Source of the DNA: Cyanobacterium sp. T60_A2020_053
Lineage (GTDB): Bacteria > Cyanobacteriota > Cyanobacteriia > Cyanobacteriales > Cyanobacteriaceae
Direction: 5' to 3'
Assembly: GCA_015272165.1 (NCBI GenBank)
Contig: JACYMF010000098.1
Coordinates: forward strand, 1-64,000
Length of the DNA: 64,000 nucleotides
The notes below the pieces were generated by a model that was given only the letters and a program-made list of their open reading frames with translations, made no database searches and was not told the DNA's origin. The position numbers were made by a program, and so were the translations under genes. Below, in pieces: positions 1-64,000 of the stretch. The first letter of the stretch is position 1, and each line of letters begins with the position of its first letter.

Positions 1-55
1 TCCTGTCATAAAACTTTTTCCTTCATTATAAATCATCCCATAAAAATGCAACGCC
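1..55 (-). repeat. End of an insertion element, cut by the window edge
   Basis: These 55 bases recur as an exact inverted copy at 5519-5573, where they adjoin an IS4-type transposase fragment. The outer end (ATGCAACGCC at 46-55) also resembles 23404-23413. I read it as the terminus of an IS whose body lies left of the window and which inserted at about position 55 into the transposase fragment at 56-180. Confidence 0.5.
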
Positions 56-180
56 ATTTTTTCAGTAGCACTAAGGGGAAATTTTTGCTCAATAATCTCC
101 ACAATCCCTATGTCATCAATGATTCCAGCTATGATACCTAAATGGTCAAGATTTTCTACTTCCACATTTACTGGAGACAT
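56..180 (-). pseudogene. DUF4277 (IS1634-type) transposase N-terminus, interrupted
   Basis: The reverse strand opens with an ATG at 180 and encodes about 41 residues, including the stretch ENLDHLGIIAGIIDDIGIVE. That pattern is typical of the DUF4277 N-terminal domain of IS1634-family transposases. Similarity to that family stops at about position 55, where the repeat also found at 5519-5573 takes over. Only a start fragment remains, so it is presumably non-functional. The family call rests on motif recognition. Confidence 0.6.
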
Positions 181-547
181 TTCTTCTGCTTAATTTGACA
201 ATGACAATTAATTTACCCTATTTTCTGGCTACTTCTACTCTTAATTTCTTGTAATATTTTTGCTTTTTTTTGAAGTATGCGGAAGGTGAGTTTAAATCAA
301 GCCATAGAAGAATAGAGTTGTTGCGAAATAGGTGATAATAGAAAAAACTGACCAAGTGGAGAAAAGTCAAATGTTAAATATTAAACTTGTTGTGAAATAA
401 TGCCTTAAAATAGTCGAAAATTTTTCCATATAAGACTTACAGCTACTTTTATATCAAGATCGATCAAATCTATATATAGTAAAGTTTTCAGATGTTTTTC
501 CCTTTATTTTACAACAATTCTATTATTGAACGAAAATTATCAAAATC
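181..547. other. Gene-free stretch with mobile-element debris
   Basis: I see no convincing gene here. The 17-base word AGAGTTGTTGCGAAATA at 314-330 recurs inverted at 23429-23445 beside another IS end, so it is probably a leftover IS terminus. The remainder is AT-rich leader sequence ahead of rsmG, with no clear promoter that I can name. Confidence 0.4.
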
Positions 548-1270
548 ATGAATATCAGCGCCCCTCACCTCGATCAAATATGGCAGAATACTCTTAATTG
601 GCTACCTAATGAGCAACAAAAAGAATTGTTTGCGCAACTATATCAAGAAATTCTTGCAACTAATCAATATCTTAATCTAACTAGAATTACCACCGTAGAA
701 GAATTTTGGGAAAAAAATTTATGGGATTCCCTAGCGCCCGTCATTCACTTAAATTTTAGTGATAAAAAAGTAATTGATATTGGCACAGGAGGCGGTTTTC
801 CCGGGGTGGTGGGCGCTATCATTTTTAACGATGCTGAATTTTGCTTAATAGATTCTACTACTAAAAAAATTAATTTTATCAATGAATTAGCTATTCAATT
901 AAACTTAAAAAATATCATAACTTTAGTAGAAAGAGCCGAAAATATTGGACAAAATAAACAGTATAGAAATAATTTTGATTATGCCCTAATTCGAGCAGTA
1001 GCTGAAACTTCTGTTTGTTTAGAATATACTTTACCTCTATTAAAAAAAGATGGAATAGCAGTTTTATATAGAGGAAATTGGAATGTAGAAGAAGAAAATA
1101 AAGCTCAAAAAGTAGCTCATTTATTAGGAGGTAAAATTATTGAAGTAATTAATAAAAATACTCCTTTAAATAACTACACTCGCCATAATATTTATGTGCA
1201 AAAAGTGGCTAAAACCTCCAAAGAATATCCTCGCCCAGTGGGTAAACCCGTTAAATATCCTCTCGGTTAA
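548..1270 (+). CDS. rsmG: 16S rRNA (guanine-N7)-methyltransferase RsmG (GidB)
   Basis: RsmG methylates N7 of G527 (E. coli numbering) in the 530 loop of 16S rRNA, using S-adenosylmethionine in the cytoplasm. The 240-residue protein has the normal family length. The SAM-binding loop VIDIGTGGGFPG lies at residues 75-86, with the family motif NLTR near residue 43 and a conserved RA at about 149-150. It stands alone on the forward strand, preceded by mobile-element debris and followed by a reverse-strand gene pair. The ATG start fits family length. Loss of RsmG is known to give low-level streptomycin resistance in other bacteria. Confidence 0.95.
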   Translation: MNISAPHLDQIWQNTLNWLPNEQQKELFAQLYQEILATNQYLNLTRITTVEEFWEKNLWDSLAPVIHLNFSDKKVIDIGTGGGFPGVVGAIIFNDAEFCLIDSTTKKINFINELAIQLNLKNIITLVERAENIGQNKQYRNNFDYALIRAVAETSVCLEYTLPLLKKDGIAVLYRGNWNVEEENKAQKVAHLLGGKIIEVINKNTPLNNYTRHNIYVQKVAKTSKEYPRPVGKPVKYPLG

Positions 1271-1499
1271 AATCTCCTCTACATTGGTTATGATAAATTA
1301 TATCTAAAAAAGGTGTCAGGTATTAGGTGAAATGCAAACTATAAATTTATAACAATTGCATTTTTAAAATACTAAAACTATTATATATCAAAAGTTTTAT
1401 TCGTTATTTATTATTAATTTGTCATAACTACTGTAAAAAAGCCAAAATAATTTTAATAACCCCTACTGAATAATATTTATAGAAGTTTAATCAATAAAT

Positions 1500-1736
1500 T
1501 TAGGAAAGGGTTATGGCAGTAATCCATTTTTGAGTTTCAGCACACCAAACAACCATAAAATTTTTTTGATTAATTGTACATAAAGCAGTAGTTTTCCCTT
1601 TTTTATTAGCAAATTCTACCTCAAAATAACCGTCTTCATAATCTTCTAAAATTGTTCCCTGTTCTCCTTTTCGCAAACTAAATTCAGGAATATCAACTAA
1701 TAATTCAATAACATCTAACAATTGAGGTTTATTCAT
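1500..1736 (-). CDS. DUF4926 family protein
   Basis: This 78-residue protein matches the DUF4926 pattern: an N-terminal LLDVIELLVDIPEFSLRKGE segment, then a small beta-rich body with YFEVEFANKKGKT. The family has no established function. Its ATG starts two bases after the stop codon of the DUF6883 gene at 1739-2080, so the two are almost certainly co-transcribed and translationally coupled, with DUF6883 first. Such tight pairing of two small genes resembles toxin-antitoxin or immunity pairs, but nothing in the sequence proves this. Confidence 0.8.
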   Translation of the reverse strand: MNKPQLLDVIELLVDIPEFSLRKGEQGTILEDYEDGYFEVEFANKKGKTTALCTINQKNFMVVWCAETQKWITAITLS

Positions 1737-1738
1737 CT

Positions 1739-2080
1739 TTAAATAATATATAAAGTTGTTAATTGAGCAATATTACTATTATTTTTAACGATCCATCCTG
1801 TCCTAACTTTTTCTTTTTGTCCTTCATAGTTTCCTTGTATTTCTAAGTCAATTTGAAATATTCTACCATATTGGTTAGATGTAAGTTCTAGGGCATTAGC
1901 CGTTAATGCTTTTCTTTCTATTTGCTGTTTTAGAAATCCATAATTATCTTGAGTATATCCTAAATATTTTTTGAACATATAGGCTTTATCTCCACCATAG
2001 GGATGATTAGGATTGAGAGCGTATATTGTGATTTTTTGTAAAGGAATATAAACTTCAGAAACAATATTTTGGAGTTTCAT
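1739..2080 (-). CDS. DUF6883 family protein
   Basis: A 113-residue protein with the DUF6883 signature: a Y-x-LNPNHPYGGDKAYMFKKYLG segment near residues 20-40 and a C-terminal TGWIV strand followed by LTTLYII. The function is unknown. The N-terminus has no signal peptide, so it is probably cytoplasmic. It is the first gene of a two-gene unit with DUF4926, separated by two bases. I recall these two families as neighbours in other bacteria, which supports a functional pair. Confidence 0.78.
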   Translation of the reverse strand: MKLQNIVSEVYIPLQKITIYALNPNHPYGGDKAYMFKKYLGYTQDNYGFLKQQIERKALTANALELTSNQYGRIFQIDLEIQGNYEGQKEKVRTGWIVKNNSNIAQLTTLYII

Positions 2081-2285
2081 GGAAAAAATGGCTGTAAAAA
2101 ATATTGATAATATTAAACCAATAAAAATTAATTTTATTGAGAAAATAACTGTAATTTATCTTTAACTTTAAAAATTCCCTGCCTAAAAAGGCTAAATACA
2201 ATCACTTAAAAATTAGACTTAGTTTAGTTTTAGGGCTTTTATTGCTAAAATTACAATGATATATTAAACAGATTATTGAGTTAGC

Positions 2286-3761
2286 ATGGATATAAAAATT
2301 AGTTCTCAATCAATTTTGGATTGGAGTGGAGATATTATCGCGCTGGGTTTATATGCCAATGAAGTAGAGTTAAACGGGGATTTATCATCATTGGATCAAA
2401 AATTTGATGGTATTATCAGTGAATTAATTAAAGAGCAAGATTTTAAAGGCAAAGAATCCAGCGCCCTCCACACTAGAATCGGCTCAAAAAGCAGTATCAA
2501 AAAAATCATTCTGGTGGGTTTAGGAGAAAAAAAAGACATTACTTTAAATACCTTTAGGATAGCAGGAGGCACTATTGCGCGTTTAGCTAGAGATCAAAAA
2601 GGTGTAAATATCGCTCTTTATTTACCTACAGATGACTACGAAGGGGATAAAATTGCTCAAGTTGTCACCGAAGGAATTATTCTGGCACTACATCAAGATA
2701 AACGCTTCAAATCAGACAAAGAAGAAAGCAAAATAAGTTTAAATAGCGTTCAATTATTAGGTATTAAAGCTTCAGAATCAGCCATTAGCAAAGGACAAAA
2801 AATCGCTGATGGGGTAATTTTAGCCAGAGAATTAGTCAACTCCCCCGCCAATGATATTAACCCTCTCACCATGACGGCAATGGTAGAAAATTTAGCCCAA
2901 GAATACGGGTTAGAGTTAACAGTTTTAGAAAAAGAAGACTGCGAAAAATTGGGCATGGGCGCATTTTTAGGGGTTGCCCAAGCCTCCGATTTGCCCCCGA
3001 AATTTATTCACCTCGTTTACAAACCTTCAGGCGCCCCTCAACGCAAGTTAGCTATTATTGGTAAAGGTTTAACCTTCGATTCTGGTGGTTTAAATATCAA
3101 GGGCGTTGGTAGTGGTATCGAAACCATGAAAATGGATATGGGAGGCGCTGCCGCCACTTTTGGCGCGGCGAAAGCTATTGCCCAACTGAAGCCAGATGTA
3201 GAAGTGCATTTCATCAGCGCCGTCACAGAAAATATGATTAGTGGCAAGGCTATGCACCCCGGCGACATTCTCACCGCTTCCAATGGCAAAACCATCGAGG
3301 TAAATAATACGGATGCCGAAGGGCGCTTAACCCTCGCTGATGCTTTAGTTTATGCCGATAAATTAGGAGTTGATGCCATGGTGGACTTGGCTACCTTGAC
3401 GGGCGCTTGTATCGTGGCTTTAGGGGATGATATAGCTGGGTTGTGGACAAGAAATGATGATTTAGCCCAAAAAATTAAAATCGCTGCGGAGGGCGCTGGA
3501 GAGCAATTCTGGCAAATGCCCATGGAAACCAAGTATTTTGAAATCATGAAAAGTCCCATCGCTGACATGAAAAATACCGGTAGTCGCTCTGCCGGTTCAA
3601 TCACCGCCGCGCTATTCTTAGAACAGTTTGTTAAAGATACTCCTTGGGTGCATCTTGATATTGCTGGACCTGTGTGGGGTGATAAACCTAGCGGTGTCAA
3701 TAATGGCGGTGGTACTGGTTTTGCCGTGCGCACTCTTGTTAATTGGGTTATTGAGAATTAA
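2286..3761 (+). CDS. pepA: Leucyl aminopeptidase (M17 family)
   Basis: PepA is a cytosolic hexameric di-metal peptidase that removes N-terminal leucine and other residues from peptides; in some bacteria it also binds DNA in Xer recombination. The 491-residue length is usual. The metal and catalytic elements are visible: [13 protein letters not shown] at about residues 259-271, MKMDMGGAA shortly after, and the M17 hallmark NTDAEGRL at about 340-347. The N-terminal third is the less conserved regulatory domain. It is a single gene flanked by a repeat downstream. Confidence 0.96.
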
Positions 3762-3808
3762 GGTAATGGACAATTAATTATCTCTTTATTTCTTCCTCCC
3801 CTTGCTAA

Positions 3809-3985
3809 GCAGGGCGTTTTCATTCTCAAAAATGTTAGTTTCTCAAACTAGCCAATAATCTGAAATTCAGAGGTTTTTAACTACTAATAAATCAATTAAT
3901 AGTAAAAAATCCTCCTGTCTCCCTGTCAACCTGTCTTCTTGTCAAAAACAAATCAATTTTGATCCTGACTTTGAAAACACCCTGC
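3809..3985. repeat. 177-bp MITE-like element, family A copy 1
   Basis: Terminal inverted repeats begin GCAGGGCGTTTTCA (left) and GCAGGGTGTTTTCA (right, reverse complement). An exact 7-bp direct repeat TTGCTAA flanks it (3802-3808 and 3986-3992), as expected of a target duplication. It has no coding capacity. Related copies lie at 38714-38993 and 63198-63414, with remnants at 20139-20180 and about 26340-26530. It fills most of the pepA-hom gap (3762-4113); the rest is GGTTGGGGGTGA-type repeat sequence. Confidence 0.8.
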
Positions 3986-4113
3986 TTGCTAAGGGGAGGC
4001 TAGGAAAGGTTGGGGGTGAAGGCAAAGTAGATGAATAATTATTGGTTATTCAAATCTCAACCAAGCGCTTATAGATTAGATTGAAGGAGAAATTTTTGGC
4101 ACAATACAAGGAT

Positions 4114-5397
4114 TTATTGTAAAACCCTGATGATGCTAGGAATATGCTCAACGGCTTCTAAACGGCGAATTTCTTCGATAGCTTCACGGAAGTTTCCTTC
4201 CTTGACATCATGAGTAACAACGACAATTTCCGCCAAGTTATCTTGAAAGCCAATTTGCACCACCGAAGCTAAACTTACCCCAAAATTACCGAATACTGTA
4301 CCCAAATAACCAATCACCCCCGGCACGTCGGCACAGAGAAAACGAACATAAAAACAAGTCGATATATCTTCACTGGGGGCAATAACGGCTGGGGTGACGG
4401 GCGCACTACTTAACAGAGGGTCTAAATTTTCTCCGCAATTACCGCTATGTAATACTCCCACAATATTAAGTAGATCAGCCACAACGGCACTAGCGGTAGG
4501 TCCTGAACCAGCGCCCGGTCCGTAAAACATCACCTGTCCAAGAGGTTCACCCTGTACCAAAATAGCGTTATACACCCCATTAACATTAGCGAGGGGATGG
4601 GATTTGGGGATTAAGGTGGGGTGAACCCTTAATTCTAGTTGATTCGGTTGTTTTTGGGCAATAGCAAGTAATTTAATGACATAGCCTAATTTTTCCGCAT
4701 AATCAATGTCACTGCTAGTAATTTTGGTGATACCTTCACAAATTACCGCTTCTCTTGCCACTTGACGATCAAAAGCAAGGGAAGCGAGAATAGCAATTTT
4801 ATCCCCAGCATCATAGCCTTCCACATCAGCGGTGGGGTCTGCTTCAGCGTAACCTAATTTTTGGGCTTCTGCTAACACTTCCGCAAAATCAGCGCCCTTC
4901 TCCGTCATTTCGGTCAAAATGTAGTTAGTTGTGCCGTTAATGATACCGATAATGGTTTCTAGGCGGTTAGCACCGAGGGATTGCTTGAGAGGTTCAATGA
5001 TGGGAATACCACCACCCACGGCAGCCTCGATTAAGACATAAACCTTCGCTTGTTGGGCGGCAGCAAAAATTTCTTTCCCATATCTGGCGATTACTGCCTT
5101 ATTAGCTGTGACAACGTGTTTACCGTTTTCGATTGCCTTTAAAATCAAGGTTCGAGCTGGTTCTAAACCGCCGATTAATTCCACCACTATATCAATTTCT
5201 GGATCGGTGACAATGGATTCTAAATCCGTGGTGAGGGGCGCTGTTACGATATTTCGGGTTTTATTTAAGGTTCTAACGCCAATTTTTTTGATATTAATTT
5301 CCTTTAATAAGGGGTGTCTGCCTTCGGGATTGTTTAATATCTCCGCAGTACCACTCCCCACAGTGCCTAATCCTAGTAAACCGATGTTAAAAGCCAC
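4114..5397 (-). CDS. hom: Homoserine dehydrogenase
   Basis: This enzyme reduces aspartate semialdehyde to homoserine with NAD(P)H, feeding threonine and methionine synthesis. The 427-residue protein has an N-terminal Rossmann motif GLLGLGTVGSG (about residues 5-15), the catalytic-domain segments AAVGGGIPIIEPL and NGTTNYILTEM, and a C-terminal ACT regulatory domain (from about residue 345, CADVPGVIGYLG), which in the family mediates feedback inhibition by threonine. Length and domain order are normal. It is transcribed alone toward pepA. Confidence 0.95.
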   Translation of the reverse strand: MAFNIGLLGLGTVGSGTAEILNNPEGRHPLLKEINIKKIGVRTLNKTRNIVTAPLTTDLESIVTDPEIDIVVELIGGLEPARTLILKAIENGKHVVTANKAVIARYGKEIFAAAQQAKVYVLIEAAVGGGIPIIEPLKQSLGANRLETIIGIINGTTNYILTEMTEKGADFAEVLAEAQKLGYAEADPTADVEGYDAGDKIAILASLAFDRQVAREAVICEGITKITSSDIDYAEKLGYVIKLLAIAQKQPNQLELRVHPTLIPKSHPLANVNGVYNAILVQGEPLGQVMFYGPGAGSGPTASAVVADLLNIVGVLHSGNCGENLDPLLSSAPVTPAVIAPSEDISTCFYVRFLCADVPGVIGYLGTVFGNFGVSLASVVQIGFQDNLAEIVVVTHDVKEGNFREAIEEIRRLEAVEHIPSIIRVLQ

Positions 5398-5518
5398 AAT
5401 GTCTGTCCTTCACAAATTTATCTAACCCCAAATCTTACCAGATTTTTTCCTCAAATTTATTAATTGTCTTCCACTTTGCTGAAAAACCGGTTTGTCAAAA
5501 GAGTAAAAGGCAAAGGGG

Positions 5519-5878
5519 GCGTTGCATTTTTATGGGATGATTTATAATGAAGGAAAAAGTTTTATGACAGGAGGACAAAAATTTGATAGTGTGGATAAAT
5601 TCATGATGTTTGAGGTCTAAATCCATGAGAAGAGATCTCAAATAATCTAAACCATAGCGAAAAATACTCTTTGCTCTTCGACCATGATTTTTGATTTTTA
5701 AACGAGTCTGTTCATGTAGCCATTCTCCCCTCAAAATTGCCCAACACAGAGCTAAACTCATTAAAGCAAATAATTTACTCAATCGGTCTTGCTCATTGAA
5801 ATGGGTGGACTCTAAATTAAAACCTGATGTTACGCAGGGGAGTAATAGAAGAGGTATGATAAAAAAATGAACAAACAA
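5519..5878 (-). pseudogene. IS4-type transposase C-terminal fragment with element end
   Basis: The reverse strand encodes GFNLESTHF, then LCWAILRGEWLHEQ and RAKSIFRYGLDYLRSLLM, the C-terminal region typical of cyanobacterial IS4-type transposases. The catalytic core is missing. The last 55 bases (5519-5573) are an inverted exact copy of window positions 1-55 and probably represent the IS terminus. On the N-terminal side the fragment is fused at about 5821-5834 to CTGATGTTACGCA, an end sequence of the mobile-element family at 5904-6006. Confidence 0.65.
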
Positions 5879-5905
5879 CTGATGGAACTTTATAGCGATT
5901 ATTTA
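5868..5905 (+). pseudogene. Start fragment of a second transposase
   Basis: The forward strand reads MNKQLMELYSDYLT from the ATG at 5868, which resembles the first residues of another cyanobacterial IS4-like transposase group. It is cut immediately by the terminal repeat of the element at 5904-6006. Only about a dozen codons remain, so the call is tentative. Confidence 0.35.
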
Positions 5906-6006
5906 ACTGACGTTACGCACAATCAACATTGAAATACTAATTTTTCGTTCCCATTTAACCTCTGAAACTATTTATTAATATCTCGTTTGATGCGTAATAT
6001 CAGTTA
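5904..6006. repeat. 103-bp MITE-like element, family B (TAACTGA ends)
   Basis: Terminal inverted repeats read TAACTGACGTTACGCA on the left and TAACTGATATTACGCA on the right (reverse complement). The right end supplies the TAA stop codon of the reverse-strand gene at 6004-8373. Larger copies with the same ends lie at 27970-28159 and 60831-61038. Confidence 0.7.
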
Positions 6007-8373
6007 TTCATTATTCATTATCAGTTGTTTTTTGCCCTTTTGATGATTAAAACTCCTTTGTAATAATTGAAATTGTTGGGTTAAATACTCCACGTTAACC
6101 CCTTCCTTGCCATAGCGCCAGCGCACGTAACCGTCAGCAATGAGAATAATAATATCAACTTGCTCCGGTTGTAAAAATTCTCTTAACCTGTCAGCATATT
6201 CTCTAGGGGTTTGTGCTTTATGTTTAGGATAGCCTTTGGTTGTTAGAAAATCGAGGGTTTGTTGGTATAACTTCGCCATAGGTGGTAATTGTGACAGGCG
6301 CTGACGATAAAGCATTTTTTGGGCAAAACTAAACCCTAACCAACCCAAAAAGGCAAGAATAATTAAACCAAAAGCGCCCACCAAAAAACCAATAAAACCA
6401 CCGGTTAAAAAGCGCCAGAGACGGAATAACCAAGGCGATGATAAAAAATCAGAGATACTATCAACAATTTTCTCAAAAAAGATCGTGATAAAAGCAGTAA
6501 TGGGTGATGGCAACCAACTAGCTACCCAATCCCACAATTGTCCTAAAATGCCAAATGTATTATCATCATCTACCGAAGGAGGAATAATTTCATTACCCGG
6601 AATTGGATCAAAATAATACCAACCATATTCAGGAAAATAAACCTCAGTCATGGCATAAGCATCGGTATTATGAACAATATAGTAACCCGTAAAAGGATTA
6701 AATTGACCCGGTGCAAAACCCACGACGAGGCGCGCTGGAATGCCAATGGAGCGTAACATAAGAGTGTAAACAGTGGAAAAATGATCGGGATAACCGCCCT
6801 CAAATTTGGTTAAAAAAGCAGTGGCTAAATCTTCTCCTTCTGCTAAAGGGGGAATATCACCGTTAATAAAATAATTTTGTTTGATAGCTTGAGCTAAATA
6901 TAAGGCTTTGTCGTAGTTAGAATTTAACTCCCGATTGGCTTTACTCAATAACTCTTGAGTTTTTTGGCTGATTATTTCTTGACTTTCTTCGGGAATCTGC
7001 AAATAATATTTGCTGATGGAATCAGGATAGTTATTGCCAGTTTGAGATAATTCCGTTTGGTTACGTTTTGGAACTTTTGATACTACGGTATAGGTTAAAC
7101 CTTCAATTAAACCAGCAGGAGACCTTAAACTATCTTCGGTATCCTGTACGATTTGATCTGTAGGAAAGTAAAGAAAACGGGGATTAGGTAATAAAGGAAT
7201 AATATTCGGTAAATCGGAAACCACGGTAAAAGTTTGGATAACTCCTTCCGTGTCGGCTTTGATGTCAGGGATAGCGAAGTTAAATTGATAATTCCAAGGA
7301 TTACGATCTACTTCGAGGATTTGATTTTCCCTTGATATTTCCCACCCTGTACCATTATATTGATCAAACGCCATGGCGCGCCAAAAACCGGGCGCTTGAG
7401 AGCGAATCCTTAACACAATTTTGCGGTTAGTCATGCTACCGCGCAGATTTTGGTTAATTTTAGTATTAAAACCATAATAAAAGGTATCGTCAACTTGCCC
7501 AGCGCCCCTCCCCTCGTCATCACCACCCATGACGTTATCATTTCCTCCTGTGCCACTGCCATTTTCTCCCTCACGGTTATAACCGGGGTTAACAATACCT
7601 CCCCCAGCTTCTGCTTGACTAAAATCGAGGTTTTCTAAGGCTTCAGGGGCGCTAACCGGAAAAGTTTGCAGTTGATAACCCGGATAACGAGGCATAATAG
7701 CAAAAATAATTAAACCGATAACCACGGTGATGGAGATAAAAGCCGTAATTTTTTTCGGTGCGAGGGACGAATTTTTTAAGCCATTACCTTTTTTTTGAGA
7801 AGATTTGTACTCATTTTCATAGATAGGTAAACCCATGCGAGAGCGATAATCCAGAATCATTGCTGGAATAGCGATGAGGAGAAACAGCAACAGCCAAGGA
7901 GCAAAAGCCACCGTTTGTGATAGAGTACCAGCTACCCCCATTAAAATTAAACCAATTACCATGGAGTAACCTAAGTCTTTACGACGCGGTAAATCGAAGC
8001 TATGTAAAACCTGTAGTTGTACTAAAAATCCTGCTAAAACGAGGCGATTATCAAATAAACTGCGCACTAAATTTCCTAAAAAGAAAAATAGGGTAGCAAT
8101 CATCGTCATGGCGAGAATGAATTTGAGGGCAATATTTTTTTTCTTTCTCCGGCGCCAACTGACAATAGCGCCCGTCACACTTAGGGGTATCGCCCAAATA
8201 CTCATAGGAAAATCTGTCACCGCCGCCACATCGGTGGCAATTACCCCCACAATTACCATTAATTGTACCAACACCCGCAACAAAATTGATTCCTCGGTGA
8301 GGGGCGCTGGTAACGCCTTTATTTGACTGATAATCTCTTCAAACCGCAATACTTGCTTCAATTTCTCCATCAT
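6004..8373 (-). CDS. Membrane transglutaminase-like protein (DUF3488/TgpA type)
   Basis: The 789-residue protein has the TgpA-like layout: several membrane helices in the first 230 residues (DUF3488 region), a large periplasmic transglutaminase-like domain, a transmembrane segment near residue 650, and a cytosolic DUF4129-like tail. The fold segments are clear (GGYPDHFSTVYTLMLRSIGI near 525, TDAYAMTEVYF near 571, FDPIPG near 589). However, the positions where active transglutaminases have Cys and His hold Pro (GGYPDHF) and Tyr (DAYAM); the Asp remains. It is therefore probably not a standard Cys-His-Asp enzyme. Its stop codon lies in a mobile-element end. Confidence 0.85.
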   Translation of the reverse strand: MMEKLKQVLRFEEIISQIKALPAPLTEESILLRVLVQLMVIVGVIATDVAAVTDFPMSIWAIPLSVTGAIVSWRRRKKKNIALKFILAMTMIATLFFFLGNLVRSLFDNRLVLAGFLVQLQVLHSFDLPRRKDLGYSMVIGLILMGVAGTLSQTVAFAPWLLLFLLIAIPAMILDYRSRMGLPIYENEYKSSQKKGNGLKNSSLAPKKITAFISITVVIGLIIFAIMPRYPGYQLQTFPVSAPEALENLDFSQAEAGGGIVNPGYNREGENGSGTGGNDNVMGGDDEGRGAGQVDDTFYYGFNTKINQNLRGSMTNRKIVLRIRSQAPGFWRAMAFDQYNGTGWEISRENQILEVDRNPWNYQFNFAIPDIKADTEGVIQTFTVVSDLPNIIPLLPNPRFLYFPTDQIVQDTEDSLRSPAGLIEGLTYTVVSKVPKRNQTELSQTGNNYPDSISKYYLQIPEESQEIISQKTQELLSKANRELNSNYDKALYLAQAIKQNYFINGDIPPLAEGEDLATAFLTKFEGGYPDHFSTVYTLMLRSIGIPARLVVGFAPGQFNPFTGYYIVHNTDAYAMTEVYFPEYGWYYFDPIPGNEIIPPSVDDDNTFGILGQLWDWVASWLPSPITAFITIFFEKIVDSISDFLSSPWLFRLWRFLTGGFIGFLVGAFGLIILAFLGWLGFSFAQKMLYRQRLSQLPPMAKLYQQTLDFLTTKGYPKHKAQTPREYADRLREFLQPEQVDIIILIADGYVRWRYGKEGVNVEYLTQQFQLLQRSFNHQKGKKQLIMNNE

Positions 8374-8419
8374 TATCGCCTTACTAACAAGTATGTATAT
8401 CCTATCAATTGTAAAAAAT

Positions 8420-8440
8420 GGGTTGAATACTATTCAACCC
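8420..8440. repeat. Perfect 21-bp palindrome, copy 1
   Basis: The site is a perfect inverted repeat: GGGTTGAATA, one central base, TATTCAACCC. It is followed by CCTACC. A second perfect copy lies at 44255-44275 and a degenerate one at 56158-56178. All three are intergenic. It could form a transcript hairpin, but no T-run follows. Confidence 0.6.
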
Positions 8441-8473
8441 CTACCATAAAACAAAAATTATGGCTTACTTTAA

Positions 8474-9149
8474 TTATTTTTTACTTTTGCCTAAAAAACC
8501 CAATACCCCAAAGCTAATAATACCTAAAACCAGAGAAGGTTCAGGAGTAGTCAGACTATTACTGGCAGATAAAGTAATATTATCAAAATGATGAAATGGG
8601 GCTTGTTGAATCCAACTCACAGATAACAGATTATCAAACCCTGTAAAATTAAAAGTCTGAAATCCTCTGGTGCTATCGTCAGTAACACCAACACCATCAA
8701 GAGTAAAACTTTGATTTACAGTGGAAGAATCTGCCTTTGTACCAGTAAAATTAACAGGCGCACCTCCCGTCGTATTTAACTGATCCAAATCGATAGACAG
8801 TAAATCAAATGCACTGCCATCATCCTTAGTTAATGTTGCCTCCCCATTGACATTGTTATCGAAAAAGGAAACTGAGCCTTGGTATCGGGGAGTATCTTGG
8901 GCATTAACAGAAAAGAAATTGGAGTTATTGGGATTACTTGTAACTAAAGTAAAGCCATCCTCACTGTAGGATGCGCCCTCATTCGTCAAACCAGCAGAAT
9001 CATTACGCAAGGCTTCAAAGTCAATAACGAAACTAGCGCCCTCCGCCTTAGCCATCACACCAAACACAGAAAGAGACGTTAACAAAGCTAGAGAATAGCT
9101 GAAAGCCTTATATTTGCAGGGGGGGGGTAAACTTAGCGATTTTTTTCAT
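8474..9149 (-). CDS. PEP-CTERM sorting domain protein, start out of frame
   Basis: This looks like an exported surface protein of unknown role. The C-terminus carries the sorting signal: PEP in TTPEPSLVLG, one hydrophobic helix and a basic KSKK tail, recognised by the exosortase (see 35783-36700). The intact frame from an internal Met runs 8474-9085 (203 residues) but lacks a signal peptide. A better ATG lies at 9149 (MKKIAKF), and the hydrophobic stretch FSYSLALLTSLSVFGVMA sits just ahead of the internal Met. The two are separated by a run of nine C residues on the coding strand. Eight would join them into a 224-residue protein with a normal signal peptide. It is either phase-variable or a sequencing error. 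Confidence 0.8.
9119..9127. repeat. Homopolymer G9 tract in PEP-CTERM gene leader
   Basis: Nine consecutive G (forward strand) sit between the ATG at 9149 and the signal-peptide core. The tract length decides the reading frame: lengths of 5, 8 or 11 give the intact frame, while 9 gives an early stop. Such tracts mutate by slipped-strand mispairing. Confidence 0.7.
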
Positions 9150-9262
9150 GGTATTTTTATGGTTAATCAATAAAAATATTGTAGTATGAATTATTTAAAA
9201 TGATTGATAAAATATAATTGAGTAAACGACAATTTGCCCCAAAATTTAATATTTTTTCTTTT

Positions 9263-9490
9263 ATGTCACAACTTCAGCAATTAAAATCATCTGTTTATGA
9301 TTCATTAAATGAATTATCAGAAGCTAATTTGAAACTTACTTATAAATTTATCAATGACTTAACAGAAAAAGAAGAAGCCACCAAAGAATTATTAGCTATT
9401 CCTGATTTATTAGAAGATATTGAGTTAGCAAAACAAGATATTGCCAATGAAGAATTAACACATTGGCGAGAAGTAAGAAACGATGTATAA
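9263..9490 (+). CDS. Probable orphan antitoxin (RelB-like)
   Basis: From the ATG at 9263 the protein has 75 residues (MSQLQQLKSS to THWREVRNDV). An upstream TTG at 9218 would add 15 unlikely residues. The acidic C-terminus, IPDLLEDIELAKQDIANEEL followed by a W-x-E-V-R-x-D-V ending, is the pattern of cyanobacterial RelB-like antitoxins whose last codons overlap a RelE-type toxin start. Here the overlapping ATG at 9483 gives only MYKV before a stop, so the toxin is missing. Family assignment is by motif only. Confidence 0.6.
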   Translation: MSQLQQLKSSVYDSLNELSEANLKLTYKFINDLTEKEEATKELLAIPDLLEDIELAKQDIANEELTHWREVRNDV

Positions 9491-9497
9491 AGTTTGA
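9483..9497 (+). pseudogene. Remnant of a RelE-type toxin start
   Basis: ATG at 9483 overlaps the antitoxin end by eight bases and reads MYKV then TGA. MYKV is a common start of RelE-type toxins in this arrangement. No toxin sequence is recognisable downstream before 9607. Confidence 0.3.
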
Positions 9498-9606
9498 TAG
9501 ATTTGATTATCAGTGTAAAAATTGAGGTAAAAGCCCTAAATACTGTGACAAGATGTCAATTTTAAGTTAAAAAATACTACAATAAAGATCAAAAAAAGAT
9601 GTAGAA

Positions 9607-11301
9607 ATGAACTTAAATCAACCATTAGGATCAGTTATTCAAGGCTCATTGAGCGAAGGATTAGAAGTAAGATTACATCCCGATATTTCCGTAGAAGAAA
9701 TGAGAGTCGGTAAATTTTTGGTAGTGCAGGGCAAAAGAGCCAAATTTTTCTGTCTCTTAACCGATGTTTCTCTAGGTACTTCTACCCCCCGTATTTTTAC
9801 TCATCCTCCCGATCCTAACGATGATTTTTGGACAGAAGTTTTAGCTGGTAGCGACACTTACGGCACCGTAGAAATAGCGCCCATGCTCATGTTGACGGCG
9901 GATTCCGTGGATGAATACGAAAAAGGCGCCCTTCCCCGTGAAGATTTACCGTCATTTGATACAGATTTAAAACTATTACCCGTTAAAACTATTCCTAGCC
10001 ATTTCAGTCAGGTTTATGAATCCACCGAAAGAGATTTTAGATCGGTTTTTGGTTGGGAAAATGATCCTTATAAGCGCAATTTTGCCATCGGTCAACCTTT
10101 AGATATGGATGTACCAATCTGTTTAGATTTAGATCGATTTGTGGAACGAAGTAACGGTATTTTCGGCAAATCTGGTACAGGAAAATCTTTTTTAACAAGA
10201 CTATTAATATCGGGCATCATCCGTAAAGAAGCCGCCGTTAACTTGATGTTTGATATGCACTCGGAATACGGTTGGGAAGCCGTCAGCGAAGCCAAAGGCA
10301 TGAATACCGTCAAGGGTTTAAAACAATTATTCCATGATCAAGTAGAAATTTACACTTTAGATGCCAAATCCACCCATCGGCGCGGAGTAAATAACGCCCG
10401 TGAATTGTATTTGAGTTATAACCAAATTGACATTGAAGATTTACGCCTTGTTAGTCAAGAGTTGGGTTTATCGGAAGCGAGTATCGATAATGCCAATATC
10501 CTTGCTTCTGAATTTGGCAAAGATTGGATTTATCAGTTAATCAATATGACTAATGAGGATATTGAGCTTTTTTGTAACGAAAAACAAGGACATAAAGGCT
10601 CAATTATGGCGTTACAAAGAAAGTTAAAACGTTTAGAAAATTTAAAGTATATTCGTTCTGCTTCTCCCCATAATTATATCGATGAAATTCTCAAAACTTT
10701 AGATGGTGGCAGACACATTGTCATCGAATTTGGTTCTCAGAGTAATATGCTTTCTTATATGTTGGTGACAAATATGATTACTCGTCGTATTCACCGAGAA
10801 TACGTCAAAAAAGCAGAGCGTTTTTTGCAGTCTAAAAATGTCCTTGATAAACCGCGCCCGTTGGTAATTACCATTGAAGAAGCGCACCGTTTCCTTGATT
10901 CTAAAATCGTTAATCAAACTATTTTTGGCACAATAGCGCGGGAAATGCGGAAATATTTTGTTACCTTGTTAGTAGTAGATCAGCGCCCTTCGGGTATTGA
11001 TAACGAAGTCATGTCACAAGTAGGTACTAGAATTACTTGTTTACTTAATGATGATAAAGATATTGATGCGATTTTTACTGGGGTGTCGGGCGCTAGTGGT
11101 TTAAGATCAGTATTAGCCAAGCTAGATTCTAAACAACAGGCGCTGGTTTTAGGTCATGCTGTGCCGATGCCAGTGGTGGTGCGCACGCGCGCCTATGATC
11201 AACAATTTTACAGCGAAATTGGCGATGCGGATTATCGGGCGCTGAGTGATGAAGAATTATTATTAGAGGCAGAAACTGCCAAAGCTGACTTAGGGTTTTA
11301 A
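9607..11301 (+). CDS. HerA-like ATP-binding protein (DUF87)
   Basis: This 564-residue P-loop ATPase belongs to the HerA/FtsK superfamily, whose members form hexameric DNA-translocating motors. The N-terminal 120 residues fit a HAS-barrel-like domain. Walker A GKSGTGKSFLT is near residues 186-196 and Walker B VITIEEAHRF near 418-427, followed by an arginine-rich motor core (ARE, RITC). HerA works with the NurA nuclease in archaea, but no nurA-like gene is adjacent. It is transcribed alone, 306 bases after the antitoxin ATG remnant. Role in this organism is unknown. Confidence 0.85.
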   Translation: MNLNQPLGSVIQGSLSEGLEVRLHPDISVEEMRVGKFLVVQGKRAKFFCLLTDVSLGTSTPRIFTHPPDPNDDFWTEVLAGSDTYGTVEIAPMLMLTADSVDEYEKGALPREDLPSFDTDLKLLPVKTIPSHFSQVYESTERDFRSVFGWENDPYKRNFAIGQPLDMDVPICLDLDRFVERSNGIFGKSGTGKSFLTRLLISGIIRKEAAVNLMFDMHSEYGWEAVSEAKGMNTVKGLKQLFHDQVEIYTLDAKSTHRRGVNNARELYLSYNQIDIEDLRLVSQELGLSEASIDNANILASEFGKDWIYQLINMTNEDIELFCNEKQGHKGSIMALQRKLKRLENLKYIRSASPHNYIDEILKTLDGGRHIVIEFGSQSNMLSYMLVTNMITRRIHREYVKKAERFLQSKNVLDKPRPLVITIEEAHRFLDSKIVNQTIFGTIAREMRKYFVTLLVVDQRPSGIDNEVMSQVGTRITCLLNDDKDIDAIFTGVSGASGLRSVLAKLDSKQQALVLGHAVPMPVVVRTRAYDQQFYSEIGDADYRALSDEELLLEAETAKADLGF

Positions 11302-11361
11302 ATAATAAATAGGGTCTGCTGAAAAAGTCTTCATCAATGATATTTACTGATATGATGAAAA

Positions 11362-11955
11362 TTAATGAAATAAGTAGGACAACTCTTGTAATTTTGAACC
11401 TAAATTAGCACCTGTGCGCCCAGTAAAAATCCACACCACAGAACGTATGGCATCTCGAAAAATACGCAAATTTGACTCAGTAATATTCACATCTGAAACT
11501 GAAACAGTAGTGTAAGCAATTCCCCTACTACCAAAGACAAAATAAGCAATAGTTTTGGCTCTTTCCATGTGAAAAGCTGAGGTAATTAAATATACATGAT
11601 TAATATTATTTTCCTTAAAAATATCTACTAAAGTAGTAAAATTTGTGACGGTATCTGTCGCTTTTAAATCCCAATTAACACGATCTAAATTAATACCTTG
11701 TTCTTCAAAGATTTTTTTGGATTCTTTAACAGGAATACCACTAGAAATCCAAATAGGTAAATTAGGATGATTTTGGGCAAATTGAGCAGTATAAATTTCT
11801 CGGTTATTCCCCCCCCCCAACATAAAAATTGCTTGTGGTTTAGGATTGAGGAGACGGGCGCTGGTTAATCTCATGGGAATAAAACCGATAATTAGTAGTA
11901 AGATAACTAAATTAAATATTAACCAAAACTTCTTTTTTTCATTGACAAACAACAT
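11362..11955 (-). CDS. YdcF/DUF218 family membrane-anchored protein
   Basis: The 197-residue protein starts with one membrane helix (about residues 10-28) and then has the DUF218 domain: FMLGGGNNRE near residue 44, WISSG, the signature ATDTVTNF near 100 and ITSAFHMERA near 124. Family members (YdcF, SanA, ElyC) have roles around the cell envelope, but the exact reaction is not known. The conserved GGG is encoded within a run of ten G residues (11809-11818 on the forward strand as C), so the gene could be switched off by a single slippage event. As read, it is in frame. Confidence 0.85.
   Translation of the reverse strand: MLFVNEKKKFWLIFNLVILLLIIGFIPMRLTSARLLNPKPQAIFMLGGGNNREIYTAQFAQNHPNLPIWISSGIPVKESKKIFEEQGINLDRVNWDLKATDTVTNFTTLVDIFKENNINHVYLITSAFHMERAKTIAYFVFGSRGIAYTTVSVSDVNITESNLRIFRDAIRSVVWIFTGRTGANLGSKLQELSYLFH
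11809..11818. repeat. Homopolymer C10/G10 tract inside DUF218 gene
   Basis: Ten C on the forward strand encode part of Leu and three Gly of the DUF218 motif on the reverse strand. Length 10 keeps the frame; 9 or 11 would truncate the protein near residue 50. Confidence 0.7.
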
Positions 11956-12124
11956 AATTTTTCTTTGTTAATACTAAAACAATTAACTATTTATCGAAGA
12001 ATCAAGGGTTTAAAACTACGTTTTTTAATAAGTGAGCAAATTTAATGGTAGTCCAAGCTATCTTTAAATTTACCTTTACCGTTTTGACTATTTTTGACTG
12101 ATGATTTATAGTCGCTTTAAATAA

Positions 12125-12721
12125 TTAATAATTAACGGCAATAAAACCCATATCAATAGATTTATAGATAACAAAATTAATCCCTTCTAAAATAACATCA
12201 AAATTATAAAAATGGTGAACACTATGGGAAGGTATTGCCCCTTGCAATTCTAGCTTAAAAAAATTACTCTTTTTACCCTTCTTTTTTTGACGAATTTTGA
12301 CAATAACTTTTTGAGTTTTACGATTAGAGTATAACACCTCCCCCCGAATAGAAAAATAATCCACTGAAGAAGCGCCCTCCACCATTTGCGAGGGGGGAAT
12401 CACCCCCATAATTTGTAAATGTAATTGATTGCTGTCTTTCACACCATGAGGATATACTAACCAACGGTGAATACTATTGAAATCCACATGATTTTTCACA
12501 CTGGCAATAGCTCTAGGTAGTACGACAGTATTAAATTGCTGTTGAGAGCGAGTAACCATGATTCCCCTCGTGAATTTATCGATAGGGGTATATTGCGCTT
12601 CCATAACACCCAGCGCCCGATACTGTTTAGGATGATAGGGTGGCGGAATAAGATCACAAACAGGATCAAAATCGAGACAAAATTGAGTAGCATGGGAAGG
12701 AGATAGGCTGTCAAGATTCAC
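12125..12721 (-). CDS. Conserved hypothetical protein, 198 residues
   Basis: I do not recognise the family. The protein has no signal peptide or membrane helix. It starts with an aromatic, proline-containing segment (CDLIPPPYHPKQYRALGV, about residues 23-40) and has a basic cluster IRQKKKGKKSNFFK at about 142-155, suggesting a beta-rich fold with a nucleic-acid or protein contact surface. A VYPHGVKDSNQLHLQIMG-like segment lies near the middle. It is divergent from the acetolactate synthase gene, 53 bases apart, so the two share a promoter region. Composition matches its neighbours, so it is probably native. Confidence 0.6.
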   Translation of the reverse strand: MNLDSLSPSHATQFCLDFDPVCDLIPPPYHPKQYRALGVMEAQYTPIDKFTRGIMVTRSQQQFNTVVLPRAIASVKNHVDFNSIHRWLVYPHGVKDSNQLHLQIMGVIPPSQMVEGASSVDYFSIRGEVLYSNRKTQKVIVKIRQKKKGKKSNFFKLELQGAIPSHSVHHFYNFDVILEGINFVIYKSIDMGFIAVNY

Positions 12722-12774
12722 TCTAATTACGAATTAAAAATTATTGCACTTAATAAAAGGATAACTGTTTTCTG

Positions 12775-14421
12775 ATGAGCAAACCAAACACCGCCCAATT
12801 ATTGATTAAATGCCTAGAAAATGAGGGGGTAAAATATATTTTTGGACTCCCCGGCGAGGAAAACTTATATCTTCTTGAGGCGCTGAGAGATTCACCTATT
12901 CAGTTTATCACCGTGCGCCACGAACAAGGCGCTGCTTTCATGGCGGATGTTTATGGGCGCTTGACAGGAAAAGCCGGAGTATGTCTTTCTACTTTAGGCC
13001 CCGGTGCGACAAATTTAATGACAGGAGTGGCAGATGCTAATCTTGACGGCGCCCCTCTTGTGGCAATTACAGGGCAGGTTGGCACCGATAGAATGCACAT
13101 CGAATCCCATCAATACCTCGATTTAGTAGCTATGTTTGCCCCGGTGACGAAGTGGAATAAACAAATCGTGCGCCCGGGTATTACTCCCGAAGTGGTGCGC
13201 AAGGCTTTTAAGGTAGCACAAAAAGAAAAACCGGGCGCGGTGCATATTGATTTACCCGAAAATATCGCTGGGATGGAAGCGGAAGGAAAACCGTTATCGA
13301 AAGATACCCAAGAAAAAATTTATGCTTCTCTCAAAAGTATCAACGAAGCGGCGCGCCTCATCGCTAACAGTAAAAATCCGCTAATTCTTGCTGGAAATGG
13401 TATTATTCGGGCAAATGCTTCGGAGGCTTTGAGTGAATTTGCCACTCGTTTAAATATCCCTGTGGCGAATACTTTTATGGGGAAGGGCGCTATACCATAT
13501 ACCCATCCTCTCTCATTATGGACGGTAGGGCTACAGCAAAGGGATTTTATTACCTGCGGTTTTGAACAAGCAGACTTAATCATCGCTGTGGGTTATGATT
13601 TAATTGAATATTCCCCGAAAAAGTGGAATCCTCAAGGAGACATCCCCATTATTCATATTGGTGCTGAATCGGCTGAAATTGATAGTAGTTATATCCCCCA
13701 AGTGGAAATTATCGGCGATATTGCCGATGCCTTACAGGAAATTAGTCGCCGTTGCGATCGCACTAATAAAACAGAACCTTTTGCTTTATCTCTGCGCCCT
13801 TCTATCAAAGCAGATTATGAGCAATATGGCAATGATACTGGTTTTCCTATTAAACCGCAAAAAATTATTTATGATTTGCGACAGGTGATGGGCGCTGAAG
13901 ATATAGTTATTTGTGATGTGGGCGCCCATAAAATGTGGATGGCGCGTCATTATCACTGTGAAGCCCCGAACACTTGTATTATTTCTAATGGTTTCGCCGC
14001 CATGGGAATTGCTATGCCGGGGGCGCTGGCTGCTAAATTGATTTATCCTGATAAAAAAGTAGTAGCGGTGACAGGGGATGGAGGTTTTATGATGAATTGT
14101 CAGGAGTTGGAAACGGCGGTGCGCGCTAAAACTGCTTTTGTCACTTTGATTTTTAATGATGGCGGTTACGGTTTAATTGGTTGGAAGCAAACCAATCAAT
14201 TTGGGGTATCTAGCTACATTGAGTTTAATAACCCCGATTTTGTCAAATTTGCGGAAAGCATGGGTTTAAAGGGCTATAGAGTCAACTCTGCTGACGATTT
14301 AATCCCTACCCTGAAGACTGCTTTAGCTCAAAATATTCCTGCGGTAATTGATTGCCCTGTAGATTATGCCGAAAATTTGCGTTTTTCAGAAAAAGCAGGG
14401 GATTTAAGTTGCCCCATTTAA
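12775..14421 (+). CDS. Acetolactate synthase large subunit-like ThDP enzyme
   Basis: This 548-residue thiamine-diphosphate enzyme would condense two pyruvates to 2-acetolactate, the entry to valine/leucine synthesis or to acetoin. It has the N-terminal pyrimidine-binding domain with the catalytic Glu in RHEQGAAFMADVYGRLTG (about residue 47), the middle FAD/DHAP-like domain, and the C-terminal diphosphate motif GDGGFMMNCQEL near residue 433. It lacks the N-terminal extension of the main IlvB-type enzymes and no regulatory subunit (ilvN) is adjacent. Other decarboxylases of the family are possible, but the closest pattern I know is the AlsS/IlvB group found in cyanobacteria. Confidence 0.85.
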   Translation: MSKPNTAQLLIKCLENEGVKYIFGLPGEENLYLLEALRDSPIQFITVRHEQGAAFMADVYGRLTGKAGVCLSTLGPGATNLMTGVADANLDGAPLVAITGQVGTDRMHIESHQYLDLVAMFAPVTKWNKQIVRPGITPEVVRKAFKVAQKEKPGAVHIDLPENIAGMEAEGKPLSKDTQEKIYASLKSINEAARLIANSKNPLILAGNGIIRANASEALSEFATRLNIPVANTFMGKGAIPYTHPLSLWTVGLQQRDFITCGFEQADLIIAVGYDLIEYSPKKWNPQGDIPIIHIGAESAEIDSSYIPQVEIIGDIADALQEISRRCDRTNKTEPFALSLRPSIKADYEQYGNDTGFPIKPQKIIYDLRQVMGAEDIVICDVGAHKMWMARHYHCEAPNTCIISNGFAAMGIAMPGALAAKLIYPDKKVVAVTGDGGFMMNCQELETAVRAKTAFVTLIFNDGGYGLIGWKQTNQFGVSSYIEFNNPDFVKFAESMGLKGYRVNSADDLIPTLKTALAQNIPAVIDCPVDYAENLRFSEKAGDLSCPI

Positions 14422-14503
14422 TAATTGATAATGGATAATTGATAATTGATAATGGATAATTTACGAACCAATGATTAAGTATTAAAACTTCATAATTCAT
14501 AAC

Positions 14504-14974
14504 TCATAATTCATTGTCGATAAATGCTTTCAATTTTTCTAAGCTAGAAGAATCTTTTATGGATGGTTTAAATCTATTTAAAAATTCCTTATTTATTTTA
14601 GAAAAATTATTATGATGAGTTGATTTTGTTGCTAAAGAAAATAAAGTATTTAATTGTGACTCTAACGCAGAATTATCAATATCATGGGGATAAATAAACT
14701 CACAAAAATTAACATCAAAACCAACATTAACAGCGCCCTTCCTCTCCCATAAAGTTAAAATATGTTCCACAGAAACCAATTTTAATCTTCCCTGATAAAT
14801 AGCTTCAGTAACAGCTAAAGGCAACCATGAAGCAGGATATTTACCCAACCATTTAATCAAGATAATTTGTAAATTTTCAAGGCTTTTCTCAAAATGGTAA
14901 TACTGCAATAAAATAACAGTTTTTTGAATCTCATCAATATTTGCAGTGCTAATTTGATCCATTAAATTTACCAT
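14504..14974 (-). CDS. Conserved cyanobacterial hypothetical protein
   Basis: I cannot name the family. The 156-residue protein is mostly helical, without signal or membrane segments. The most conserved-looking part is IKWLGKYPASWLPLAVTEAI followed by YQGRLKLVSVEHILTLWERKG (about residues 43-83), then a polar, Ser/Asn-rich tail. It is divergent from the glycosyltransferase gene with 46 bases between start codons. The ATG at residue 5 is an alternative start. The function is unknown. Confidence 0.6.
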   Translation of the reverse strand: MVNLMDQISTANIDEIQKTVILLQYYHFEKSLENLQIILIKWLGKYPASWLPLAVTEAIYQGRLKLVSVEHILTLWERKGAVNVGFDVNFCEFIYPHDIDNSALESQLNTLFSLATKSTHHNNFSKINKEFLNRFKPSIKDSSSLEKLKAFIDNEL

Positions 14975-15020
14975 TTGCCTTTATGCTTTTAACAAGGTTA
15001 AATTTATCACAAAATTCACC

Positions 15021-16103
15021 ATGTCTTCACCAGTATTATACCTAGCTATTACTAATCATGGTTTTGGTCATGCTGTGCGCATCGCCTCTGTTGCCAACGC
15101 CATACAAAAATTAAATCCTAACATACTGCTTATTGTAGTTACCAGCGCCCCCCGTTGGCTACTAGAATCATACATCGAAGGAGACTTTATTTATCGCCCT
15201 CGCACCTTTGATATTGGCGTAATTCAAACCGATAGCATCACAATGAATCTTAGTGCGACTAGAGAAAAAATGATGGAATTAAAATACAGGGAAGCCCAAA
15301 TTATTGCTTCAGAAGTGGAATTTATCCATATCAATCAAGTTAACCTAATTTTAGCTGACATACCGGCTATGGTGACAAAAATCGCTGAAAAAGCAGGGAT
15401 TCCCTGTTGGATGATGAGTAACTTCGGCTGGGATTATATTTATCGCCCTTGGGGGGAAGATTTTGCGGAAATTGTCTCATGGTTAGAGTCATGTTACGGG
15501 AAGTGCGCTAGATTATTTCGCTTACCAATGAGTGAAGAAATGGCAAGTTTTCCTCACCAAGAAGATGTAGGATTAACTGGCGGAAATCCGCGCTATACAG
15601 AAACAGAAATTAGGACAAAATTTAACCTTAATTCCCCTTCTGAAAAAACTGCATTATTAACCTTTGGTGGTTTAGGATTACAGTCGATTCCCTATGAAAA
15701 TTTAACTCGTTTTAGTGATTGGCAATTTATTAGTTTTGATCAAAATGCCCCAGATTTACCTAACTTAATTAAAATAAAAGACCGTTATTTTCGACCAGTG
15801 GACTTTATGCATTATTGTGGCAGAATTATCTCTAAACCCGGTTTTAGCACTTTTTCCGAAGCCATGCGCCTCAATCTACCTCTAACTATTCTCAACCGTG
15901 AAGGTTTTGCGGAAACCCCATTATTAATAGAAGGATTAAAACAATATAGTTATCATCAAATCCTTGATAATCAGGATTTTTTTGAGGGAAATTGGTCATT
16001 TTTAACAGAAGACTTAACTCCACCTCAAAGTAATCAAAAAATTAAAAAAGACGGCACAGAAACCATCGCCCAAGAAGTTATTAAATTTCTTATTCCTAAT
16101 TAA
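15021..16103 (+). CDS. Glycosyltransferase-like protein (GT-B fold)
   Basis: The 360-residue protein has a GT-B-like N-terminus, YLAITNHGFGHAVRIASVAN, in which GHGxG-type glycine/histidine residues resemble MurG and the N-terminal half of plant L-arabinokinase. The C-terminal half contains LTFGGLGLQSIP (about residue 211) and a PGFSTFSEAMRLNLP motif near residue 273, the usual nucleotide-sugar binding region. Acceptor and donor sugars cannot be deduced. No kinase domain follows, so it corresponds to the glycosyltransferase-like part only. It is a single gene. Confidence 0.75.
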   Translation: MSSPVLYLAITNHGFGHAVRIASVANAIQKLNPNILLIVVTSAPRWLLESYIEGDFIYRPRTFDIGVIQTDSITMNLSATREKMMELKYREAQIIASEVEFIHINQVNLILADIPAMVTKIAEKAGIPCWMMSNFGWDYIYRPWGEDFAEIVSWLESCYGKCARLFRLPMSEEMASFPHQEDVGLTGGNPRYTETEIRTKFNLNSPSEKTALLTFGGLGLQSIPYENLTRFSDWQFISFDQNAPDLPNLIKIKDRYFRPVDFMHYCGRIISKPGFSTFSEAMRLNLPLTILNREGFAETPLLIEGLKQYSYHQILDNQDFFEGNWSFLTEDLTPPQSNQKIKKDGTETIAQEVIKFLIPN

Positions 16104-16254
16104 AAATTTTCAATATAATCATATATCAAAGAGCCTAAAACTTGAAGATAATTTTTATCATTTTGGCTAAGTGTTTCTTGAGATAAAATATTATTAATTC
16201 GTTGTTGAATAACGTTTAACATCAATTTTGTTTGATAACTTAGAAATAAATCAA

Positions 16255-16375
16255 TCAAAATAATCTTAGTTCAATTTATTGAACGTAATCTCGTTGGTTC
16301 CGTGTAATTTATTACACGGTGGGGAAGTAAGGAAGATATAATCTTTCAAGAACTAATTATCCGAACTTGATATAA
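16255..16375. repeat. Family C repeat copy (CCGTGTAA palindrome)
   Basis: Contains TTCAATTTATTGAA, the hairpin CCGTGTAATTTATTACACGG, and ends with ATTATCCGAACTTGATATAA, the shared terminus of this family. Other copies are at 21072-21194, 21942-22095 and 47873-48050, with a solo end at 23461-23481. It is non-coding. Confidence 0.65.
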
Positions 16376-16450
16376 TTCTTTTTTATTATTAAATAGGGTG
16401 AGGGAGAAAGTTATTAATAAATTGAAGATTATTATTATCTTTATTTTTTA

Positions 16451-16562
16451 CAGCAGTTTTCATTTCCTTAAACCACACTTTAGATTATTACAAATATTAT
16501 CTTTGCGTCTTTGCGCCTTTGCGAGACACAAAAAACGTGGTTTATTCATTTGAAATGCGCTG
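16451..16562. repeat. 112-bp MITE-like element, family D copy 1
   Basis: Ends are CAGCAGTTTTCATTT and its imperfect inverse (AAATGCGCTG), flanked by TA on both sides. A second copy of identical length with about three differences lies at 42608-42719. TA flanks suggest an IS630/Tc1-mariner-type transposase in trans. With the family C repeat it fills most of the 520-base gap before 16624. Confidence 0.75.
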
Positions 16563-16623
16563 TAAACAAGTTGTCATTTTGCTAAGTCTCCTTATAGAAC
16601 TACAATATTAATACAGATTAAAT

Positions 16624-18456
16624 ATGAATGAATATCTAAATTTAATCAATGAATTTGCCCAAATTATTCCACTTATTTCCCATAGTAAAGTAGGAAAAAA
16701 ACTGCCTAATCATCTTTATATTCATACCAGCGCCCTCCCCGCACTCCATGAGGATATACAAAAGTTTGAACAAAAAGTAAGACAACATTTTAAATTGAAG
16801 AATGATTTTACATTGGTTAAATTTAATCTTCAGGAAGCAAAACTATCCTATCTTTATTATCCTGAATTTGACATCAATCCTCACCCCAGCATCAGTAAAA
16901 GTATTTTAGTTAACTTATCTGAAAATACCATTAAAACATACGAATATAATCAAAGTGAAAACCCTGCCATTTTACATCGCAAAGAAACCTTTGTTACCTC
17001 TGATTATCCCCATTATCAAAAATTTGCTTACTTAACTAATATTGAAGAAAAAATAGGCTTATTAGACAACTCTCGTTATATAGGGACTCAACAAAAATGG
17101 CAACAATTATTACAAGATCATAACCTTAGTTTTATTGATCATAACTTAGTATGTCATTTGAGTCAAAACCCCACTAATTTGATAGAAATTGACCGTCATC
17201 GTGCTGCTATTGTCCGAAAAAATATTTCTCGCCCCGTTAAATTAGCTCTTGAAGCACAATTATTTCAACCTGAATCGACATTTTTTGACTATGGTTGTGG
17301 TCATGGTGAAGATATTAAATTTATAGCAGAAAAAGGTTATCAAAGTGATGGCTGGGATCCATATTATCAGCCTAAAAATCCTTTTAAAAAAGCAGATATT
17401 GTTAACTTAGGTTATGTGATTAATGTGATCGAAAATTTACAAGAAAGACGAGAATCTTTACTCAAAGCATGGTCATTAACTGAAGATATTTTAATCGTTT
17501 CTGCCCAAGTATTAGTTGATGATCGTCAACTGGGTTTAATGCCATACGGTGACGGCATTATTACAGAAAGAAATACTTTTCAAAAATACTATTTACAAGA
17601 CGAGTTAAAAAACTATATTGAACAAATTCTAAAAACTGAACCTGTTGCCGGAGGATTAGGGGTGTATTTTGTCTTTCGAGATGAAACTAAAGCCCACAAT
17701 TTTCGAGCCTCTCGTTTTCATTCTAACCTCAGCGCCCCTCGCATCTACAAACCTCTCAAAAACTTTGCTGATTACCAAGAATTATTAACGCCTCTCATGG
17801 ATTTTTACATCCAAAGGGGTCGATTACCGATAAAAGGTGAAATTTCTCAAGAAGATGCCATTAAAGCTGAATTTGGTACATTTAAAAGGGCTTTCAGAGT
17901 GATTTTACAGGTGACTAATGATACTGAATGGGAACGTATTGAAGACTGTCGTCGCCAAGAAATTTTATTGTATCTTGCCCTTAGTCGTTTCACCCAGCGC
18001 CCTTCGGTGCGCAAATTATCTTCTGAATTAAAAGCGGATATAAAAGCGTTATTTGGTAATTATCAAGTGGCGTGTTTTTTAGCCGATGAAATGTTAATTA
18101 GTTTACGAAATTTAGAGTTAATTAAAAAATTGTGTCAAACTTGTGAAGTTGGTAAAGTATTCGACCGTAGTTTTTTAATTCATCATTCTGTATTAGATCA
18201 ATTACCCACTTTATTAAGGTTATATGAAAGTTGCGCTAGTCGAGTGGTAGGGGCGCTGGAGGGCGCTAATTTAATTAGATTTTATTTCGATGTTGCTCAA
18301 ATTGGTTATTTATACGCTCCTAATTTTAATACAGAAAAAGAACCGATGATTAAAACTATTATGACTATTAATTTAAAAGATTTAAGAGTACAATATCAAA
18401 ATTTTAATAATACCGACAAAGCTCCTAAAATTACTTGTAAATCTAGTTTACAATAA
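16624..18456 (+). CDS. DNA phosphorothioation-associated putative methyltransferase
   Basis: The 610-residue protein matches the family annotated as DNA phosphorothioation-associated putative methyltransferase. A Rossmann SAM motif TFFDYGCGHGEDIKFIAEKG lies near residues 219-238, after the conserved RHRAAIVRKNISRPVKLALE. The family signature SAQVLVDDRQLGLMPYGDG follows near 292. N- and C-terminal parts share a similar YLYYPEFD / YLYAPNFN segment, suggesting an internal duplication. No dndABCDE, dptFGH or ssp genes are present in the window, so it is an orphan here. The substrate (DNA or other) is unproven. Confidence 0.8.
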   Translation: MNEYLNLINEFAQIIPLISHSKVGKKLPNHLYIHTSALPALHEDIQKFEQKVRQHFKLKNDFTLVKFNLQEAKLSYLYYPEFDINPHPSISKSILVNLSENTIKTYEYNQSENPAILHRKETFVTSDYPHYQKFAYLTNIEEKIGLLDNSRYIGTQQKWQQLLQDHNLSFIDHNLVCHLSQNPTNLIEIDRHRAAIVRKNISRPVKLALEAQLFQPESTFFDYGCGHGEDIKFIAEKGYQSDGWDPYYQPKNPFKKADIVNLGYVINVIENLQERRESLLKAWSLTEDILIVSAQVLVDDRQLGLMPYGDGIITERNTFQKYYLQDELKNYIEQILKTEPVAGGLGVYFVFRDETKAHNFRASRFHSNLSAPRIYKPLKNFADYQELLTPLMDFYIQRGRLPIKGEISQEDAIKAEFGTFKRAFRVILQVTNDTEWERIEDCRRQEILLYLALSRFTQRPSVRKLSSELKADIKALFGNYQVACFLADEMLISLRNLELIKKLCQTCEVGKVFDRSFLIHHSVLDQLPTLLRLYESCASRVVGALEGANLIRFYFDVAQIGYLYAPNFNTEKEPMIKTIMTINLKDLRVQYQNFNNTDKAPKITCKSSLQ

Positions 18457-18952
18457 TTTAATTATTGGCGTTCCTGAATCAAGGTATGATGTAGGGAAAC
18501 AAAGAGTAAAGTGAAAAGAAATGAAATTTTCAGAATGTGGCTCTGAGCATATAAAGAAAAAAAACTTGCTCGAAAAGTGACGGATGAGGGATAAAACCCC
18601 TCCACAAAAAATCCAGCGCCCTCCACCCTTCCTTAAAAACCAGCGCCCTCCACCATTGGCATTTGGTGCATGAACGAACAAAACACCAGCCGAAGTAGGT
18701 GAACCACTTAACATAACATTAAGAGTGTCAGTTTGTGTAACAGTATATGTACTGAACTTGTTATGTAAATTTTTGATAAAGTTAACGAAAATTTCCTTAG
18801 TCACTTTACTAACATTGACAAGGTACAAGGTAAAGTTCACAATGGAAAGAGAAAACCTGTCCATAACCGTCAAAAAGTATCAACTATGACTTATTAAGAC
18901 AGCAAAAACCGTTATTTTCATCTAGTTATATTGAAATTGTTAAGGTATAAAA
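18457..18952. other. 496-base gap without a convincing gene
   Basis: I see no supported gene. The word CAGCGCCCTCCACC occurs twice within about 45 bases (18614-18660), the local peak of the genome-wide repeated word. A reverse-strand frame of 141 codons exists but has low-complexity, unnatural composition, so I do not call it. Confidence 0.4.
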
Positions 18953-20095
18953 ATGGCTCAACCAGCTTGTGAATATAAACCCGGTTTAGAAGGAGTACCT
19001 GTGGCACAATCTAGCATTAGTTTTGTGGACGGTCAACAAGGGATATTGAAATATAGAGGCATAAATATTGAAGAATTAGCGACAAAAAGTACCTTTTTAG
19101 AAACTGCTTTCCTCTTAATTTGGGGGCGTTTACCGAATAAAGAAGAATTAGACCAATTTCAAGCAGATATTAATAATCATCGTCGCATCAAATATCACAT
19201 TCGGGACATGATGAAGTGTTTTCCCGAAAGTGGACACCCCATGGATGCCTTACAAACTTCGGCGGCGGCTTTGGGTTTATTTTACTCCCGCCGTGCCTTA
19301 GATAAGGAAGAATATATTAGAGATGCGGTAGTTAGATTATTAGCAAAAATTCCCACCATGGTAGCTGCTTTCTCACAAATGCGTGAAGGCAATGATGCGG
19401 TTAAACCCAATGATAATTTAAACTATTCTGCTAATTTTTTGTATATGTTAACGGAAAAAGAACCCGAGCCGTTGGAGGCGAGAATTTTTGATGTGTGTCT
19501 GATGCTTCATGCTGAACATACCATGAATGCTTCTACTTTTTCTGCTATGGTGACGGCTTCTACTTTAACTGATCCTTATGCGGTGGTGGCTTCTGCCGTA
19601 GGCACTTTAGCTGGACCTCTCCATGGGGGCGCTAATGAGGAGGTATTGACTATGTTAGAGGAAATCGGTAGCGTGGAAAACGTGCGCCCTTACATAGAGA
19701 ATTGCATTGCCAACAAAAAGAAAATAATGGGTTTTGGTCATCGAGTTTATAAGGTGAAGGATCCGCGCGCTAAGATATTACAACAGTTAGCGGAGCGACT
19801 TTTTGAGTTGACAGGGCATGATGAATATTATGATATTGCCCTCGAAGTGGAAAAGGTTGTCACTGAACATTTGGGACATAAGGGGATATACGCTAATGTT
19901 GATTTTTATTCAGGTTTAGTCTATAAAAAATTAGGTATTGAACGTGATTTGTTTACACCTATGTTTGCTATTTCTAGGGTAGCAGGGTGGTTGGCTCATT
20001 GGCGCGAACAGTTGGCAGTAAATCGTATTTTTCGACCAACTCAAGTCTATATTGGCGAAAAAGAAGGGGTTTATATACCGATGGAAGGGCGCTGA
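18953..20095 (+). CDS. gltA: Citrate synthase
   Basis: Condenses acetyl-CoA and oxaloacetate to citrate, feeding the cyanobacterial TCA branch to 2-oxoglutarate for nitrogen assimilation. The 380-residue length fits the type I/short citrate synthases. Catalytic elements are visible: LHAEHTMNAST near residue 184 (His), GGANEEVL near 225, GFGHRVYKVKDPRAK near 261 (His/Arg), and NVDFYSGLVYKKLG near 319 (Asp). It is a single forward gene after a 496-base gap. Methylcitrate synthase is the main alternative, but no prp genes are near. Confidence 0.93.
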   Translation: MAQPACEYKPGLEGVPVAQSSISFVDGQQGILKYRGINIEELATKSTFLETAFLLIWGRLPNKEELDQFQADINNHRRIKYHIRDMMKCFPESGHPMDALQTSAAALGLFYSRRALDKEEYIRDAVVRLLAKIPTMVAAFSQMREGNDAVKPNDNLNYSANFLYMLTEKEPEPLEARIFDVCLMLHAEHTMNASTFSAMVTASTLTDPYAVVASAVGTLAGPLHGGANEEVLTMLEEIGSVENVRPYIENCIANKKKIMGFGHRVYKVKDPRAKILQQLAERLFELTGHDEYYDIALEVEKVVTEHLGHKGIYANVDFYSGLVYKKLGIERDLFTPMFAISRVAGWLAHWREQLAVNRIFRPTQVYIGEKEGVYIPMEGR

Positions 20096-20138
20096 ATTAT
20101 TAATTAATTATTACCCTACCCCCAACCTCTCTCCCATA

Positions 20139-20180
20139 GCAGGGGATATTCAAAGTCAGGTACAAAATTGATTTGTTTAG
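20139..20180. repeat. Family A element, left-end remnant
   Basis: GCAGGGGATATTCAAAGTCA followed by ACAAAATTGATTTG matches the first 40 bases of the family A element at 63198. The rest of the element is missing. CCCCAACCTCTCTCCC-type cyanobacterial repeat sequence lies just upstream. Confidence 0.55.
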
Positions 20181-20245
20181 CAGGGGAGTATTTTTCGATG
20201 TATAAGTTACAATCGATGTAAAATTGCAATTATTAAAATATATTT

Positions 20246-20446
20246 ATGAATAATCCAGCGCCCTCCACCGAAACATCACCCATCACTGAAACATCAGAAA
20301 CCAAAAATCAAGAAGCCAAAGATAGCTATGTTAAATTAGCCATGCGTAACATGGTAAAAAAGAAGAATCAATCTTTAAAACACTTCTTTTTAACTACCAT
20401 TGGCTTGATGACTTTTTTCATTGGTATTTCCTATCTCACTCGATAA
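20246..20446 (+). CDS. DUF3285 small membrane protein
   Basis: A 66-residue protein with a Thr/Glu-rich soluble N-terminus, the conserved core YVKLAMRNMVKKKNQSLKHF and one C-terminal membrane helix (LTTIGLMTFFIGISYL). This is the DUF3285 pattern, found in cyanobacteria and without known function. The predicted topology is one membrane anchor. Its reading frame contains the word CAGCGCCCTCCACC near the start, encoding PAPST. It is convergent with the reverse gene at 20461. Confidence 0.8.
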   Translation: MNNPAPSTETSPITETSETKNQEAKDSYVKLAMRNMVKKKNQSLKHFFLTTIGLMTFFIGISYLTR

Positions 20447-20460
20447 AATACTGATAATTG

Positions 20461-21027
20461 TCAATTACTGTCTGCAACTTCAGTTACCCTTAATAACTCC
20501 ATGGGGCTTAACTGCAAATTGTGGGCAATCCAAGTAAAACTACCAGCAAAAATTGCCACCGAAGCCACCAGCGCCCCTGCCAACACCCTAACTTTACCTC
20601 GTAAGGATTTAATTTCTTTTTCTTGGGCAGGTAAAATATTATTGTTAATTACTTCTGCTTCTTTGGTGGGAATTTGATCAGGAAATTCTACTAAAGTGTA
20701 AAGCCAATCGGTGATTAATTGGGGGCAATTCGGCTGTAAATACAATTTTAAACCGAGATTTTTAGCCACAGGGCGAGGAAAACGGCGTAAATATTTTAAG
20801 GTAGGATTAATACCCCATAAGGGACAATATTTATTGATTAAATTAATGGTAGCAATATCATAAAGACAACCGATAATACTTTTGGCTGTGGCTTCTTCTC
20901 GTTTAAATAACTGATCCAATAGTAATAAAATTTCTTTGAGTTTTTGCTCTTCTTGTTGATATTCTTTGAGGGTTTTTAACTTACTCATAGTTCTGATTAA
21001 AATTAATGTATTTTCATTGTATATCAA
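20461..21027 (-). CDS. Conserved hypothetical protein with C-terminal anchor
   Basis: I do not know this family by name. The better start may be the ATG at 20988 (MSKLKTLKEYQQEEQKLKE), giving 175 residues. The first 60 residues look coiled-coil, a central segment contains KYLRRFPRPVAKNLGLKLYL, and a single membrane helix (VRVLAGALVASVAIFAGSF) lies near residues 144-165. The composition and the two small genes here (DUF3285 and this one) suggest native membrane-associated cyanobacterial proteins. The function is unknown. Confidence 0.6.
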   Translation of the reverse strand: MIYNENTLILIRTMSKLKTLKEYQQEEQKLKEILLLLDQLFKREEATAKSIIGCLYDIATINLINKYCPLWGINPTLKYLRRFPRPVAKNLGLKLYLQPNCPQLITDWLYTLVEFPDQIPTKEAEVINNNILPAQEKEIKSLRGKVRVLAGALVASVAIFAGSFTWIAHNLQLSPMELLRVTEVADSN

Positions 21028-21071
21028 ATTTCAAAAGTGAATAATTAGGAAAAATGACAATGGATGATAGA

Positions 21072-21194
21072 TAATATCAAGTCCTATACCCCACCGTGTC
21101 ATGAATTACACGGAACCAATAGCCCAATCGTTCAATAAATTGAACTAAGATGTTGATATTACTCATTTGTAAGTCATCAAACAAATTTGATATT
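21072..21194. repeat. Family C repeat copy
   Basis: Begins TAATATCAAGTCC and ends with TTGATATTA in inverse orientation. Contains the CCGTGT..ACACGG hairpin and TTCAATAAATTGAA. It lies between 20461 and the lyase-like gene at 21284. CAGCGCCCTCCACC follows at about 21222. Confidence 0.65.
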
Positions 21195-21283
21195 ACTTAT
21201 TACTTCTTACTTAAAATACCAGCGCCCTCCACCGTTAAAATAAAATATTCAGTGGTAAAAAATACAAAAGAGTTTTTTAATAA

Positions 21284-21916
21284 ATGTCTAATATTGATGA
21301 ATTAATCAAAGGGGTAAATGAAGCGGATTCTGCCCAAAAATTATTTTTAGCCGTCAGTAAATTGGCTCAAGCGAAATCACCTCAAGCTATTCCTACCCTC
21401 ATCGAAGTTTTAGGGTTTAATAATCCGGGGGCGGCGGTAAGTGCCACAGAGGGATTAATTTCCTTGGGAGAAAGCGCCGTAACACCTCTTTTAGCGAATA
21501 TTGATGATTATAATTATGGCGCTAGGGCTTGGATGATTCGGGTCTTTGCTGGAATTGGCGACCCTCGTGCGCTACCATTATTAATAAAAGCCTCCATCAG
21601 TGATTTTTCCCTTAGTGTGAGGCGCGCCGCCGCTAAAGGGTTAGGTAGTTTGCAGTGGCACAAGTTGCCATTGTCAGAGAGGGAGGGCGCTGAAAAGCAA
21701 GTCCTCGATACTCTTTTTACTACCATTGATGATGGGGAGTGGGTCGTGCGCTATGCTAGTATTGTTTCTCTGGAGAATCTCTACAAAACCATTAATAATT
21801 CTGAGTGGCAAGAAGAAATTGAGCAAAAATTGCACACTATTAGCAAAAAAGATCAAGAAATAGCTTTACAATGTCGAGCTAGTAAGGCTTTAGAATTTTT
21901 GCATAAAACGGAATAA
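21284..21916 (+). CDS. cpcF: Phycobilin lyase subunit, HEAT-repeat (CpcF-like)
   Basis: The 210-residue protein is built of HEAT/PBS-lyase repeats: SPQAIPTLIEVL, GESAVTPLLANID, DPRALPLLIKAS and SLSVRRAAAKGLGSL at spacing of about 30 residues, with the characteristic VVRYASIVSLENL near the end. CpcF works with CpcE to attach phycocyanobilin to Cys-84 of alpha-phycocyanin. The size fits CpcF (about 210) better than CpcE (about 270). Neither cpcE nor cpcBA is adjacent, so assignment among CpcE/F-, PecE/F- and IaiH-like paralogues is inferred from size and pattern. Confidence 0.75.
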   Translation: MSNIDELIKGVNEADSAQKLFLAVSKLAQAKSPQAIPTLIEVLGFNNPGAAVSATEGLISLGESAVTPLLANIDDYNYGARAWMIRVFAGIGDPRALPLLIKASISDFSLSVRRAAAKGLGSLQWHKLPLSEREGAEKQVLDTLFTTIDDGEWVVRYASIVSLENLYKTINNSEWQEEIEQKLHTISKKDQEIALQCRASKALEFLHKTE

Positions 21917-21941
21917 TTGATCAAAAGGGCAAAGGGCAAAA

Positions 21942-22095
21942 TTATGTCATGTTCGGGTAATCTGTTACAAAAGACTATATCTTCGTAATTTACCCACCGT
22001 GTAATGAATTACACGGCTAATAGTTTTTCGTTCAATAAATTGAACTAAGATATTGATCTTACTAATTTGCAAGTGAGCAAACGGACTTGATATTA
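21942..22095. repeat. Family C repeat copy
   Basis: Starts TTATGTCATGTTCGGGTAAT (degenerate end), contains CCGTGTAATGAATTACACGG and TTCAATAAATTGAA, and ends ACGGACTTGATATTA. Copies on both sides of the cpcF-like gene share orientation of the palindromes. Confidence 0.65.
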
Positions 22096-22118
22096 AAAGG
22101 GCAAAGGAAATTATTATT

Positions 22119-23264
22119 TCATAATTCATAATTATATAAAAGAAAGCCCAGCGCCCCTCCCCCCAGTATTAACCAGATAGAATTAATTTGAAAACGAAAA
22201 AGCAGAATTAGCGCCCCCAACCCTATAATTATGGTAGGAATATCAAATAAAGACTCTTTACCGAGAATAAAAGCTACTCCTACCATTAAACCAACCGAAC
22301 CAGCATTTACGCCATCGAGGAGGGCGCTGGTAACGGGGGATTGGCGTAACTTATCCACCCAAGGATTAATTATCAAAACAAGGATAAAACTAGGTAGAAA
22401 AATGCCTAAAGTAGCCATGATAGCGCCCATATTACCAGCTAAAAGATAACCAATAAAAGTGGCAGTGGTCAAAATCGGACCGGGGGTAAACTGCCCAATG
22501 GCAATAGCATCTAATAACTCCTGAGATGTTAACCATTGATTTTGTGTCACCAGCGCCCGTTCTAAAAATGCTAATAGTACATAGCCACTACCATATAAAA
22601 AACAACCTACTTTGAGGAAAAACAAAAAAACATTAAGGGGAGAGGGACTATTAATGCTATTACCAACAACAGTTTGAGCCACCAAAGGAGATAAAGGCAA
22701 CCATAAACCATTAGCATTAAAATTGGAGCGCAGTTGAATTAACATTACTCCCAAACCTACTGCTAACAAAACCACAATTTCATCTATACCCATAAAATAA
22801 CCGATCACGGCGGAGAGCGCTCCTAACCCTGTTAACCAATTTTTTACCGCTTTTTTTCCCAACTTCCACAATGCTTGGATAACGATAGCGATAATTACAG
22901 GTTTAATGCCGTATAATAACCCATCAGCTTGGGGTACAGTACGATATTGAGAGTATAAAAAAGCTAAAATCCACACTATCGCCATGGCAGGAAAAATAAA
23001 ACAACTACCAGCAACGATTAAACCGCGCCATCCTCCCTTGTCATAACCAATACTAATCGCTAATTCTGTAGAATTAGGTCCGGGTATTAAATTTGTTACT
23101 CCTAATAGGTCTAATAAACGCTCTCTGGTCATCCATTGTCGTTTTTGGACGATTTCGTCATCCATCATGGCGACGTGCGCTGCTGGTCCACCAAATGCCG
23201 TTATACCAAGACGTAAAAAAACCTGAGCAATTTCCTTCAAAGAAGGCTGTTGATTTTCTGACAT
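22119..23264 (-). CDS. chrA: Chromate transporter ChrA family
   Basis: The 381-residue inner-membrane protein has two homologous CHR domains. The N-terminal half carries FGGPAAHVAMM (about residues 19-29) and NLIPGPNSTELAI; the C-terminal half carries GQFTPGPILTTATFIGYLLAG near 255. Both halves are multi-helical. Long-chain ChrA proteins export chromate using the proton gradient. In cyanobacteria the same family may have other anion roles, so substrate is inferred. A single gene with no regulator adjacent. Confidence 0.88.
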   Translation of the reverse strand: MSENQQPSLKEIAQVFLRLGITAFGGPAAHVAMMDDEIVQKRQWMTRERLLDLLGVTNLIPGPNSTELAISIGYDKGGWRGLIVAGSCFIFPAMAIVWILAFLYSQYRTVPQADGLLYGIKPVIIAIVIQALWKLGKKAVKNWLTGLGALSAVIGYFMGIDEIVVLLAVGLGVMLIQLRSNFNANGLWLPLSPLVAQTVVGNSINSPSPLNVFLFFLKVGCFLYGSGYVLLAFLERALVTQNQWLTSQELLDAIAIGQFTPGPILTTATFIGYLLAGNMGAIMATLGIFLPSFILVLIINPWVDKLRQSPVTSALLDGVNAGSVGLMVGVAFILGKESLFDIPTIIIGLGALILLFRFQINSIWLILGGGALGFLLYNYEL

Positions 23265-23389
23265 ATACTAATTTATTATCTAAAAAATAAAACTATGCAC
23301 GAACATAAGTTTATGAGAGATTGTCACTTATTTTAAAAAGGTCATCGCCTTTAATATTACAGTTGTTTCAACCTATCAGAAAATTGCAT

Positions 23390-23481
23390 ATCATCCCGCA
23401 ATGATGCAACGCCTTTTTTATTATCTCTTATTTCGCAACAACTCTAATCTATTTGTAACTAATTATCCGAACTTGATATTA
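23390..23481. repeat. Cluster of solo mobile-element ends
   Basis: Three leftovers abut here: ATCATCCC..ATGCAACGCC (23390-23413) resembling the IS end at 32-55, the 17-mer inverse of 314-330 at 23429-23445, and the family C terminus ATTATCCGAACTTGATATTA from 23462. There is no gene between chrA and the next coding region. Confidence 0.5.
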
Positions 23482-23496
23482 TCCATTATCCATTGC

Positions 23497-25998
23497 CTAC
23501 ATAATTGCGATATCTTTCTGTTGTAAAAAAAGATTAGCTTCATTAACGTCTAAAGGTTGACTAAAAAAATAACCCTGCATTTGCTCACATTTTAAATCTC
23601 TTAATAAAGTTAACTGATCTTCTGTTTCAACACCTTCAGCCACCACTTCTAAATTAAGTCCTTTTCCTAAAATCAAGATAGCAGAAATAATGGCTAAATC
23701 TTCTTGATTATTTTTTAATTCCCGAACAAAACTTTGGTCAATTTTAATCTTTTTAAAAGGAAATTGTTTTAAATAACTCAAAGAAGAATAACCAGTGCCA
23801 AAATCATCCATAGTCACCAAGATACCTAAATCACTTAATTGTGACAGAATTTGTTTACCCAAATTAGGGTCTTGAATGATCATTGTTTCCGTGACTTCTA
23901 CTTCCAAAAACTGTGGAGATAAACCCGTTTCTATTAAGATATTTTTGACTACATTAACAAAGTTTCTTTGCTGAAACTGTCGAGGAGATAAATTAACTGC
24001 TACACTCAAGTTATAATAACCTAAATCTTGCCATATTTTACCCTGACGACAGGCTTGAGAAATTACCCATTCACCAATGGGAATAATTAACCCCGTTTCC
24101 TCGGCAATGGGAATAAAATTACTGGGGGTAACCTTACCTAACTGAGGATGTTGCCACCGAATCAGCGCTTCCATGGCTACCACTTCCCCTTTGGTAATAT
24201 CAATTTGCGGTTGATAACATAACTCTAACTCGTTATTTTCCAGCGCATCGTATAAATAACTCTCGATTTGTAATAACTCCGTGCGCTGATGATTCATACT
24301 CGGTAGATAGTATTGATAGTGATTTCCGCCTTCCTCTTTGGTACGATAAAGGGCAATATCAGCATTTTTTAGTAGTGTGTCAGGATTATCACCGTCTTGA
24401 GGATAAATAGCAATGCCGATACTTAAACTGGCATAAAGTTGATAGTCAATGATTTGAAAAGGTTTTTTAAGACTATTTAAAATTCTTCTGGCAACTACCG
24501 AAGCATCTCGACTGTGACTGATTTCGGAAAGAAGAATAGTAAACTCATCTCCCCCCCAGCGCGCGATAACATCAGCAGTGCGTAAACATTTATGTAATCT
24601 TTTGGCAACATTCTTTAAAAATTTATCACCAATTTCATGTCCTAAAGTATCATTAATATTCTTAAAACGATCTAAATCAATGAATAAAATCGCCATTTGA
24701 TGTTTATATCTTTGTGCATTAGCAATGGCTTTGTATAATTGCTCGTTAAATAAATTACGATTACCTAATTCTGTCAATACATCATGACAGGCTTGATAAC
24801 GCAACATTTCTTCTGATATTTTCCTCTCGGTAATATCCCTGACGGCGTAACAAATTACTTCCTTGGCACTGTAGTAAATTACACTCATACTAACTTCCAC
24901 AGGAATTAAACTCCCATCTTGGCAACGGTGAAGAGATTCTTGAATTAAATCTAATCTATCTCGATGAATTTTGCGAATAATGCTATCAGTTACTTCAGCA
25001 TCTACTGCCACTAAATCATAAATTTTAAGGCTTAAAATTTCTTGATTTGTATATCCTGTTAAACTACAATAAGCGTTATTTGCTTCTAAGATTTGTTTAG
25101 AAAAAGGATCAATTAAAATGATTCCTTCGGAGATTTGACGTACTACGGCACGATATTTTTCTTCGCTTTCTCTCAGCGCCCTCTCCACTTTTTCGTGCTG
25201 ATTAAATTCAAATAAATAATTTTTAATTACTGTTTTATTTTCGTTGTAAAAAGCTAATTGAGTCAAATTTTTATCATCATATTCTATTTCCCTAAGAATA
25301 ATTTGAGATTCATTACTAGATAAATCTTCTGAAAGATTTTTCAAGAAAGGATTATCATGATACTTACTTCTAAAATCAGGAAATTTAGTCCTAAATACAG
25401 TATTTGAATTAATTATTTGTCGCTCCGAATTGACATCAAAAGTAGCATAAAAAGCAATAGTTTGTTGTTGGGATAATAAATAGATTATTTGTTCAACAAA
25501 AGGTAAGCCTTCTTTGGTAAAATAAGTTTGTTTTTCAATACTATCTGAGTCAATAATATGAATAGTTTTGATATTCGTATCAACAAAAATTTCATCTTCA
25601 AAAAGATTATCTTCACTAATAACTATTTCACCTTTTTGAATGATATTGTAGCTAGCCTTAACGCCACCACTACCAATATTGATTATGTCTCCTGATTTTA
25701 ATTCGTGGGACAAACATTTATCACCGTTGACAAAAATACCATTGGCGCTACGATTTCCTTTTAAATCGCCATCAATAATCCAAAAAACTTCTTTTCCTTT
25801 ACTATCTTTATATTTGACAGGTAAAATAGTGCAATGATAGCGGGAAATTGTTGTGTCATAAATGACGATAGAATTACTAGAGTGTCTGCCAATGGAATAA
25901 ACATCATTACTAAGTCCAATGTTTTTAGTTTTGTTGTCGTATTCAATGGTTAAAATGTGTTGAAAATCAGAAGTTTCAGACATAATGAGGAAAGACAA
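23497..25998 (-). CDS. FHA-PAS-GGDEF-EAL signalling protein
   Basis: The 833-residue cytoplasmic protein has an N-terminal FHA domain (about residues 15-120, [20 protein letters not shown]), which binds phosphothreonine peptides, a central region, a PAS domain with PAC (about 275-395), then GGDEF ([11 protein letters not shown] near 484) and EAL ([10 protein letters not shown] near 609) domains for c-di-GMP synthesis and hydrolysis. The GGDEF active-site and EAL signature motifs are intact, so either or both activities are possible. The true start may be MSETSDF, five codons in. Signal and output cannot be deduced from context. Confidence 0.9.
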
Positions 25999-26224
25999 TC
26001 AATTTTAAATAAATGATTAAGTGAAAATGAAGCCAAGATAATTTTTCAGTAACCGCTAGTGAAATTTAGAAAATTTATTGTTTAACATTTTTATAGTTTT
26101 TAAATAGTTTTTTAAAACAACTAAAGTAATGTCACTAATTTTTATTTTTCATTAAGTTTGATCACATTATTTTTGTTGACATTCTTATTTTAGCTAACTA
26201 TTAGCTCGTTAAAAATATCAATTA

Positions 26225-26321
26225 TAGTGGCTCTTCATTACTTGGTATGCAAATTGCATTTTGAGAACGAGAGAGTAAGGCTTACAGTCTCGGTAGCATA
26301 CTATCTAGTGAAGACCCATTA
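26225..26321. repeat. 97-bp MITE-like element, family E
   Basis: Imperfect 28-bp terminal inverted repeats start TAGTGGCTCTTCATTACTTG on the left and TAATGGGTCTTCACTAGATA on the right (reverse complement). TA flanks each side (26223-26224 and 26322-26323), which fits an IS630/mariner-type target. I see no second copy in the window. Confidence 0.6.
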
Positions 26322-26339
26322 TAGTTTAATCAAACACCA

Positions 26340-26530
26340 CTGATAAGTTGAGGGTGTTTTTCAAAATGGAACCAAAATCTAAATTTTGTAAGGGGAAGCA
26401 CGGGAGAAAGAGACCATTTTTTCTAATCATTGATTTATTAGTCGTTAAAACTCTTAATTTTAGACTTATAGCTAGTTTAAGAAATTAACATTTTTGAGAA
26501 TAAAAATGCTTTAATATTAGCCAGTAATCT
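26340..26530. repeat. Degenerate family A element
   Basis: Scattered matches to the family A element remain in order (GGGTGTTTTTCAAAATGGA, ATTGATTTATTAG, TAGCTAGTTTAAGAAATTAA, CATTTTTGAGAAT). It is an old, diverged copy. With family E it accounts for much of the 620-base gene-free gap 25999-26618; the remainder shows nothing I can name. Confidence 0.5.
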
Positions 26531-26618
26531 ATTATATTCAAAGTAAAAGAGCCAAAAATTTAAAGTTTTGATGAATTAATATTTTGGTAAAAATATCTAA
26601 TTAATTTAGCATAACCAA

Positions 26619-27821
26619 TCACAATATGAGCAATGGTAATAAACTAACAATAGTCAAAGGAAAACCAAAACGAAAATGTTGCCAAAAAGATAAATTATAA
26701 CCTTGAGATTTTACTGCCTCCACCATAATTAAATTTGCCACAGAGCCAAATAATGTTAAATTACCAGCAAGGGTAGCACTAGAAGCCAACAAAAGCCAAT
26801 TTTGTTGATTATCCACCATCATATCTTTTAATAATAAAACTGCTGGAACATTAGAAATTAAATTAGCTAAAATTACCGTAACAGATACCAAACCCACCTT
26901 AGAATCTACGAAAGGCGCAAAAATAGTTAGTAAATTCAAAGACTGAACACAACCTGTTAAGATAAATAAACCAGAAAACATCAATAATAAAGACCAATTA
27001 ATTTCCTCTAAAACTTGCTCCGATTCAAGATGTTTAGTGATTAATAATAATGAAGCTGTAACCAGCGCACTCCGCCCCAGAGGCATTCCTAACACAAAAC
27101 TAATTAACATGAGAGTAGAAACGATGAGACTTTTAATCAACAAAGACTTATGAATAACTACGGGGGTAGAATGATCGAATTTTAACACATGACGACAGCG
27201 CACTTCGGGATATAAATAATATAACCAAACTATTTGTAAGATTAAACTAATGATAGTTATCGGTAACAGTGCTTGGGTAAATTGTGCATAGGAAAGCTCA
27301 GAAAAAGAAGCTACCAAAATATTTTGAGGATTGCCATTAAGAGTTGGCACGGAACCAATATTGGTGGCTGAAGCTACCGCTAACAAATAGGGTATAGGAT
27401 TTAAATTTAAACTAGCTGTTAACCTTAAAACAAGGGGAGTTGTCACTAAAACAAGGGTATCATTGAGAAATAAAGCCGATAAAAAAGCAGTGCTAATACT
27501 GAGAATAATTAATAAAGAAAAAGGTGTTAAAGATAATTGTAATAAGCGATAAATAACTAGGTTAAAAAATCCAGAAAAGGATAAATAACTATTAATAATC
27601 ATCATACTCAGTAAAAAAACAATGGTATTAACATCGATTAATTGCCAACTTTCCTCAAGGGAAACTACCCCTAAAACAATCATCAAAGTTGAACCAACTA
27701 AGGCAATGGTGGCGCGATTCATTTTGAGAAATGGAATAAAACCCAAACCCAAGCCGACATAACTCAACACCAAACAAAAAATTTGTAATCCTCGCCACCA
27801 AACAAAGTTTTCCTCAGACAT
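26619..27821 (-). CDS. ArsB/NhaD-type ion permease (YbiR-like)
   Basis: The 400-residue protein has about eleven predicted membrane helices and the ion-transporter superfamily motifs: FLNDTLVLVTTPLVLRLT near residue 119, SATNIGSVPTLNGNPQNILV near 151, and a second NxxxNLIM-like segment (LFGSVANLIMVEAV) near the end, showing the usual two-fold inverted repeat. Members transport anions (arsenite, citrate, sulfate) or exchange Na+/H+; the closest pattern is the YbiR-like anion group. The substrate is unknown. No ars or sulfur genes are nearby. Confidence 0.8.
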   Translation of the reverse strand: MSEENFVWWRGLQIFCLVLSYVGLGLGFIPFLKMNRATIALVGSTLMIVLGVVSLEESWQLIDVNTIVFLLSMMIINSYLSFSGFFNLVIYRLLQLSLTPFSLLIILSISTAFLSALFLNDTLVLVTTPLVLRLTASLNLNPIPYLLAVASATNIGSVPTLNGNPQNILVASFSELSYAQFTQALLPITIISLILQIVWLYYLYPEVRCRHVLKFDHSTPVVIHKSLLIKSLIVSTLMLISFVLGMPLGRSALVTASLLLITKHLESEQVLEEINWSLLLMFSGLFILTGCVQSLNLLTIFAPFVDSKVGLVSVTVILANLISNVPAVLLLKDMMVDNQQNWLLLASSATLAGNLTLFGSVANLIMVEAVKSQGYNLSFWQHFRFGFPLTIVSLLPLLIL

Positions 27822-27827
27822 AAGCTA

Positions 27828-27860
27828 TAGCAGTCTTAAATTATTTGTGAGAAATGTAAA
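27828..27860. repeat. Left end of family F element (solo)
   Basis: TAGCAGTCTTAAATTATTTG and the following bases match the left end of the intact 101-bp element at 38815-38915, again preceded by TA. The right end is absent. Confidence 0.5.
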
Positions 27861-27969
27861 AATAAAGAAAATTATCATGTAATTAACCAGACAAGGAGTT
27901 TAAACCCCTTGTTATCAAAATTTAATTGTTGATAATATAACAACTTAAATAGGATTACTTTATATTAGA

Positions 27970-28159
27970 AACTGATGTTATGCAAAAATAAAATTAATTG
28001 TGGGTGTCGTTAGGTTAAAGAATTGACAAGAAACTTATGTTTATTGATCTTTTTCTTGTACAAAAGTTTATTGAGAGAAGGGTTTTAAACCTGAAACCTG
28101 CCACCTGCTACCTGAAACCTCCCTTAACTTAACACTTGAATCAGTGCGTAACGTCAGTT
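27970..28159. repeat. 190-bp MITE-like element, family B copy
   Basis: Left end AACTGATGTTATGCA, right end TGCGTAACGTCAGTT (inverse). The interior closely matches 60831-61038, which carries about 18 extra bases of GGTGTCGGGTGTC-type repeat. The right end supplies the TAA stop codon of the reverse gene at 28158. It occupies most of the gap 27822-28157. No coding capacity. Confidence 0.75.
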
Positions 28160-28448
28160 AAAAAATTGGCTTGATTAAAACAAAAGGTTGAACAATAATA
28201 GTATCAAATTTACTATCTTGATGACCATTCCAATTACTTAACTGCTGAGGTGTCGGTTTTTGAATTAATTGTTCGCTAATCCAATTTTGTACTTTTTGAG
28301 TATCATCAAGGGCGATGGCTTTTCCTACGGTGAGTAAATCGAGGTTTTCATCTACCACAATGATGACATCTCTTTGGGCATGGGGGATTAAATCTTGCCA
28401 ATTTACTTCGGCTAACTGTTCTTCTAATTGAGTTGTAATATTAGACAT
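28158..28448 (-). CDS. DUF2288 family protein
   Basis: A 96-residue soluble protein with the DUF2288 pattern: an N-terminal QLEEQLAEVNWQDLIPHAQR, a VVDENLDLLTVGKAIALDDT segment and a C-terminal IIVQPFVLIKP strand. The family is widespread in cyanobacteria and proteobacteria, with no known function. The gene ends exactly at the terminal repeat of the family B element, whose TAA provides the stop, so a few native C-terminal residues may have been replaced. It is divergent from the GDSL gene. Confidence 0.82.
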   Translation of the reverse strand: MSNITTQLEEQLAEVNWQDLIPHAQRDVIIVVDENLDLLTVGKAIALDDTQKVQNWISEQLIQKPTPQQLSNWNGHQDSKFDTIIVQPFVLIKPIF

Positions 28449-28517
28449 GGAAATAAAATTATTTTTCTTTTCTTTACTTCAGGTTATCTTTAAACTTAGA
28501 TAAAAATCAATAATTTA

Positions 28518-29888
28518 ATGGAAATTCTCACAGAAACTATGGAAAATAATGAGATCATCATCCCCTATCAAGATATTATCGTTTTCGGGGACAGTTTATC
28601 TGATGTGGGTAATGCTAATATTGCCACTAATAATACTCAATTTCCTTCTCCTCCCTATAATAATGGTCGGGCAACCAACGGCTTTAATATAGTGGAGTTA
28701 GTGGCTGAAAAAATCGGTTTGGGCGGTTCTGTTTCTACTCCTTCTTTCCTTGGAGGGGATAATTTTGCGGTGGGGGGCGCTGAATTAGGTCAAGGATTTT
28801 CTGCCCTCAGCGCCCCTAACCTCGGTACACAAATCAACACTTATTTACAAAATAATACACCGGAAGAGGGAGATTTATTTTTCCTTTTTGGTGGCGGTAA
28901 CGATATTGTTTTTAATTCTGAAGTGTCACCACAAATTATGGTTGACAATGTCGTTGATCATATTTCAACATTAGTTCAAGCTGGAGCAGATGCTTTTGGG
29001 GTATTTAACGCACCGCCCATTGATGCAAGTCCTTTTGTTAATACATTGGGGGCAAGTGAACTAACAAAAGCCGTCCAATTGCAATATAACACTCTTTTAG
29101 ACAGCGCCCTTGACCAATTACGAGAGGATTTGGGGGTAACAATTTATGAGTTTGATACTGATGAAGTTTTTGCAACTATTGTGGATGATCCGGACAGTTT
29201 TGGTCTTACTAATTTAACAGATCAAGTCCTCGATGCACAAACTTTAACTCCTGTGGGTAATCCGAATGAGTTTTTTTGGTGGGATGACCTTCATCCCACC
29301 GGCAGGATAAATGAAATTTTCTCGGATACCTTTAGTCAACAAATTATTTCCAGCGCCCCTCCCCTTTCTCCTCAGCTATCTTTGGTAACGGCAGGAAGTG
29401 CTGAAAATGATAATCTTGACTCGGCTTTTATGGATAATGGGTTTACAGGGGATAATCAAATTCTCTTTACCGGCAGTGGTATGGATACTATTGATATTAG
29501 CCAAGTAGGAAGCAATAGCCGTATTGATACCGGTAGTGGTGATGATACTCTTTTTGCGGGGACAAATAATCGTATTATTTTGGGTGATGGTGACGATAAA
29601 TTGTTTATTAGTACCAGTGGTGGTGGTAATCGTATTACTGGGGAGGAGGGCGCTGATCAATTTTGGTTATATACGGATGAGGGCGCTATTCCTAATAACC
29701 CGAATATTATCAGTGACTTTAACCCTGATGAAGATGTTATCGGTTTCCTCAATACTACACTCAGTTTAGGTAGTAGTGATTTTAGCTATAGCCAAGATGG
29801 TAGCGATGTAATTATTACGGCATTTGGTCAAGATGTGGGTATTTTACTCAATACAACCATTGCTGATAGTAACTTTGTATTTGCTTAA
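28518..29888 (+). CDS. GDSL/SGNH esterase with RTX-like repeats
   Basis: The N-terminal 270 residues are an SGNH hydrolase: block I FGDSLSDVGN (about 23-32), GGGNDIVF near 120, and the catalytic DDLHPTGRIN near residue 255. The C-terminal 130 residues contain glycine/aspartate-rich nonapeptide-like repeats (TGSGDDTLFAG, LGDGDDKLFIS, GEEGADQFWLY) of the hemolysin-type calcium-binding class. Such a layout suggests a type I-secreted, calcium-folded lipase or esterase without an N-terminal signal peptide. No type I secretion genes are adjacent. The substrate is unknown. Confidence 0.88.
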   Translation: MEILTETMENNEIIIPYQDIIVFGDSLSDVGNANIATNNTQFPSPPYNNGRATNGFNIVELVAEKIGLGGSVSTPSFLGGDNFAVGGAELGQGFSALSAPNLGTQINTYLQNNTPEEGDLFFLFGGGNDIVFNSEVSPQIMVDNVVDHISTLVQAGADAFGVFNAPPIDASPFVNTLGASELTKAVQLQYNTLLDSALDQLREDLGVTIYEFDTDEVFATIVDDPDSFGLTNLTDQVLDAQTLTPVGNPNEFFWWDDLHPTGRINEIFSDTFSQQIISSAPPLSPQLSLVTAGSAENDNLDSAFMDNGFTGDNQILFTGSGMDTIDISQVGSNSRIDTGSGDDTLFAGTNNRIILGDGDDKLFISTSGGGNRITGEEGADQFWLYTDEGAIPNNPNIISDFNPDEDVIGFLNTTLSLGSSDFSYSQDGSDVIITAFGQDVGILLNTTIADSNFVFA

Positions 29889-30046
29889 TATACTAAAATA
29901 TTGTCATTTTGTGTCATTAAAGCTATTAATAGGAAATATTACTCCCCTCTCCTGTGGGAGAGGGGTTGGGGGTGAGGGCAAAGCGTTTTGATACCTACTT
30001 TGAAACAGCCCCTTGTTATATTAAGTTGGCTTGAGCATTTATTATC

Positions 30047-30907
30047 TTAGTTCAATTTAAGAAAATTATTAATAATATTTAAGTAAGTTTTTTCATCTTC
30101 TAACATAGGAAAATGTCCCGTTTGGGGAATTTCTACATAGCTGATATATTCTTTATTTAAGATACTTGCTGGTTTACCTAAACGAGGGGGAATAATTTGG
30201 TCTTTTTCTCCTGTAATTAATAAAGTTGGCACTTTAATATTTTTATAGGCTTCGGGCATAATTTCCACAGCTTGTTTACTTACGGCGGTATAAATTGTAT
30301 TTAACGCTGCCTGATAATCTGCTAATAAAAAATCTTCTAAAAATGCCATACTCATCTCACTATCTATGGGTTTATTTAAGAATCTTGCCATAAAAAGTTT
30401 ATCTGCCATAGGTACTTTTAAAAACCAGTTATATCGCAATTTTACAACATATCCTCCTGCTTGATGAAATGCCGAAAATGTTAGGGCATTATATTCAAAA
30501 ATACCGTTACAAGTGAGAATTGCTTTGATAATTCTGTCGGGCACTGAATCCACAAATAGAGCCCCAATGGATGCCCCCATGGAGTGAGAATTAAGATAAA
30601 TTTTGTCGAGATTAAAAGCATCTAATAATAGTTTTAAGTCTTCCACATAATCCATTAATTCATAGCCTAAATATTCTCCTGTTTCGGTGGAGGGCGCTGA
30701 TTTGCCAAAGCCCCTGAGATCGTATAATAAACAGTCAAACTGATTCACCAGCGCCCTTGCCGTAGTACGCCAGTATCGACATGAACCACCCCAGCCATGA
30801 ATGAATACCATCACGGGTTTTGATTGCTGAGGAGTGTCAGTAGTAATCCATTCGTAGTAGTGATTAACTCCTCTAATATTAACTGTGCCTTCTTGAGTAA
30901 TGGTCAT
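30047..30907 (-). CDS. Alpha/beta hydrolase
   Basis: The 286-residue protein has the full alpha/beta-hydrolase pattern: oxyanion segment VFIHGWGGSCRYW (about 33-45), nucleophile elbow NSHSMGAS (Ser near 108), LITGEKDQIIPP with the acid residue near 230, and the catalytic His in QTGHFPMLE near 262. A cap region lies between residues 135 and 210. The substrate is not predictable. It stands alone, convergent with the GDSL gene; between them is a common GGGAGAGGGGTTGGGGG repeat. Confidence 0.85.
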   Translation of the reverse strand: MTITQEGTVNIRGVNHYYEWITTDTPQQSKPVMVFIHGWGGSCRYWRTTARALVNQFDCLLYDLRGFGKSAPSTETGEYLGYELMDYVEDLKLLLDAFNLDKIYLNSHSMGASIGALFVDSVPDRIIKAILTCNGIFEYNALTFSAFHQAGGYVVKLRYNWFLKVPMADKLFMARFLNKPIDSEMSMAFLEDFLLADYQAALNTIYTAVSKQAVEIMPEAYKNIKVPTLLITGEKDQIIPPRLGKPASILNKEYISYVEIPQTGHFPMLEDEKTYLNIINNFLKLN

Positions 30908-31129
30908 TGGATAAAAAATTATAGTATTGAGTAAGCTATGTTAGATTTTAATGGTTAGTTGCTAATAACTGAAAGAAGATTGTTTTATAATCAAAAAAGT
31001 CTTTAAGATGATAAATCAAAAAGGCAAAGATAAATTTAAACATAGCTTTAACTACCGTGTTTCTTTGCTCACGTTTTAAAAGACGGGGTTTGAAACCCTT
31101 TATTCTTCAATAATTATAGGTAAAAATAC

Positions 31130-32140
31130 ATGAACAAAAATAAACTTAATCAGTTTTATAACACCCCTAAAAAAATAATTTCTGGTGTCATTGCCTTATC
31201 TTTAGTGGGTATAGGTATTGAAACAAGTCTTTCTCCTGTTTTGGCAAATAATTCCCCTGTGATGGTGGCTCAAAATAGCCAAGAAAAGGTCAGATTAGCG
31301 GTAATGGATTTTGATTATAGTAGTATTAGTAACCCTAGTTATCTTAACTTGATTGAGGGCGCTGGGCGTGGTGTCAGTGATGTGGTGGTGACTGAATTGG
31401 TAGAAACCGGTAAATATCGAGTTATTGAGAGAAGTCGCCTTAATAGTGTGTTACAAGAACAAAATTTGGGGGCTTCTGGAAGAATGGATGCTTCTACGGC
31501 GGCAGAAATCGGCAGACTTTTGGGAGTTGAGTTGGTGATGTTAGGCTCAATTACTCAGTTTGACTTACAGGATCGTAACACAGGTTTTGGGATGTTTGGC
31601 TTTGGTTTTGGTAATCAGACCAAAAAAGCCCTTGTCACCATCAATAGTCGTCTGGTTAATACCACCACAGGGGAAATTTTGATGACGGCAGAGGGTAAAG
31701 CGGAGGTGGCACAGGTAGATGGGCAAATCAGAGTGAGAGGAGTTGGTGTTGGCACAAGTACCAATAATGATGCTACTCTGTTAACTGTTGCTACCCAAGA
31801 TGCGGTAAAACAAATTATCGCCAAAATGGATGAAAAACAAGGGGAATTATCGACTATCGCTAAAGTTTTACCCACTACTACTGGTTTGATTGCCGATGTT
31901 TCGGGCAATACTGTAATTATCAATAAGGGCAATCAGCATGGCTACGGTAAGGGCTTAAAATTGTCCATTGAGAGGGTTAGTCGGGAAATTAAGGACCCGG
32001 CTACAGGTAAGGTGATTCGCCGTGTTACGAGTCAGCTAGGTGTCGTAGAATTAACGGAAGTTGATGGCACTTCTAGTGTGGGTAAAGTGGTGACGGGCGC
32101 TGGTTTTAAAGTGGGTGATATTGCTTCTCCGATGCAGTAG
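31130..32140 (+). CDS. CsgG/HfaB family exported protein
   Basis: The 336-residue protein begins with a signal peptide (hydrophobic IISGVIALSLVGIGI, residues 17-31, then a cleavage region near 50). The CsgG-like domain follows: VRLAVMDFDY, SDVVVTELVETGKYRVIERS, a TAAEIGRLLGVELVMLGSIT segment and VTINSRLVNTTTGEIL. CsgG forms the outer-membrane curli secretion pore in proteobacteria, but many cyanobacterial relatives are periplasmic proteins of unknown role. The C-terminal 90 residues (from LIADVSGNTVIIN) are a separate beta domain. No csgE/csgF-like genes are adjacent. Confidence 0.85.
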   Translation: MNKNKLNQFYNTPKKIISGVIALSLVGIGIETSLSPVLANNSPVMVAQNSQEKVRLAVMDFDYSSISNPSYLNLIEGAGRGVSDVVVTELVETGKYRVIERSRLNSVLQEQNLGASGRMDASTAAEIGRLLGVELVMLGSITQFDLQDRNTGFGMFGFGFGNQTKKALVTINSRLVNTTTGEILMTAEGKAEVAQVDGQIRVRGVGVGTSTNNDATLLTVATQDAVKQIIAKMDEKQGELSTIAKVLPTTTGLIADVSGNTVIINKGNQHGYGKGLKLSIERVSREIKDPATGKVIRRVTSQLGVVELTEVDGTSSVGKVVTGAGFKVGDIASPMQ

Positions 32141-32235
32141 GAAAAGCAAGGCTGTATGAAAGTAGTTATCACAACCCTTTTTCCTTACGGTACAACTTTG
32201 TCAGTGCTTTGTAAATAGAGATGTCTATTTTTTTT

Positions 32236-32265
32236 GGTGGGTAATGCCCACCCTATTTTTTATTT
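32236..32265 (+). terminator. Hairpin terminator-like repeat after csgG-like gene
   Basis: GGTGGGTAATGCCCACC can pair into a hairpin and is followed by CTATTTTTTATTT. It also belongs to the GGTGGGCATTGCCCACC repeat class seen at about 42738 and 51584. Confidence 0.5.
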
Positions 32266-32514
32266 ATATTTAAATTTAAAAAATAAAATACTTCCTGCTA
32301 AAATTAGAGTAACAATATTAGTAACTAAAACTGGTAAATCTTGGATCGAAATACCGTAAATGATCCATAAGATTACTCCAATACAAAAAGTTAGGAACAT
32401 TGTCAAAGAAATATCTTTAGCTGATTTACTACGCCATGTTTTAATGGCTTGTGGTAAAAATGAAATAGTCGTCAGCGCCCCTGCCATTAAGCCAATTACC
32501 GTTGCAGTCGTCAT
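32260..32514 (-). CDS. SemiSWEET sugar transporter
   Basis: An 84-residue protein with three predicted membrane helices and the PQ-loop motif FLPQAIKTWRSKSAKDIS (about residues 19-36). This is the bacterial SemiSWEET family, which forms a dimer for facilitated diffusion of sugars; the half-size length is typical. The sugar is unknown. It is a single gene between the csgG-like gene (convergent) and the purA promoter region (divergent). Confidence 0.87.
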   Translation of the reverse strand: MTTATVIGLMAGALTTISFLPQAIKTWRSKSAKDISLTMFLTFCIGVILWIIYGISIQDLPVLVTNIVTLILAGSILFFKFKYK

Positions 32515-32798
32515 AATTTCTTAAAATTTTTTTTCTTAAAAATATCTTATCTCAACCTCTAATTTTAAGCTAAGATTAATTTAAATCGCCATTTTTGTTA
32601 ACCTTTTTTGGTCACTTTCAGAAGCAAGTAATACTAAAGTAATAAATCTATCCACTCAAAAATAATTCATACAGTTATTCCAAGAAATTATTAAAACCGA
32701 TCCATTTTGTTGTTAATCTTAATTTATTTGATGTTATTGTGGTCCATCGTATTTCCGTGCGAACGATAATTACAGCAAAAACTAGCCAAAAATAAAAC

Positions 32799-34196
<1,398 letters not shown>

Positions 34197-34273
34197 GAAT
34201 TAGTTATCATAAAGTTTGTCCGTTGTCTTGATTGGCACGGCATATAAAATATATAAATTAAATTAGTAAACAA

Positions 34274-34837
34274 ATGCAAGTTACATTAGAGTGTAAAACT
34301 AGACCAGAAGGTAGCAAACCTCGCGCTTTACGTCGTGAAGGGCTTTTACCTGCTAATTTGTATGGGCATGAGGGCGCTGAAGCGATTTCTTTGGTTTTAG
34401 GACATAAGGATGCGCTTAATTTGCTCAAAAATGCTTCCATCAATAATACCCTCGTGGAAATGTCTATTCCTGAGTTGGAATGGAATGGTAAAGTGTTAAT
34501 TAGAGAAGTTCAAAGCCATCCTTGGAAAAGAACTTTACATCATATTAGTTTCTTTTCTCCTTCTCCTGAAAATTATGTGGTTGTGGTTGTGCCTTTAAAA
34601 ATTGTTGGTACTGCTATTGGTATCAAAAAAGGTGGCATTATGGAACAAATGACTACTGAGGTAAAAGTTCGTTGTCTTCCTGATAATATTCCTCAAGTCT
34701 TAGAAATGGACATTAGTAAGGTTGATATTGGTGATACTTTCCCCGTAGCGGATTTAGTCTTAGCGGAAGGTATTAATGTGTTAGATGATCCTTATAAAAA
34801 TATCATCGGCATTGTTGCACCTCGTAAGAAAGGTTAA
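34274..34837 (+). CDS. rplY: 50S ribosomal protein L25 (CTC/TL5 form)
   Basis: Binds 5S rRNA in the large ribosomal subunit. The 187-residue protein is the long form: an N-terminal L25 domain (LECKTRPEGSKPRALRREGLLPANLYG) and a C-terminal beta-rich TL5 domain (from about residue 98, including PLKIVGTAIGIKKGG). It follows purA by 77 bases and is probably transcribed with it. Confidence 0.93.
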   Translation: MQVTLECKTRPEGSKPRALRREGLLPANLYGHEGAEAISLVLGHKDALNLLKNASINNTLVEMSIPELEWNGKVLIREVQSHPWKRTLHHISFFSPSPENYVVVVVPLKIVGTAIGIKKGGIMEQMTTEVKVRCLPDNIPQVLEMDISKVDIGDTFPVADLVLAEGINVLDDPYKNIIGIVAPRKKG

Positions 34838-34849
34838 TTTCTGCTTTAT

Positions 34850-34869
34850 GGTGGTGGGCGCCCGCCACC
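34850..34869. terminator. Hairpin between converging rplY and exosortase operon
   Basis: GGTGGTGGG, loop CG, CCCGCCACC form a 9-bp stem just before the stop codon of the reverse gene. There is no T-run, so factor-independent termination is uncertain. The position between convergent genes favours a shared 3-prime end structure. Confidence 0.4.
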
Positions 34870-35781
34870 CTATCGGTTATCCTGTAAAGATTGTTCCAGC
34901 GCCCGTTGTACTTCCCTAGAGAGGGTTTGTGCCTGAGGAATAATCGGAGTAATTTCAGCAAGAGGAGACAGAGGAATCCGAAGACTAACAGCAACCCACC
35001 CTACACGCTGTTGTTTTAATTGAGCAAATAAGTCATGAAAAAACCAGTTTTCTGGTTGGTAATTACCCCCACCGTGCCAACTATACCAATTAACCATCGC
35101 AACGGTTTGTTTTTCGTTCCATCCTCTTTGTAGTAAAACTGTAATATTTTTCCCTGCATCGTTAGTAAAAGTGAAGGTTTCGGGGGCATCAGTATCCCAA
35201 TTTTGGGGATCAACCCTAGGAATTAAGCTATTTTTTCCTTCTGTTCGATTGATACCAAAAGCAGAATGACATAATGACGGTAAAGAATTGATAATTTTCT
35301 CTAGGGTATCTCTGCTGACATCTTCTTGACGAATTATCTCTAACAAATTAGGCTCTTGACTATCGGGAAAAACATTGACGGCTGGTGCGTTTAGTTTTTC
35401 GTACATTTGTTCTAAACAATAACTAGCTTTAATATCTAAATTTTGCAGATCGGTCCATTCCACGCTAGGTTTATCTGTGTAGTAAGGTTGAGGGCGAAGA
35501 ATGACATCAATGGTGGTATTTCCTTGAGTGAAAGTTTGCCACAGCCATGTTTTACCTCCTAAATTTAAGGGGCGCCCTTCACCCTTTTCCCAACCCGTGA
35601 GAGTGATTCCTTCTTGCCTAAGGCGATTTAATTGAGGGGTATTACTGGGAGTGCCTAATTCTAACCATTGCCATTTACCCCCTTGTAGGTAGCCCGGTAA
35701 AATACCAAAAATGATTAATAATCCTAGCAATATTAAGAGTAATAAAACAGGTAAGGGATAAGTGAATTTTGCTTTTGACAT
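34870..35781 (-). CDS. Cyanoexosortase A system-associated protein
   Basis: A 303-residue protein with one N-terminal membrane helix (VLLLLILLGLLIIFGILP, about residues 12-29) and an exported soluble domain. Features include an LRQEGITLTGW segment near 50 and VAMVNWYSWHGGGNYQPE near 215, matching the partner protein that accompanies cyanoexosortase genes. Its start is two bases after the stop of the exosortase gene, so the two are coupled. It probably assists processing or envelope assembly of PEP-CTERM proteins; the mechanism is unknown. Confidence 0.85.
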   Translation of the reverse strand: MSKAKFTYPLPVLLLLILLGLLIIFGILPGYLQGGKWQWLELGTPSNTPQLNRLRQEGITLTGWEKGEGRPLNLGGKTWLWQTFTQGNTTIDVILRPQPYYTDKPSVEWTDLQNLDIKASYCLEQMYEKLNAPAVNVFPDSQEPNLLEIIRQEDVSRDTLEKIINSLPSLCHSAFGINRTEGKNSLIPRVDPQNWDTDAPETFTFTNDAGKNITVLLQRGWNEKQTVAMVNWYSWHGGGNYQPENWFFHDLFAQLKQQRVGWVAVSLRIPLSPLAEITPIIPQAQTLSREVQRALEQSLQDNR

Positions 35782-35782
35782 T

Positions 35783-36700
35783 TTAAAATTTAAAATTAAA
35801 TTCCTCTACTTCACTTTCTTGATGGTTATTTTCTCTAGGAGTCAACTGCCATGTTTCTAACCATAAAACCCACAAATAAATTACCCCTAAAGTTAAGGCT
35901 GAATATACATCCCCCCCCCAACTGTCGTGAAACCATGTAAATAAATCATCATAACCGGCACCATGAAAAAATGCTAGAATCGTGTTGCGAATGATGTTAC
36001 CCATGACACTGGTAATGACTGCCATGATGATTAATATAAACGGCTTCGGGCGCTGGTTTAGTAAATCTCGCCAATAAAGCAAAATTAAAGACACATATAA
36101 AGTGGTAAAAAGCATTTTTAACCCTGCGCAGTAGGGCGCTACTTCCACCAAGCGCCCGTTAACCGCCACATAAATACCGTTGACGGTGACATTAAAACCC
36201 AAATGAAAGAGAATAAAACCCGAAATTCCAGCAATAATTTTTTGTAACCACAGAGTGTAAGGAGTAATCAAATAGGGTATGGAGTTAGGCACAGCTAAGA
36301 TAATCAGTAATAACGGAAACCAAAATAATTTTAATCCTTGTTTACCTTTAAGGAAATAAGTTAAACCAATAATCATGAGAGTGAAAGAAAAATTAACAAA
36401 TTCACTCACCCCTGTGAGAAAAAATACTCCAGCTAAAGCCACTACAAATAACCCAAGATAATTAAATTGATAGGATAATTTTTGCCATGGTTTTCTTTTT
36501 AGCCAAACTAAGTAACTAGCGAAAGGAATACCAATTAAGCCATGACTAAAGTATTCATGCTCAATGCCAATACTTTTATTTAACCACCCATCATACCAAT
36601 GCCATAACACTGGTGCATACATCACCGCTAAAATTGCCAAAATTAAATAATTAAATTTATTTCCCTGTTTATGAGGAGAAAATTGGTTAACTAATTCCAT
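35783..36700 (-). CDS. crtA: Cyanoexosortase A
   Basis: A 305-residue polytopic membrane protein of the exosortase family, the presumed transpeptidase that cleaves PEP-CTERM signals. The catalytic set is present: Cys in VAPYCAGLKML near residue 190, Arg in GNIIRNTILAF near 238, and His in the FHDSWGGD segment near 262. About eight helices are predicted. The WGG codons lie in a run of eight G (35911-35918 as C), keeping frame. Its likely substrate in the window is the PEP-CTERM protein at 8474-9149. The symbol is the exosortase one, not the carotenoid gene. Confidence 0.9.
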   Translation of the reverse strand: MELVNQFSPHKQGNKFNYLILAILAVMYAPVLWHWYDGWLNKSIGIEHEYFSHGLIGIPFASYLVWLKRKPWQKLSYQFNYLGLFVVALAGVFFLTGVSEFVNFSFTLMIIGLTYFLKGKQGLKLFWFPLLLIILAVPNSIPYLITPYTLWLQKIIAGISGFILFHLGFNVTVNGIYVAVNGRLVEVAPYCAGLKMLFTTLYVSLILLYWRDLLNQRPKPFILIIMAVITSVMGNIIRNTILAFFHGAGYDDLFTWFHDSWGGDVYSALTLGVIYLWVLWLETWQLTPRENNHQESEVEEFNFKF

Positions 36701-36991
36701 GATTATTGTCTATAGTTTGAGGTGTTTTAATTTTAGCCTAAATTATCTCAAGAATAATTTTTTTACATACAGTACTTATGAGGAGAAATATAATTTTAGA
36801 AACTATAACAATTCCCCATTATTTATGAGAATTTGTAATGAACTTCCCCTTTTTTAAGGCATAGGAAGGATCGTTTTCCCATGATTTGTTAATTGCTATT
36901 TACTATTAAAAAGTCTTGAAAGTATCACCCCTGTTACCTGTCGCCTTTTTAACTAACTTAATTGCCAGAACCGATTTAGTATTGCTATATG

Positions 36992-37756
36992 CTATATATC
37001 AGGTAGATTTTTCTCCAAATCGCTTAAATTTTTTGAGTTCCAGAAAATTATACTAATAAAAATACCAAAAGCGGAAAATAAACTATATTGAAAACCCATA
37101 CCAGCGCCCGACCCCGTGCCAAAAATTGGGGTTAAAATATTATTTGTCATCATCAAAGGTTCAAAAATTTGATCAGCTAAAATCCCCCCTAGTAAAGCAG
37201 AAATTGCACCTACTCCCAATCGCAACCAACTGCTAAAAGCAAAAATTCTTCCTAGTAAATTAGTATTAATTTTACTTAAATAAAGAGCTTGAAGAGAGCT
37301 ATAAATCAAGGGAAAATTTAAACTAGAACAAAACTGTAACGGTATCCAAATTAGTGTAGATTGACCAAAACCAAAGATAAATTTACAAATTCCAGCGCCC
37401 ATCATCCCCAAGACGAAACCTCGAAAATTATTTTTAAATTCTCCCCAAAAAATAATAATTAACCCACCGATAACCCCCCCAATTCCTGCCGCCGTGCTAA
37501 TACTACCCAGAATAATTGTATTTCCATCGGTGCGAGAAAGAATTAACGGTTTAAAAATACTTTCGCCAATATCAAGAATAATGCCAGTAAACAACCCTGT
37601 AATTAAGGTTGGGGCAAGAAAAGCAAAGGAAATAAAAGCTAAGGCGGTAGCTGTGCCTGTTTTTTCCCATGCCCTAACGATTTGGGCAAAATTAGTCATA
37701 TTACTGCCAATGGTTGACAATAATTGACCTATCCAAATAGTTAAAAATTTCCTCAT
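36992..37756 (-). pseudogene. MFS transporter with internal deletion
   Basis: The 254-residue product keeps the N-terminus of an MFS exporter (IWIGQLLSTIGSNMTNFA) and its C-terminus (GAGMGFQYSLFSAFGIF...LEKNLPDI), closely matching the intact gene at 41296-42579. However, about 170 residues covering roughly helices 3-6 are missing, joined in frame near residue 63. A half-set of helices is unlikely to transport. It starts three bases after the binding-protein gene at 37760, so both were one operon. Confidence 0.75.
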
Positions 37757-37759
37757 AAT

Positions 37760-38686
37760 TTAGTTTAGAATAAACTCCCTTAATTCTTCTAAAATATATT
37801 TAGTGGCGATCGCACCATTTAAGCCATTCCATAAACCATAGTTAGCAAAATAAACTTGATTATTGATAGTCGCTGGTAAAGATTTTGTTAAAGAATTTTC
37901 CTGCCAATCTTGTTTGAAGGGCGCTGTTTGATTCGCTATAATCTCAGCATTGCTTTTATTTTTCACATCCGCATTATAGCCAAGAATAAAAATCCAGTCC
38001 GCTTGTTTGGCTAATTCCGGTAAACTTTCTAAAGAAATCGGCGCACTCACCCCAACATTATCATCATCATGGGGGATTGTTATTATCTCAAAACCTAATT
38101 GATTGAAAATACTAGCTAAATCACTATTTTGACTAAGGATAAATAAATTATCATTCAAGCCATTTCCTGCTAAAATCAGTACTTTATTTTTATTATTAAT
38201 AACATCTTTAAAATCTGCTTTTGTTTGATTTAATTGATTTTCATAATCATCGAGAATTGTTTGAGCTTTTTCCTTTTCGTTTAAAGCTGTAGCTAAAGTC
38301 ATTAAATCCTCTTGCCATTTGCCCTTAATGGTGCGATCTTTAAATAACAAAGTAGGGGCAATTTTCGATAAAAATTCGTATTGATTTTGATTGCGAGTTT
38401 CCCCTAAGATTAAGTCTGGTTTTATCTTTGCTAAGACTTCTAAAGAAGGATTATTTGCACTACCTAAATTATAAGGCTCAGTGGTAATTAAATTTCCTAA
38501 AATAGGGTCAATTTCTTTTACATTAGTGATTTTTTTTTCTTTTTCAAAACCAAAATAACTCTTTAAATAAAGATGGAACAATTCTTTCCCAAAAAACGTA
38601 TCAAGAGAAATAGTATTGGAGGATATTAAAAAATATTTTAATTCTTTAAGATAAGATATAGCAATTATCAGCCTTATGAGATACAA
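37760..38686 (-). CDS. Ferric-siderophore binding protein, N-terminus degraded
   Basis: The C-terminal 240 residues are a normal FecB/BtuF-type periplasmic binding protein (LEVLAKIKPDLILGETRNQ, WIFILGY, VYFANYGLWNGLNGAIATKYILEEL). The N-terminus is abnormal. YLKELKYFLI recalls the signal peptide of the paralogue at 46682, but the following 40 residues do not fit and the first lobe strand (RIIALGP-like) is missing. A mobile element (38714-38993) sits directly upstream and may have removed the promoter. Probably non-functional or newly truncated. Confidence 0.7.
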   Translation of the reverse strand: MYLIRLIIAISYLKELKYFLISSNTISLDTFFGKELFHLYLKSYFGFEKEKKITNVKEIDPILGNLITTEPYNLGSANNPSLEVLAKIKPDLILGETRNQNQYEFLSKIAPTLLFKDRTIKGKWQEDLMTLATALNEKEKAQTILDDYENQLNQTKADFKDVINNKNKVLILAGNGLNDNLFILSQNSDLASIFNQLGFEIITIPHDDDNVGVSAPISLESLPELAKQADWIFILGYNADVKNKSNAEIIANQTAPFKQDWQENSLTKSLPATINNQVYFANYGLWNGLNGAIATKYILEELREFILN

Positions 38687-38713
38687 AACGATCCCCTAAA
38701 TCCCCCTTAAAAA

Positions 38714-38993
38714 GCAGGGTGTTTTCAAAGTCAGGATCAAAATTGATTTGTTTTTGACAAGAAGACAGGTTGACAGGGAGACAGGAGGATTTTTTACTAT
38801 TAATTGATTTATTATAGCAGTCCTAAATCATTTGTGAGAAATTGAAACTAAGTTTTCTCTTTATTAAAAAGGGGTTAAGGGGGATAATATTCTCATGACT
38901 CATTTAGGATTGCTATAGTAGTTAAAAACCTCTGAATTTCAGACTATTAGCTAGTTTGAGAAACTAATATTTTTGAGAATGAAAACGCCCTGC
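38714..38993. repeat. Family A MITE-like element copy 2, with nested insert
   Basis: Ends GCAGGGTGTTTTCAAAGTCA and inverse of GCAGGGCGTTTTCATTCTCA. Flanking 7-mers TTAAAAA and TTAATAA differ by one base. Removing the 103 bases contributed by the nested element and its TA duplication leaves exactly 177 bp, the same as copy 1. It occupies most of the 406-base gap between the binding protein and the AraC gene. Confidence 0.8.
38815..38915. repeat. 101-bp family F element nested in family A
   Basis: Terminal repeats TAGCAGTCCTAAATCATTTG and, inverted, TAGCAATCCTAAATGAGTCA. TA lies on each side (38813-38814, 38916-38917), while the uninterrupted copy at 63198-63414 has a single TA at this point. 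This shows insertion with TA duplication, the habit of IS630/Tc1-mariner transposons. It has no coding capacity. Confidence 0.85.
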
Positions 38994-39092
38994 TTAATAA
39001 GGGGGACTTGAGAATAATCAACGTACCTCATCATTATGAAAAACGCTATATTTATTTCCTAATTCATAAAGTAAAATGCTAAACAAAAATTT

Positions 39093-40088
39093 TTAACGAT
39101 GGGCTAATTGAAAGGTTTTGGGATTTACTCCGAATAATTTTTGAAAGGCGGCATTAAAAGAAGTGGCACTATTGTAACCAACATTTTCGGCAACTATAGC
39201 CACATTTTTCTGCTGTTTTAGTAAATTTTGAGCCATATTCATCCGATAATAATATAAATGACCAAATACTGTATTGTTAAAAATTTCTTTAAATCCTTCT
39301 TTTAATTTACGGGCATTTAATCCCACTTGATGAGCTAATTCTGTTAAAGATGGTGGATTTTGATAATTATTAATTAATATTTTTTCTGCTTGGTAAATTG
39401 CTTCTCTATCTATTTGATTCAGTTTAATTTTGTTTATTGTTTTTACTTGATTTTGATTTGATAAATATTCAAGTTTTAAAGCGATTAATTCTAAGACTTT
39501 AGCTTCTAAATACAAGTTTTTTGTCAAACCATAAAAAGGACAATTAAGCATTTGTAAAATAACCATTTTCATGGAAGGTATAATGATTTGCGGTGTGGAA
39601 ATAGGTAAAGTATTATCCCCATAAAAAAAGGGTTTTAAATCCTCTGGAAAGTTATCACCATACTCATTAATTAATGAGTCTAATAAAGATTGACTTAAAT
39701 GTATATCCACTGCTTTAGAGGGAGTATTAGCTAATTCTTGCCATATATCCCCCTCATTATTTTTTTCAATTACATAACAAAATCCTTCTTTAAAATTGGT
39801 GTTAATATTAGGTGGAATATATTGGGGTAAACTTAATTTAAAGGCAATTTCTAGGGTTTCTTCTATATTTCCTCGACTATCGATAATGACGTTTTCATAT
39901 AGTTGATAATCATGGATTACGATGGAAATTCCATTTCGTAGTATGATTTCTCTTTTATAGCCTTTTCCTAGCCATTCAGGAGCTAAAAAAGTGCGATCGC
40001 ACTTATCTTTAATTAAGTCAGGATTAGTGTTAAGAGTGTATTGTCGTGATAGATTTTTTAATTCGGTATTATCAAATTTAATAGTCAT
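39093..40088 (-). CDS. AraC-family regulator (PchR-like)
   Basis: The 331-residue protein has a variable N-terminal sensing region and a C-terminal AraC DNA-binding domain (from about 235): LTELAHQVGLNARKLKEGFK as the first helix-turn-helix and VAIVAENVGYNSATSFNAAF as the second. Regulators of this type (PchR, Alr-type) sit in siderophore clusters and activate uptake genes when the ferric siderophore is present; position next to transport genes supports this. It is reverse-strand like the genes upstream of it. No operator is identified. Confidence 0.85.
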   Translation of the reverse strand: MTIKFDNTELKNLSRQYTLNTNPDLIKDKCDRTFLAPEWLGKGYKREIILRNGISIVIHDYQLYENVIIDSRGNIEETLEIAFKLSLPQYIPPNINTNFKEGFCYVIEKNNEGDIWQELANTPSKAVDIHLSQSLLDSLINEYGDNFPEDLKPFFYGDNTLPISTPQIIIPSMKMVILQMLNCPFYGLTKNLYLEAKVLELIALKLEYLSNQNQVKTINKIKLNQIDREAIYQAEKILINNYQNPPSLTELAHQVGLNARKLKEGFKEIFNNTVFGHLYYYRMNMAQNLLKQQKNVAIVAENVGYNSATSFNAAFQKLFGVNPKTFQLAHR

Positions 40089-40140
40089 AAATAAAGGATA
40101 ATTGAGTAAGTAAAAAAAGATTTTATTCAGAAGTGAATAA

Positions 40141-41133
40141 TTAATTAATAACTCGGTATTGCTTAGTAGAAAATAACTCTTTCTTTCCTGATTGCCCCAC
40201 TGTCATGATCTCTTTCGTCACTTCTAATCTTCCTTGACGAGTGATAACTTTTTCACTTTTTAAGTCACAATAACTTATTTCTACTTCTGCCCAATTTGGT
40301 TCATCTTCTTCTTGATTTTTTACTATTTCTTGAGAAATAACTCGACCAGTTTTAGGATAAGTTAACCATTTTCCGCCAATTTCTTGCCACAATTTAGCTT
40401 CTAAAATTTGCTCTAAATAACTAACTCCACTCCATCCCCGATAATAAGGACGCAATTTGTTAATATCTTCGGAATTATTAACTAAAGTATTTAAAATTTC
40501 TAAGTTTAAATGTCCCCAATATCTACCGCTAGGGAAATCAATTAAAGTTGGTGCAAAACGATGTCCACCAATATGACTACAGCGCCATATTCTTAAGTTA
40601 TTATTACTATATTCTTTTCTTAATTTTTCGTAAACAGGATAGCCAAAGCGACTACAGGCTATATCCACGTTACCATGGGTGCAAACTAATATTTCTCTGA
40701 TATAATCCGAGTTTTGTTGATATTCTTCAAATTGATCAAGATTCGATGAGGTAATTAAGCTAATCGCTAAGTCATTGATTTTGTCAAGGGGTAGCAAATA
40801 TTCTTTTTTCTCTAGGTTATTAAATAACGGTGAAGGGCGCTGGTAGTGAATCACCCTAGTTAATCCTTGTTGAGAATACATTTTATCAGATGCGATGGCT
40901 AAAGGACGAAATTTGTTTAATTTTCCCTGAGACATTAACTCAGATATGAAAGAAACAAAGGGTTTTAATTCTTCCCTACTCGTCCAAAATTTTGCTTCCC
41001 ATGGTTGGGGTAATTCTATTATTAGCCATCGATCATAACATCCTGCACTACCTAATGGGTCTTCTCCATTGTTTTGGGAGATAAGATTACAAAATTGACA
41101 ATCATTTACATTGAAGGGTGATTCTAATAACAT
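40141..41133 (-). CDS. Sucrase/ferredoxin-like (Suc_Fer) protein
   Basis: A 330-residue soluble protein of the Suc_Fer-like family. It has a paired Cys near the N-terminus (DCQFC, residues 11-15), the thioredoxin-like ferredoxin motif VCTHGNVDIACSRFGYPVY near 180, and RCSHIGGHRFAPTLIDFPSG near 212. These Cys residues suggest a [2Fe-2S] cluster. The family is common beside siderophore genes in cyanobacteria; a role in reductive iron release is plausible but unproven. It lies 52 bases before the AraC gene, likely in one transcript. Confidence 0.85.
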   Translation of the reverse strand: MLLESPFNVNDCQFCNLISQNNGEDPLGSAGCYDRWLIIELPQPWEAKFWTSREELKPFVSFISELMSQGKLNKFRPLAIASDKMYSQQGLTRVIHYQRPSPLFNNLEKKEYLLPLDKINDLAISLITSSNLDQFEEYQQNSDYIREILVCTHGNVDIACSRFGYPVYEKLRKEYSNNNLRIWRCSHIGGHRFAPTLIDFPSGRYWGHLNLEILNTLVNNSEDINKLRPYYRGWSGVSYLEQILEAKLWQEIGGKWLTYPKTGRVISQEIVKNQEEDEPNWAEVEISYCDLKSEKVITRQGRLEVTKEIMTVGQSGKKELFSTKQYRVIN

Positions 41134-41295
41134 AAATTTGTTTGAGAAACTTTATTTTGAATCTGATCATTAAGATCAAACTTTTAAGAAAAATTATCAA
41201 TAAGAATTATAACAGATTATGAACAGTCCGAAGATACTTCATTGCTTTTCTAGGTGAATAGCTTTTTCAAAGAGACAATAGCGTCTCATTTAAAA

Positions 41296-42579
41296 TTATA
41301 TATCAGGCACATTTTTTTCTAAATTTTTAGATATATCTAATTGCCAAAAAACAATAGTAATAATAATACCTAAAAAAGAAAATATAGTATATTGAAAAGC
41401 CATACCAGCGCCCTCCGCCGTGCCAAAGATAGGGCTTAAAATATTAGAATTATTAAATAAAGGTTCAAAAAAATTATCAGCTAATAAACCTGAAATCAAT
41501 AAGCCAAATGGTGACATAACCTGAGCGATGAAATAACGAGAAGCAAAAACTCTTCCTTGAAAAGAAGGATCAACTTTTGATAACCAAATTGATTGATTAG
41601 AACTACCAATTAAAGGAGAGAAAAAAGACATAAAAAATCCTGACAACATCCACCAAGCAGGAACATTAAATAAAGCCAAACAAAAACTACTAAATTCTGT
41701 TAAAATATTACCAAGTAATAAACCATTTACCCTATTTTTAAAACCACGCCACAAAGTAAAAATAATACCACCAACCACACCGCCAACACCTAGCGCCCCC
41801 TGCACCAAAGCCAAAACTTCCCCTGAGTTATTACTTCTGGCTAAAATCATCGCTGGAAAAATTCCCCAAGCAATATTACTAAAAAAATTAGCAGTTAAAA
41901 GAAATAATAAAAGAGCCAATAAACTAGGATGATTAAAAATATAACGAAAACCAAAACTTAATCTTTGTGGTAAACTTTCATAGTGATTAAATTCTTTTTT
42001 CGGCTGGGGTATTTTTACAATGATAACAGTAAAAATTGCTATCAAGAATGTTATTAAATCAATGATTAAAACACTACTTAAACCACTACGATAATAAAAA
42101 AAAGTAGCTAAAAAAGGAGCTAAAATTTCTCCAGCTGAATAAGTCAAATAATCTTCCATCACCGTTGCCCTAGTATAGTCTTTTTTTGGTACAATCATCG
42201 CCATAGAAGTAGAAAAAGCTAAGTCTTGAAAATAGCTAAATAAACCATTAATAGCGCCCGTAAAATATAAATGCCAAATTTGTAAATTATCAGTAACTAA
42301 TAAATATAAAATAATGATTGTAGAAACACCAGCAATACTATCCCCCAGCATCATTAAATATTTGCGGTTATAACTATCAACAATTACCCCCGCAAAAAGT
42401 GAAGCAATAATGCGCGGAGTTTGCACAAAAAAGACAATTAAAGCCAAAGGCGTTGCTTTTTCTGTAGCTTCCCAAGCCCACAATGTCACAGCAAAATTAG
42501 TCATTTGTGAGCCAATAGTTGATAGGGTAATACCTACCCATAAAATTAAAAATGTGTTGAGATTTTTTGGTTTATCCAC
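41296..42579 (-). CDS. MFS transporter, siderophore exporter-like
   Basis: An intact 427-residue major facilitator protein with twelve predicted helices. It shows N-terminal TLSTIGSQMTNFAVTLWAWE and LFAGVIVDSYNRKYLMMLGD (the loop 2-3 motif), and C-terminal FQGRVFASRYFIAQVMSPFGL. The pattern is of the EntS/enterobactin-exporter-like group common in cyanobacterial siderophore clusters. Without biosynthesis genes nearby, export of siderophore versus return of a xenosiderophore backbone is open. It is the full-length reference for the damaged copies at 36992 and 45930. Confidence 0.82.
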   Translation of the reverse strand: MDKPKNLNTFLILWVGITLSTIGSQMTNFAVTLWAWEATEKATPLALIVFFVQTPRIIASLFAGVIVDSYNRKYLMMLGDSIAGVSTIIILYLLVTDNLQIWHLYFTGAINGLFSYFQDLAFSTSMAMIVPKKDYTRATVMEDYLTYSAGEILAPFLATFFYYRSGLSSVLIIDLITFLIAIFTVIIVKIPQPKKEFNHYESLPQRLSFGFRYIFNHPSLLALLLFLLTANFFSNIAWGIFPAMILARSNNSGEVLALVQGALGVGGVVGGIIFTLWRGFKNRVNGLLLGNILTEFSSFCLALFNVPAWWMLSGFFMSFFSPLIGSSNQSIWLSKVDPSFQGRVFASRYFIAQVMSPFGLLISGLLADNFFEPLFNNSNILSPIFGTAEGAGMAFQYTIFSFLGIIITIVFWQLDISKNLEKNVPDI

Positions 42580-42607
42580 TTAATTGTAATCTCGTGAAAA
42601 TTGCTTA

Positions 42608-42719
42608 CAGCAGTTTTCATTTCCTTAAACCACACTTTGGATTATTACAAATATTATCTTTGCGTCTTTGCGCCTCTGCGAGAAACAAAAAACGTGGTTT
42701 ATTCATTTGAAATGCGCTG
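42608..42719. repeat. 112-bp MITE-like element, family D copy 2
   Basis: Same length and ends as 16451-16562, with about three base differences, and TA on both sides (42606-42607, 42720-42721). Near identity at two distant sites implies recent movement. A GGTGGGCATTGCCCACC repeat follows at 42740-42756. Confidence 0.75.
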
Positions 42720-42799
42720 TAAATTATTATCTTTGTAGGGTGGGCATTGCCCACCATAACTTTTATTAAAAGCAGAAAAAAAGTAATTAGTATTTTATA

Positions 42800-43180
42800 C
42801 TATGAAGAATAAGTATTAACAGCAGGGATTCTGACTAATAATTTTTCTTGTAAAATTTCTGGTACTTTTGCAGGTAAAATATAACCGTTTTCACTATCTG
42901 TATATAATTCTCCAAATTCTAATAGAGCTTGATGATAATTTTCATCTAAAGGTGGAATATTAACAAAATGATAAGTATATTTATTATTAGCTAAAAATGA
43001 CACCGTACAAGGTTGACCACAAGTCCATAAACAACCACTTTTAACTATTTCTACTGACGATTTTTCAGCATTTTTAAGCAAATTCTTATAAAGATAATAA
43101 CCTCCTGATTTTCCCTCTAAATTTTCTTGATTTGATGATACTTGACAAGACTTACAAATGAATAATTTATCTTTTTTCAT
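42800..43180 (-). CDS. DUF1636 predicted metal-binding protein
   Basis: A 126-residue soluble protein with five Cys in the DUF1636 spacing: C9-x2-C12 and C50-x3-C54-x3-C58 (GCLWTCGQPCTVSF), resembling thioredoxin-like [2Fe-2S] ferredoxins. Function is not established. It starts eight bases after the stop of the binding-protein gene at 43189, so both are one operon. A second DUF1636 gene follows a second binding protein at 55101, repeating the pair. A role in iron reduction or handling after siderophore uptake is my inference. Confidence 0.85.
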   Translation of the reverse strand: MKKDKLFICKSCQVSSNQENLEGKSGGYYLYKNLLKNAEKSSVEIVKSGCLWTCGQPCTVSFLANNKYTYHFVNIPPLDENYHQALLEFGELYTDSENGYILPAKVPEILQEKLLVRIPAVNTYSS

Positions 43181-43188
43181 AATATTTA

Positions 43189-44127
43189 CTATTTATTTTC
43201 TAAAGGTACTAAATACTTAAATAAATCATCTAAAATTAGATTAGCTGCCAGAGGACCTGAGCCGATCCAATAGCTAGGCACTTGATAAACTCGACCATTT
43301 TTAACAGCTTTTAAATTTTGCCAAAGTGGGTCTTTTTGTAATTCGATAATTTTTTGCTGTAATTCTGCGTTAATTTGTGGATCATTTTCTCCTGTCCAAA
43401 TAAAAATCACATCGCCATCAGCTTGATTTAATGCCTCTTTACTAATCTTCATTTGAATAGGATTACCTGTTATTTTTTGGGCTTCTTCTGCACCGATATT
43501 CTGACTTTCTGGACGTGATAAACCAGCATCTGTTAGAATAGTCCCTGCAAAAGAATCACGCAAATAAAGATTAATACTATCAGGATAAATTCTCACCACA
43601 GAAACTTCTATTTCTGCTAAATTATTACCCATTTTTTGCTTAAATTCTACTAAGCGATTTTCATAATCAGTTATAGATTTTTGCCATAATTCTTCTTTAT
43701 TAATCAAGATACTAAAATTTTTAAAAACTTCTCGCCATTCACCACTATGATTAAATTTAACTAGGACGGTGGGCGCTATTTGCGATAATTGATTATAAAT
43801 ATTTTCATTGCTGTCTATTCCTACTATTAAGTCTGGCTTTAGTTGTAAAATTTTTTCTAAATTAGGTTCACCAATTTCACCAATATTAGTTACATTAATT
43901 AACTCATCTTCAAAGTGTTGAGAAAGACTAGAAAATGTTGTGCCAACTGGCTTAATACCTAAAGCAATTAAATTTTCTGCGGTTACAGAATCAAGAGTTA
44001 CCACTGTTTGCCAATTTTTGGGAATACAAGTTTTTCCTTGACTGTGTTCAATTTCGAGACAATTTTCTTGAGATAAAGATATATTTTTGTTTTCTATATT
44101 TTGACTTTGGCAACCAAAAATAAGCAA
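43189..44127 (-). CDS. Ferric-siderophore binding lipoprotein
   Basis: A 312-residue periplasmic binding protein of the FecB/FhuD class: IEHSQGKTCIPKNWQTVVTLD, LEKILQLKPDLIVGIDSN, and C-terminal YQVPSYWIGSGPLAANLILDDL. The open frame starts within the lipoprotein signal (IFGCQSQ). The natural start appears to be ATG at 44162 (MLKK..YGLLLTLTLLIFGC), but one base is missing in an A-run at 44152-44156, so it is out of frame. This is either a real lesion or a sequencing error. It would deliver siderophore to the FecCD permeases. Confidence 0.82.
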   Translation of the reverse strand: MLIFGCQSQNIENKNISLSQENCLEIEHSQGKTCIPKNWQTVVTLDSVTAENLIALGIKPVGTTFSSLSQHFEDELINVTNIGEIGEPNLEKILQLKPDLIVGIDSNENIYNQLSQIAPTVLVKFNHSGEWREVFKNFSILINKEELWQKSITDYENRLVEFKQKMGNNLAEIEVSVVRIYPDSINLYLRDSFAGTILTDAGLSRPESQNIGAEEAQKITGNPIQMKISKEALNQADGDVIFIWTGENDPQINAELQQKIIELQKDPLWQNLKAVKNGRVYQVPSYWIGSGPLAANLILDDLFKYLVPLENK

Positions 44128-44254
44128 AGTTAAAGTTAATAGTAATCCATATTTTTCAGCATAAATTTTTTAACAGATTGAATAAATTGACCCCCAACAA
44201 AGTTATTTCAAATTAGAGTATGATTATACTTCTTAAAGAAATAAAGCCTTGTGT

Positions 44255-44275
44255 GGGTTGAATATTATTCAACCC
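44255..44275. repeat. Perfect 21-bp palindrome, copy 2
   Basis: GGGTTGAATA, one base, TATTCAACCC, then CCTACG. Same word as 8420-8440. It lies between a TonB receptor and the binding protein. Confidence 0.6.
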
Positions 44276-44309
44276 CTACGAACTTTAATATTTTATTACG
44301 CACATTGAG

Positions 44310-45996
44310 TTAAAAGCGCCAAGAAACTTTACCAGAAATGTTGAAAGGTGCGTCCGGGCGCGCGCCGAAAAACTCTCCTGACTCAAAATAATTAGTATCA
44401 AATAAGTTTTCGATATTAATTTGTGCATCCCAATTATCTTGCTTATAAAATAGAGCTAAATCCGTACGGAAATAACTAGGTACAGTATAAAGAGGCTCAA
44501 ATAAAGTAGCTTGTCTTTCTCCGACATAAAATAAACCTAAACCAAAGCCTAAACCTTTATAATTCCCCTGTTGAATTTCGTAGGTAGTCCATAAGCTAAA
44601 TTGATTAGAAGGGGCATTATCCAAAGTTCTACCCTCTAACCCGTCATTATCCCGATTAACAAAAGCATTTAGATGACTAAACCCTCCTGTTATATTCCAT
44701 CCAGGCATGATTTCTCCATTCGCAAACACTTCAAACCCTCGGCTGGTTTGCTCTCCCGTTTGAATACTAAAAGCAGGATCACTAGGATCTCCCGTAACAA
44801 TATTTTGCTTTTTAATATCAAAAACAGCAGCTGTAACACTCAATCTATCTAATAAATCAGCTTTAACTCCTAACTCCCATTGTTGTCCCGTTTCAGGAGC
44901 GAAACTAGAATCGTCTCCATGACGACTTGCTGCAAAAGTAGGATTAAATGAACTGGTATAAGATGTGTATAAAGAGACGTTTGGCAGAGGTTTATAAACT
45001 AAACCAAAACGAGGAGAAATCTTACTGTCACTTTGTTCAAACTCATTACGTGGCTCACCCACAAAACCAGCAGTACGAAATTGATAGGCATGATCATAGC
45101 GCACTCCGCCCAAGAAAATTAAATTATCGCTAAAATCAATTTGATCTTGTACATAAATAGCAAAACGATTAACAAAATCATCTCGAAAAAATTCATTTTC
45201 GATGTCATAAGGCACTGCTGTATAAATTGGGTCAAAAATATTAATACTAGGATAAGAGTCACTAAATTGGAAGCCCGGACGTTCGGATAAACTTTGATAT
45301 TCTACTCCTAATAATAGTTTATGATTAATATTTCCTGTGGTGAATTTACTTTCTAATTGTACATCACTAAAAAAGCGATTATAGCGCCCGTCAGCGGCAT
45401 AAGCCAACCTTGGTAAATCCCCTGTAGATTCATTGGCAAAATCATCAAAAAAGGGAATATACCGAAGGGGATTATAATTGATGGCGTAATTTCAAATTAT
45501 CATCAAATTCATGGTTAAAATTGTAACCAATAGTAAATTGACCTTGACTAAATTCGGCAAAATCTTCCCCTAAAAAGCGATTTCTTGGTAACGGTATAAT
45601 GCCATTGTCTGACACGGGAATACCCTCATCATTAGTTTCGCTAATATCAAAATATTGAGCATAAAAATTAACGGAGGTTTTGGGGGTAATATCCCATGTT
45701 AAACTAGGAGAAATAAACAAAGTTCTACCATCAACAAAGTCTCGGAAACTACCATAGGTTTTATAAGCTAAATTAAGACGATATTTAACAGTTTTATCTT
45801 CATTTAAAGGTCCACTGACATCCACAGCGCCCTTATAAGTATCAAAACTACCAGCGGTGAGGGATATTTCTGCAAATTCACGATCTAAGGGCTTTTTAGA
45901 GGTTAAATTAATAATACCTCCCGGTTCAGCCGCGCCGTATAATACAGAGGCTGGACCTTTCAAAACTTCCACACTTGATTTCTTTGATGTTTTCAT
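44310..45996 (-). pseudogene. TonB-dependent siderophore receptor, truncated and frameshifted
   Basis: The barrel and half the plug of a siderophore receptor remain: VEVLKGPASVLYGAAEPGG (end of plug) at the start, TAGSFDTYKGAVDVSGPL, then barrel strands to the C-terminal SGKVSWRF, with the usual terminal Phe. The frame is broken at about 45472-45480, where CAATTATAATCCC has one extra T and joins RHQL to YNPLRYIPFF. The N-terminus (signal, TonB box, first plug half) is gone. The gene abuts the end of an MFS fragment, showing a deletion junction near 45985. Outer-membrane uptake is its family role; this copy should be inactive. Confidence 0.85.
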
Positions 45997-46596
45997 GAGG
46001 ATTAATCAAGGTTTCATCTTCCGCCGTTATTACTGCGGTGAAGTCAATAACTAACTTTCCACTATCAGTAATTATTTTAGGTTGTCCTAATAAAAACGGA
46101 GATTGTAGCCAAAGTTCAAAAAATTGATCACGAAGTGCCTCCACTACATCTGCTAACACACCAGCAGTTAAACCAGCGCCCGTCGCCACGACAATACCGA
46201 TAAAATAATCAGCGCCCATCACCCTACCCTGCAACGACAAAGGAATTTTAGCATACCATATCGCCATATAAGAACTAATCATTAGAGGATGATAAAATAA
46301 CCAAGTAAATCGAAACAAAATCCACAAACTAGGCATAGTAACCAAAGCCACCACAAGCATACTAACACCAGTCCCCAAAAAACCAACAAAAAGACCTCGA
46401 CTACAATGATAAGTTGAGGTAATTGATAAAAAACCAAAATAAAAGCTATGGCACTAGCTGACTCGGTTTTTTGCCACACCCACAGAGTAAGAGTAAAGTA
46501 AGTCATGGCACTACCCACGGAGGAAAATAATTGCCCTAACCAAAGAATAATAAAAGTTTTCACATTTGTAGGGTGACCATTGCCCACAAAAATCAA
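45930..46596 (-). pseudogene. MFS transporter remnant, both ends kept
   Basis: The N-terminus (IILWLGQLFSSVGSAMTYFT, first 65 residues, 46400-46596) and the C-terminal part (LSLQGRVMGADYFIGIVVAT and onward) are recognisable, but in different frames. The helices in between are missing. The C-terminal frame runs on into the TonB receptor fragment, reading its codons out of frame. At least one internal deletion, a frame change and a terminal fusion therefore occurred. Confidence 0.7.
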
Positions 46597-46681
46597 TATT
46601 TTATAAATAAAACTGTAGGTTGGGTTGAAGAATGAAACCCAACATGATCAATTTTCTAAATTATCTGTAAGTTTTGTTGGC

Positions 46682-47731
46682 TTATGCTATTGCTAACCCA
46701 ACCGACGGGAGTAATTGTTGCTTTAACTCTTGCAAATATAATTCAGTGCCAATAGCGCCCGTCAAACCAAAACATAAGTAAGCAGGGAGATAAAAAACAT
46801 TTCCTTCTTGACTTGCTTGGAGAGATTGAGTAATAGCATTTTTTGACCATTCCTGTTGTAAATTAGTCACCTGATGTTGTCCAAAATTATCCATATCCTT
46901 AAGAGTTTCTAAACGAGTAAAGTCATAACCCAACAACAAGATTAAATCAGCTTTTTCTAATTGGGGTAACACTTCCAATGAAATCGTGGTTAAACTATTA
47001 GGCTGAGATGGATCAGAATTTGGTGGCGAGATTAATTCAAACCCTAAATCCTTCACCAAAGAACTACATAATCCCCTATCATTATCAGAAACAAACTCTT
47101 GCACCCCTGTAGCCCTTAACAACAGCATTTTGGGGAATTTATTGACAACGGGCGCAAATTCTATTTTTGCCTCCGCAATTTTCTTCTCATTGATCTCTAA
47201 TATCTCTTGTGCTTGAGTTTCACGATTAACCCCTTGAGCGATCGCCTTCATTGTTTCTTCCGGTTGCGCCCAATCCCCTATAATCGTTGGTGCAATTTTC
47301 GATAAATTTTCATACTGTTGAGCATTATTACTTTCAATACCTAAAATCAAGTCAGGTTTAACCTTTAAAATACTTTCCAAATTAGGACTATAAGCAAGAC
47401 CAACATTAATCATTGAACCATTGATATAGTTTCCCAGATAAGGCATTTGTTGAGCCGGATTGGTATAATCTTGGCTAGAAAAATTAACTTGATCTGCAAA
47501 AGCTACAGGTTGAATTTCTAAGGCAACAAGATGTTCTAAAACGTTAGGACCTAATGCTATAATTCGTTTTGGTTCGCCACATACTTTAGTTGTACCCATT
47601 TTATGGCTAATTTCACGGCAATCATCAATATTATTATCAGAGATAGAATTATCAATACTTTTATTACAAGAAAATAATAAAAAGCTGATTATTATTACTA
47701 AAAAATACTTAAAATCTTTCAGATAAATCAT
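46682..47731 (-). CDS. Ferric-siderophore binding lipoprotein
   Basis: An apparently intact 349-residue FecB-type binding protein. The lipoprotein signal is YFLVIIISFLLFSC (lipobox Cys near residue 22). The first-lobe motif KRIIALGPNVLEHLVALEIQ is near 57 and LESILKVKPDLILGIESN near 119; the C-terminus has VFYLPAYLCFGLTGAIGTEL. The conserved Glu residues used to dock the permease are likely LESIL and the C-terminal helix. It is the only complete binding protein of the reverse-strand group, lying upstream of the broken MFS and TonB genes. Confidence 0.85.
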   Translation of the reverse strand: MIYLKDFKYFLVIIISFLLFSCNKSIDNSISDNNIDDCREISHKMGTTKVCGEPKRIIALGPNVLEHLVALEIQPVAFADQVNFSSQDYTNPAQQMPYLGNYINGSMINVGLAYSPNLESILKVKPDLILGIESNNAQQYENLSKIAPTIIGDWAQPEETMKAIAQGVNRETQAQEILEINEKKIAEAKIEFAPVVNKFPKMLLLRATGVQEFVSDNDRGLCSSLVKDLGFELISPPNSDPSQPNSLTTISLEVLPQLEKADLILLLGYDFTRLETLKDMDNFGQHQVTNLQQEWSKNAITQSLQASQEGNVFYLPAYLCFGLTGAIGTELYLQELKQQLLPSVGLAIA

Positions 47732-47872
47732 TTTAATTTTGATAAAAAAATGTCATTTGTTAGTCGCTTTAGCAGACTTTTGCTATTAGCTTTGTAAATT
47801 TATTGCAAAGGGACTTATTGTAAAAAATCATTACCGGACAATGAAATAAATTTCATTACCAAAAAAGTGAGT

Positions 47873-48050
47873 TATATCAAGTTCGGATAATTCGTTATAA
47901 ATAGGTTATATCTTCGCATTTTACCCACCGTGTAATGAATTACACGGCTAGTAGTATCTCGTTCAATAAATTGAACTAAGATTGTTTTTAATTGATTTGT
48001 AACTGATCGCGCAGCGGCAGCCTTCGGCTGATCAAGCGGACCTGATATTA
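47873..48050. repeat. Family C repeat, longest copy
   Basis: Ends TTATATCAAGTTCGG and, inverted, TAATATCAGGTCCGC. Inside are CCGTGTAATGAATTACACGG, TTCAATAAATTGAA, and an extra GC-rich hairpin (CAGCCTTCGGCTG) near 48018-48030. It accounts for most of the gap 47732-48226. Confidence 0.7.
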
Positions 48051-48226
48051 ATTCCGACTAAAGTTATGAAAAACTATCAATTCGCAGTATGTTTAACTTA
48101 TCAAAAGTTACTTTTTGGTGAAAATCCTTGATTTATAAGCATTTTACCTGCCACCTCCCCTCCTGCCACTTATTTTTCTCTAATTGAGTTACCCGTAGAG
48201 GTTAAAAAATCTCTTTTAGCAGTAGC

Positions 48227-49008
48227 TTAAAATTTGACAGAAACTGAACCAATTACAGAAAAAGGTTGCCCCGGAGAATTACCAAATAAACGAGCATTGT
48301 TGGTACTGCTAATATATTCAGTGTTAAATAAATTATTGATGTTTAAACCCACACGCCAATCATTTTTTTCATAAAAAATTGCCATATTAGTGATAAAGTA
48401 ACCATCAACATAAAAACTGTTATCTAAATCCCCAGCGCGCTTCCCCACATAATTAAAACCTAAACCTAAACCCAAACCCTCTAAATCTCCTTGTTGAATT
48501 TGATAACTACTCCATAATCCGAAACTATGATCACCGTAAATGGGATTAAAGATATTTACTGTTGTTGGTATAGAAGTATTTATTTTAGTGATTTGATCGT
48601 CGAAACGATTAAAATTAAAGTCAATTCCTGTCACTAACTGGTGTTTAATATTTCCTGTCTCAAATTCACCAACTACACTTGTATTAATACTATAATCATC
48701 AGAACGAAAAGCCCGATTGGCAAAAAAGCGAGTTAAATCTCCTGTAACTTCATTAAAATTGAAAGGTAGTACAGTATTGACTTGGTAGTTTTGTGCTTTG
48801 TAGCGAAAACCGTGATTTAAACTCCAATCATTGTTAAATTGATAAATTTGATGTAATGTCGTTAGCATTTCTGGAGTATTTTTCCCTAGTGGAAAATGAA
48901 ATTTGGATGTATTATCTCCATTGAATAGTTTTTGTAATGGTTCAGAAATTGTTTTTTCTTCTATGACAAATTTATCAAAATAATCTATGGGTGCATAAAT
49001 ACTAATTA
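48227..49008 (-). pseudogene. TonB-dependent receptor fragment with internal deletion
   Basis: The last 214 codons read as barrel sequence. GNIKHQLVTGIDFNFNRFDD is followed by NIFNPIYG, which jumps directly to FGLWSSYQIQQGDLEGLGLG, skipping over 100 residues present in the other receptors, and it ends IGSVSVKF. The frame stays open upstream to about 49008 (YAPIDYFDKFVIEE), where it meets the truncated permease gene on the other strand. Signal peptide and plug are absent. Confidence 0.75.
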
Positions 49009-49010
49009 TT

Positions 49011-49697
49011 TTGATTTCTGTATTATTGAGTAATGCTAGTTTGACTACTTATGCTTTATTTGCTTTTGTGGGCGCTGGGGGGAGTGCGCTGTTGGTTTAT
49101 TTTTTTGCTTCTTTGAGCAAGCAGGGTTTATCTCCTCTCAGTTTAACTTTAGCTGGTTCGGCTATGACGGTTTTTACTTCTTCTTTTACCAGTGGGATTT
49201 TAATTATTAACCAGCGCACGTTGGAAGAAATCCGTTTTTGGTTAGCTGGTGGTATTGCTGGGAGAGATATAAGTTTAGTTACGCAAATTTTCCCTTATTT
49301 TGTGGTGGGTTCGATTTTGGCTTTATTGTTGTCTCGACAGATTACGATTCTTAGCTTGGGAGAAGATACGGCGAAGGGATTAGGGCAAGATACTTTATTG
49401 GTTAAGGTGTTGGCTATGGTGGCGGTAATTCTTCTGGCTGGTGCTAGTGTGGCTATTGCTGGACCTATCGGTTTTATTGGTGTGGTGATGCCTCATTTGG
49501 TGCGTCTGTTAGTGGGGAATGATTATCGTTGGATACTACCTTTTGCTATGGTGGGGGGCGCTGTTTTGTTACTTAATGCTGATATTTTGGCAAGAGTCAT
49601 CATTCAACCGCAAGAAGTGCCTGTGGGTTTGATTTTACCGATTTTGGGTGCGCCCTTCTTCATTTATCTAATCCGTTGGAAAACTATTACTCGTTAA
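49011..49697 (+). pseudogene. FecCD permease, N-terminally truncated
   Basis: The 228-residue product corresponds to the last two thirds of a FecCD/BtuC permease: TLAGSAMTVFTSSFTSGILI, IRFWLAGGIAGRDISL, SVAIAGPIGFIGVVMPHLVR and VPVGLILPILGAPFFIYLIR. About 100 N-terminal residues (the first helices) are missing, and a TTG would be the start. The truncation point coincides with the upstream receptor fragment, so a deletion fused two originally separate genes. Its pair partner at 49704 is intact. Confidence 0.75.
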
Positions 49698-49703
49698 TTT
49701 ATT

Positions 49704-50741
49704 ATGAAAAGTCCTTGGCTAGTAATTCGTTCTCAAAAACCGCCTTTTTCGTTATGGTTAGATGCTCGATTACCAAAAATATTGTTAATTTTAATGATTA
49801 GTTTAATCATTATGGTAACAGTAAGTATCGTCCAGGGAGAGTATTTTATTCCCCCTCTAGCAGTAGTTAAAACCTTGTTGGGATTAGATAGTAATTCTGA
49901 TCATCAATTTATTATCAATACTTTACGGCTACCGCGCACTCTCAGCGCCCTCCTCGTGGGCATGGGATTGGCTATGGCAGGTTGTATTATGCAAACTATC
50001 ACCCGTAATCCTTTAGCTGATCCTAGTATTATCGGCATTAATGCTGGGGCAAGTTTGACGGCGGTGTTATGTATTGTGGTTTTTCCTAGTTTACCTATTG
50101 CCCTTTTACCAATTTCAGCTTTTTTGGGGGGGTTAATGGTGGCAATCGCTATTTATTTGGTGGCATGGCAGGGGGAAAATTCGGTAATTCGTTTAGTGTT
50201 GGTGGGTATTGGTTTTAATTTTATTGTTTCTGCTATCACTAATATTGTGGTTACTTTTGGAGAGATTAATAGCGTTTCTCAGGCTTTGGTATGGTTAGCT
50301 GGAAGTGTTTATGGCAAAACCAATGAGCAAGTATTAATTTTGTTGCCTTGGCTGGTGGTTTTAACGGTAATTACTTGGCTAATGAGTAAGGAGTTAAACA
50401 GCCTTCATTTGGGGGAAAATCTTAGCCTTGGTTTGGGGTTATCTTTACAAAAAGTGCAAGTAATTTTATTGATTACCAGTGTAGCTTTATCTAGTGCGAG
50501 TGTTGCCATTGCTGGAAGTATTGGTTTTGTCGGTTTAATTGCGCCTCATATTGCCCGTTTTTTGGTGGGTAATACCCATCAAGGTTTAATTCCTGTTTCT
50601 GCGCTTATTGGTGCTTTATTAGTGGTTTCGGCTGACGTGGGAGGGCGCTTTTTCTTTACTCCCATTGAGTTACCTTGCGGTATTATTACGGCAGTTATTG
50701 GTGCGCCTTATTTCCTCTTTTTACTCTCTAAGTCTCGTTAA
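49704..50741 (+). CDS. Ferric-siderophore ABC permease (FecCD family)
   Basis: A full-length 345-residue permease with about ten helices: LRLPRTLSALLVGMGLAMAG (about 72-91), PSIIGINAGASL, VRLVLVGIGFNFIVSA and the C-terminal IAGSIGFVGLIAPHIAR that contacts the ATPase, then PIELPCGIITAVIGAPYFLF. It would import ferric siderophores or related chelates with a partner permease, an ATPase and a binding protein. It begins six bases after the truncated partner. The matching ATPase gene survives only as a stub at 51638. Confidence 0.88.
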   Translation: MKSPWLVIRSQKPPFSLWLDARLPKILLILMISLIIMVTVSIVQGEYFIPPLAVVKTLLGLDSNSDHQFIINTLRLPRTLSALLVGMGLAMAGCIMQTITRNPLADPSIIGINAGASLTAVLCIVVFPSLPIALLPISAFLGGLMVAIAIYLVAWQGENSVIRLVLVGIGFNFIVSAITNIVVTFGEINSVSQALVWLAGSVYGKTNEQVLILLPWLVVLTVITWLMSKELNSLHLGENLSLGLGLSLQKVQVILLITSVALSSASVAIAGSIGFVGLIAPHIARFLVGNTHQGLIPVSALIGALLVVSADVGGRFFFTPIELPCGIITAVIGAPYFLFLLSKSR

Positions 50742-50775
50742 TATCAAATTAGTATAAATATTTTCCAGAAAATCC

Positions 50776-51576
50776 ATGTTTGATAATGTTTGCAAATTTT
50801 TAGCAGAAAACTATAGCGAAGACTTTGCCCAATGGTTATTAGGCTATAAAGTGACTTTAACAGAATTGAAACCCACAGAATTATCATTGCAACCCATTCG
50901 GGCAGATTCTCTCATTTTATTACAATCAGAAAACCTCGTTTTGCATTTGGAATTTCAGACGGGCGCTGATGAAACAATGGCATTTCGGATGATTGATTAT
51001 CGATTGAGAGTATATCGCCGTTATCCCCAAAAGCAGATGAAACAAGTAGTTATTTACTTGCGAAAAACAAGCTCCGAATTAACACAACAAAATAATTTTC
51101 GCCTAGAAAAAACTTACCATGAATTTGATGTCATTAGACTTTGGGAGCAACCGCCAGAATTATTGATGAATCAGTTAGGTTTATTACCTCTAGCGGTGCT
51201 ATGTGAAGTAGAAAATCCTAAAATAGTATTAACTCAGATAGCTCAAACTATCAAACAACAATCGGATACCACGACAAAAAATAATTTGTTGGCAATATCA
51301 AGCATTCTGGCTGGATTAGTCTTAAACGAAACAACTATCAAACAGATATTAAGGAGTGACATTATGCGAGAATCTGTAATTTATCAAGAAATACTCCGAG
51401 AAGGTAAACTTGAAGGTAAACTCGAAGGCAAACTTGAAGGTAAACTCGAAGCAAAAATAGAAATAGCCCAAAATTTGCTCAGGAATCAAATGACCATTGC
51501 CCAAGTCGTTATGTTTACTGGTTTACCTCAAGACTCTGTGGAGGAGTTAGCACAAAATTTAATCAATGAAATATAA
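50776..51576 (+). CDS. Rpn family PD-(D/E)XK nuclease/transposase-like protein
   Basis: The 266-residue protein matches the Rpn/DUF4351-type family of recombination-promoting nucleases: the core RADSLILLQSENLVLHLEFQ carries the D...E-x-Q nuclease motif (about residues 46-65), followed by RMIDYRLRVYRRYP. The C-terminus contains a fourfold EGKL repeat (about residues 209-224) before a helical tail. Rpn proteins promote RecA-independent recombination and some act in phage defence. It interrupts the siderophore transport genes between permease and ATPase stub, which suggests late insertion. Confidence 0.8.
   Translation: MFDNVCKFLAENYSEDFAQWLLGYKVTLTELKPTELSLQPIRADSLILLQSENLVLHLEFQTGADETMAFRMIDYRLRVYRRYPQKQMKQVVIYLRKTSSELTQQNNFRLEKTYHEFDVIRLWEQPPELLMNQLGLLPLAVLCEVENPKIVLTQIAQTIKQQSDTTTKNNLLAISSILAGLVLNETTIKQILRSDIMRESVIYQEILREGKLEGKLEGKLEGKLEAKIEIAQNLLRNQMTIAQVVMFTGLPQDSVEELAQNLINEI
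51400..51447 (+). repeat. 12-bp tandem repeat encoding EGKL
   Basis: Four units of GAAGGTAAACTT with third-position changes (T/C), encoding EGKL four times in frame in the Rpn gene. Unit gain or loss would keep the frame. Confidence 0.8.
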
Positions 51577-51637
51577 AAAATGGGGTGGGTAATGCCCACC
51601 AAAAAAAGAAAATCAGCAAGATAACACTCAATAATCA

Positions 51638-51784
51638 ATGACACAATTATCAGCAAGAGAAATCACCCTCGGTTATCAACAAACTGAAATCATCAAAAAT
51701 CTTACTCTCGAAATACTCCGTCGATTTATTTGTGGCAGAAAAAATATGATCGCAATTATGCTGATTCATGGCTTAGTTGTTTAA
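51638..51784 (+). pseudogene. Siderophore ABC ATPase stub (FecE-like)
   Basis: ATG at 51638 reads MTQLSAREITLGYQQTEIIK then NLTLEI, the first 26 residues of a FecE/FhuC-type ATPase, and is then fused to unrelated codons (LRRFICGRKNMIA) until a stop. The Walker A motif and everything after it are missing. Gap 51577-51955 otherwise holds a GGTGGGTAATGCCCACC repeat (51584-51600) and leader sequence. Confidence 0.65.
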
Positions 51785-51900
51785 TGAATACCATCTCCTT
51801 TGCGACTTTGCGGGAGAAAAAAAAGTAATTTCGCAAGATAAATCCCTCTAGCGTTCAAAAAAAACCATCAATTCCTTATCATAAGAACAATGTCAGCCTA

Positions 51901-51919
51901 ATTAAGAAACTTTCTTAAT
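51901..51919. promoter_or_regulatory. Palindromic candidate operator before TonB receptor
   Basis: ATTAAGAAACTTTCTTAAT is a perfect 9-1-9 inverted repeat, 37 bases before the receptor ATG. A second, shorter palindrome CTTATCATAAG lies just upstream (about 51875). AT-rich palindromes in this position suit a Fur-type or AraC/PchR-type iron regulator. No match to a classical 19-bp Fur box is claimed. Confidence 0.5.
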
Positions 51920-51955
51920 ACTGTTCAATTATTGTGAGGAGTTGCAGTTAGCTAG

Positions 51956-54036
51956 ATGAAATTAAACAAGTATTCCCAACATTTTTTAGTATCGGGCTTC
52001 ATAATAGCTTTTATGGCTACCCCCGCTCAAAGTGAGGAATCGGAAAATAAGGCGCTTAGGTTAAGTGAGATTGAATCTGTTTCTCAAGAAGCACAGTTAC
52101 TTTTAAGTCAAAATGTAATACAAATCAGGGGTATTAGCATAGAACCATCAGAAACGGGATTACAAATTATCCTTGAAACCGACACCCCCACAAGTTTACA
52201 ACCATTAATCTATTCTGAAGAAAATACCCTCGTTATTGAGGTTTTAGATGGGATTTTAGCAGAGGAGTTTAGGGTAGAAAACCCCAGTAACGACATCACA
52301 GAAATTAGGGCGACTTCCTTTGATTCCAAATCTATCAGAATTACCGTCACGGGTACAACAGGAATACCAACGGCTCAGGTTATCCCTTCTGAAACTAATT
52401 TAGTATTGGGGTTGACGGCTGGAGATACGGCCACTTCCGAGGTAGAAATTGAAATTGTGGCAACCCAAGAAGGGCAGGAAGCTTTGATACTTATAGAGGT
52501 GCGATCGACCTTACTGGTCCGCTCACTGATGATAAAAAGGTACTTTATCGTTTGAACTTTGTTGGAAAAAACACAGGAAGTTTTCTTGACAATTTTGATC
52601 GAAGACAGTTTACTATTGCGCCTTCAATCTCTTGGCAGATTAGCGACAACACCAACCTAAAGCTATCTGCTGAATACATCAATATTTCTGGCTCCTATGG
52701 ACAAATGGGACTTCCAGCAAGGGGGACGTTCTTGCCTAACCCTAATGGCAAAGTCCGCTTAAGTACCAACTTGAGTGAACCTTTTGACAGAGATAATGTG
52801 AAGTCGTTCCGAATCGGATATGACCTTGAACACAAATTTAATGACAATTGGCAGATGCGTAGCGTTTTCGATATTGCTTGGCTCGAACAGGACAGGATAA
52901 TCGTATTCCCCCTTGGGCTAGAAGCGGACAATCGGAATATGAGACGGGGGGCTAACATAAGTCCAATCGATGCTAGAAATATCACTTTTGACAACTACCT
53001 TGTCGGTAAATTTGCTACAGGCAGTATTCAACATCAGTTACTCGCTGGGTTTAATTATGCTCGAACAGACCAAAAATCGATCGAATCTCCTGGTTCGGGC
53101 TTTGACTTGGCTCCTATAGATATTTTCAATCCTGTTTATGGTCAACCGTTTGGAGCACCGTCTAGCTTTCGTTTCGAAGGAGAATCTAGTTCAAATGCCT
53201 ATGGTTTTTACATTCAGGATCAAATTTCTCTAACAGATAACTTCAAGGTGCTTTTAGGAGGTCGATTTGACATTGCCAATCAGCGTATTGTCAATAATTA
53301 CCCCACTGATGGTTCTGCCCAACAAGAAGTTTTCAGCCCCAGAGTTGGCTTAGTCTACCAACCCATTCCTGAAATTTCTCTCTATGCTGCCTATGGACGC
53401 TCTTTCACACCAGTTACCAATGTATTTGAAGATGGAACCATATCCCAGCCTAAGCGCGGTACGTTGTATGAAGTGGGAGTTAAAGCAGATATAACCAATA
53501 ATATCTCGGCAACTTTAGCATTTTACGATCAAGCTCGAACCAATATCCGAACCGAATATCCAAGCAATCCACTGCGGACAATCCAAGTGGGCGAACAAAA
53601 GAGCCGAGGCATTGAATTGAACATTGCAGGTGAAATTTTGCCAGGATGGAACGTTGTTGCAGGCTATGCCTACACCGATGCTCGTGTTGCCAAAGACAAC
53701 AGTTTTCCCGTCGGCAATCGCATCAATGGGGTCCCCGAAAACAGCTTTAACCTCTGGACAACATACAAGTTTCAAGAGGGTGATCTAAAGGGCTTAGGAT
53801 TTGGTTTAGGGCTATTTTACCAAGGAGAACGTCAAGGAGATTTAGCTAATACTTTTCAGCTTCCTAGCTACCTTCGTACAGATGCTGCTATTTTCTATGA
53901 GCGCGATCGCTTCCGAGCAGGTCTAAACTTCAGGAACCTTTTCAACATTGAATATTATGAATCAGCGTTTAACATCAATCGGGTGTTCCCTGGTGCGCCC
54001 TTTGAAATACAAGCAACCGTTTCCTGGCGGCTTTGA
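51956..54036 (+). pseudogene. TonB-dependent receptor with plug deleted
   Basis: The N-terminus has a signal peptide and an AMIN domain (IQIRGISIEPSETGLQIILE, about residues 56-140), the layout of cyanobacterial siderophore receptors. At about 52480 the frame passes from ATQEGQE directly into SFDTYRGAIDLTGPL, which is barrel start in another frame. The plug domain, about 130-150 residues, is therefore missing and the frame is shifted. The barrel then runs intact from 52483 to the terminal VSWRL. Codon use and HIP1-like words differ from the left neighbours. Confidence 0.85.
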
Positions 54037-54118
54037 TGCAATTTTAGCTTAACCCATTTTGGCAGTTATCCTAAATCTAATCCGATAGTGACTCTTTCCA
54101 AAAATTTGGATTTTCCCT

Positions 54119-55096
54119 ATGCTCAAGAGAATTTGTAATTTAATTATACTGTTTGTATTTGTTGGTCTAGCTATTATTTTCACTCAAAATGGCGGTAACC
54201 AATCTATAAATACTCCAACCAATGTTAGTCGATTATCCTTTGGTACTGACTGTCGAATGGTAAAACACACAATGGGGGAAACGTGTGTCCCCAAAAATCC
54301 TCAGCGTGTTGCTACTGTTTTTCATGGCACTTTAGGAAATGCATTAGTGTTAGGTGTTAAACCAATTGCCAGTAGTGTAGATGATATACAGAATCCATTT
54401 CCTGAATACTTACAAAATCAAGTGGGAGGCATACAACCATTGGGTTCTCAAAATGAACCTAATTTAGAGAGAATATTGATGGTTAAGCCTGACTTAATTC
54501 TGGCTTGGCAAAATATTCAGACAATTTATCCACTATTAGCTGAAATTAGCCCTACGGTAATCGTCCCTTGGCACGGTTCATCTGGTTGGCGAGAACAGTT
54601 TGAAGTTGTCGCTAAAGCATTAGGAAAGGAAGAAGAAGCGGAGCAAGCCTGGAAGCACTATCATCAACGAGTTAATGAGCTAAAGGTTGCTTTAGGTGAT
54701 CAATACAAAAATAAAACAGTGTCTGTTGTTTTTCCATATTTACCTTCGGGATTTTTTTTGAATGCGAGCAACTCATTTATTGGTTCTATTCTTGAGGATG
54801 TTGGACTAGAGAGGCCAGAATCGCAAAACATAGGTACTCCAACAGGAAGTATTTTTATTAATTCTCTAGAAAATCTGGAGATGATAGATGGCGATATACT
54901 TTTTGTAGCAACCTTAAAAGAAGGTGAAGATGAAAGCTTTGAAGAGATCCTTGACTCTCCTTTGGCAAGAAACCTTAAAGCTGTCAAAAGTAGACAAGTA
55001 TATTACGTGAATACCCTGACTTGGATTGGTTCAAACCTGCTGGCGGCTGATGCCGTCATTGATGATCTCTATAAATACCTTGTAAATACTCCTTAA
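54119..55096 (+). CDS. Ferric-siderophore binding protein
   Basis: An intact 325-residue FecB/FhuD-type protein: N-terminal membrane-type signal (NLIILFVFVGLAIIF, no clear lipobox), CRMVKHTMGETCVPKNPQRV (the family first strand), LERILMVKPDLILAWQN, and C-terminal VYYVNTLTWIGSNLLAADAV. It follows the third receptor by about 80 bases and precedes a DUF1636 gene by four bases, repeating the binding-protein/DUF1636 pairing at 42800-44127. It belongs to the segment with HIP1-like words. Confidence 0.88.
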   Translation: MLKRICNLIILFVFVGLAIIFTQNGGNQSINTPTNVSRLSFGTDCRMVKHTMGETCVPKNPQRVATVFHGTLGNALVLGVKPIASSVDDIQNPFPEYLQNQVGGIQPLGSQNEPNLERILMVKPDLILAWQNIQTIYPLLAEISPTVIVPWHGSSGWREQFEVVAKALGKEEEAEQAWKHYHQRVNELKVALGDQYKNKTVSVVFPYLPSGFFLNASNSFIGSILEDVGLERPESQNIGTPTGSIFINSLENLEMIDGDILFVATLKEGEDESFEEILDSPLARNLKAVKSRQVYYVNTLTWIGSNLLAADAVIDDLYKYLVNTP

Positions 55097-55100
55097 AATT

Positions 55101-55433
55101 ATGACTAAACATACTTTATTCGTCTGTAAATCTTGTCATCGTTCATCAGAACAACGCCCTGAAAATCCACCTTTTGATGGTGATATTTTCCTTGATAAAA
55201 TTCAAACTTTATACCATTCAAAATTCCTCAATGATGAGATGGAAATTCGATCGATCGGCTGTTTATGGGCGTGCGATCGTGGTTGCGTTGTATCTGTGGC
55301 TAGTGCAGATAAACCCACCGTTCAGCTGAGCGTTCACGTCGAAGCCTACCTATTCACAAGGTTACCAACCAATGAAACCGCCTCTGCCCTACTTCAGTTT
55401 GGCCACTTTACACCAGAAGGGAGGAGTAGGTGA
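55101..55433 (+). CDS. DUF1636 predicted metal-binding protein, second copy
   Basis: A 110-residue protein with the same cysteine pattern as the copy at 42800: C9-x2-C12 and C54-x3-C58-x3-C62 (GCLWACDRGCVVSV). Only about half the remaining residues agree, so it is an old paralogue or an independent acquisition. It begins four bases after the binding-protein gene, so the two are translated together. The likely cofactor is [2Fe-2S]; function is unproven. Confidence 0.85.
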   Translation: MTKHTLFVCKSCHRSSEQRPENPPFDGDIFLDKIQTLYHSKFLNDEMEIRSIGCLWACDRGCVVSVASADKPTVQLSVHVEAYLFTRLPTNETASALLQFGHFTPEGRSR

Positions 55434-55476
55434 ACGCAGTATAATTTATAGTATCCATTCTCAATCGCTACTCTCA

Positions 55477-55680
55477 ATGAACATTCAACTCGTACAATCA
55501 ATTAAACAAATGATATTGACATTATCACTAGAAGAGCAGAACTGGTTAAAGGAACAACTAGAAAAGAAAAGTTCTCACTATTCTCCTCAAGTCGTTGATC
55601 TAAATTGCTTTGCTGGTACCATTCAAGTTAGTCAAGATCCGCTTTCATTTCAGCATCAAATTCGGAATGAATGGACGTGA
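55477..55680 (+). CDS. Probable antitoxin of a VapBC-type pair
   Basis: From the ATG at 55477 the protein has 67 residues (MNIQLVQSIKQMILTLSLEE to HQIRNEWT). An upstream in-frame start at 55372 would overlap the DUF1636 gene and is unlikely. It has a short helical N-terminus with LSLEEQNWLKEQLE, typical of small cyanobacterial antitoxins ahead of PIN toxins. Its stop overlaps the toxin start (ATG at 55671). No DNA-binding fold is obvious. Confidence 0.65.
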   Translation: MNIQLVQSIKQMILTLSLEEQNWLKEQLEKKSSHYSPQVVDLNCFAGTIQVSQDPLSFQHQIRNEWT

Positions 55681-56051
55681 TAATTACAAAATATGTCTTA
55701 GATACAAATATTGTCTTGTATCTTTTAGGTGGAGTATTGCTAAATCCCCTACCTGTTGGGGAATTTTACTTGTCTGTGATCAGCGAAATGGAAATGCTTT
55801 CTTATCCAGGACTTGACAAAGCAGAAGAATTAAGAATTCGACAATTTTTATCACAGGTGACAGTCATTGATTTGCATGAAGAATTGAAGAATACGGCAAT
55901 TAGGCTTCGTAAACAGTATCGGTTAAAGTTACCTGATGCCATTATTTGCTCTACTGCTTTGACTTGTGATGCAGTTTTGCTTAGTAATGATATTCAACTA
56001 ACAAAAGTCACAGAAATCAATGTTAATACCGTTCAAATTCGATCATTATAA
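55671..56051 (+). CDS. VapC-type PIN-domain toxin
   Basis: A 126-residue PIN-domain protein: first acidic residue in YVLDTNIVLYLL (about 8-19), Glu in SVISEMEMLSY near 36, and KLPDAIICSTALTCDAVLLS with Asp residues near 91 and onward, then SNDIQL. VapC toxins are Mg-dependent RNases cleaving tRNA or rRNA. Overlap of ten bases with the upstream antitoxin gene shows coupled translation. It lies in the segment that looks horizontally acquired. Confidence 0.82.
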   Translation: MDVIITKYVLDTNIVLYLLGGVLLNPLPVGEFYLSVISEMEMLSYPGLDKAEELRIRQFLSQVTVIDLHEELKNTAIRLRKQYRLKLPDAIICSTALTCDAVLLSNDIQLTKVTEINVNTVQIRSL

Positions 56052-56157
56052 TTTTCTTGATGACTCGAAAAACACTTTTATTTTTGCCCAAATTTCGCCT
56101 TTGTAGGTTGGGTTGAGGCAACAAACACTTAACATTTTAGGGCTAAAGCTTTCTAAG

Positions 56158-56178
56158 GATTGAATATTATTCAACTCC
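56158..56178. repeat. Degenerate 21-bp palindrome, copy 3
   Basis: GGATTGAATATTATTCAACT matches the palindromes at 8420 and 44255 with changes in the outer stem. A GTAGGTTGGGTTGAGG-type repeat lies just upstream (56103). Confidence 0.5.
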
Positions 56179-56249
56179 TAGGAAATATTGATAGAAGGTA
56201 GAAATAGTATTATAGAAACAAAATAATCAATGTAATAAAAAATAAATAT

Positions 56250-56489
56250 ATGAAAATGATTCAAGTAAAAGGCGAAATTAAACAAGGTGAATTAAAGATA
56301 AAAACTCCATTAGAAATCACCGATGGAGAAGTTGATTTAATCATCGTAAAACAAAACCAAGAAGTAGATGAATTTGAAATTATGTGCCAATTAGGAAAGG
56401 AAAACGGTTATGATTCTAGGGAGAAAATTATGGACTTAATTCAACAAGTTAAATTAGAAATGCTTGAAGAAAAAGGAAGAATTAAGTAA
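56250..56489 (+). CDS. Probable antitoxin of second PIN pair
   Basis: A 79-residue acidic protein. The start, MKMIQVKGEIKQGELKIKTP, resembles small beta-strand antitoxins of cyanobacterial TA loci, and a helical C-terminus (EKIMDLIQQVKLEMLEEKG) would wrap the toxin. Its TAA overlaps the next ATG by one base. Family not named with certainty; role inferred from the pair. Confidence 0.6.
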   Translation: MKMIQVKGEIKQGELKIKTPLEITDGEVDLIIVKQNQEVDEFEIMCQLGKENGYDSREKIMDLIQQVKLEMLEEKGRIK

Positions 56490-56941
56490 TGTTTAATCTT
56501 CGGCGTTTATGTCTTGATACAAATATTTATATCATTGGTATTCAAGATGCAGATTCTTCAGAAGCTCAAATATTAAAAGCCATAGGATATTTTGCTAAAG
56601 AAGATACTAAAATTACTGCTGAAATTATTTTATCCCATGAAGTTATAGACCAAGTTAGGCGTGTAGGCAAGTATTTATGGAATAAAGATAAAGCAGGTTT
56701 TGCCATTGGTTTAATTTGGTCAAGATTAAATTTTCATTACGTTGATGTTGACTCTAGGTGGCGTGAATTATCGTCAAAAATTGTCTCGGAAAACATTATT
56801 CCTACAGAAGATGTAGAAATTTACTTAACAGCTAAATTAGGTTTATGTGATTGTTTTATTTCATCAAATCGAGGCTTAATTAAATCTATTGCTGATTTTG
56901 AATGTTTAACTCCTATTGAATTTATTAATAAATATTTTTAA
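56489..56941 (+). CDS. PIN-domain protein, probable toxin
   Basis: A 150-residue PIN-domain protein with RLCLDTNIYIIGIQDADSSE (first Asp near residue 9), a central Glu in AEIILSHEVIDQVRR, and TAKLGLCDCFISSNRGLIK near the end containing the second acidic residues. The layout fits VapC-like RNases, although this subgroup (with DVEIYLTAKLG) is less typical. It is coupled by overlap to the upstream antitoxin. Together with 55477-56051 this makes two TA pairs in 1.5 kb. Confidence 0.72.
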   Translation: MFNLRRLCLDTNIYIIGIQDADSSEAQILKAIGYFAKEDTKITAEIILSHEVIDQVRRVGKYLWNKDKAGFAIGLIWSRLNFHYVDVDSRWRELSSKIVSENIIPTEDVEIYLTAKLGLCDCFISSNRGLIKSIADFECLTPIEFINKYF

Positions 56942-57036
56942 TTAATAAACATTTGCTTTAAGTTTCAGAAAAAACTGAAGTGCAACTGATGATTTTAAAA
57001 CTAGAGTTTAAACTTTAACTACTAATTAATTTTTTT

Positions 57037-58802
57037 ATGACATCAAAAAATCATCCTCTTTTCAGACTATTAAAATACAGCAAAAACTATCAAAATCAAA
57101 TTACGATCGCCACTATTGCCACTATTCTCAATAAAATTTTTGACCTCGCACCATCCTATTTAATTGGGGTAGCAGTGGATGTAGTAGTAGAACAAGATGA
57201 TTCTCTTATAGCTAAATTTGGTATTACTGACATTATTGGACAATTGGCAATTTTATCCTTCTTAACTTTACTGATTTGGACACTAGAATCAGTATCGGAG
57301 TTTATTTACGATCGTCTTTGGCGCAACCTTGCTCAAACTTTGCAACACGAACTAAGGCTTTCTGCCTATAGCCACTTACAAGAATTAGAACTAAACTACT
57401 TTGAAGAACGCTCAACAGGGACATTGCTCTCAATTTTAAACGACGACATCAACCAATTAGAGAGATTTCTCGATTCTGGGGCGGCGAGTATCTTGCAATT
57501 TATCACCACAGTTTTAGTAGTAGGTGGTTCATTTATACTGATAGCTCCAAAAGTGGCATGGTTAGCCATTTTACCTATACCCTTTATCTTATGGGGATCA
57601 TTAGCATTTCAAAAAAGACTCGCTCCCCGTTATGCCGATGTACGAGACAAAGCTGGATTGATTAATAGCCGTTTAGCCAATAATCTGTCAGGGATTGCCA
57701 CTATTAAAAGTTTTACTGCCGAAAATTACGAACGAGAACGTGTCTCATGTGAAAGTGAAGCCTATCGCCGTAGTAACCGCCGTGCAATCGCGCTTAGTGC
57801 CGCTTTTTTCCCCTTAATTCGTTTGGTGGTAGTGACGGGTTTTATCGCTACTTTGTTTTTTGGTGGGGTTGCGGTGGCAAATAATCAGTTAACGGTAGGA
57901 ACTTATGGTTTTATGGTGTTTATAGTACAACAATTACTGTGGCCTTTTGCTACTTTGAGTGCGATCATGGATCAATATCAACGGGCTATGGCTTCCATTA
58001 AAAGGGTGATGAATTTGCTAGATACCCCCATTGCCATTCCTACGGGGAATCATTCCTTACCATTAACAACGGCACGAGGAGAGGTGAAAATTGATAATAT
58101 TACTTTTGCCTATAACAATTACACTAATGTTCTCAAAGATTTATCATTACATATTCCATCGGGGGTAAATATCGGCATTGTGGGGGCAACAGGTTCGGGA
58201 AAAAGTACCTTAGTTAAACTATTGCTGAGGTTTTATGAAGTGCAACAAGGACAAATTTTGATTGATGGTATTGATATTCAAGAGTTACAAGTAGGGGAAT
58301 TGCGACGATGTATCGGTTGGGTAAGTCAGGACGTATTTTTATTTCATGGTAAGGTAGGGGAAAATATTGCCTATGGTAGTTTTGATGCTACTCAGGAGGA
58401 AATTATCGATTCTGCCAAGTTAGCACAAATCCATGAATTTATCTTACAGTTACCCCAAGGATACGATACCATTGTGGGTGAAAGAGGGCAAAAGCTCTCA
58501 GGAGGGCAAAGACAGCGCATTGCCATCGCCCGAGCTATTCTTAAAATCCCCCTATTTTAATCTTAGATGAAGCTACTTCAGCAGTGGATAATGAAACGGA
58601 GGGCGCTATCCAAAAATCTTTACAAGTAATTACTAAAGATAGAACAACTATTGCCATCGCGCATCGTCTTTCTACTATCAGGAATTGCGATCGCATTTAT
58701 GTCATGGATAAAGGGCAAATTGTAGAGCAAGGAAAACATGAAGAATTATTGGCATTACAAGGGATTTATCATCATCTTTGGACAGTGCAATCTGGCTTGT
58801 AA
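57037..58802 (+). pseudogene. ABC exporter (permease-ATPase), frameshifted at Walker B
   Basis: A half-transporter of the MsbA/MdlB type, about 588 residues when joined. It has six helices in residues 1-320, Walker A GATGSGKSTLVKLL near 387, and signature [17 protein letters not shown] near 486. The frame then stops (58560) just before Walker [16 protein letters not shown] resumes in another frame, and the H-loop [11 protein letters not shown] follows to 58802. Four A instead of five at about 58543 explain the break (LKIPLF versus [12 protein letters not shown]). Such exporters accompany siderophore receptor genes in cyanobacteria. It is either a recent lesion or a sequencing error. Confidence 0.85.
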
Positions 58803-58868
58803 GCTAAGACGCATTTAACTTACCGTTTCTACCAACAAGGAGTTTAAGAGGGCAAATCATCATCTAAT

Positions 58869-60788
58869 TTAAGTTTCTGTCAAAACTAAATCAGGAACAA
58901 AAACAGGTAAATCAAACCAAAAAGTAGTACCTTTACCCACTTCACTAATGAGATGAATTTTACTATTATGTTTATCAGTAATATTCTTCACAATAGATAA
59001 ACCCAAACCAGTACCTTCAAGGGTATGCACTCTATTTTCTACTCGAAAAAAGCGATCAAAAATAGCTTCTTGATCTTCTTTAGCAATGCCAATGCCAGTA
59101 TCTGATACTTCTACCCTAACATGGGATATGTGTGAAGGGCGCCCTTCACCGTGCATCACACCATAAGCTCTAATGATGATTTTACCTTCTTCAAGAGTAA
59201 ATTTCAAGGCATTACCCACCAAATTAGTAAATACCTGCAACAGTAAATCATAATGTCCCCAAATCGGCGGTAACATAGGCTCAATTTCGGGGATTAACTC
59301 AATATTTTTATCTCTGGCATAAAGCCGATAAGTCCTTAAAGTTTGCTCAATAAGTTGCTGTAAATCCAACGCCTGAAACTGATATTGACGCTCTGACTCT
59401 AACTTTGACAAATCTAACACATCATTAACCAATCTCGTTAACCGATCCGTTTCGTGGTTGGCTGTTTGTAAAAATTCGATTTTTTCATCTTCACTTAAAT
59501 CATCTCCATATTCTGCCAATGTTTCAATGAAAGATTTTATATTAAATAAAGGTGTCCTTAATTCATGGGAAACATTACTAATAAACTGACTTTTTGCTTC
59601 ATTTAATTCTACTTCCTTAGTAATGTCTTGAATCGTCATCACAATGCCCTTTAAATTTTCCTTACTTTGATCTAAAACTTGAGTAATTAAAATTCTCAAA
59701 GTATGCTGATTAGGTTCTTTCAAACTAACCCTAAACTCTCCTTTATTTGGCGACAAATTATAAATTTCCTCCTCCAAAGAAATATTGTGCAAAGGTTTTT
59801 GTAACTGCTCACAAATTTGAGAAGGTAAATACTCTAATAAATTATGGCCAATAACTGTTTTTTCTTCCCAATTAAACATTTTTTTAGCAGTAGGATTAAC
59901 CAACATTAATTTAAGTTGAGAATCTAATAAAATTGCCCCATCAGCGATAGTAGCAACCAGAGTTTCTAACTTAGCTTTTTCTGCTGTTAACTCCTCGATA
60001 TTTTGTTCTTCAAATTTTTCTAACCTCTCCGCCATCTCATTAAAACTAAGGATTAACTCCCCCAACTCGCCTCCTAAAGGTAAATCAATTCTCTGTTTAA
60101 AATTACCCGTAGCAATATTTTTTACTCCCAACAATAACTCTTTGATAGGTTGAGTAATGGTTAAAGCATTAAATACCCCTCCCAAAATCACCATTGCCCA
60201 AATAGAAATAAACACTGCAATAGTAACATCTCTGGTTAAATTAGAAGAAGCTACCAGCGTTGGATTTGGGTTAATACCAATAGCCAGCGCCCCTAAATAT
60301 TCATCATCACTAACCAATGGTACAAATACATCAGTTACTTTACCATCTGGAGTGAGATGTTGTCTTACTAAAGGCATACTTGTACTATGGCTATATTCTT
60401 CAGGTAGTTCTAATTTACGTTGTATCGTAAGGGAATTTTTAACCTCACTTTGGGAAAAAGGAATGCCAAAAAAAATGTCTCCTTGAGTATCAGCGTAAAT
60501 AATATAGCGCACGCTAGAAGTACTATGATAAAAGCGCCCTGAAAAACGAGCTACCTCCGTCAAGTCATTTTCAGCAATCAAAGGCGCAACGTTACTGGCA
60601 AGGAGAAGCCCTAAATCTCGACCAAAACGAGTATCGTTAAGTTGTGCTTCCTGTTGAATAGAATTAACTGCCCAAAAGGTTAAACTACTCATGACGAGGG
60701 ATACCACGAGAGTGGCAGTCGCCATTAATTTGGTTTGTAATGTAAATTCTGACCACCAGCGCCCGATAATTTCTTTGATAAATTGCAC
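58869..60788 (-). CDS. nblS: Sensor histidine kinase NblS (Hik33/DspA)
   Basis: The 639-residue kinase has two membrane helices (about 19-42 and 192-214) around a periplasmic sensing domain, then HAMP (TITQPIKELLLGVKNIATGN), a coiled region, PAS (about 270-345), HisKA with FISNVSHELRTPLFNIKSF (His near 409), and HATPase with NLVGNALKFT, DTGIGI and GTGLGLSIVK. This matches NblS/Hik33, the conserved cyanobacterial kinase controlling high-light, cold and nutrient stress through RpaB. N-terminus WWSEFTLQTKLMATATLVVS is characteristic. A family B element lies 43 bases upstream of its start. Confidence 0.9.
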   Translation of the reverse strand: MQFIKEIIGRWWSEFTLQTKLMATATLVVSLVMSSLTFWAVNSIQQEAQLNDTRFGRDLGLLLASNVAPLIAENDLTEVARFSGRFYHSTSSVRYIIYADTQGDIFFGIPFSQSEVKNSLTIQRKLELPEEYSHSTSMPLVRQHLTPDGKVTDVFVPLVSDDEYLGALAIGINPNPTLVASSNLTRDVTIAVFISIWAMVILGGVFNALTITQPIKELLLGVKNIATGNFKQRIDLPLGGELGELILSFNEMAERLEKFEEQNIEELTAEKAKLETLVATIADGAILLDSQLKLMLVNPTAKKMFNWEEKTVIGHNLLEYLPSQICEQLQKPLHNISLEEEIYNLSPNKGEFRVSLKEPNQHTLRILITQVLDQSKENLKGIVMTIQDITKEVELNEAKSQFISNVSHELRTPLFNIKSFIETLAEYGDDLSEDEKIEFLQTANHETDRLTRLVNDVLDLSKLESERQYQFQALDLQQLIEQTLRTYRLYARDKNIELIPEIEPMLPPIWGHYDLLLQVFTNLVGNALKFTLEEGKIIIRAYGVMHGEGRPSHISHVRVEVSDTGIGIAKEDQEAIFDRFFRVENRVHTLEGTGLGLSIVKNITDKHNSKIHLISEVGKGTTFWFDLPVFVPDLVLTET

Positions 60789-60830
60789 CTTTGTTACTTG
60801 TTTATGATGAGAAGATTTAATGAATTATAA

Positions 60831-61038
60831 AACTGATGTTACGCAAAATAGAATTAATTGTTGGTGTCAGGTGTCGGGTGTCGCGGTGTTAGGTTAAAGA
60901 ATTGACAAGAAACTTATGTTTATTGATCTTTTTCTTGTACAAGAGTCTATGGAGGGAAGGGTTTTAAACCTGAAACCTGCTACCTGCTACCTGAAACCTC
61001 CCTTAACTTAACATTTGAATCAGTGCGTAACGTGAGTT
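60831..61038. repeat. 208-bp MITE-like element, family B copy
   Basis: Ends AACTGATGTTACGCA and inverse of AACTCACGTTACGCA. The interior matches 27970-28159 over most of its length, including TTAGGTTAAAGAATTGACAA and CCTGAAACCTCCCTTAACTT. An internal GGTGTCGGGTGTCGCGGTGT stretch is extra. It lies directly upstream of nblS and may affect its promoter. Confidence 0.75.
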
Positions 61039-61087
61039 ATGAAATATAAATGATTAACACCTGTTACTTAATACCAGTAATCTAACC

Positions 61088-61735
61088 ATGAATCAATTAA
61101 GTTTATTCGATTTAATACCCAATAATTATCTTAACAATTTACATGATCATAGCCTTATCGCTGGAGTTGATGAAGTGGGCAGAGGATGTATTTTTGGGGA
61201 AGTGGTGGCAAGTGTCGTCGTCATGCCTCTAAAAAATATCTCACTGTTAAAAGACATAGGGGTTGATGATAGTAAAAAATTAACTCATCAGAAAAGAGTG
61301 ACTTTAGTTCCGAAAATTAAAGCCCTTGTAACTGAAGTACAAATTGCTAAAGTAGATGCCCAGACTATTGATCAAATAAACATTTTACAGGCTTCTTTAC
61401 TAGCGATGAAACTGGCAATTAATCAATTAAAGATTTCTCCTCAACTATGTTTAATCGATGGTAACTTTACGATTCCTCAACTCAATTACCCTCAAATTCC
61501 TATTATTAAAGGTGACAGTATCTCCCCCCTCATCGGTGCTGCTAGTATCATCGCTAAAGTTTATCGAGATCAATTAATGTTAGAGTATAGCGCCCTTCAC
61601 CCTGAATATGACCTCGCTCATAATAAAGGTTATCCTACTGCTAAACATCGACGGGCGCTGAATCAATTTGGCATTACCCCCCATCATCGTCTCTCTTTTT
61701 CCCCCGTTGCTCTTTCTTTATCTTCCCTCCCTTAA
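61088..61735 (+). CDS. rnhB: Ribonuclease HII
   Basis: Cleaves RNA of RNA-DNA hybrids, including single ribonucleotides in DNA. The 215-residue protein has the catalytic pair in LIAGVDEVGRGCIFGEVVAS (Asp and Glu near 28-29), DDSKKLTHQKR near 61, an LIDGN segment with the third Asp near 124, and GDSISPLIGAASIIAKVYRD near 142. Length is typical. It is a single forward gene; spacing to the upstream mobile element is about 50 bases. Confidence 0.94.
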   Translation: MNQLSLFDLIPNNYLNNLHDHSLIAGVDEVGRGCIFGEVVASVVVMPLKNISLLKDIGVDDSKKLTHQKRVTLVPKIKALVTEVQIAKVDAQTIDQINILQASLLAMKLAINQLKISPQLCLIDGNFTIPQLNYPQIPIIKGDSISPLIGAASIIAKVYRDQLMLEYSALHPEYDLAHNKGYPTAKHRRALNQFGITPHHRLSFSPVALSLSSLP

Positions 61736-62001
61736 AAAATGAGAAAATTAAGTATTTGTGTAAAGAAAAGTAACAAACAAAACTAAACATTAATTATAAC
61801 CTACGGGGATCAAGGACTTTAAGCCTACTTAAGTGGTATCTTGTCTATTTTATTAGAAATAAGGTAACGAAATATTACAAAATCACTCATTTCCGTTTTA
61901 GGTATCTTATACTAATGATAGGTAAATCAAATCAATACCGTGAATTTTCTGTATGGAAAAAACAGTTTTAAACGGTTTTTGTTGTCGTATTAATAAGGAG
62001 T

Positions 62002-62388
62002 ATGAAAAGAATGCAAATATCTAATTCTGGCAGTTGGCAGGGTAACTATGTATGGGCAATGGCTAAAAGTTTCTTAATTTGGACTTTAACTTTGACAGTT
62101 TGTTTCCTCGTGGTAGGATTTCCCGTGGTCGTTGTATTAATGACTGTAGGGGTATTGGGCGCCGTAGTATTGCAATCTATCTTACCCACTAGCGCCATTG
62201 TAGTGGTATCAGGAAGCCTATTAGGTAGCATGGGTATAGCCATTCTTTTCAGTTCCCTGATTTTAACCTTCAAAGGAATCCATCCCCATGACGTACAGTG
62301 GTTGGGCTGGTTACAAGATGATGCGAAAACCATAAAAAACCCTCTCTATTCTTCTTGCCCCTTAACTTGTGACATTATCAAACAATAA
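62002..62388 (+). CDS. Conserved cyanobacterial membrane protein
   Basis: I cannot name a family. The 128-residue protein has two to three strongly hydrophobic helices (about 24-66 and 66-90), the motif GIHPHDVQWLGWLQDDAK near 91, and a short Cys-containing tail (SSCPLTCDIIKQ). It has a short basic N-terminus (MKRMQIS), so it is probably an inner or thylakoid membrane protein. A good RBS-like AAGGAG precedes the ATG by six bases. Upstream gap 61736-62001 contains only AT-rich leader with a possible TATACT box near 61908. Confidence 0.65.
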   Translation: MKRMQISNSGSWQGNYVWAMAKSFLIWTLTLTVCFLVVGFPVVVVLMTVGVLGAVVLQSILPTSAIVVVSGSLLGSMGIAILFSSLILTFKGIHPHDVQWLGWLQDDAKTIKNPLYSSCPLTCDIIKQ

Positions 62389-62454
62389 TAATCAGTAACA
62401 AAATTGAATAAAAATATAATTAGGGCGTAGTTATACTGCGCCTATTTTTTTATC

Positions 62455-62489
62455 AAAAAAAAACTCCCTAAGTAGCCTTACGGGGAGTC
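62455..62489 (-). terminator. Intrinsic terminator of anti-sigma-like gene
   Basis: Reverse strand: ACTCCCC, a loop of about 15 bases, GGGAGT, then nine T. The TAG stop codon (62468-62470) lies inside the 3-prime stem, so termination and stop codon overlap. Confidence 0.75.
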
Positions 62490-62923
62490 AAGAAATGATG
62501 AACCTGTTTACATAATTTAACTTCAGTACCTCGCTTATTCCACAAAACTCGGTCAAAAATGTGATGTAACAAACATAAACCTCTACCATTGAAAGAATCT
62601 TCGGGAGGCAGTGAATTATCATCGCACTTACACTCAGCAAAACCGTGACCTTGATCACAAATTAACCAAGAATATTCTCCTTTACGATAGGCAAATTTAA
62701 CTACCACCGGTTTACTAGGATCAAGATTATTCCCATGTTTCGCCGCATTTACTAAGGCTTCTTGTAAACCCAAGCGCACCTCCGTATGTAAAGAGGAAGG
62801 AATTTTACTAAGAAGTAAATCTAGTACAGGGCAAAGGTACAAGGTGGAAGGAAAACTGACAGTTTGCCAATTTTGATGATAATGGAGAGGCATTGAAATG
62901 GAAATCATGTTTTTATCTCCCAA
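62468..62923 (-). CDS. Anti-sigma-type ATP-binding protein (RsbW-like)
   Basis: A 151-residue protein with a single GHKL ATPase fold (HATPase_c_2): N-box GLQEALVNAAKHGN (near 65-78), G1 box DQGHGF (near 113) and a G2-like GRGLCLLHHIFDRV near 131. Such proteins are serine kinases that bind anti-anti-sigma factors or sigma factors. Start could be the second Met (MISISMPLHYH). No partner gene is adjacent. The Cys-rich insert FAECKCDD is an unusual detail. The target is unknown. Confidence 0.82.
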   Translation of the reverse strand: MGDKNMISISMPLHYHQNWQTVSFPSTLYLCPVLDLLLSKIPSSLHTEVRLGLQEALVNAAKHGNNLDPSKPVVVKFAYRKGEYSWLICDQGHGFAECKCDDNSLPPEDSFNGRGLCLLHHIFDRVLWNKRGTEVKLCKQVHHFLTPRKAT

Positions 62924-63197
62924 TAATTAATGACGAAAAAGCCTAAAACCGTTTTTAAAATTGCGGTATTATTGGCAGTATATTGAGATTGACATAGCGG
63001 TTAAAAAATACTTCAGTTGACATGATTATTTCTATTTTAATGTAATGCTAAATTAATACTAACAAATAAGTTTTATTCCTAATTAAACTCAGCAAAGAAG
63101 GATGTTTATTAAGCCACGAAGATTCATTATTTAATATTTGCGTATTTACACTGACACTTTAATCATATCATAAATTTGAAGTAGCCCTGCTTTAAAA
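62924..63197. other. Gene-free stretch before family A element
   Basis: There is no gene that I can support. Two TTGACA words (about 62993 and 63018, forward) are present, the second with TGTAAT 18 bases later, but no forward gene follows. I therefore do not call a promoter with confidence. Confidence 0.35.
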
Positions 63198-63414
63198 GCA
63201 GGGGATTTTCAAAGTCAGGATCAAAATTGATTTGTTTTTGACAAGAAGACAATATAAGGATGATCCCCCCCAACCCCCCTTAAAAAGGGGGGAGATTCAG
63301 GGAGACAGGAGGATTTTTTACTATTAATTGATTTATTAGTAGTTAAAAACCTCTGAATTTCAGATTATTGGCTAGTTTGAGAAACTAACATTTTTGAGAA
63401 TGAAAACGCCCTGC
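63198..63414. repeat. Family A MITE-like element copy 3
   Basis: Ends GCAGGGGATTTTCAAAGTCA and inverse of GCAGGGCGTTTTCATTCTCA. An exact 7-bp duplication TTTAAAA flanks it (63191-63197 and 63415-63421). The length is 217 bp because an extra 40 bases, including an ACCCCCCTTAAAAAGGGGGG palindrome, replace a short internal stretch. It is uninterrupted where copy 2 carries the family F element. Confidence 0.8.
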
Positions 63415-63466
63415 TTTAAAAGGAGAGAAGATCGAGGATGCTTCGTTCCTGTTCAATGAAAGGGAC

Positions 63467-63504
63467 AAAAAAAAGCCCTAACATTCACAAAGAATATAGG
63501 ACTT
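63467..63504 (-). terminator. Intrinsic terminator after psbB-psbT
   Basis: On the reverse strand, AAGTCCTATATTC pairs with GAATGTTAGGGCTT and is followed by a run of eight T. It lies about 30 bases after the psbT stop and fits as the end of the photosystem transcript. Confidence 0.75.
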
Positions 63505-63533
63505 CAATTTATGACAGTAACAATAAAACTAAA

Positions 63534-63629
63534 CTATTTTTGAATTTTGGGGGGTTCACGAAAAGCAATAGCAAAGAATAATACCGCAATTGCCATGGCT
63601 AAAACCAAAATATAAGCAACACTTTCCAT
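63534..63629 (-). CDS. psbT: Photosystem II protein PsbT
   Basis: The 31-residue single-helix subunit begins MESVAYILVLAMAIAVLFFA and ends with AFREPPKIQK, matching PsbT, which sits at the photosystem II dimer interface in the thylakoid membrane. It is too short for usual gene finders but lies 76 bases downstream of psbB on the same strand, the standard cyanobacterial order. Length is exactly the family length. An intrinsic terminator follows. Confidence 0.93.
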   Translation of the reverse strand: MESVAYILVLAMAIAVLFFAIAFREPPKIQK

Positions 63630-63705
63630 AATAAATTCCTCTGTGAATGTTTACTTTGAATGAAAAAGTAATAACTAGGGTCATGAAACCCTAGCTATTA
63701 AATGA

Positions 63706-64000
63706 TTAAGCAGACTCGGTACTACGACGAGTGGATTTATCACCCACTTTCTGGAATAAGCCCCATTCTACTTGTTCAGGGTCTAAATCAGGATCGACAC
63801 CAGCAAATACGTCACGGAAGAGGGTACGGGCACCGTGCCAAATATGTCCGAAGAAGAACAACAAGGCAAAACAAGCATGACCGAATGTAAACCAACCACG
63901 GGTGCTAGTACGGAATACCCCATCAGAATTAAGGGTTTCAGTATCAAACTCAAAAGGTTCTCCTAATTGAGCTTTACGAGCATAACGTTTCACATCGAGA
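63706..64000 (-). CDS. psbB: Photosystem II CP47 chlorophyll protein, C-terminal part
   Basis: The reverse frame gives the last about 98 residues of CP47, the inner antenna of photosystem [42 protein letters not shown] (last membrane helix), [17 protein letters not shown] and the [11 protein letters not shown] tail. The His in GHIWHG binds chlorophyll. The gene continues beyond the right edge; an internal Met at 63993 is not the start. It precedes psbT in the same transcript. Confidence 0.95.

Follow-up and report, generated by a model that had tools for sequence, protein, structure and literature searches.

We propose with moderate confidence that a gene for a predicted exported PEP-CTERM protein is subject to translational phase variation, in which slipped-strand mispairing would act on a homopolymer in the region of the gene that encodes the signal peptide of an exosortase-type surface protein, and that the copy described here is now in the OFF state. 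The gene lies on the minus strand of a 64,000-nucleotide stretch of cyanobacterial DNA (the window), which belongs to a 3.36 Mb draft genome of 118 contigs (G000). Three things are observed directly: the frame arithmetic, the run itself and the occurrence of both ON and OFF states among related genes.

Results

The window gene is divided between two reading frames

A run of nine C residues occupies nucleotides 23-31 of the coding sequence of the window gene (Table 1). On its 3' side the minus strand reads TGCAAATATAAGG, or, taken further, TGCAAATATAAGGCTTTCAGC. The hydrophobic core of the signal peptide and the C-terminal TTPEPSLVLGIISFGVLGFLGKSKK share a body frame that is open for 223 codons; it begins at a TGA that overlaps ATG 9149 and has no ATG, GTG or TTG upstream of TTG 9085. 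With a run of n residues, ATG 9149 joins this frame only if 22 + n is divisible by 3, that is, if n is 8 (or 5 or 11). As sequenced, the n-region and the hydrophobic core, recognized as parts of a signal peptide by eye and by alignment, are in different frames. The first-pass annotation had claimed that the ATG and the core make one signal peptide only with 8 (or 5 or 11) C residues and that nine are present, and direct reading of the sequence (nine C residues, 9127-9119) agrees on both counts. It had also placed a stop after about 20 codons, which needs correction: in the C9 state, the ATG frame translates as MKKIAKFTPPLQI, a product of 13 residues that ends at the TAA at 9108-9110.

Table 1. 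Layout of the window gene, and the run and frame state of the members of its leader family
Feature	Position	Strand	Run	State or remark
Frame-disrupted gene, exported PEP-CTERM protein (predicted)	8474..9149	-	C9	OFF; stop codon 8474-8476
ATG and signal-peptide n-region (MKKIAKFT...), ATGAAAAAAATCGCTAAGTTTA, 22 nt	9128..9149	-		
C9 homopolymer (G9 on the plus strand), proposed switching tract	9119..9127	-	C9	OFF
TAA ending the 13-residue ATG-frame product in the C9 state	9108..9110	-		
17-nt block 3' of the run, here TGCAAATATAAGGCTTT	9102..9118	-		family pattern YRCAANNATAAGGSTT
Hydrophobic core of the signal peptide, FSYSLALLTSLSVFGVMA, then AKAEGA	9050..9103	-		
TTG, earliest possible start in the body frame	9083..9085	-		
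C-terminal PEP-CTERM-like signal, TPEPSLVLGIISFGVLGFLGKSKK	8486..8551	-		
Terminator-like palindrome GGGTTGAATAGTATTCAACCC and T-rich tail, just 3' of the gene	8420..8440	-		
C108 (G000)			C9	OFF
C113 (G000)			C6	OFF
C58 (G000)			C6	OFF
C37 (G000)			C8	ON
C77			C6 after T	in frame; body frameshifted
C69 and C18			without run	ON
G001 copy			C6 after GTT	ON
G004 copy			without run	ON; TTG start
G011 (another genus) C303			C8 then AC	OFF, opposite direction; intact 237-codon ORF

A PEP motif is visible at the C-terminus of the window protein (TPEPSLVLGIISFGVLGFLGKSKK), with PF07589 scores of 16.1 bits (genome search) and 13.2 bits (hmmscan), both below the cut-off of 20.7 that other PEP-CTERM genes in G000 exceed. 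Searches of the gene body against Pfam and NCBIfam returned nothing except this weak PEP-CTERM match, the AlphaFold model of the body has a pLDDT of 36 and was set aside, and a plasmid collection contained no match.

Two repeated sequences were also observed in the window. The palindrome GTTGAATNNNATTCAAC occurs, with at most 2 mismatches, at 8422-8438, 44257-44273, 56159-56175 and 16204-16220 (4 sites versus 0.56 expected); one site directly follows the window gene, and the sequence is a candidate REP-like or terminator element. The sequence GGGCGCTGG or its complement is present 34 times in 64 kb versus 0.15 expected (for example at 3491-3499, 8302-8310 and 18613-18648), far more often than the usual cyanobacterial HIP1 sequence GCGATCGC (6 copies), and is a highly iterated motif of the window's lineage.

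Relatives of the window gene are found in both frame states

Using a DNA search together with protein alignment of the leader, we gathered a leader family whose N-terminus reads M...(S)TPPYK[YN]KG[FL], followed by a hydrophobic core and, in most members, AEGA. The paralogues have an n-region laid out ahead of the run like that of the window gene, and the bodies of the family are diverged and carry PEP tails. Fragments of the family are present at C94, at C41 (two) and in G001 (one or two, decayed). At C41:16351-16473 and 17540-17662 (L150 and L151; G000, minus strand) there are copies of the leader and signal peptide with ORFs of approximately 50 aa, which end shortly past AEGAV in unrelated sequence and may be remnants or small exported peptides.

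Five OFF copies, those of the window, C108, C113, C58 and G011 C303, have no second lesion in approximately 200-240 codons. In G000 and G001b, every out-of-frame copy requires the same +1 step, the C6 and ATC5 copies among them. Across the relatives, the frame at the run varies in either direction, and it is often lost there in genes that are otherwise intact. C58 (OFF) and C18 (ON), the closest OFF/ON pair, are 48% identical, with a dN of 0.46 and a dS of 1.35. These values indicate a protein that was constrained for most of its history and kept under purifying selection through most of the divergence of the pair. The dN/dS values of most other pairs are near saturation and were set aside.

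The family is narrowly distributed. The window gene has no orthologue in the other 14 genomes of its taxonomic family; among 391 genomes of the order, strong matches to the leader protein profile are confined to G000, G001, G004 and G011; and among the leaders read in 293 genomes of the order, the leader DNA is confined to G000 and G001. Two other ideas about the leader were discarded. Scanning the genome_contigs collection for CCCCTRCAAANATAAGGSTT, to see whether leader DNA has spread generally, gave 8 unrelated matches. An origin of the leader from a REP element was considered because CCCCTACAAATATAA is also found in the intergenic palindrome that follows the C77 gene; there is only that one exact copy genome-wide, and the resemblance is attributed to chance.

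Long runs recur in the heads of other PEP-CTERM genes

Runs of this kind are also present in PEP-CTERM genes of other types. The gene at C40:26438 in G000, of a type unrelated to the leader family, is in frame (ON) with a run of G10 in its signal peptide. In its G011 homologue (39% identical) the run at this place is G8, and the frame is broken exactly there (OFF), the rest of the gene being intact. A third type, in G003 (same genus, one contig), has G9 ahead of the signal-peptide core and is in frame (ON); this gene has no homologues in the other genomes of the family. With the leader family, at least three types of PEP-CTERM gene in two genera have C/G runs in this position, of both in-frame and out-of-frame lengths.

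We counted C/G runs of at least 8 residues in 33 PEP-CTERM genes from the genomes of the family, taking the first 75 nt as the gene head. The heads (2,475 nt) contain 7 such runs, where 0.04 are expected at the run rate of G000 applied to all genomes. In the bodies of the same genes there are none in approximately 23 kb, a total inflated by overlong spans of C108 and G011_111 that leave the run counts unaffected. With the runs counted as three independent gene types, the enrichment in heads has a P value of about 1e-5.

Other long runs in the genome leave their genes in frame

All C/G runs of at least 8 residues in G000 were located (80 eight-base windows, representing 59 distinct runs), and each was checked for its position inside an intact ORF. 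Of the 59 runs, 46 lie in ORFs that are clearly intact and no shorter than 150 aa; on inspection, the remaining 13 are mostly in short genes, in genes with a close neighbor or in intergenic DNA. Only two runs break the frame of a gene: that of the window gene and the C9 run at C108:3196-3204, in a paralogue with the same leader. Approximately 50 other genes in G000 hold C/G runs of 8-10 residues in frame. Frame breaks are found at 2 of 4 runs in PEP-CTERM heads versus 0 of approximately 48 other genic runs (Fisher P 0.005). Two runs within the window, of ten (11809-11818) and nine (35911-35919) residues, are G on a minus coding strand and lie in frame in intact ORFs; the former encodes the three glycines of LGGGNNR in a protein of 197 aa.

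Nucleotides 3' of the run are conserved in the leader family

The block YRCAANNATAAGGSTT is conserved at the nucleotide level in 12 paralogues or homologues while the amino acids vary (compared were 9102-9118 on the minus strand, L065-L078, L132, L133, L150 and L151). Third positions of the TAC/CAC/TGC, NAT, AAG and GST codons are invariant across the 12 copies, and TAC and AAG are minority codons (23% and 17%, respectively, in the window). Copies that need no frameshift have the block as well. The block may be an element that acts at the RNA or DNA level within the 5' coding region; phase variation does not account for its conservation.

Discussion

Phase variation as the favored explanation

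In the mechanism that we favor, the C run, starting 23 nt into the coding sequence, would gain or lose a base at replication through slipped-strand mispairing. With 8 or 11 C residues, translation from the ATG would run through the leader, the signal-peptide core and the body (ON); with other run lengths, it would stop early (OFF), as predicted for the C9 state that was sequenced. The protein, once made, would be exported by the Sec pathway and then become an exosortase substrate, either at the cell surface or within the matrix. We infer frequent and reversible changes of run length, a surface location for the protein and a benefit of the variation to the cell.

Several lines of evidence lead us to favor phase variation. 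The C9 run puts an otherwise intact body of 223 codons out of frame, and the same genome holds one paralogue that is OFF at C9 and another that is ON at C8. The homologues with G10 (ON, G000) and G8 (OFF, G011), the G011 relative of the leader family that is OFF at C8 in the opposite direction with its body intact, and the third gene type that is ON at G9 in G003 argue for the same mechanism, as do the enrichment of long runs in PEP-CTERM heads with none in bodies, the restriction of long-run frame breaks in G000 to PEP-CTERM leader genes, and the dN and dS values of C58 and C18, which indicate a constrained protein. As phase variation predicts, run lengths are mixed among copies, bodies are intact behind OFF runs and breaks elsewhere are lacking, in a comparison that covers one genome per species.

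Other observations weigh against phase variation. Some out-of-frame paralogues lack a hypermutable run length, C113 and C58 being OFF at C6, which is too short for frequent switching; the window copy is unaffected by this point, and C113 and C58 may be locked-off relics of longer runs. Given that approximately 50 genes hold runs of 8-10 C/G residues in frame, such runs are perhaps not very mutable in this organism. The decayed members at C77, C94 and C41 (two) and in G001 (one or two) also count against it. The proposal of the first-pass annotation that this may be a phase-variable surface protein is thus partly supported. It fares well on the comparative runs, seen in both frame states in at least three PEP-CTERM types and two genera, and on the intact frames at the remaining long runs in G000, and less well on the C6 out-of-frame paralogues, in which switching is expected to be rare, and on the clearly decayed copies.

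We also suggest, more tentatively, that the window gene is part of a phasome, in which C/G runs in the signal-peptide region of unrelated PEP-CTERM genes would cause each cell to display a random subset of these proteins. If so, the proteins might have roles in adhesion, biofilm formation or escape from phages or grazers, and switchable exosortase-type surface proteins would be a genetic source of cell-to-cell surface diversity in a free-living phototroph. The pseudogene-like appearance of such genes in annotated genomes, or the odd start codons assigned to them, would then be explained as well.

Decay, recoding, assembly error and internal initiation

Of the other explanations, gene decay is the most plausible, though we consider it rather unlikely. 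Here, the leader family would be young, dispensable and subject to fast birth and death, with no adaptive switching; the OFF copies would be recent pseudogenes, and the homopolymer simply the place where the first inactivating indel tends to land. The fragments and broken copies at C77, C94, C41 (twice) and in G001 are what decay would produce, as are the two copies that are OFF at C6 and the patchy distribution (none of the 14 other genomes of the family has an orthologue of the window gene); in the scheme of PMC3711429, clusters limited to one or two genera are possible pseudogenes. However, five OFF copies have no other lesion across approximately 200-240 codons, and decay alone does not predict that long runs should be concentrated in the heads of unrelated PEP-CTERM genes, including the G10/G8 pair.

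Recoding, which we regard as improbable, would ensure that some full-length protein is always made, either by a +1 ribosomal shift on CCC-C, with peptidyl-tRNA-Pro re-pairing with CCC, or by slippage of RNA polymerase. CCC is known to serve as a +1 site in bacteria (for example, CCC_UGA in Listeria phages, and pheL; PMC5009743), the same +1 step would restore every out-of-frame copy in G000 and G001b, C6 and ATC5 included, and the bases 3' of the run are conserved at the nucleotide level. The offset, however, is not conserved: three copies (C37, G001a and C77) are in frame, and that of G011 C303 is offset the other way. The conserved block is present also where no shift is needed, a search after the run for a stimulatory RNA hairpin found none shared among the copies, and the genes with G runs would be left unexplained.

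It is very unlikely that the ninth C is an assembly or sequencing error and that the true genome has C8 and an intact window gene. While the assembly is a draft in 118 contigs, a general homopolymer error would hardly leave approximately 50 other genic C/G runs of 8-10 all in frame and break genes at only 2 of 59 runs, both in PEP-CTERM leaders of one family; moreover, the C6 copies are likewise out of frame. Least credible of all is initiation at the internal TTG 9085 with a noncoding upstream ATG and run since, although this TTG opens a 203-codon ORF in the body frame, a start there would remove the charged n-region along with part of the hydrophobic core, and the in-frame relatives C37, G001a and G004 offer no early internal start, their translation having to begin upstream with the same leader peptide.

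Comparison with known systems

Programmed +1 frameshifting at CCC, as in Listeria phage tsh and cps and E. coli pheL (PMC5009743), resembles the window family in that CCC-C would allow perfect re-pairing after a +1 shift and in that all out-of-frame copies in G000 need +1; it differs in that here the offset is not conserved, a stimulator was not found and several homologues are plainly in frame.

PEP-CTERM substrates of exosortases (PMC1569441; for cyanoexosortase B of Nostoc punctiforme, PMC12188702) have a signal peptide, a diverse body and a C-terminal PEP motif followed by a hydrophobic stretch and a basic end, a layout that the window protein seems to share. In contrast to these, the window protein scores below the Pfam cut-off (16.1 versus 20.7 bits) and its signal peptide is out of frame in the sequenced state, and the leader TPPYK[YN]KG[FL] shared by its family is not described in the literature examined.

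Close parallels are the slipped-strand phase-variation systems of Neisseria and Campylobacter (poly-G/C) and of Listeria inlA (poly-A; PMC2831843), in which a homopolymer near the start of an ORF for an exported protein sets the frame by its length and several related loci occupy different states in one genome. Unlike those systems, the window gene belongs to a cyanobacterium and not to a pathogen, the targets are PEP-CTERM proteins, the runs of 8-10 residues lie in the signal-peptide region, switching is proposed from sequence, and two relatives are out of frame with runs of just six C residues. Homopolymers (poly-A/T) at the 5' ends of genes have been argued to be a general switch in prokaryotes (PMC2831843), and phase variation has been studied mainly in pathogens and mostly for exposed proteins (PMC3711429). 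In the open-access literature, we found homopolymer phase variation reported neither for cyanobacteria nor for PEP-CTERM proteins. The mechanism proposed here would be of a known kind, while the host group and the class of target appear to be new.
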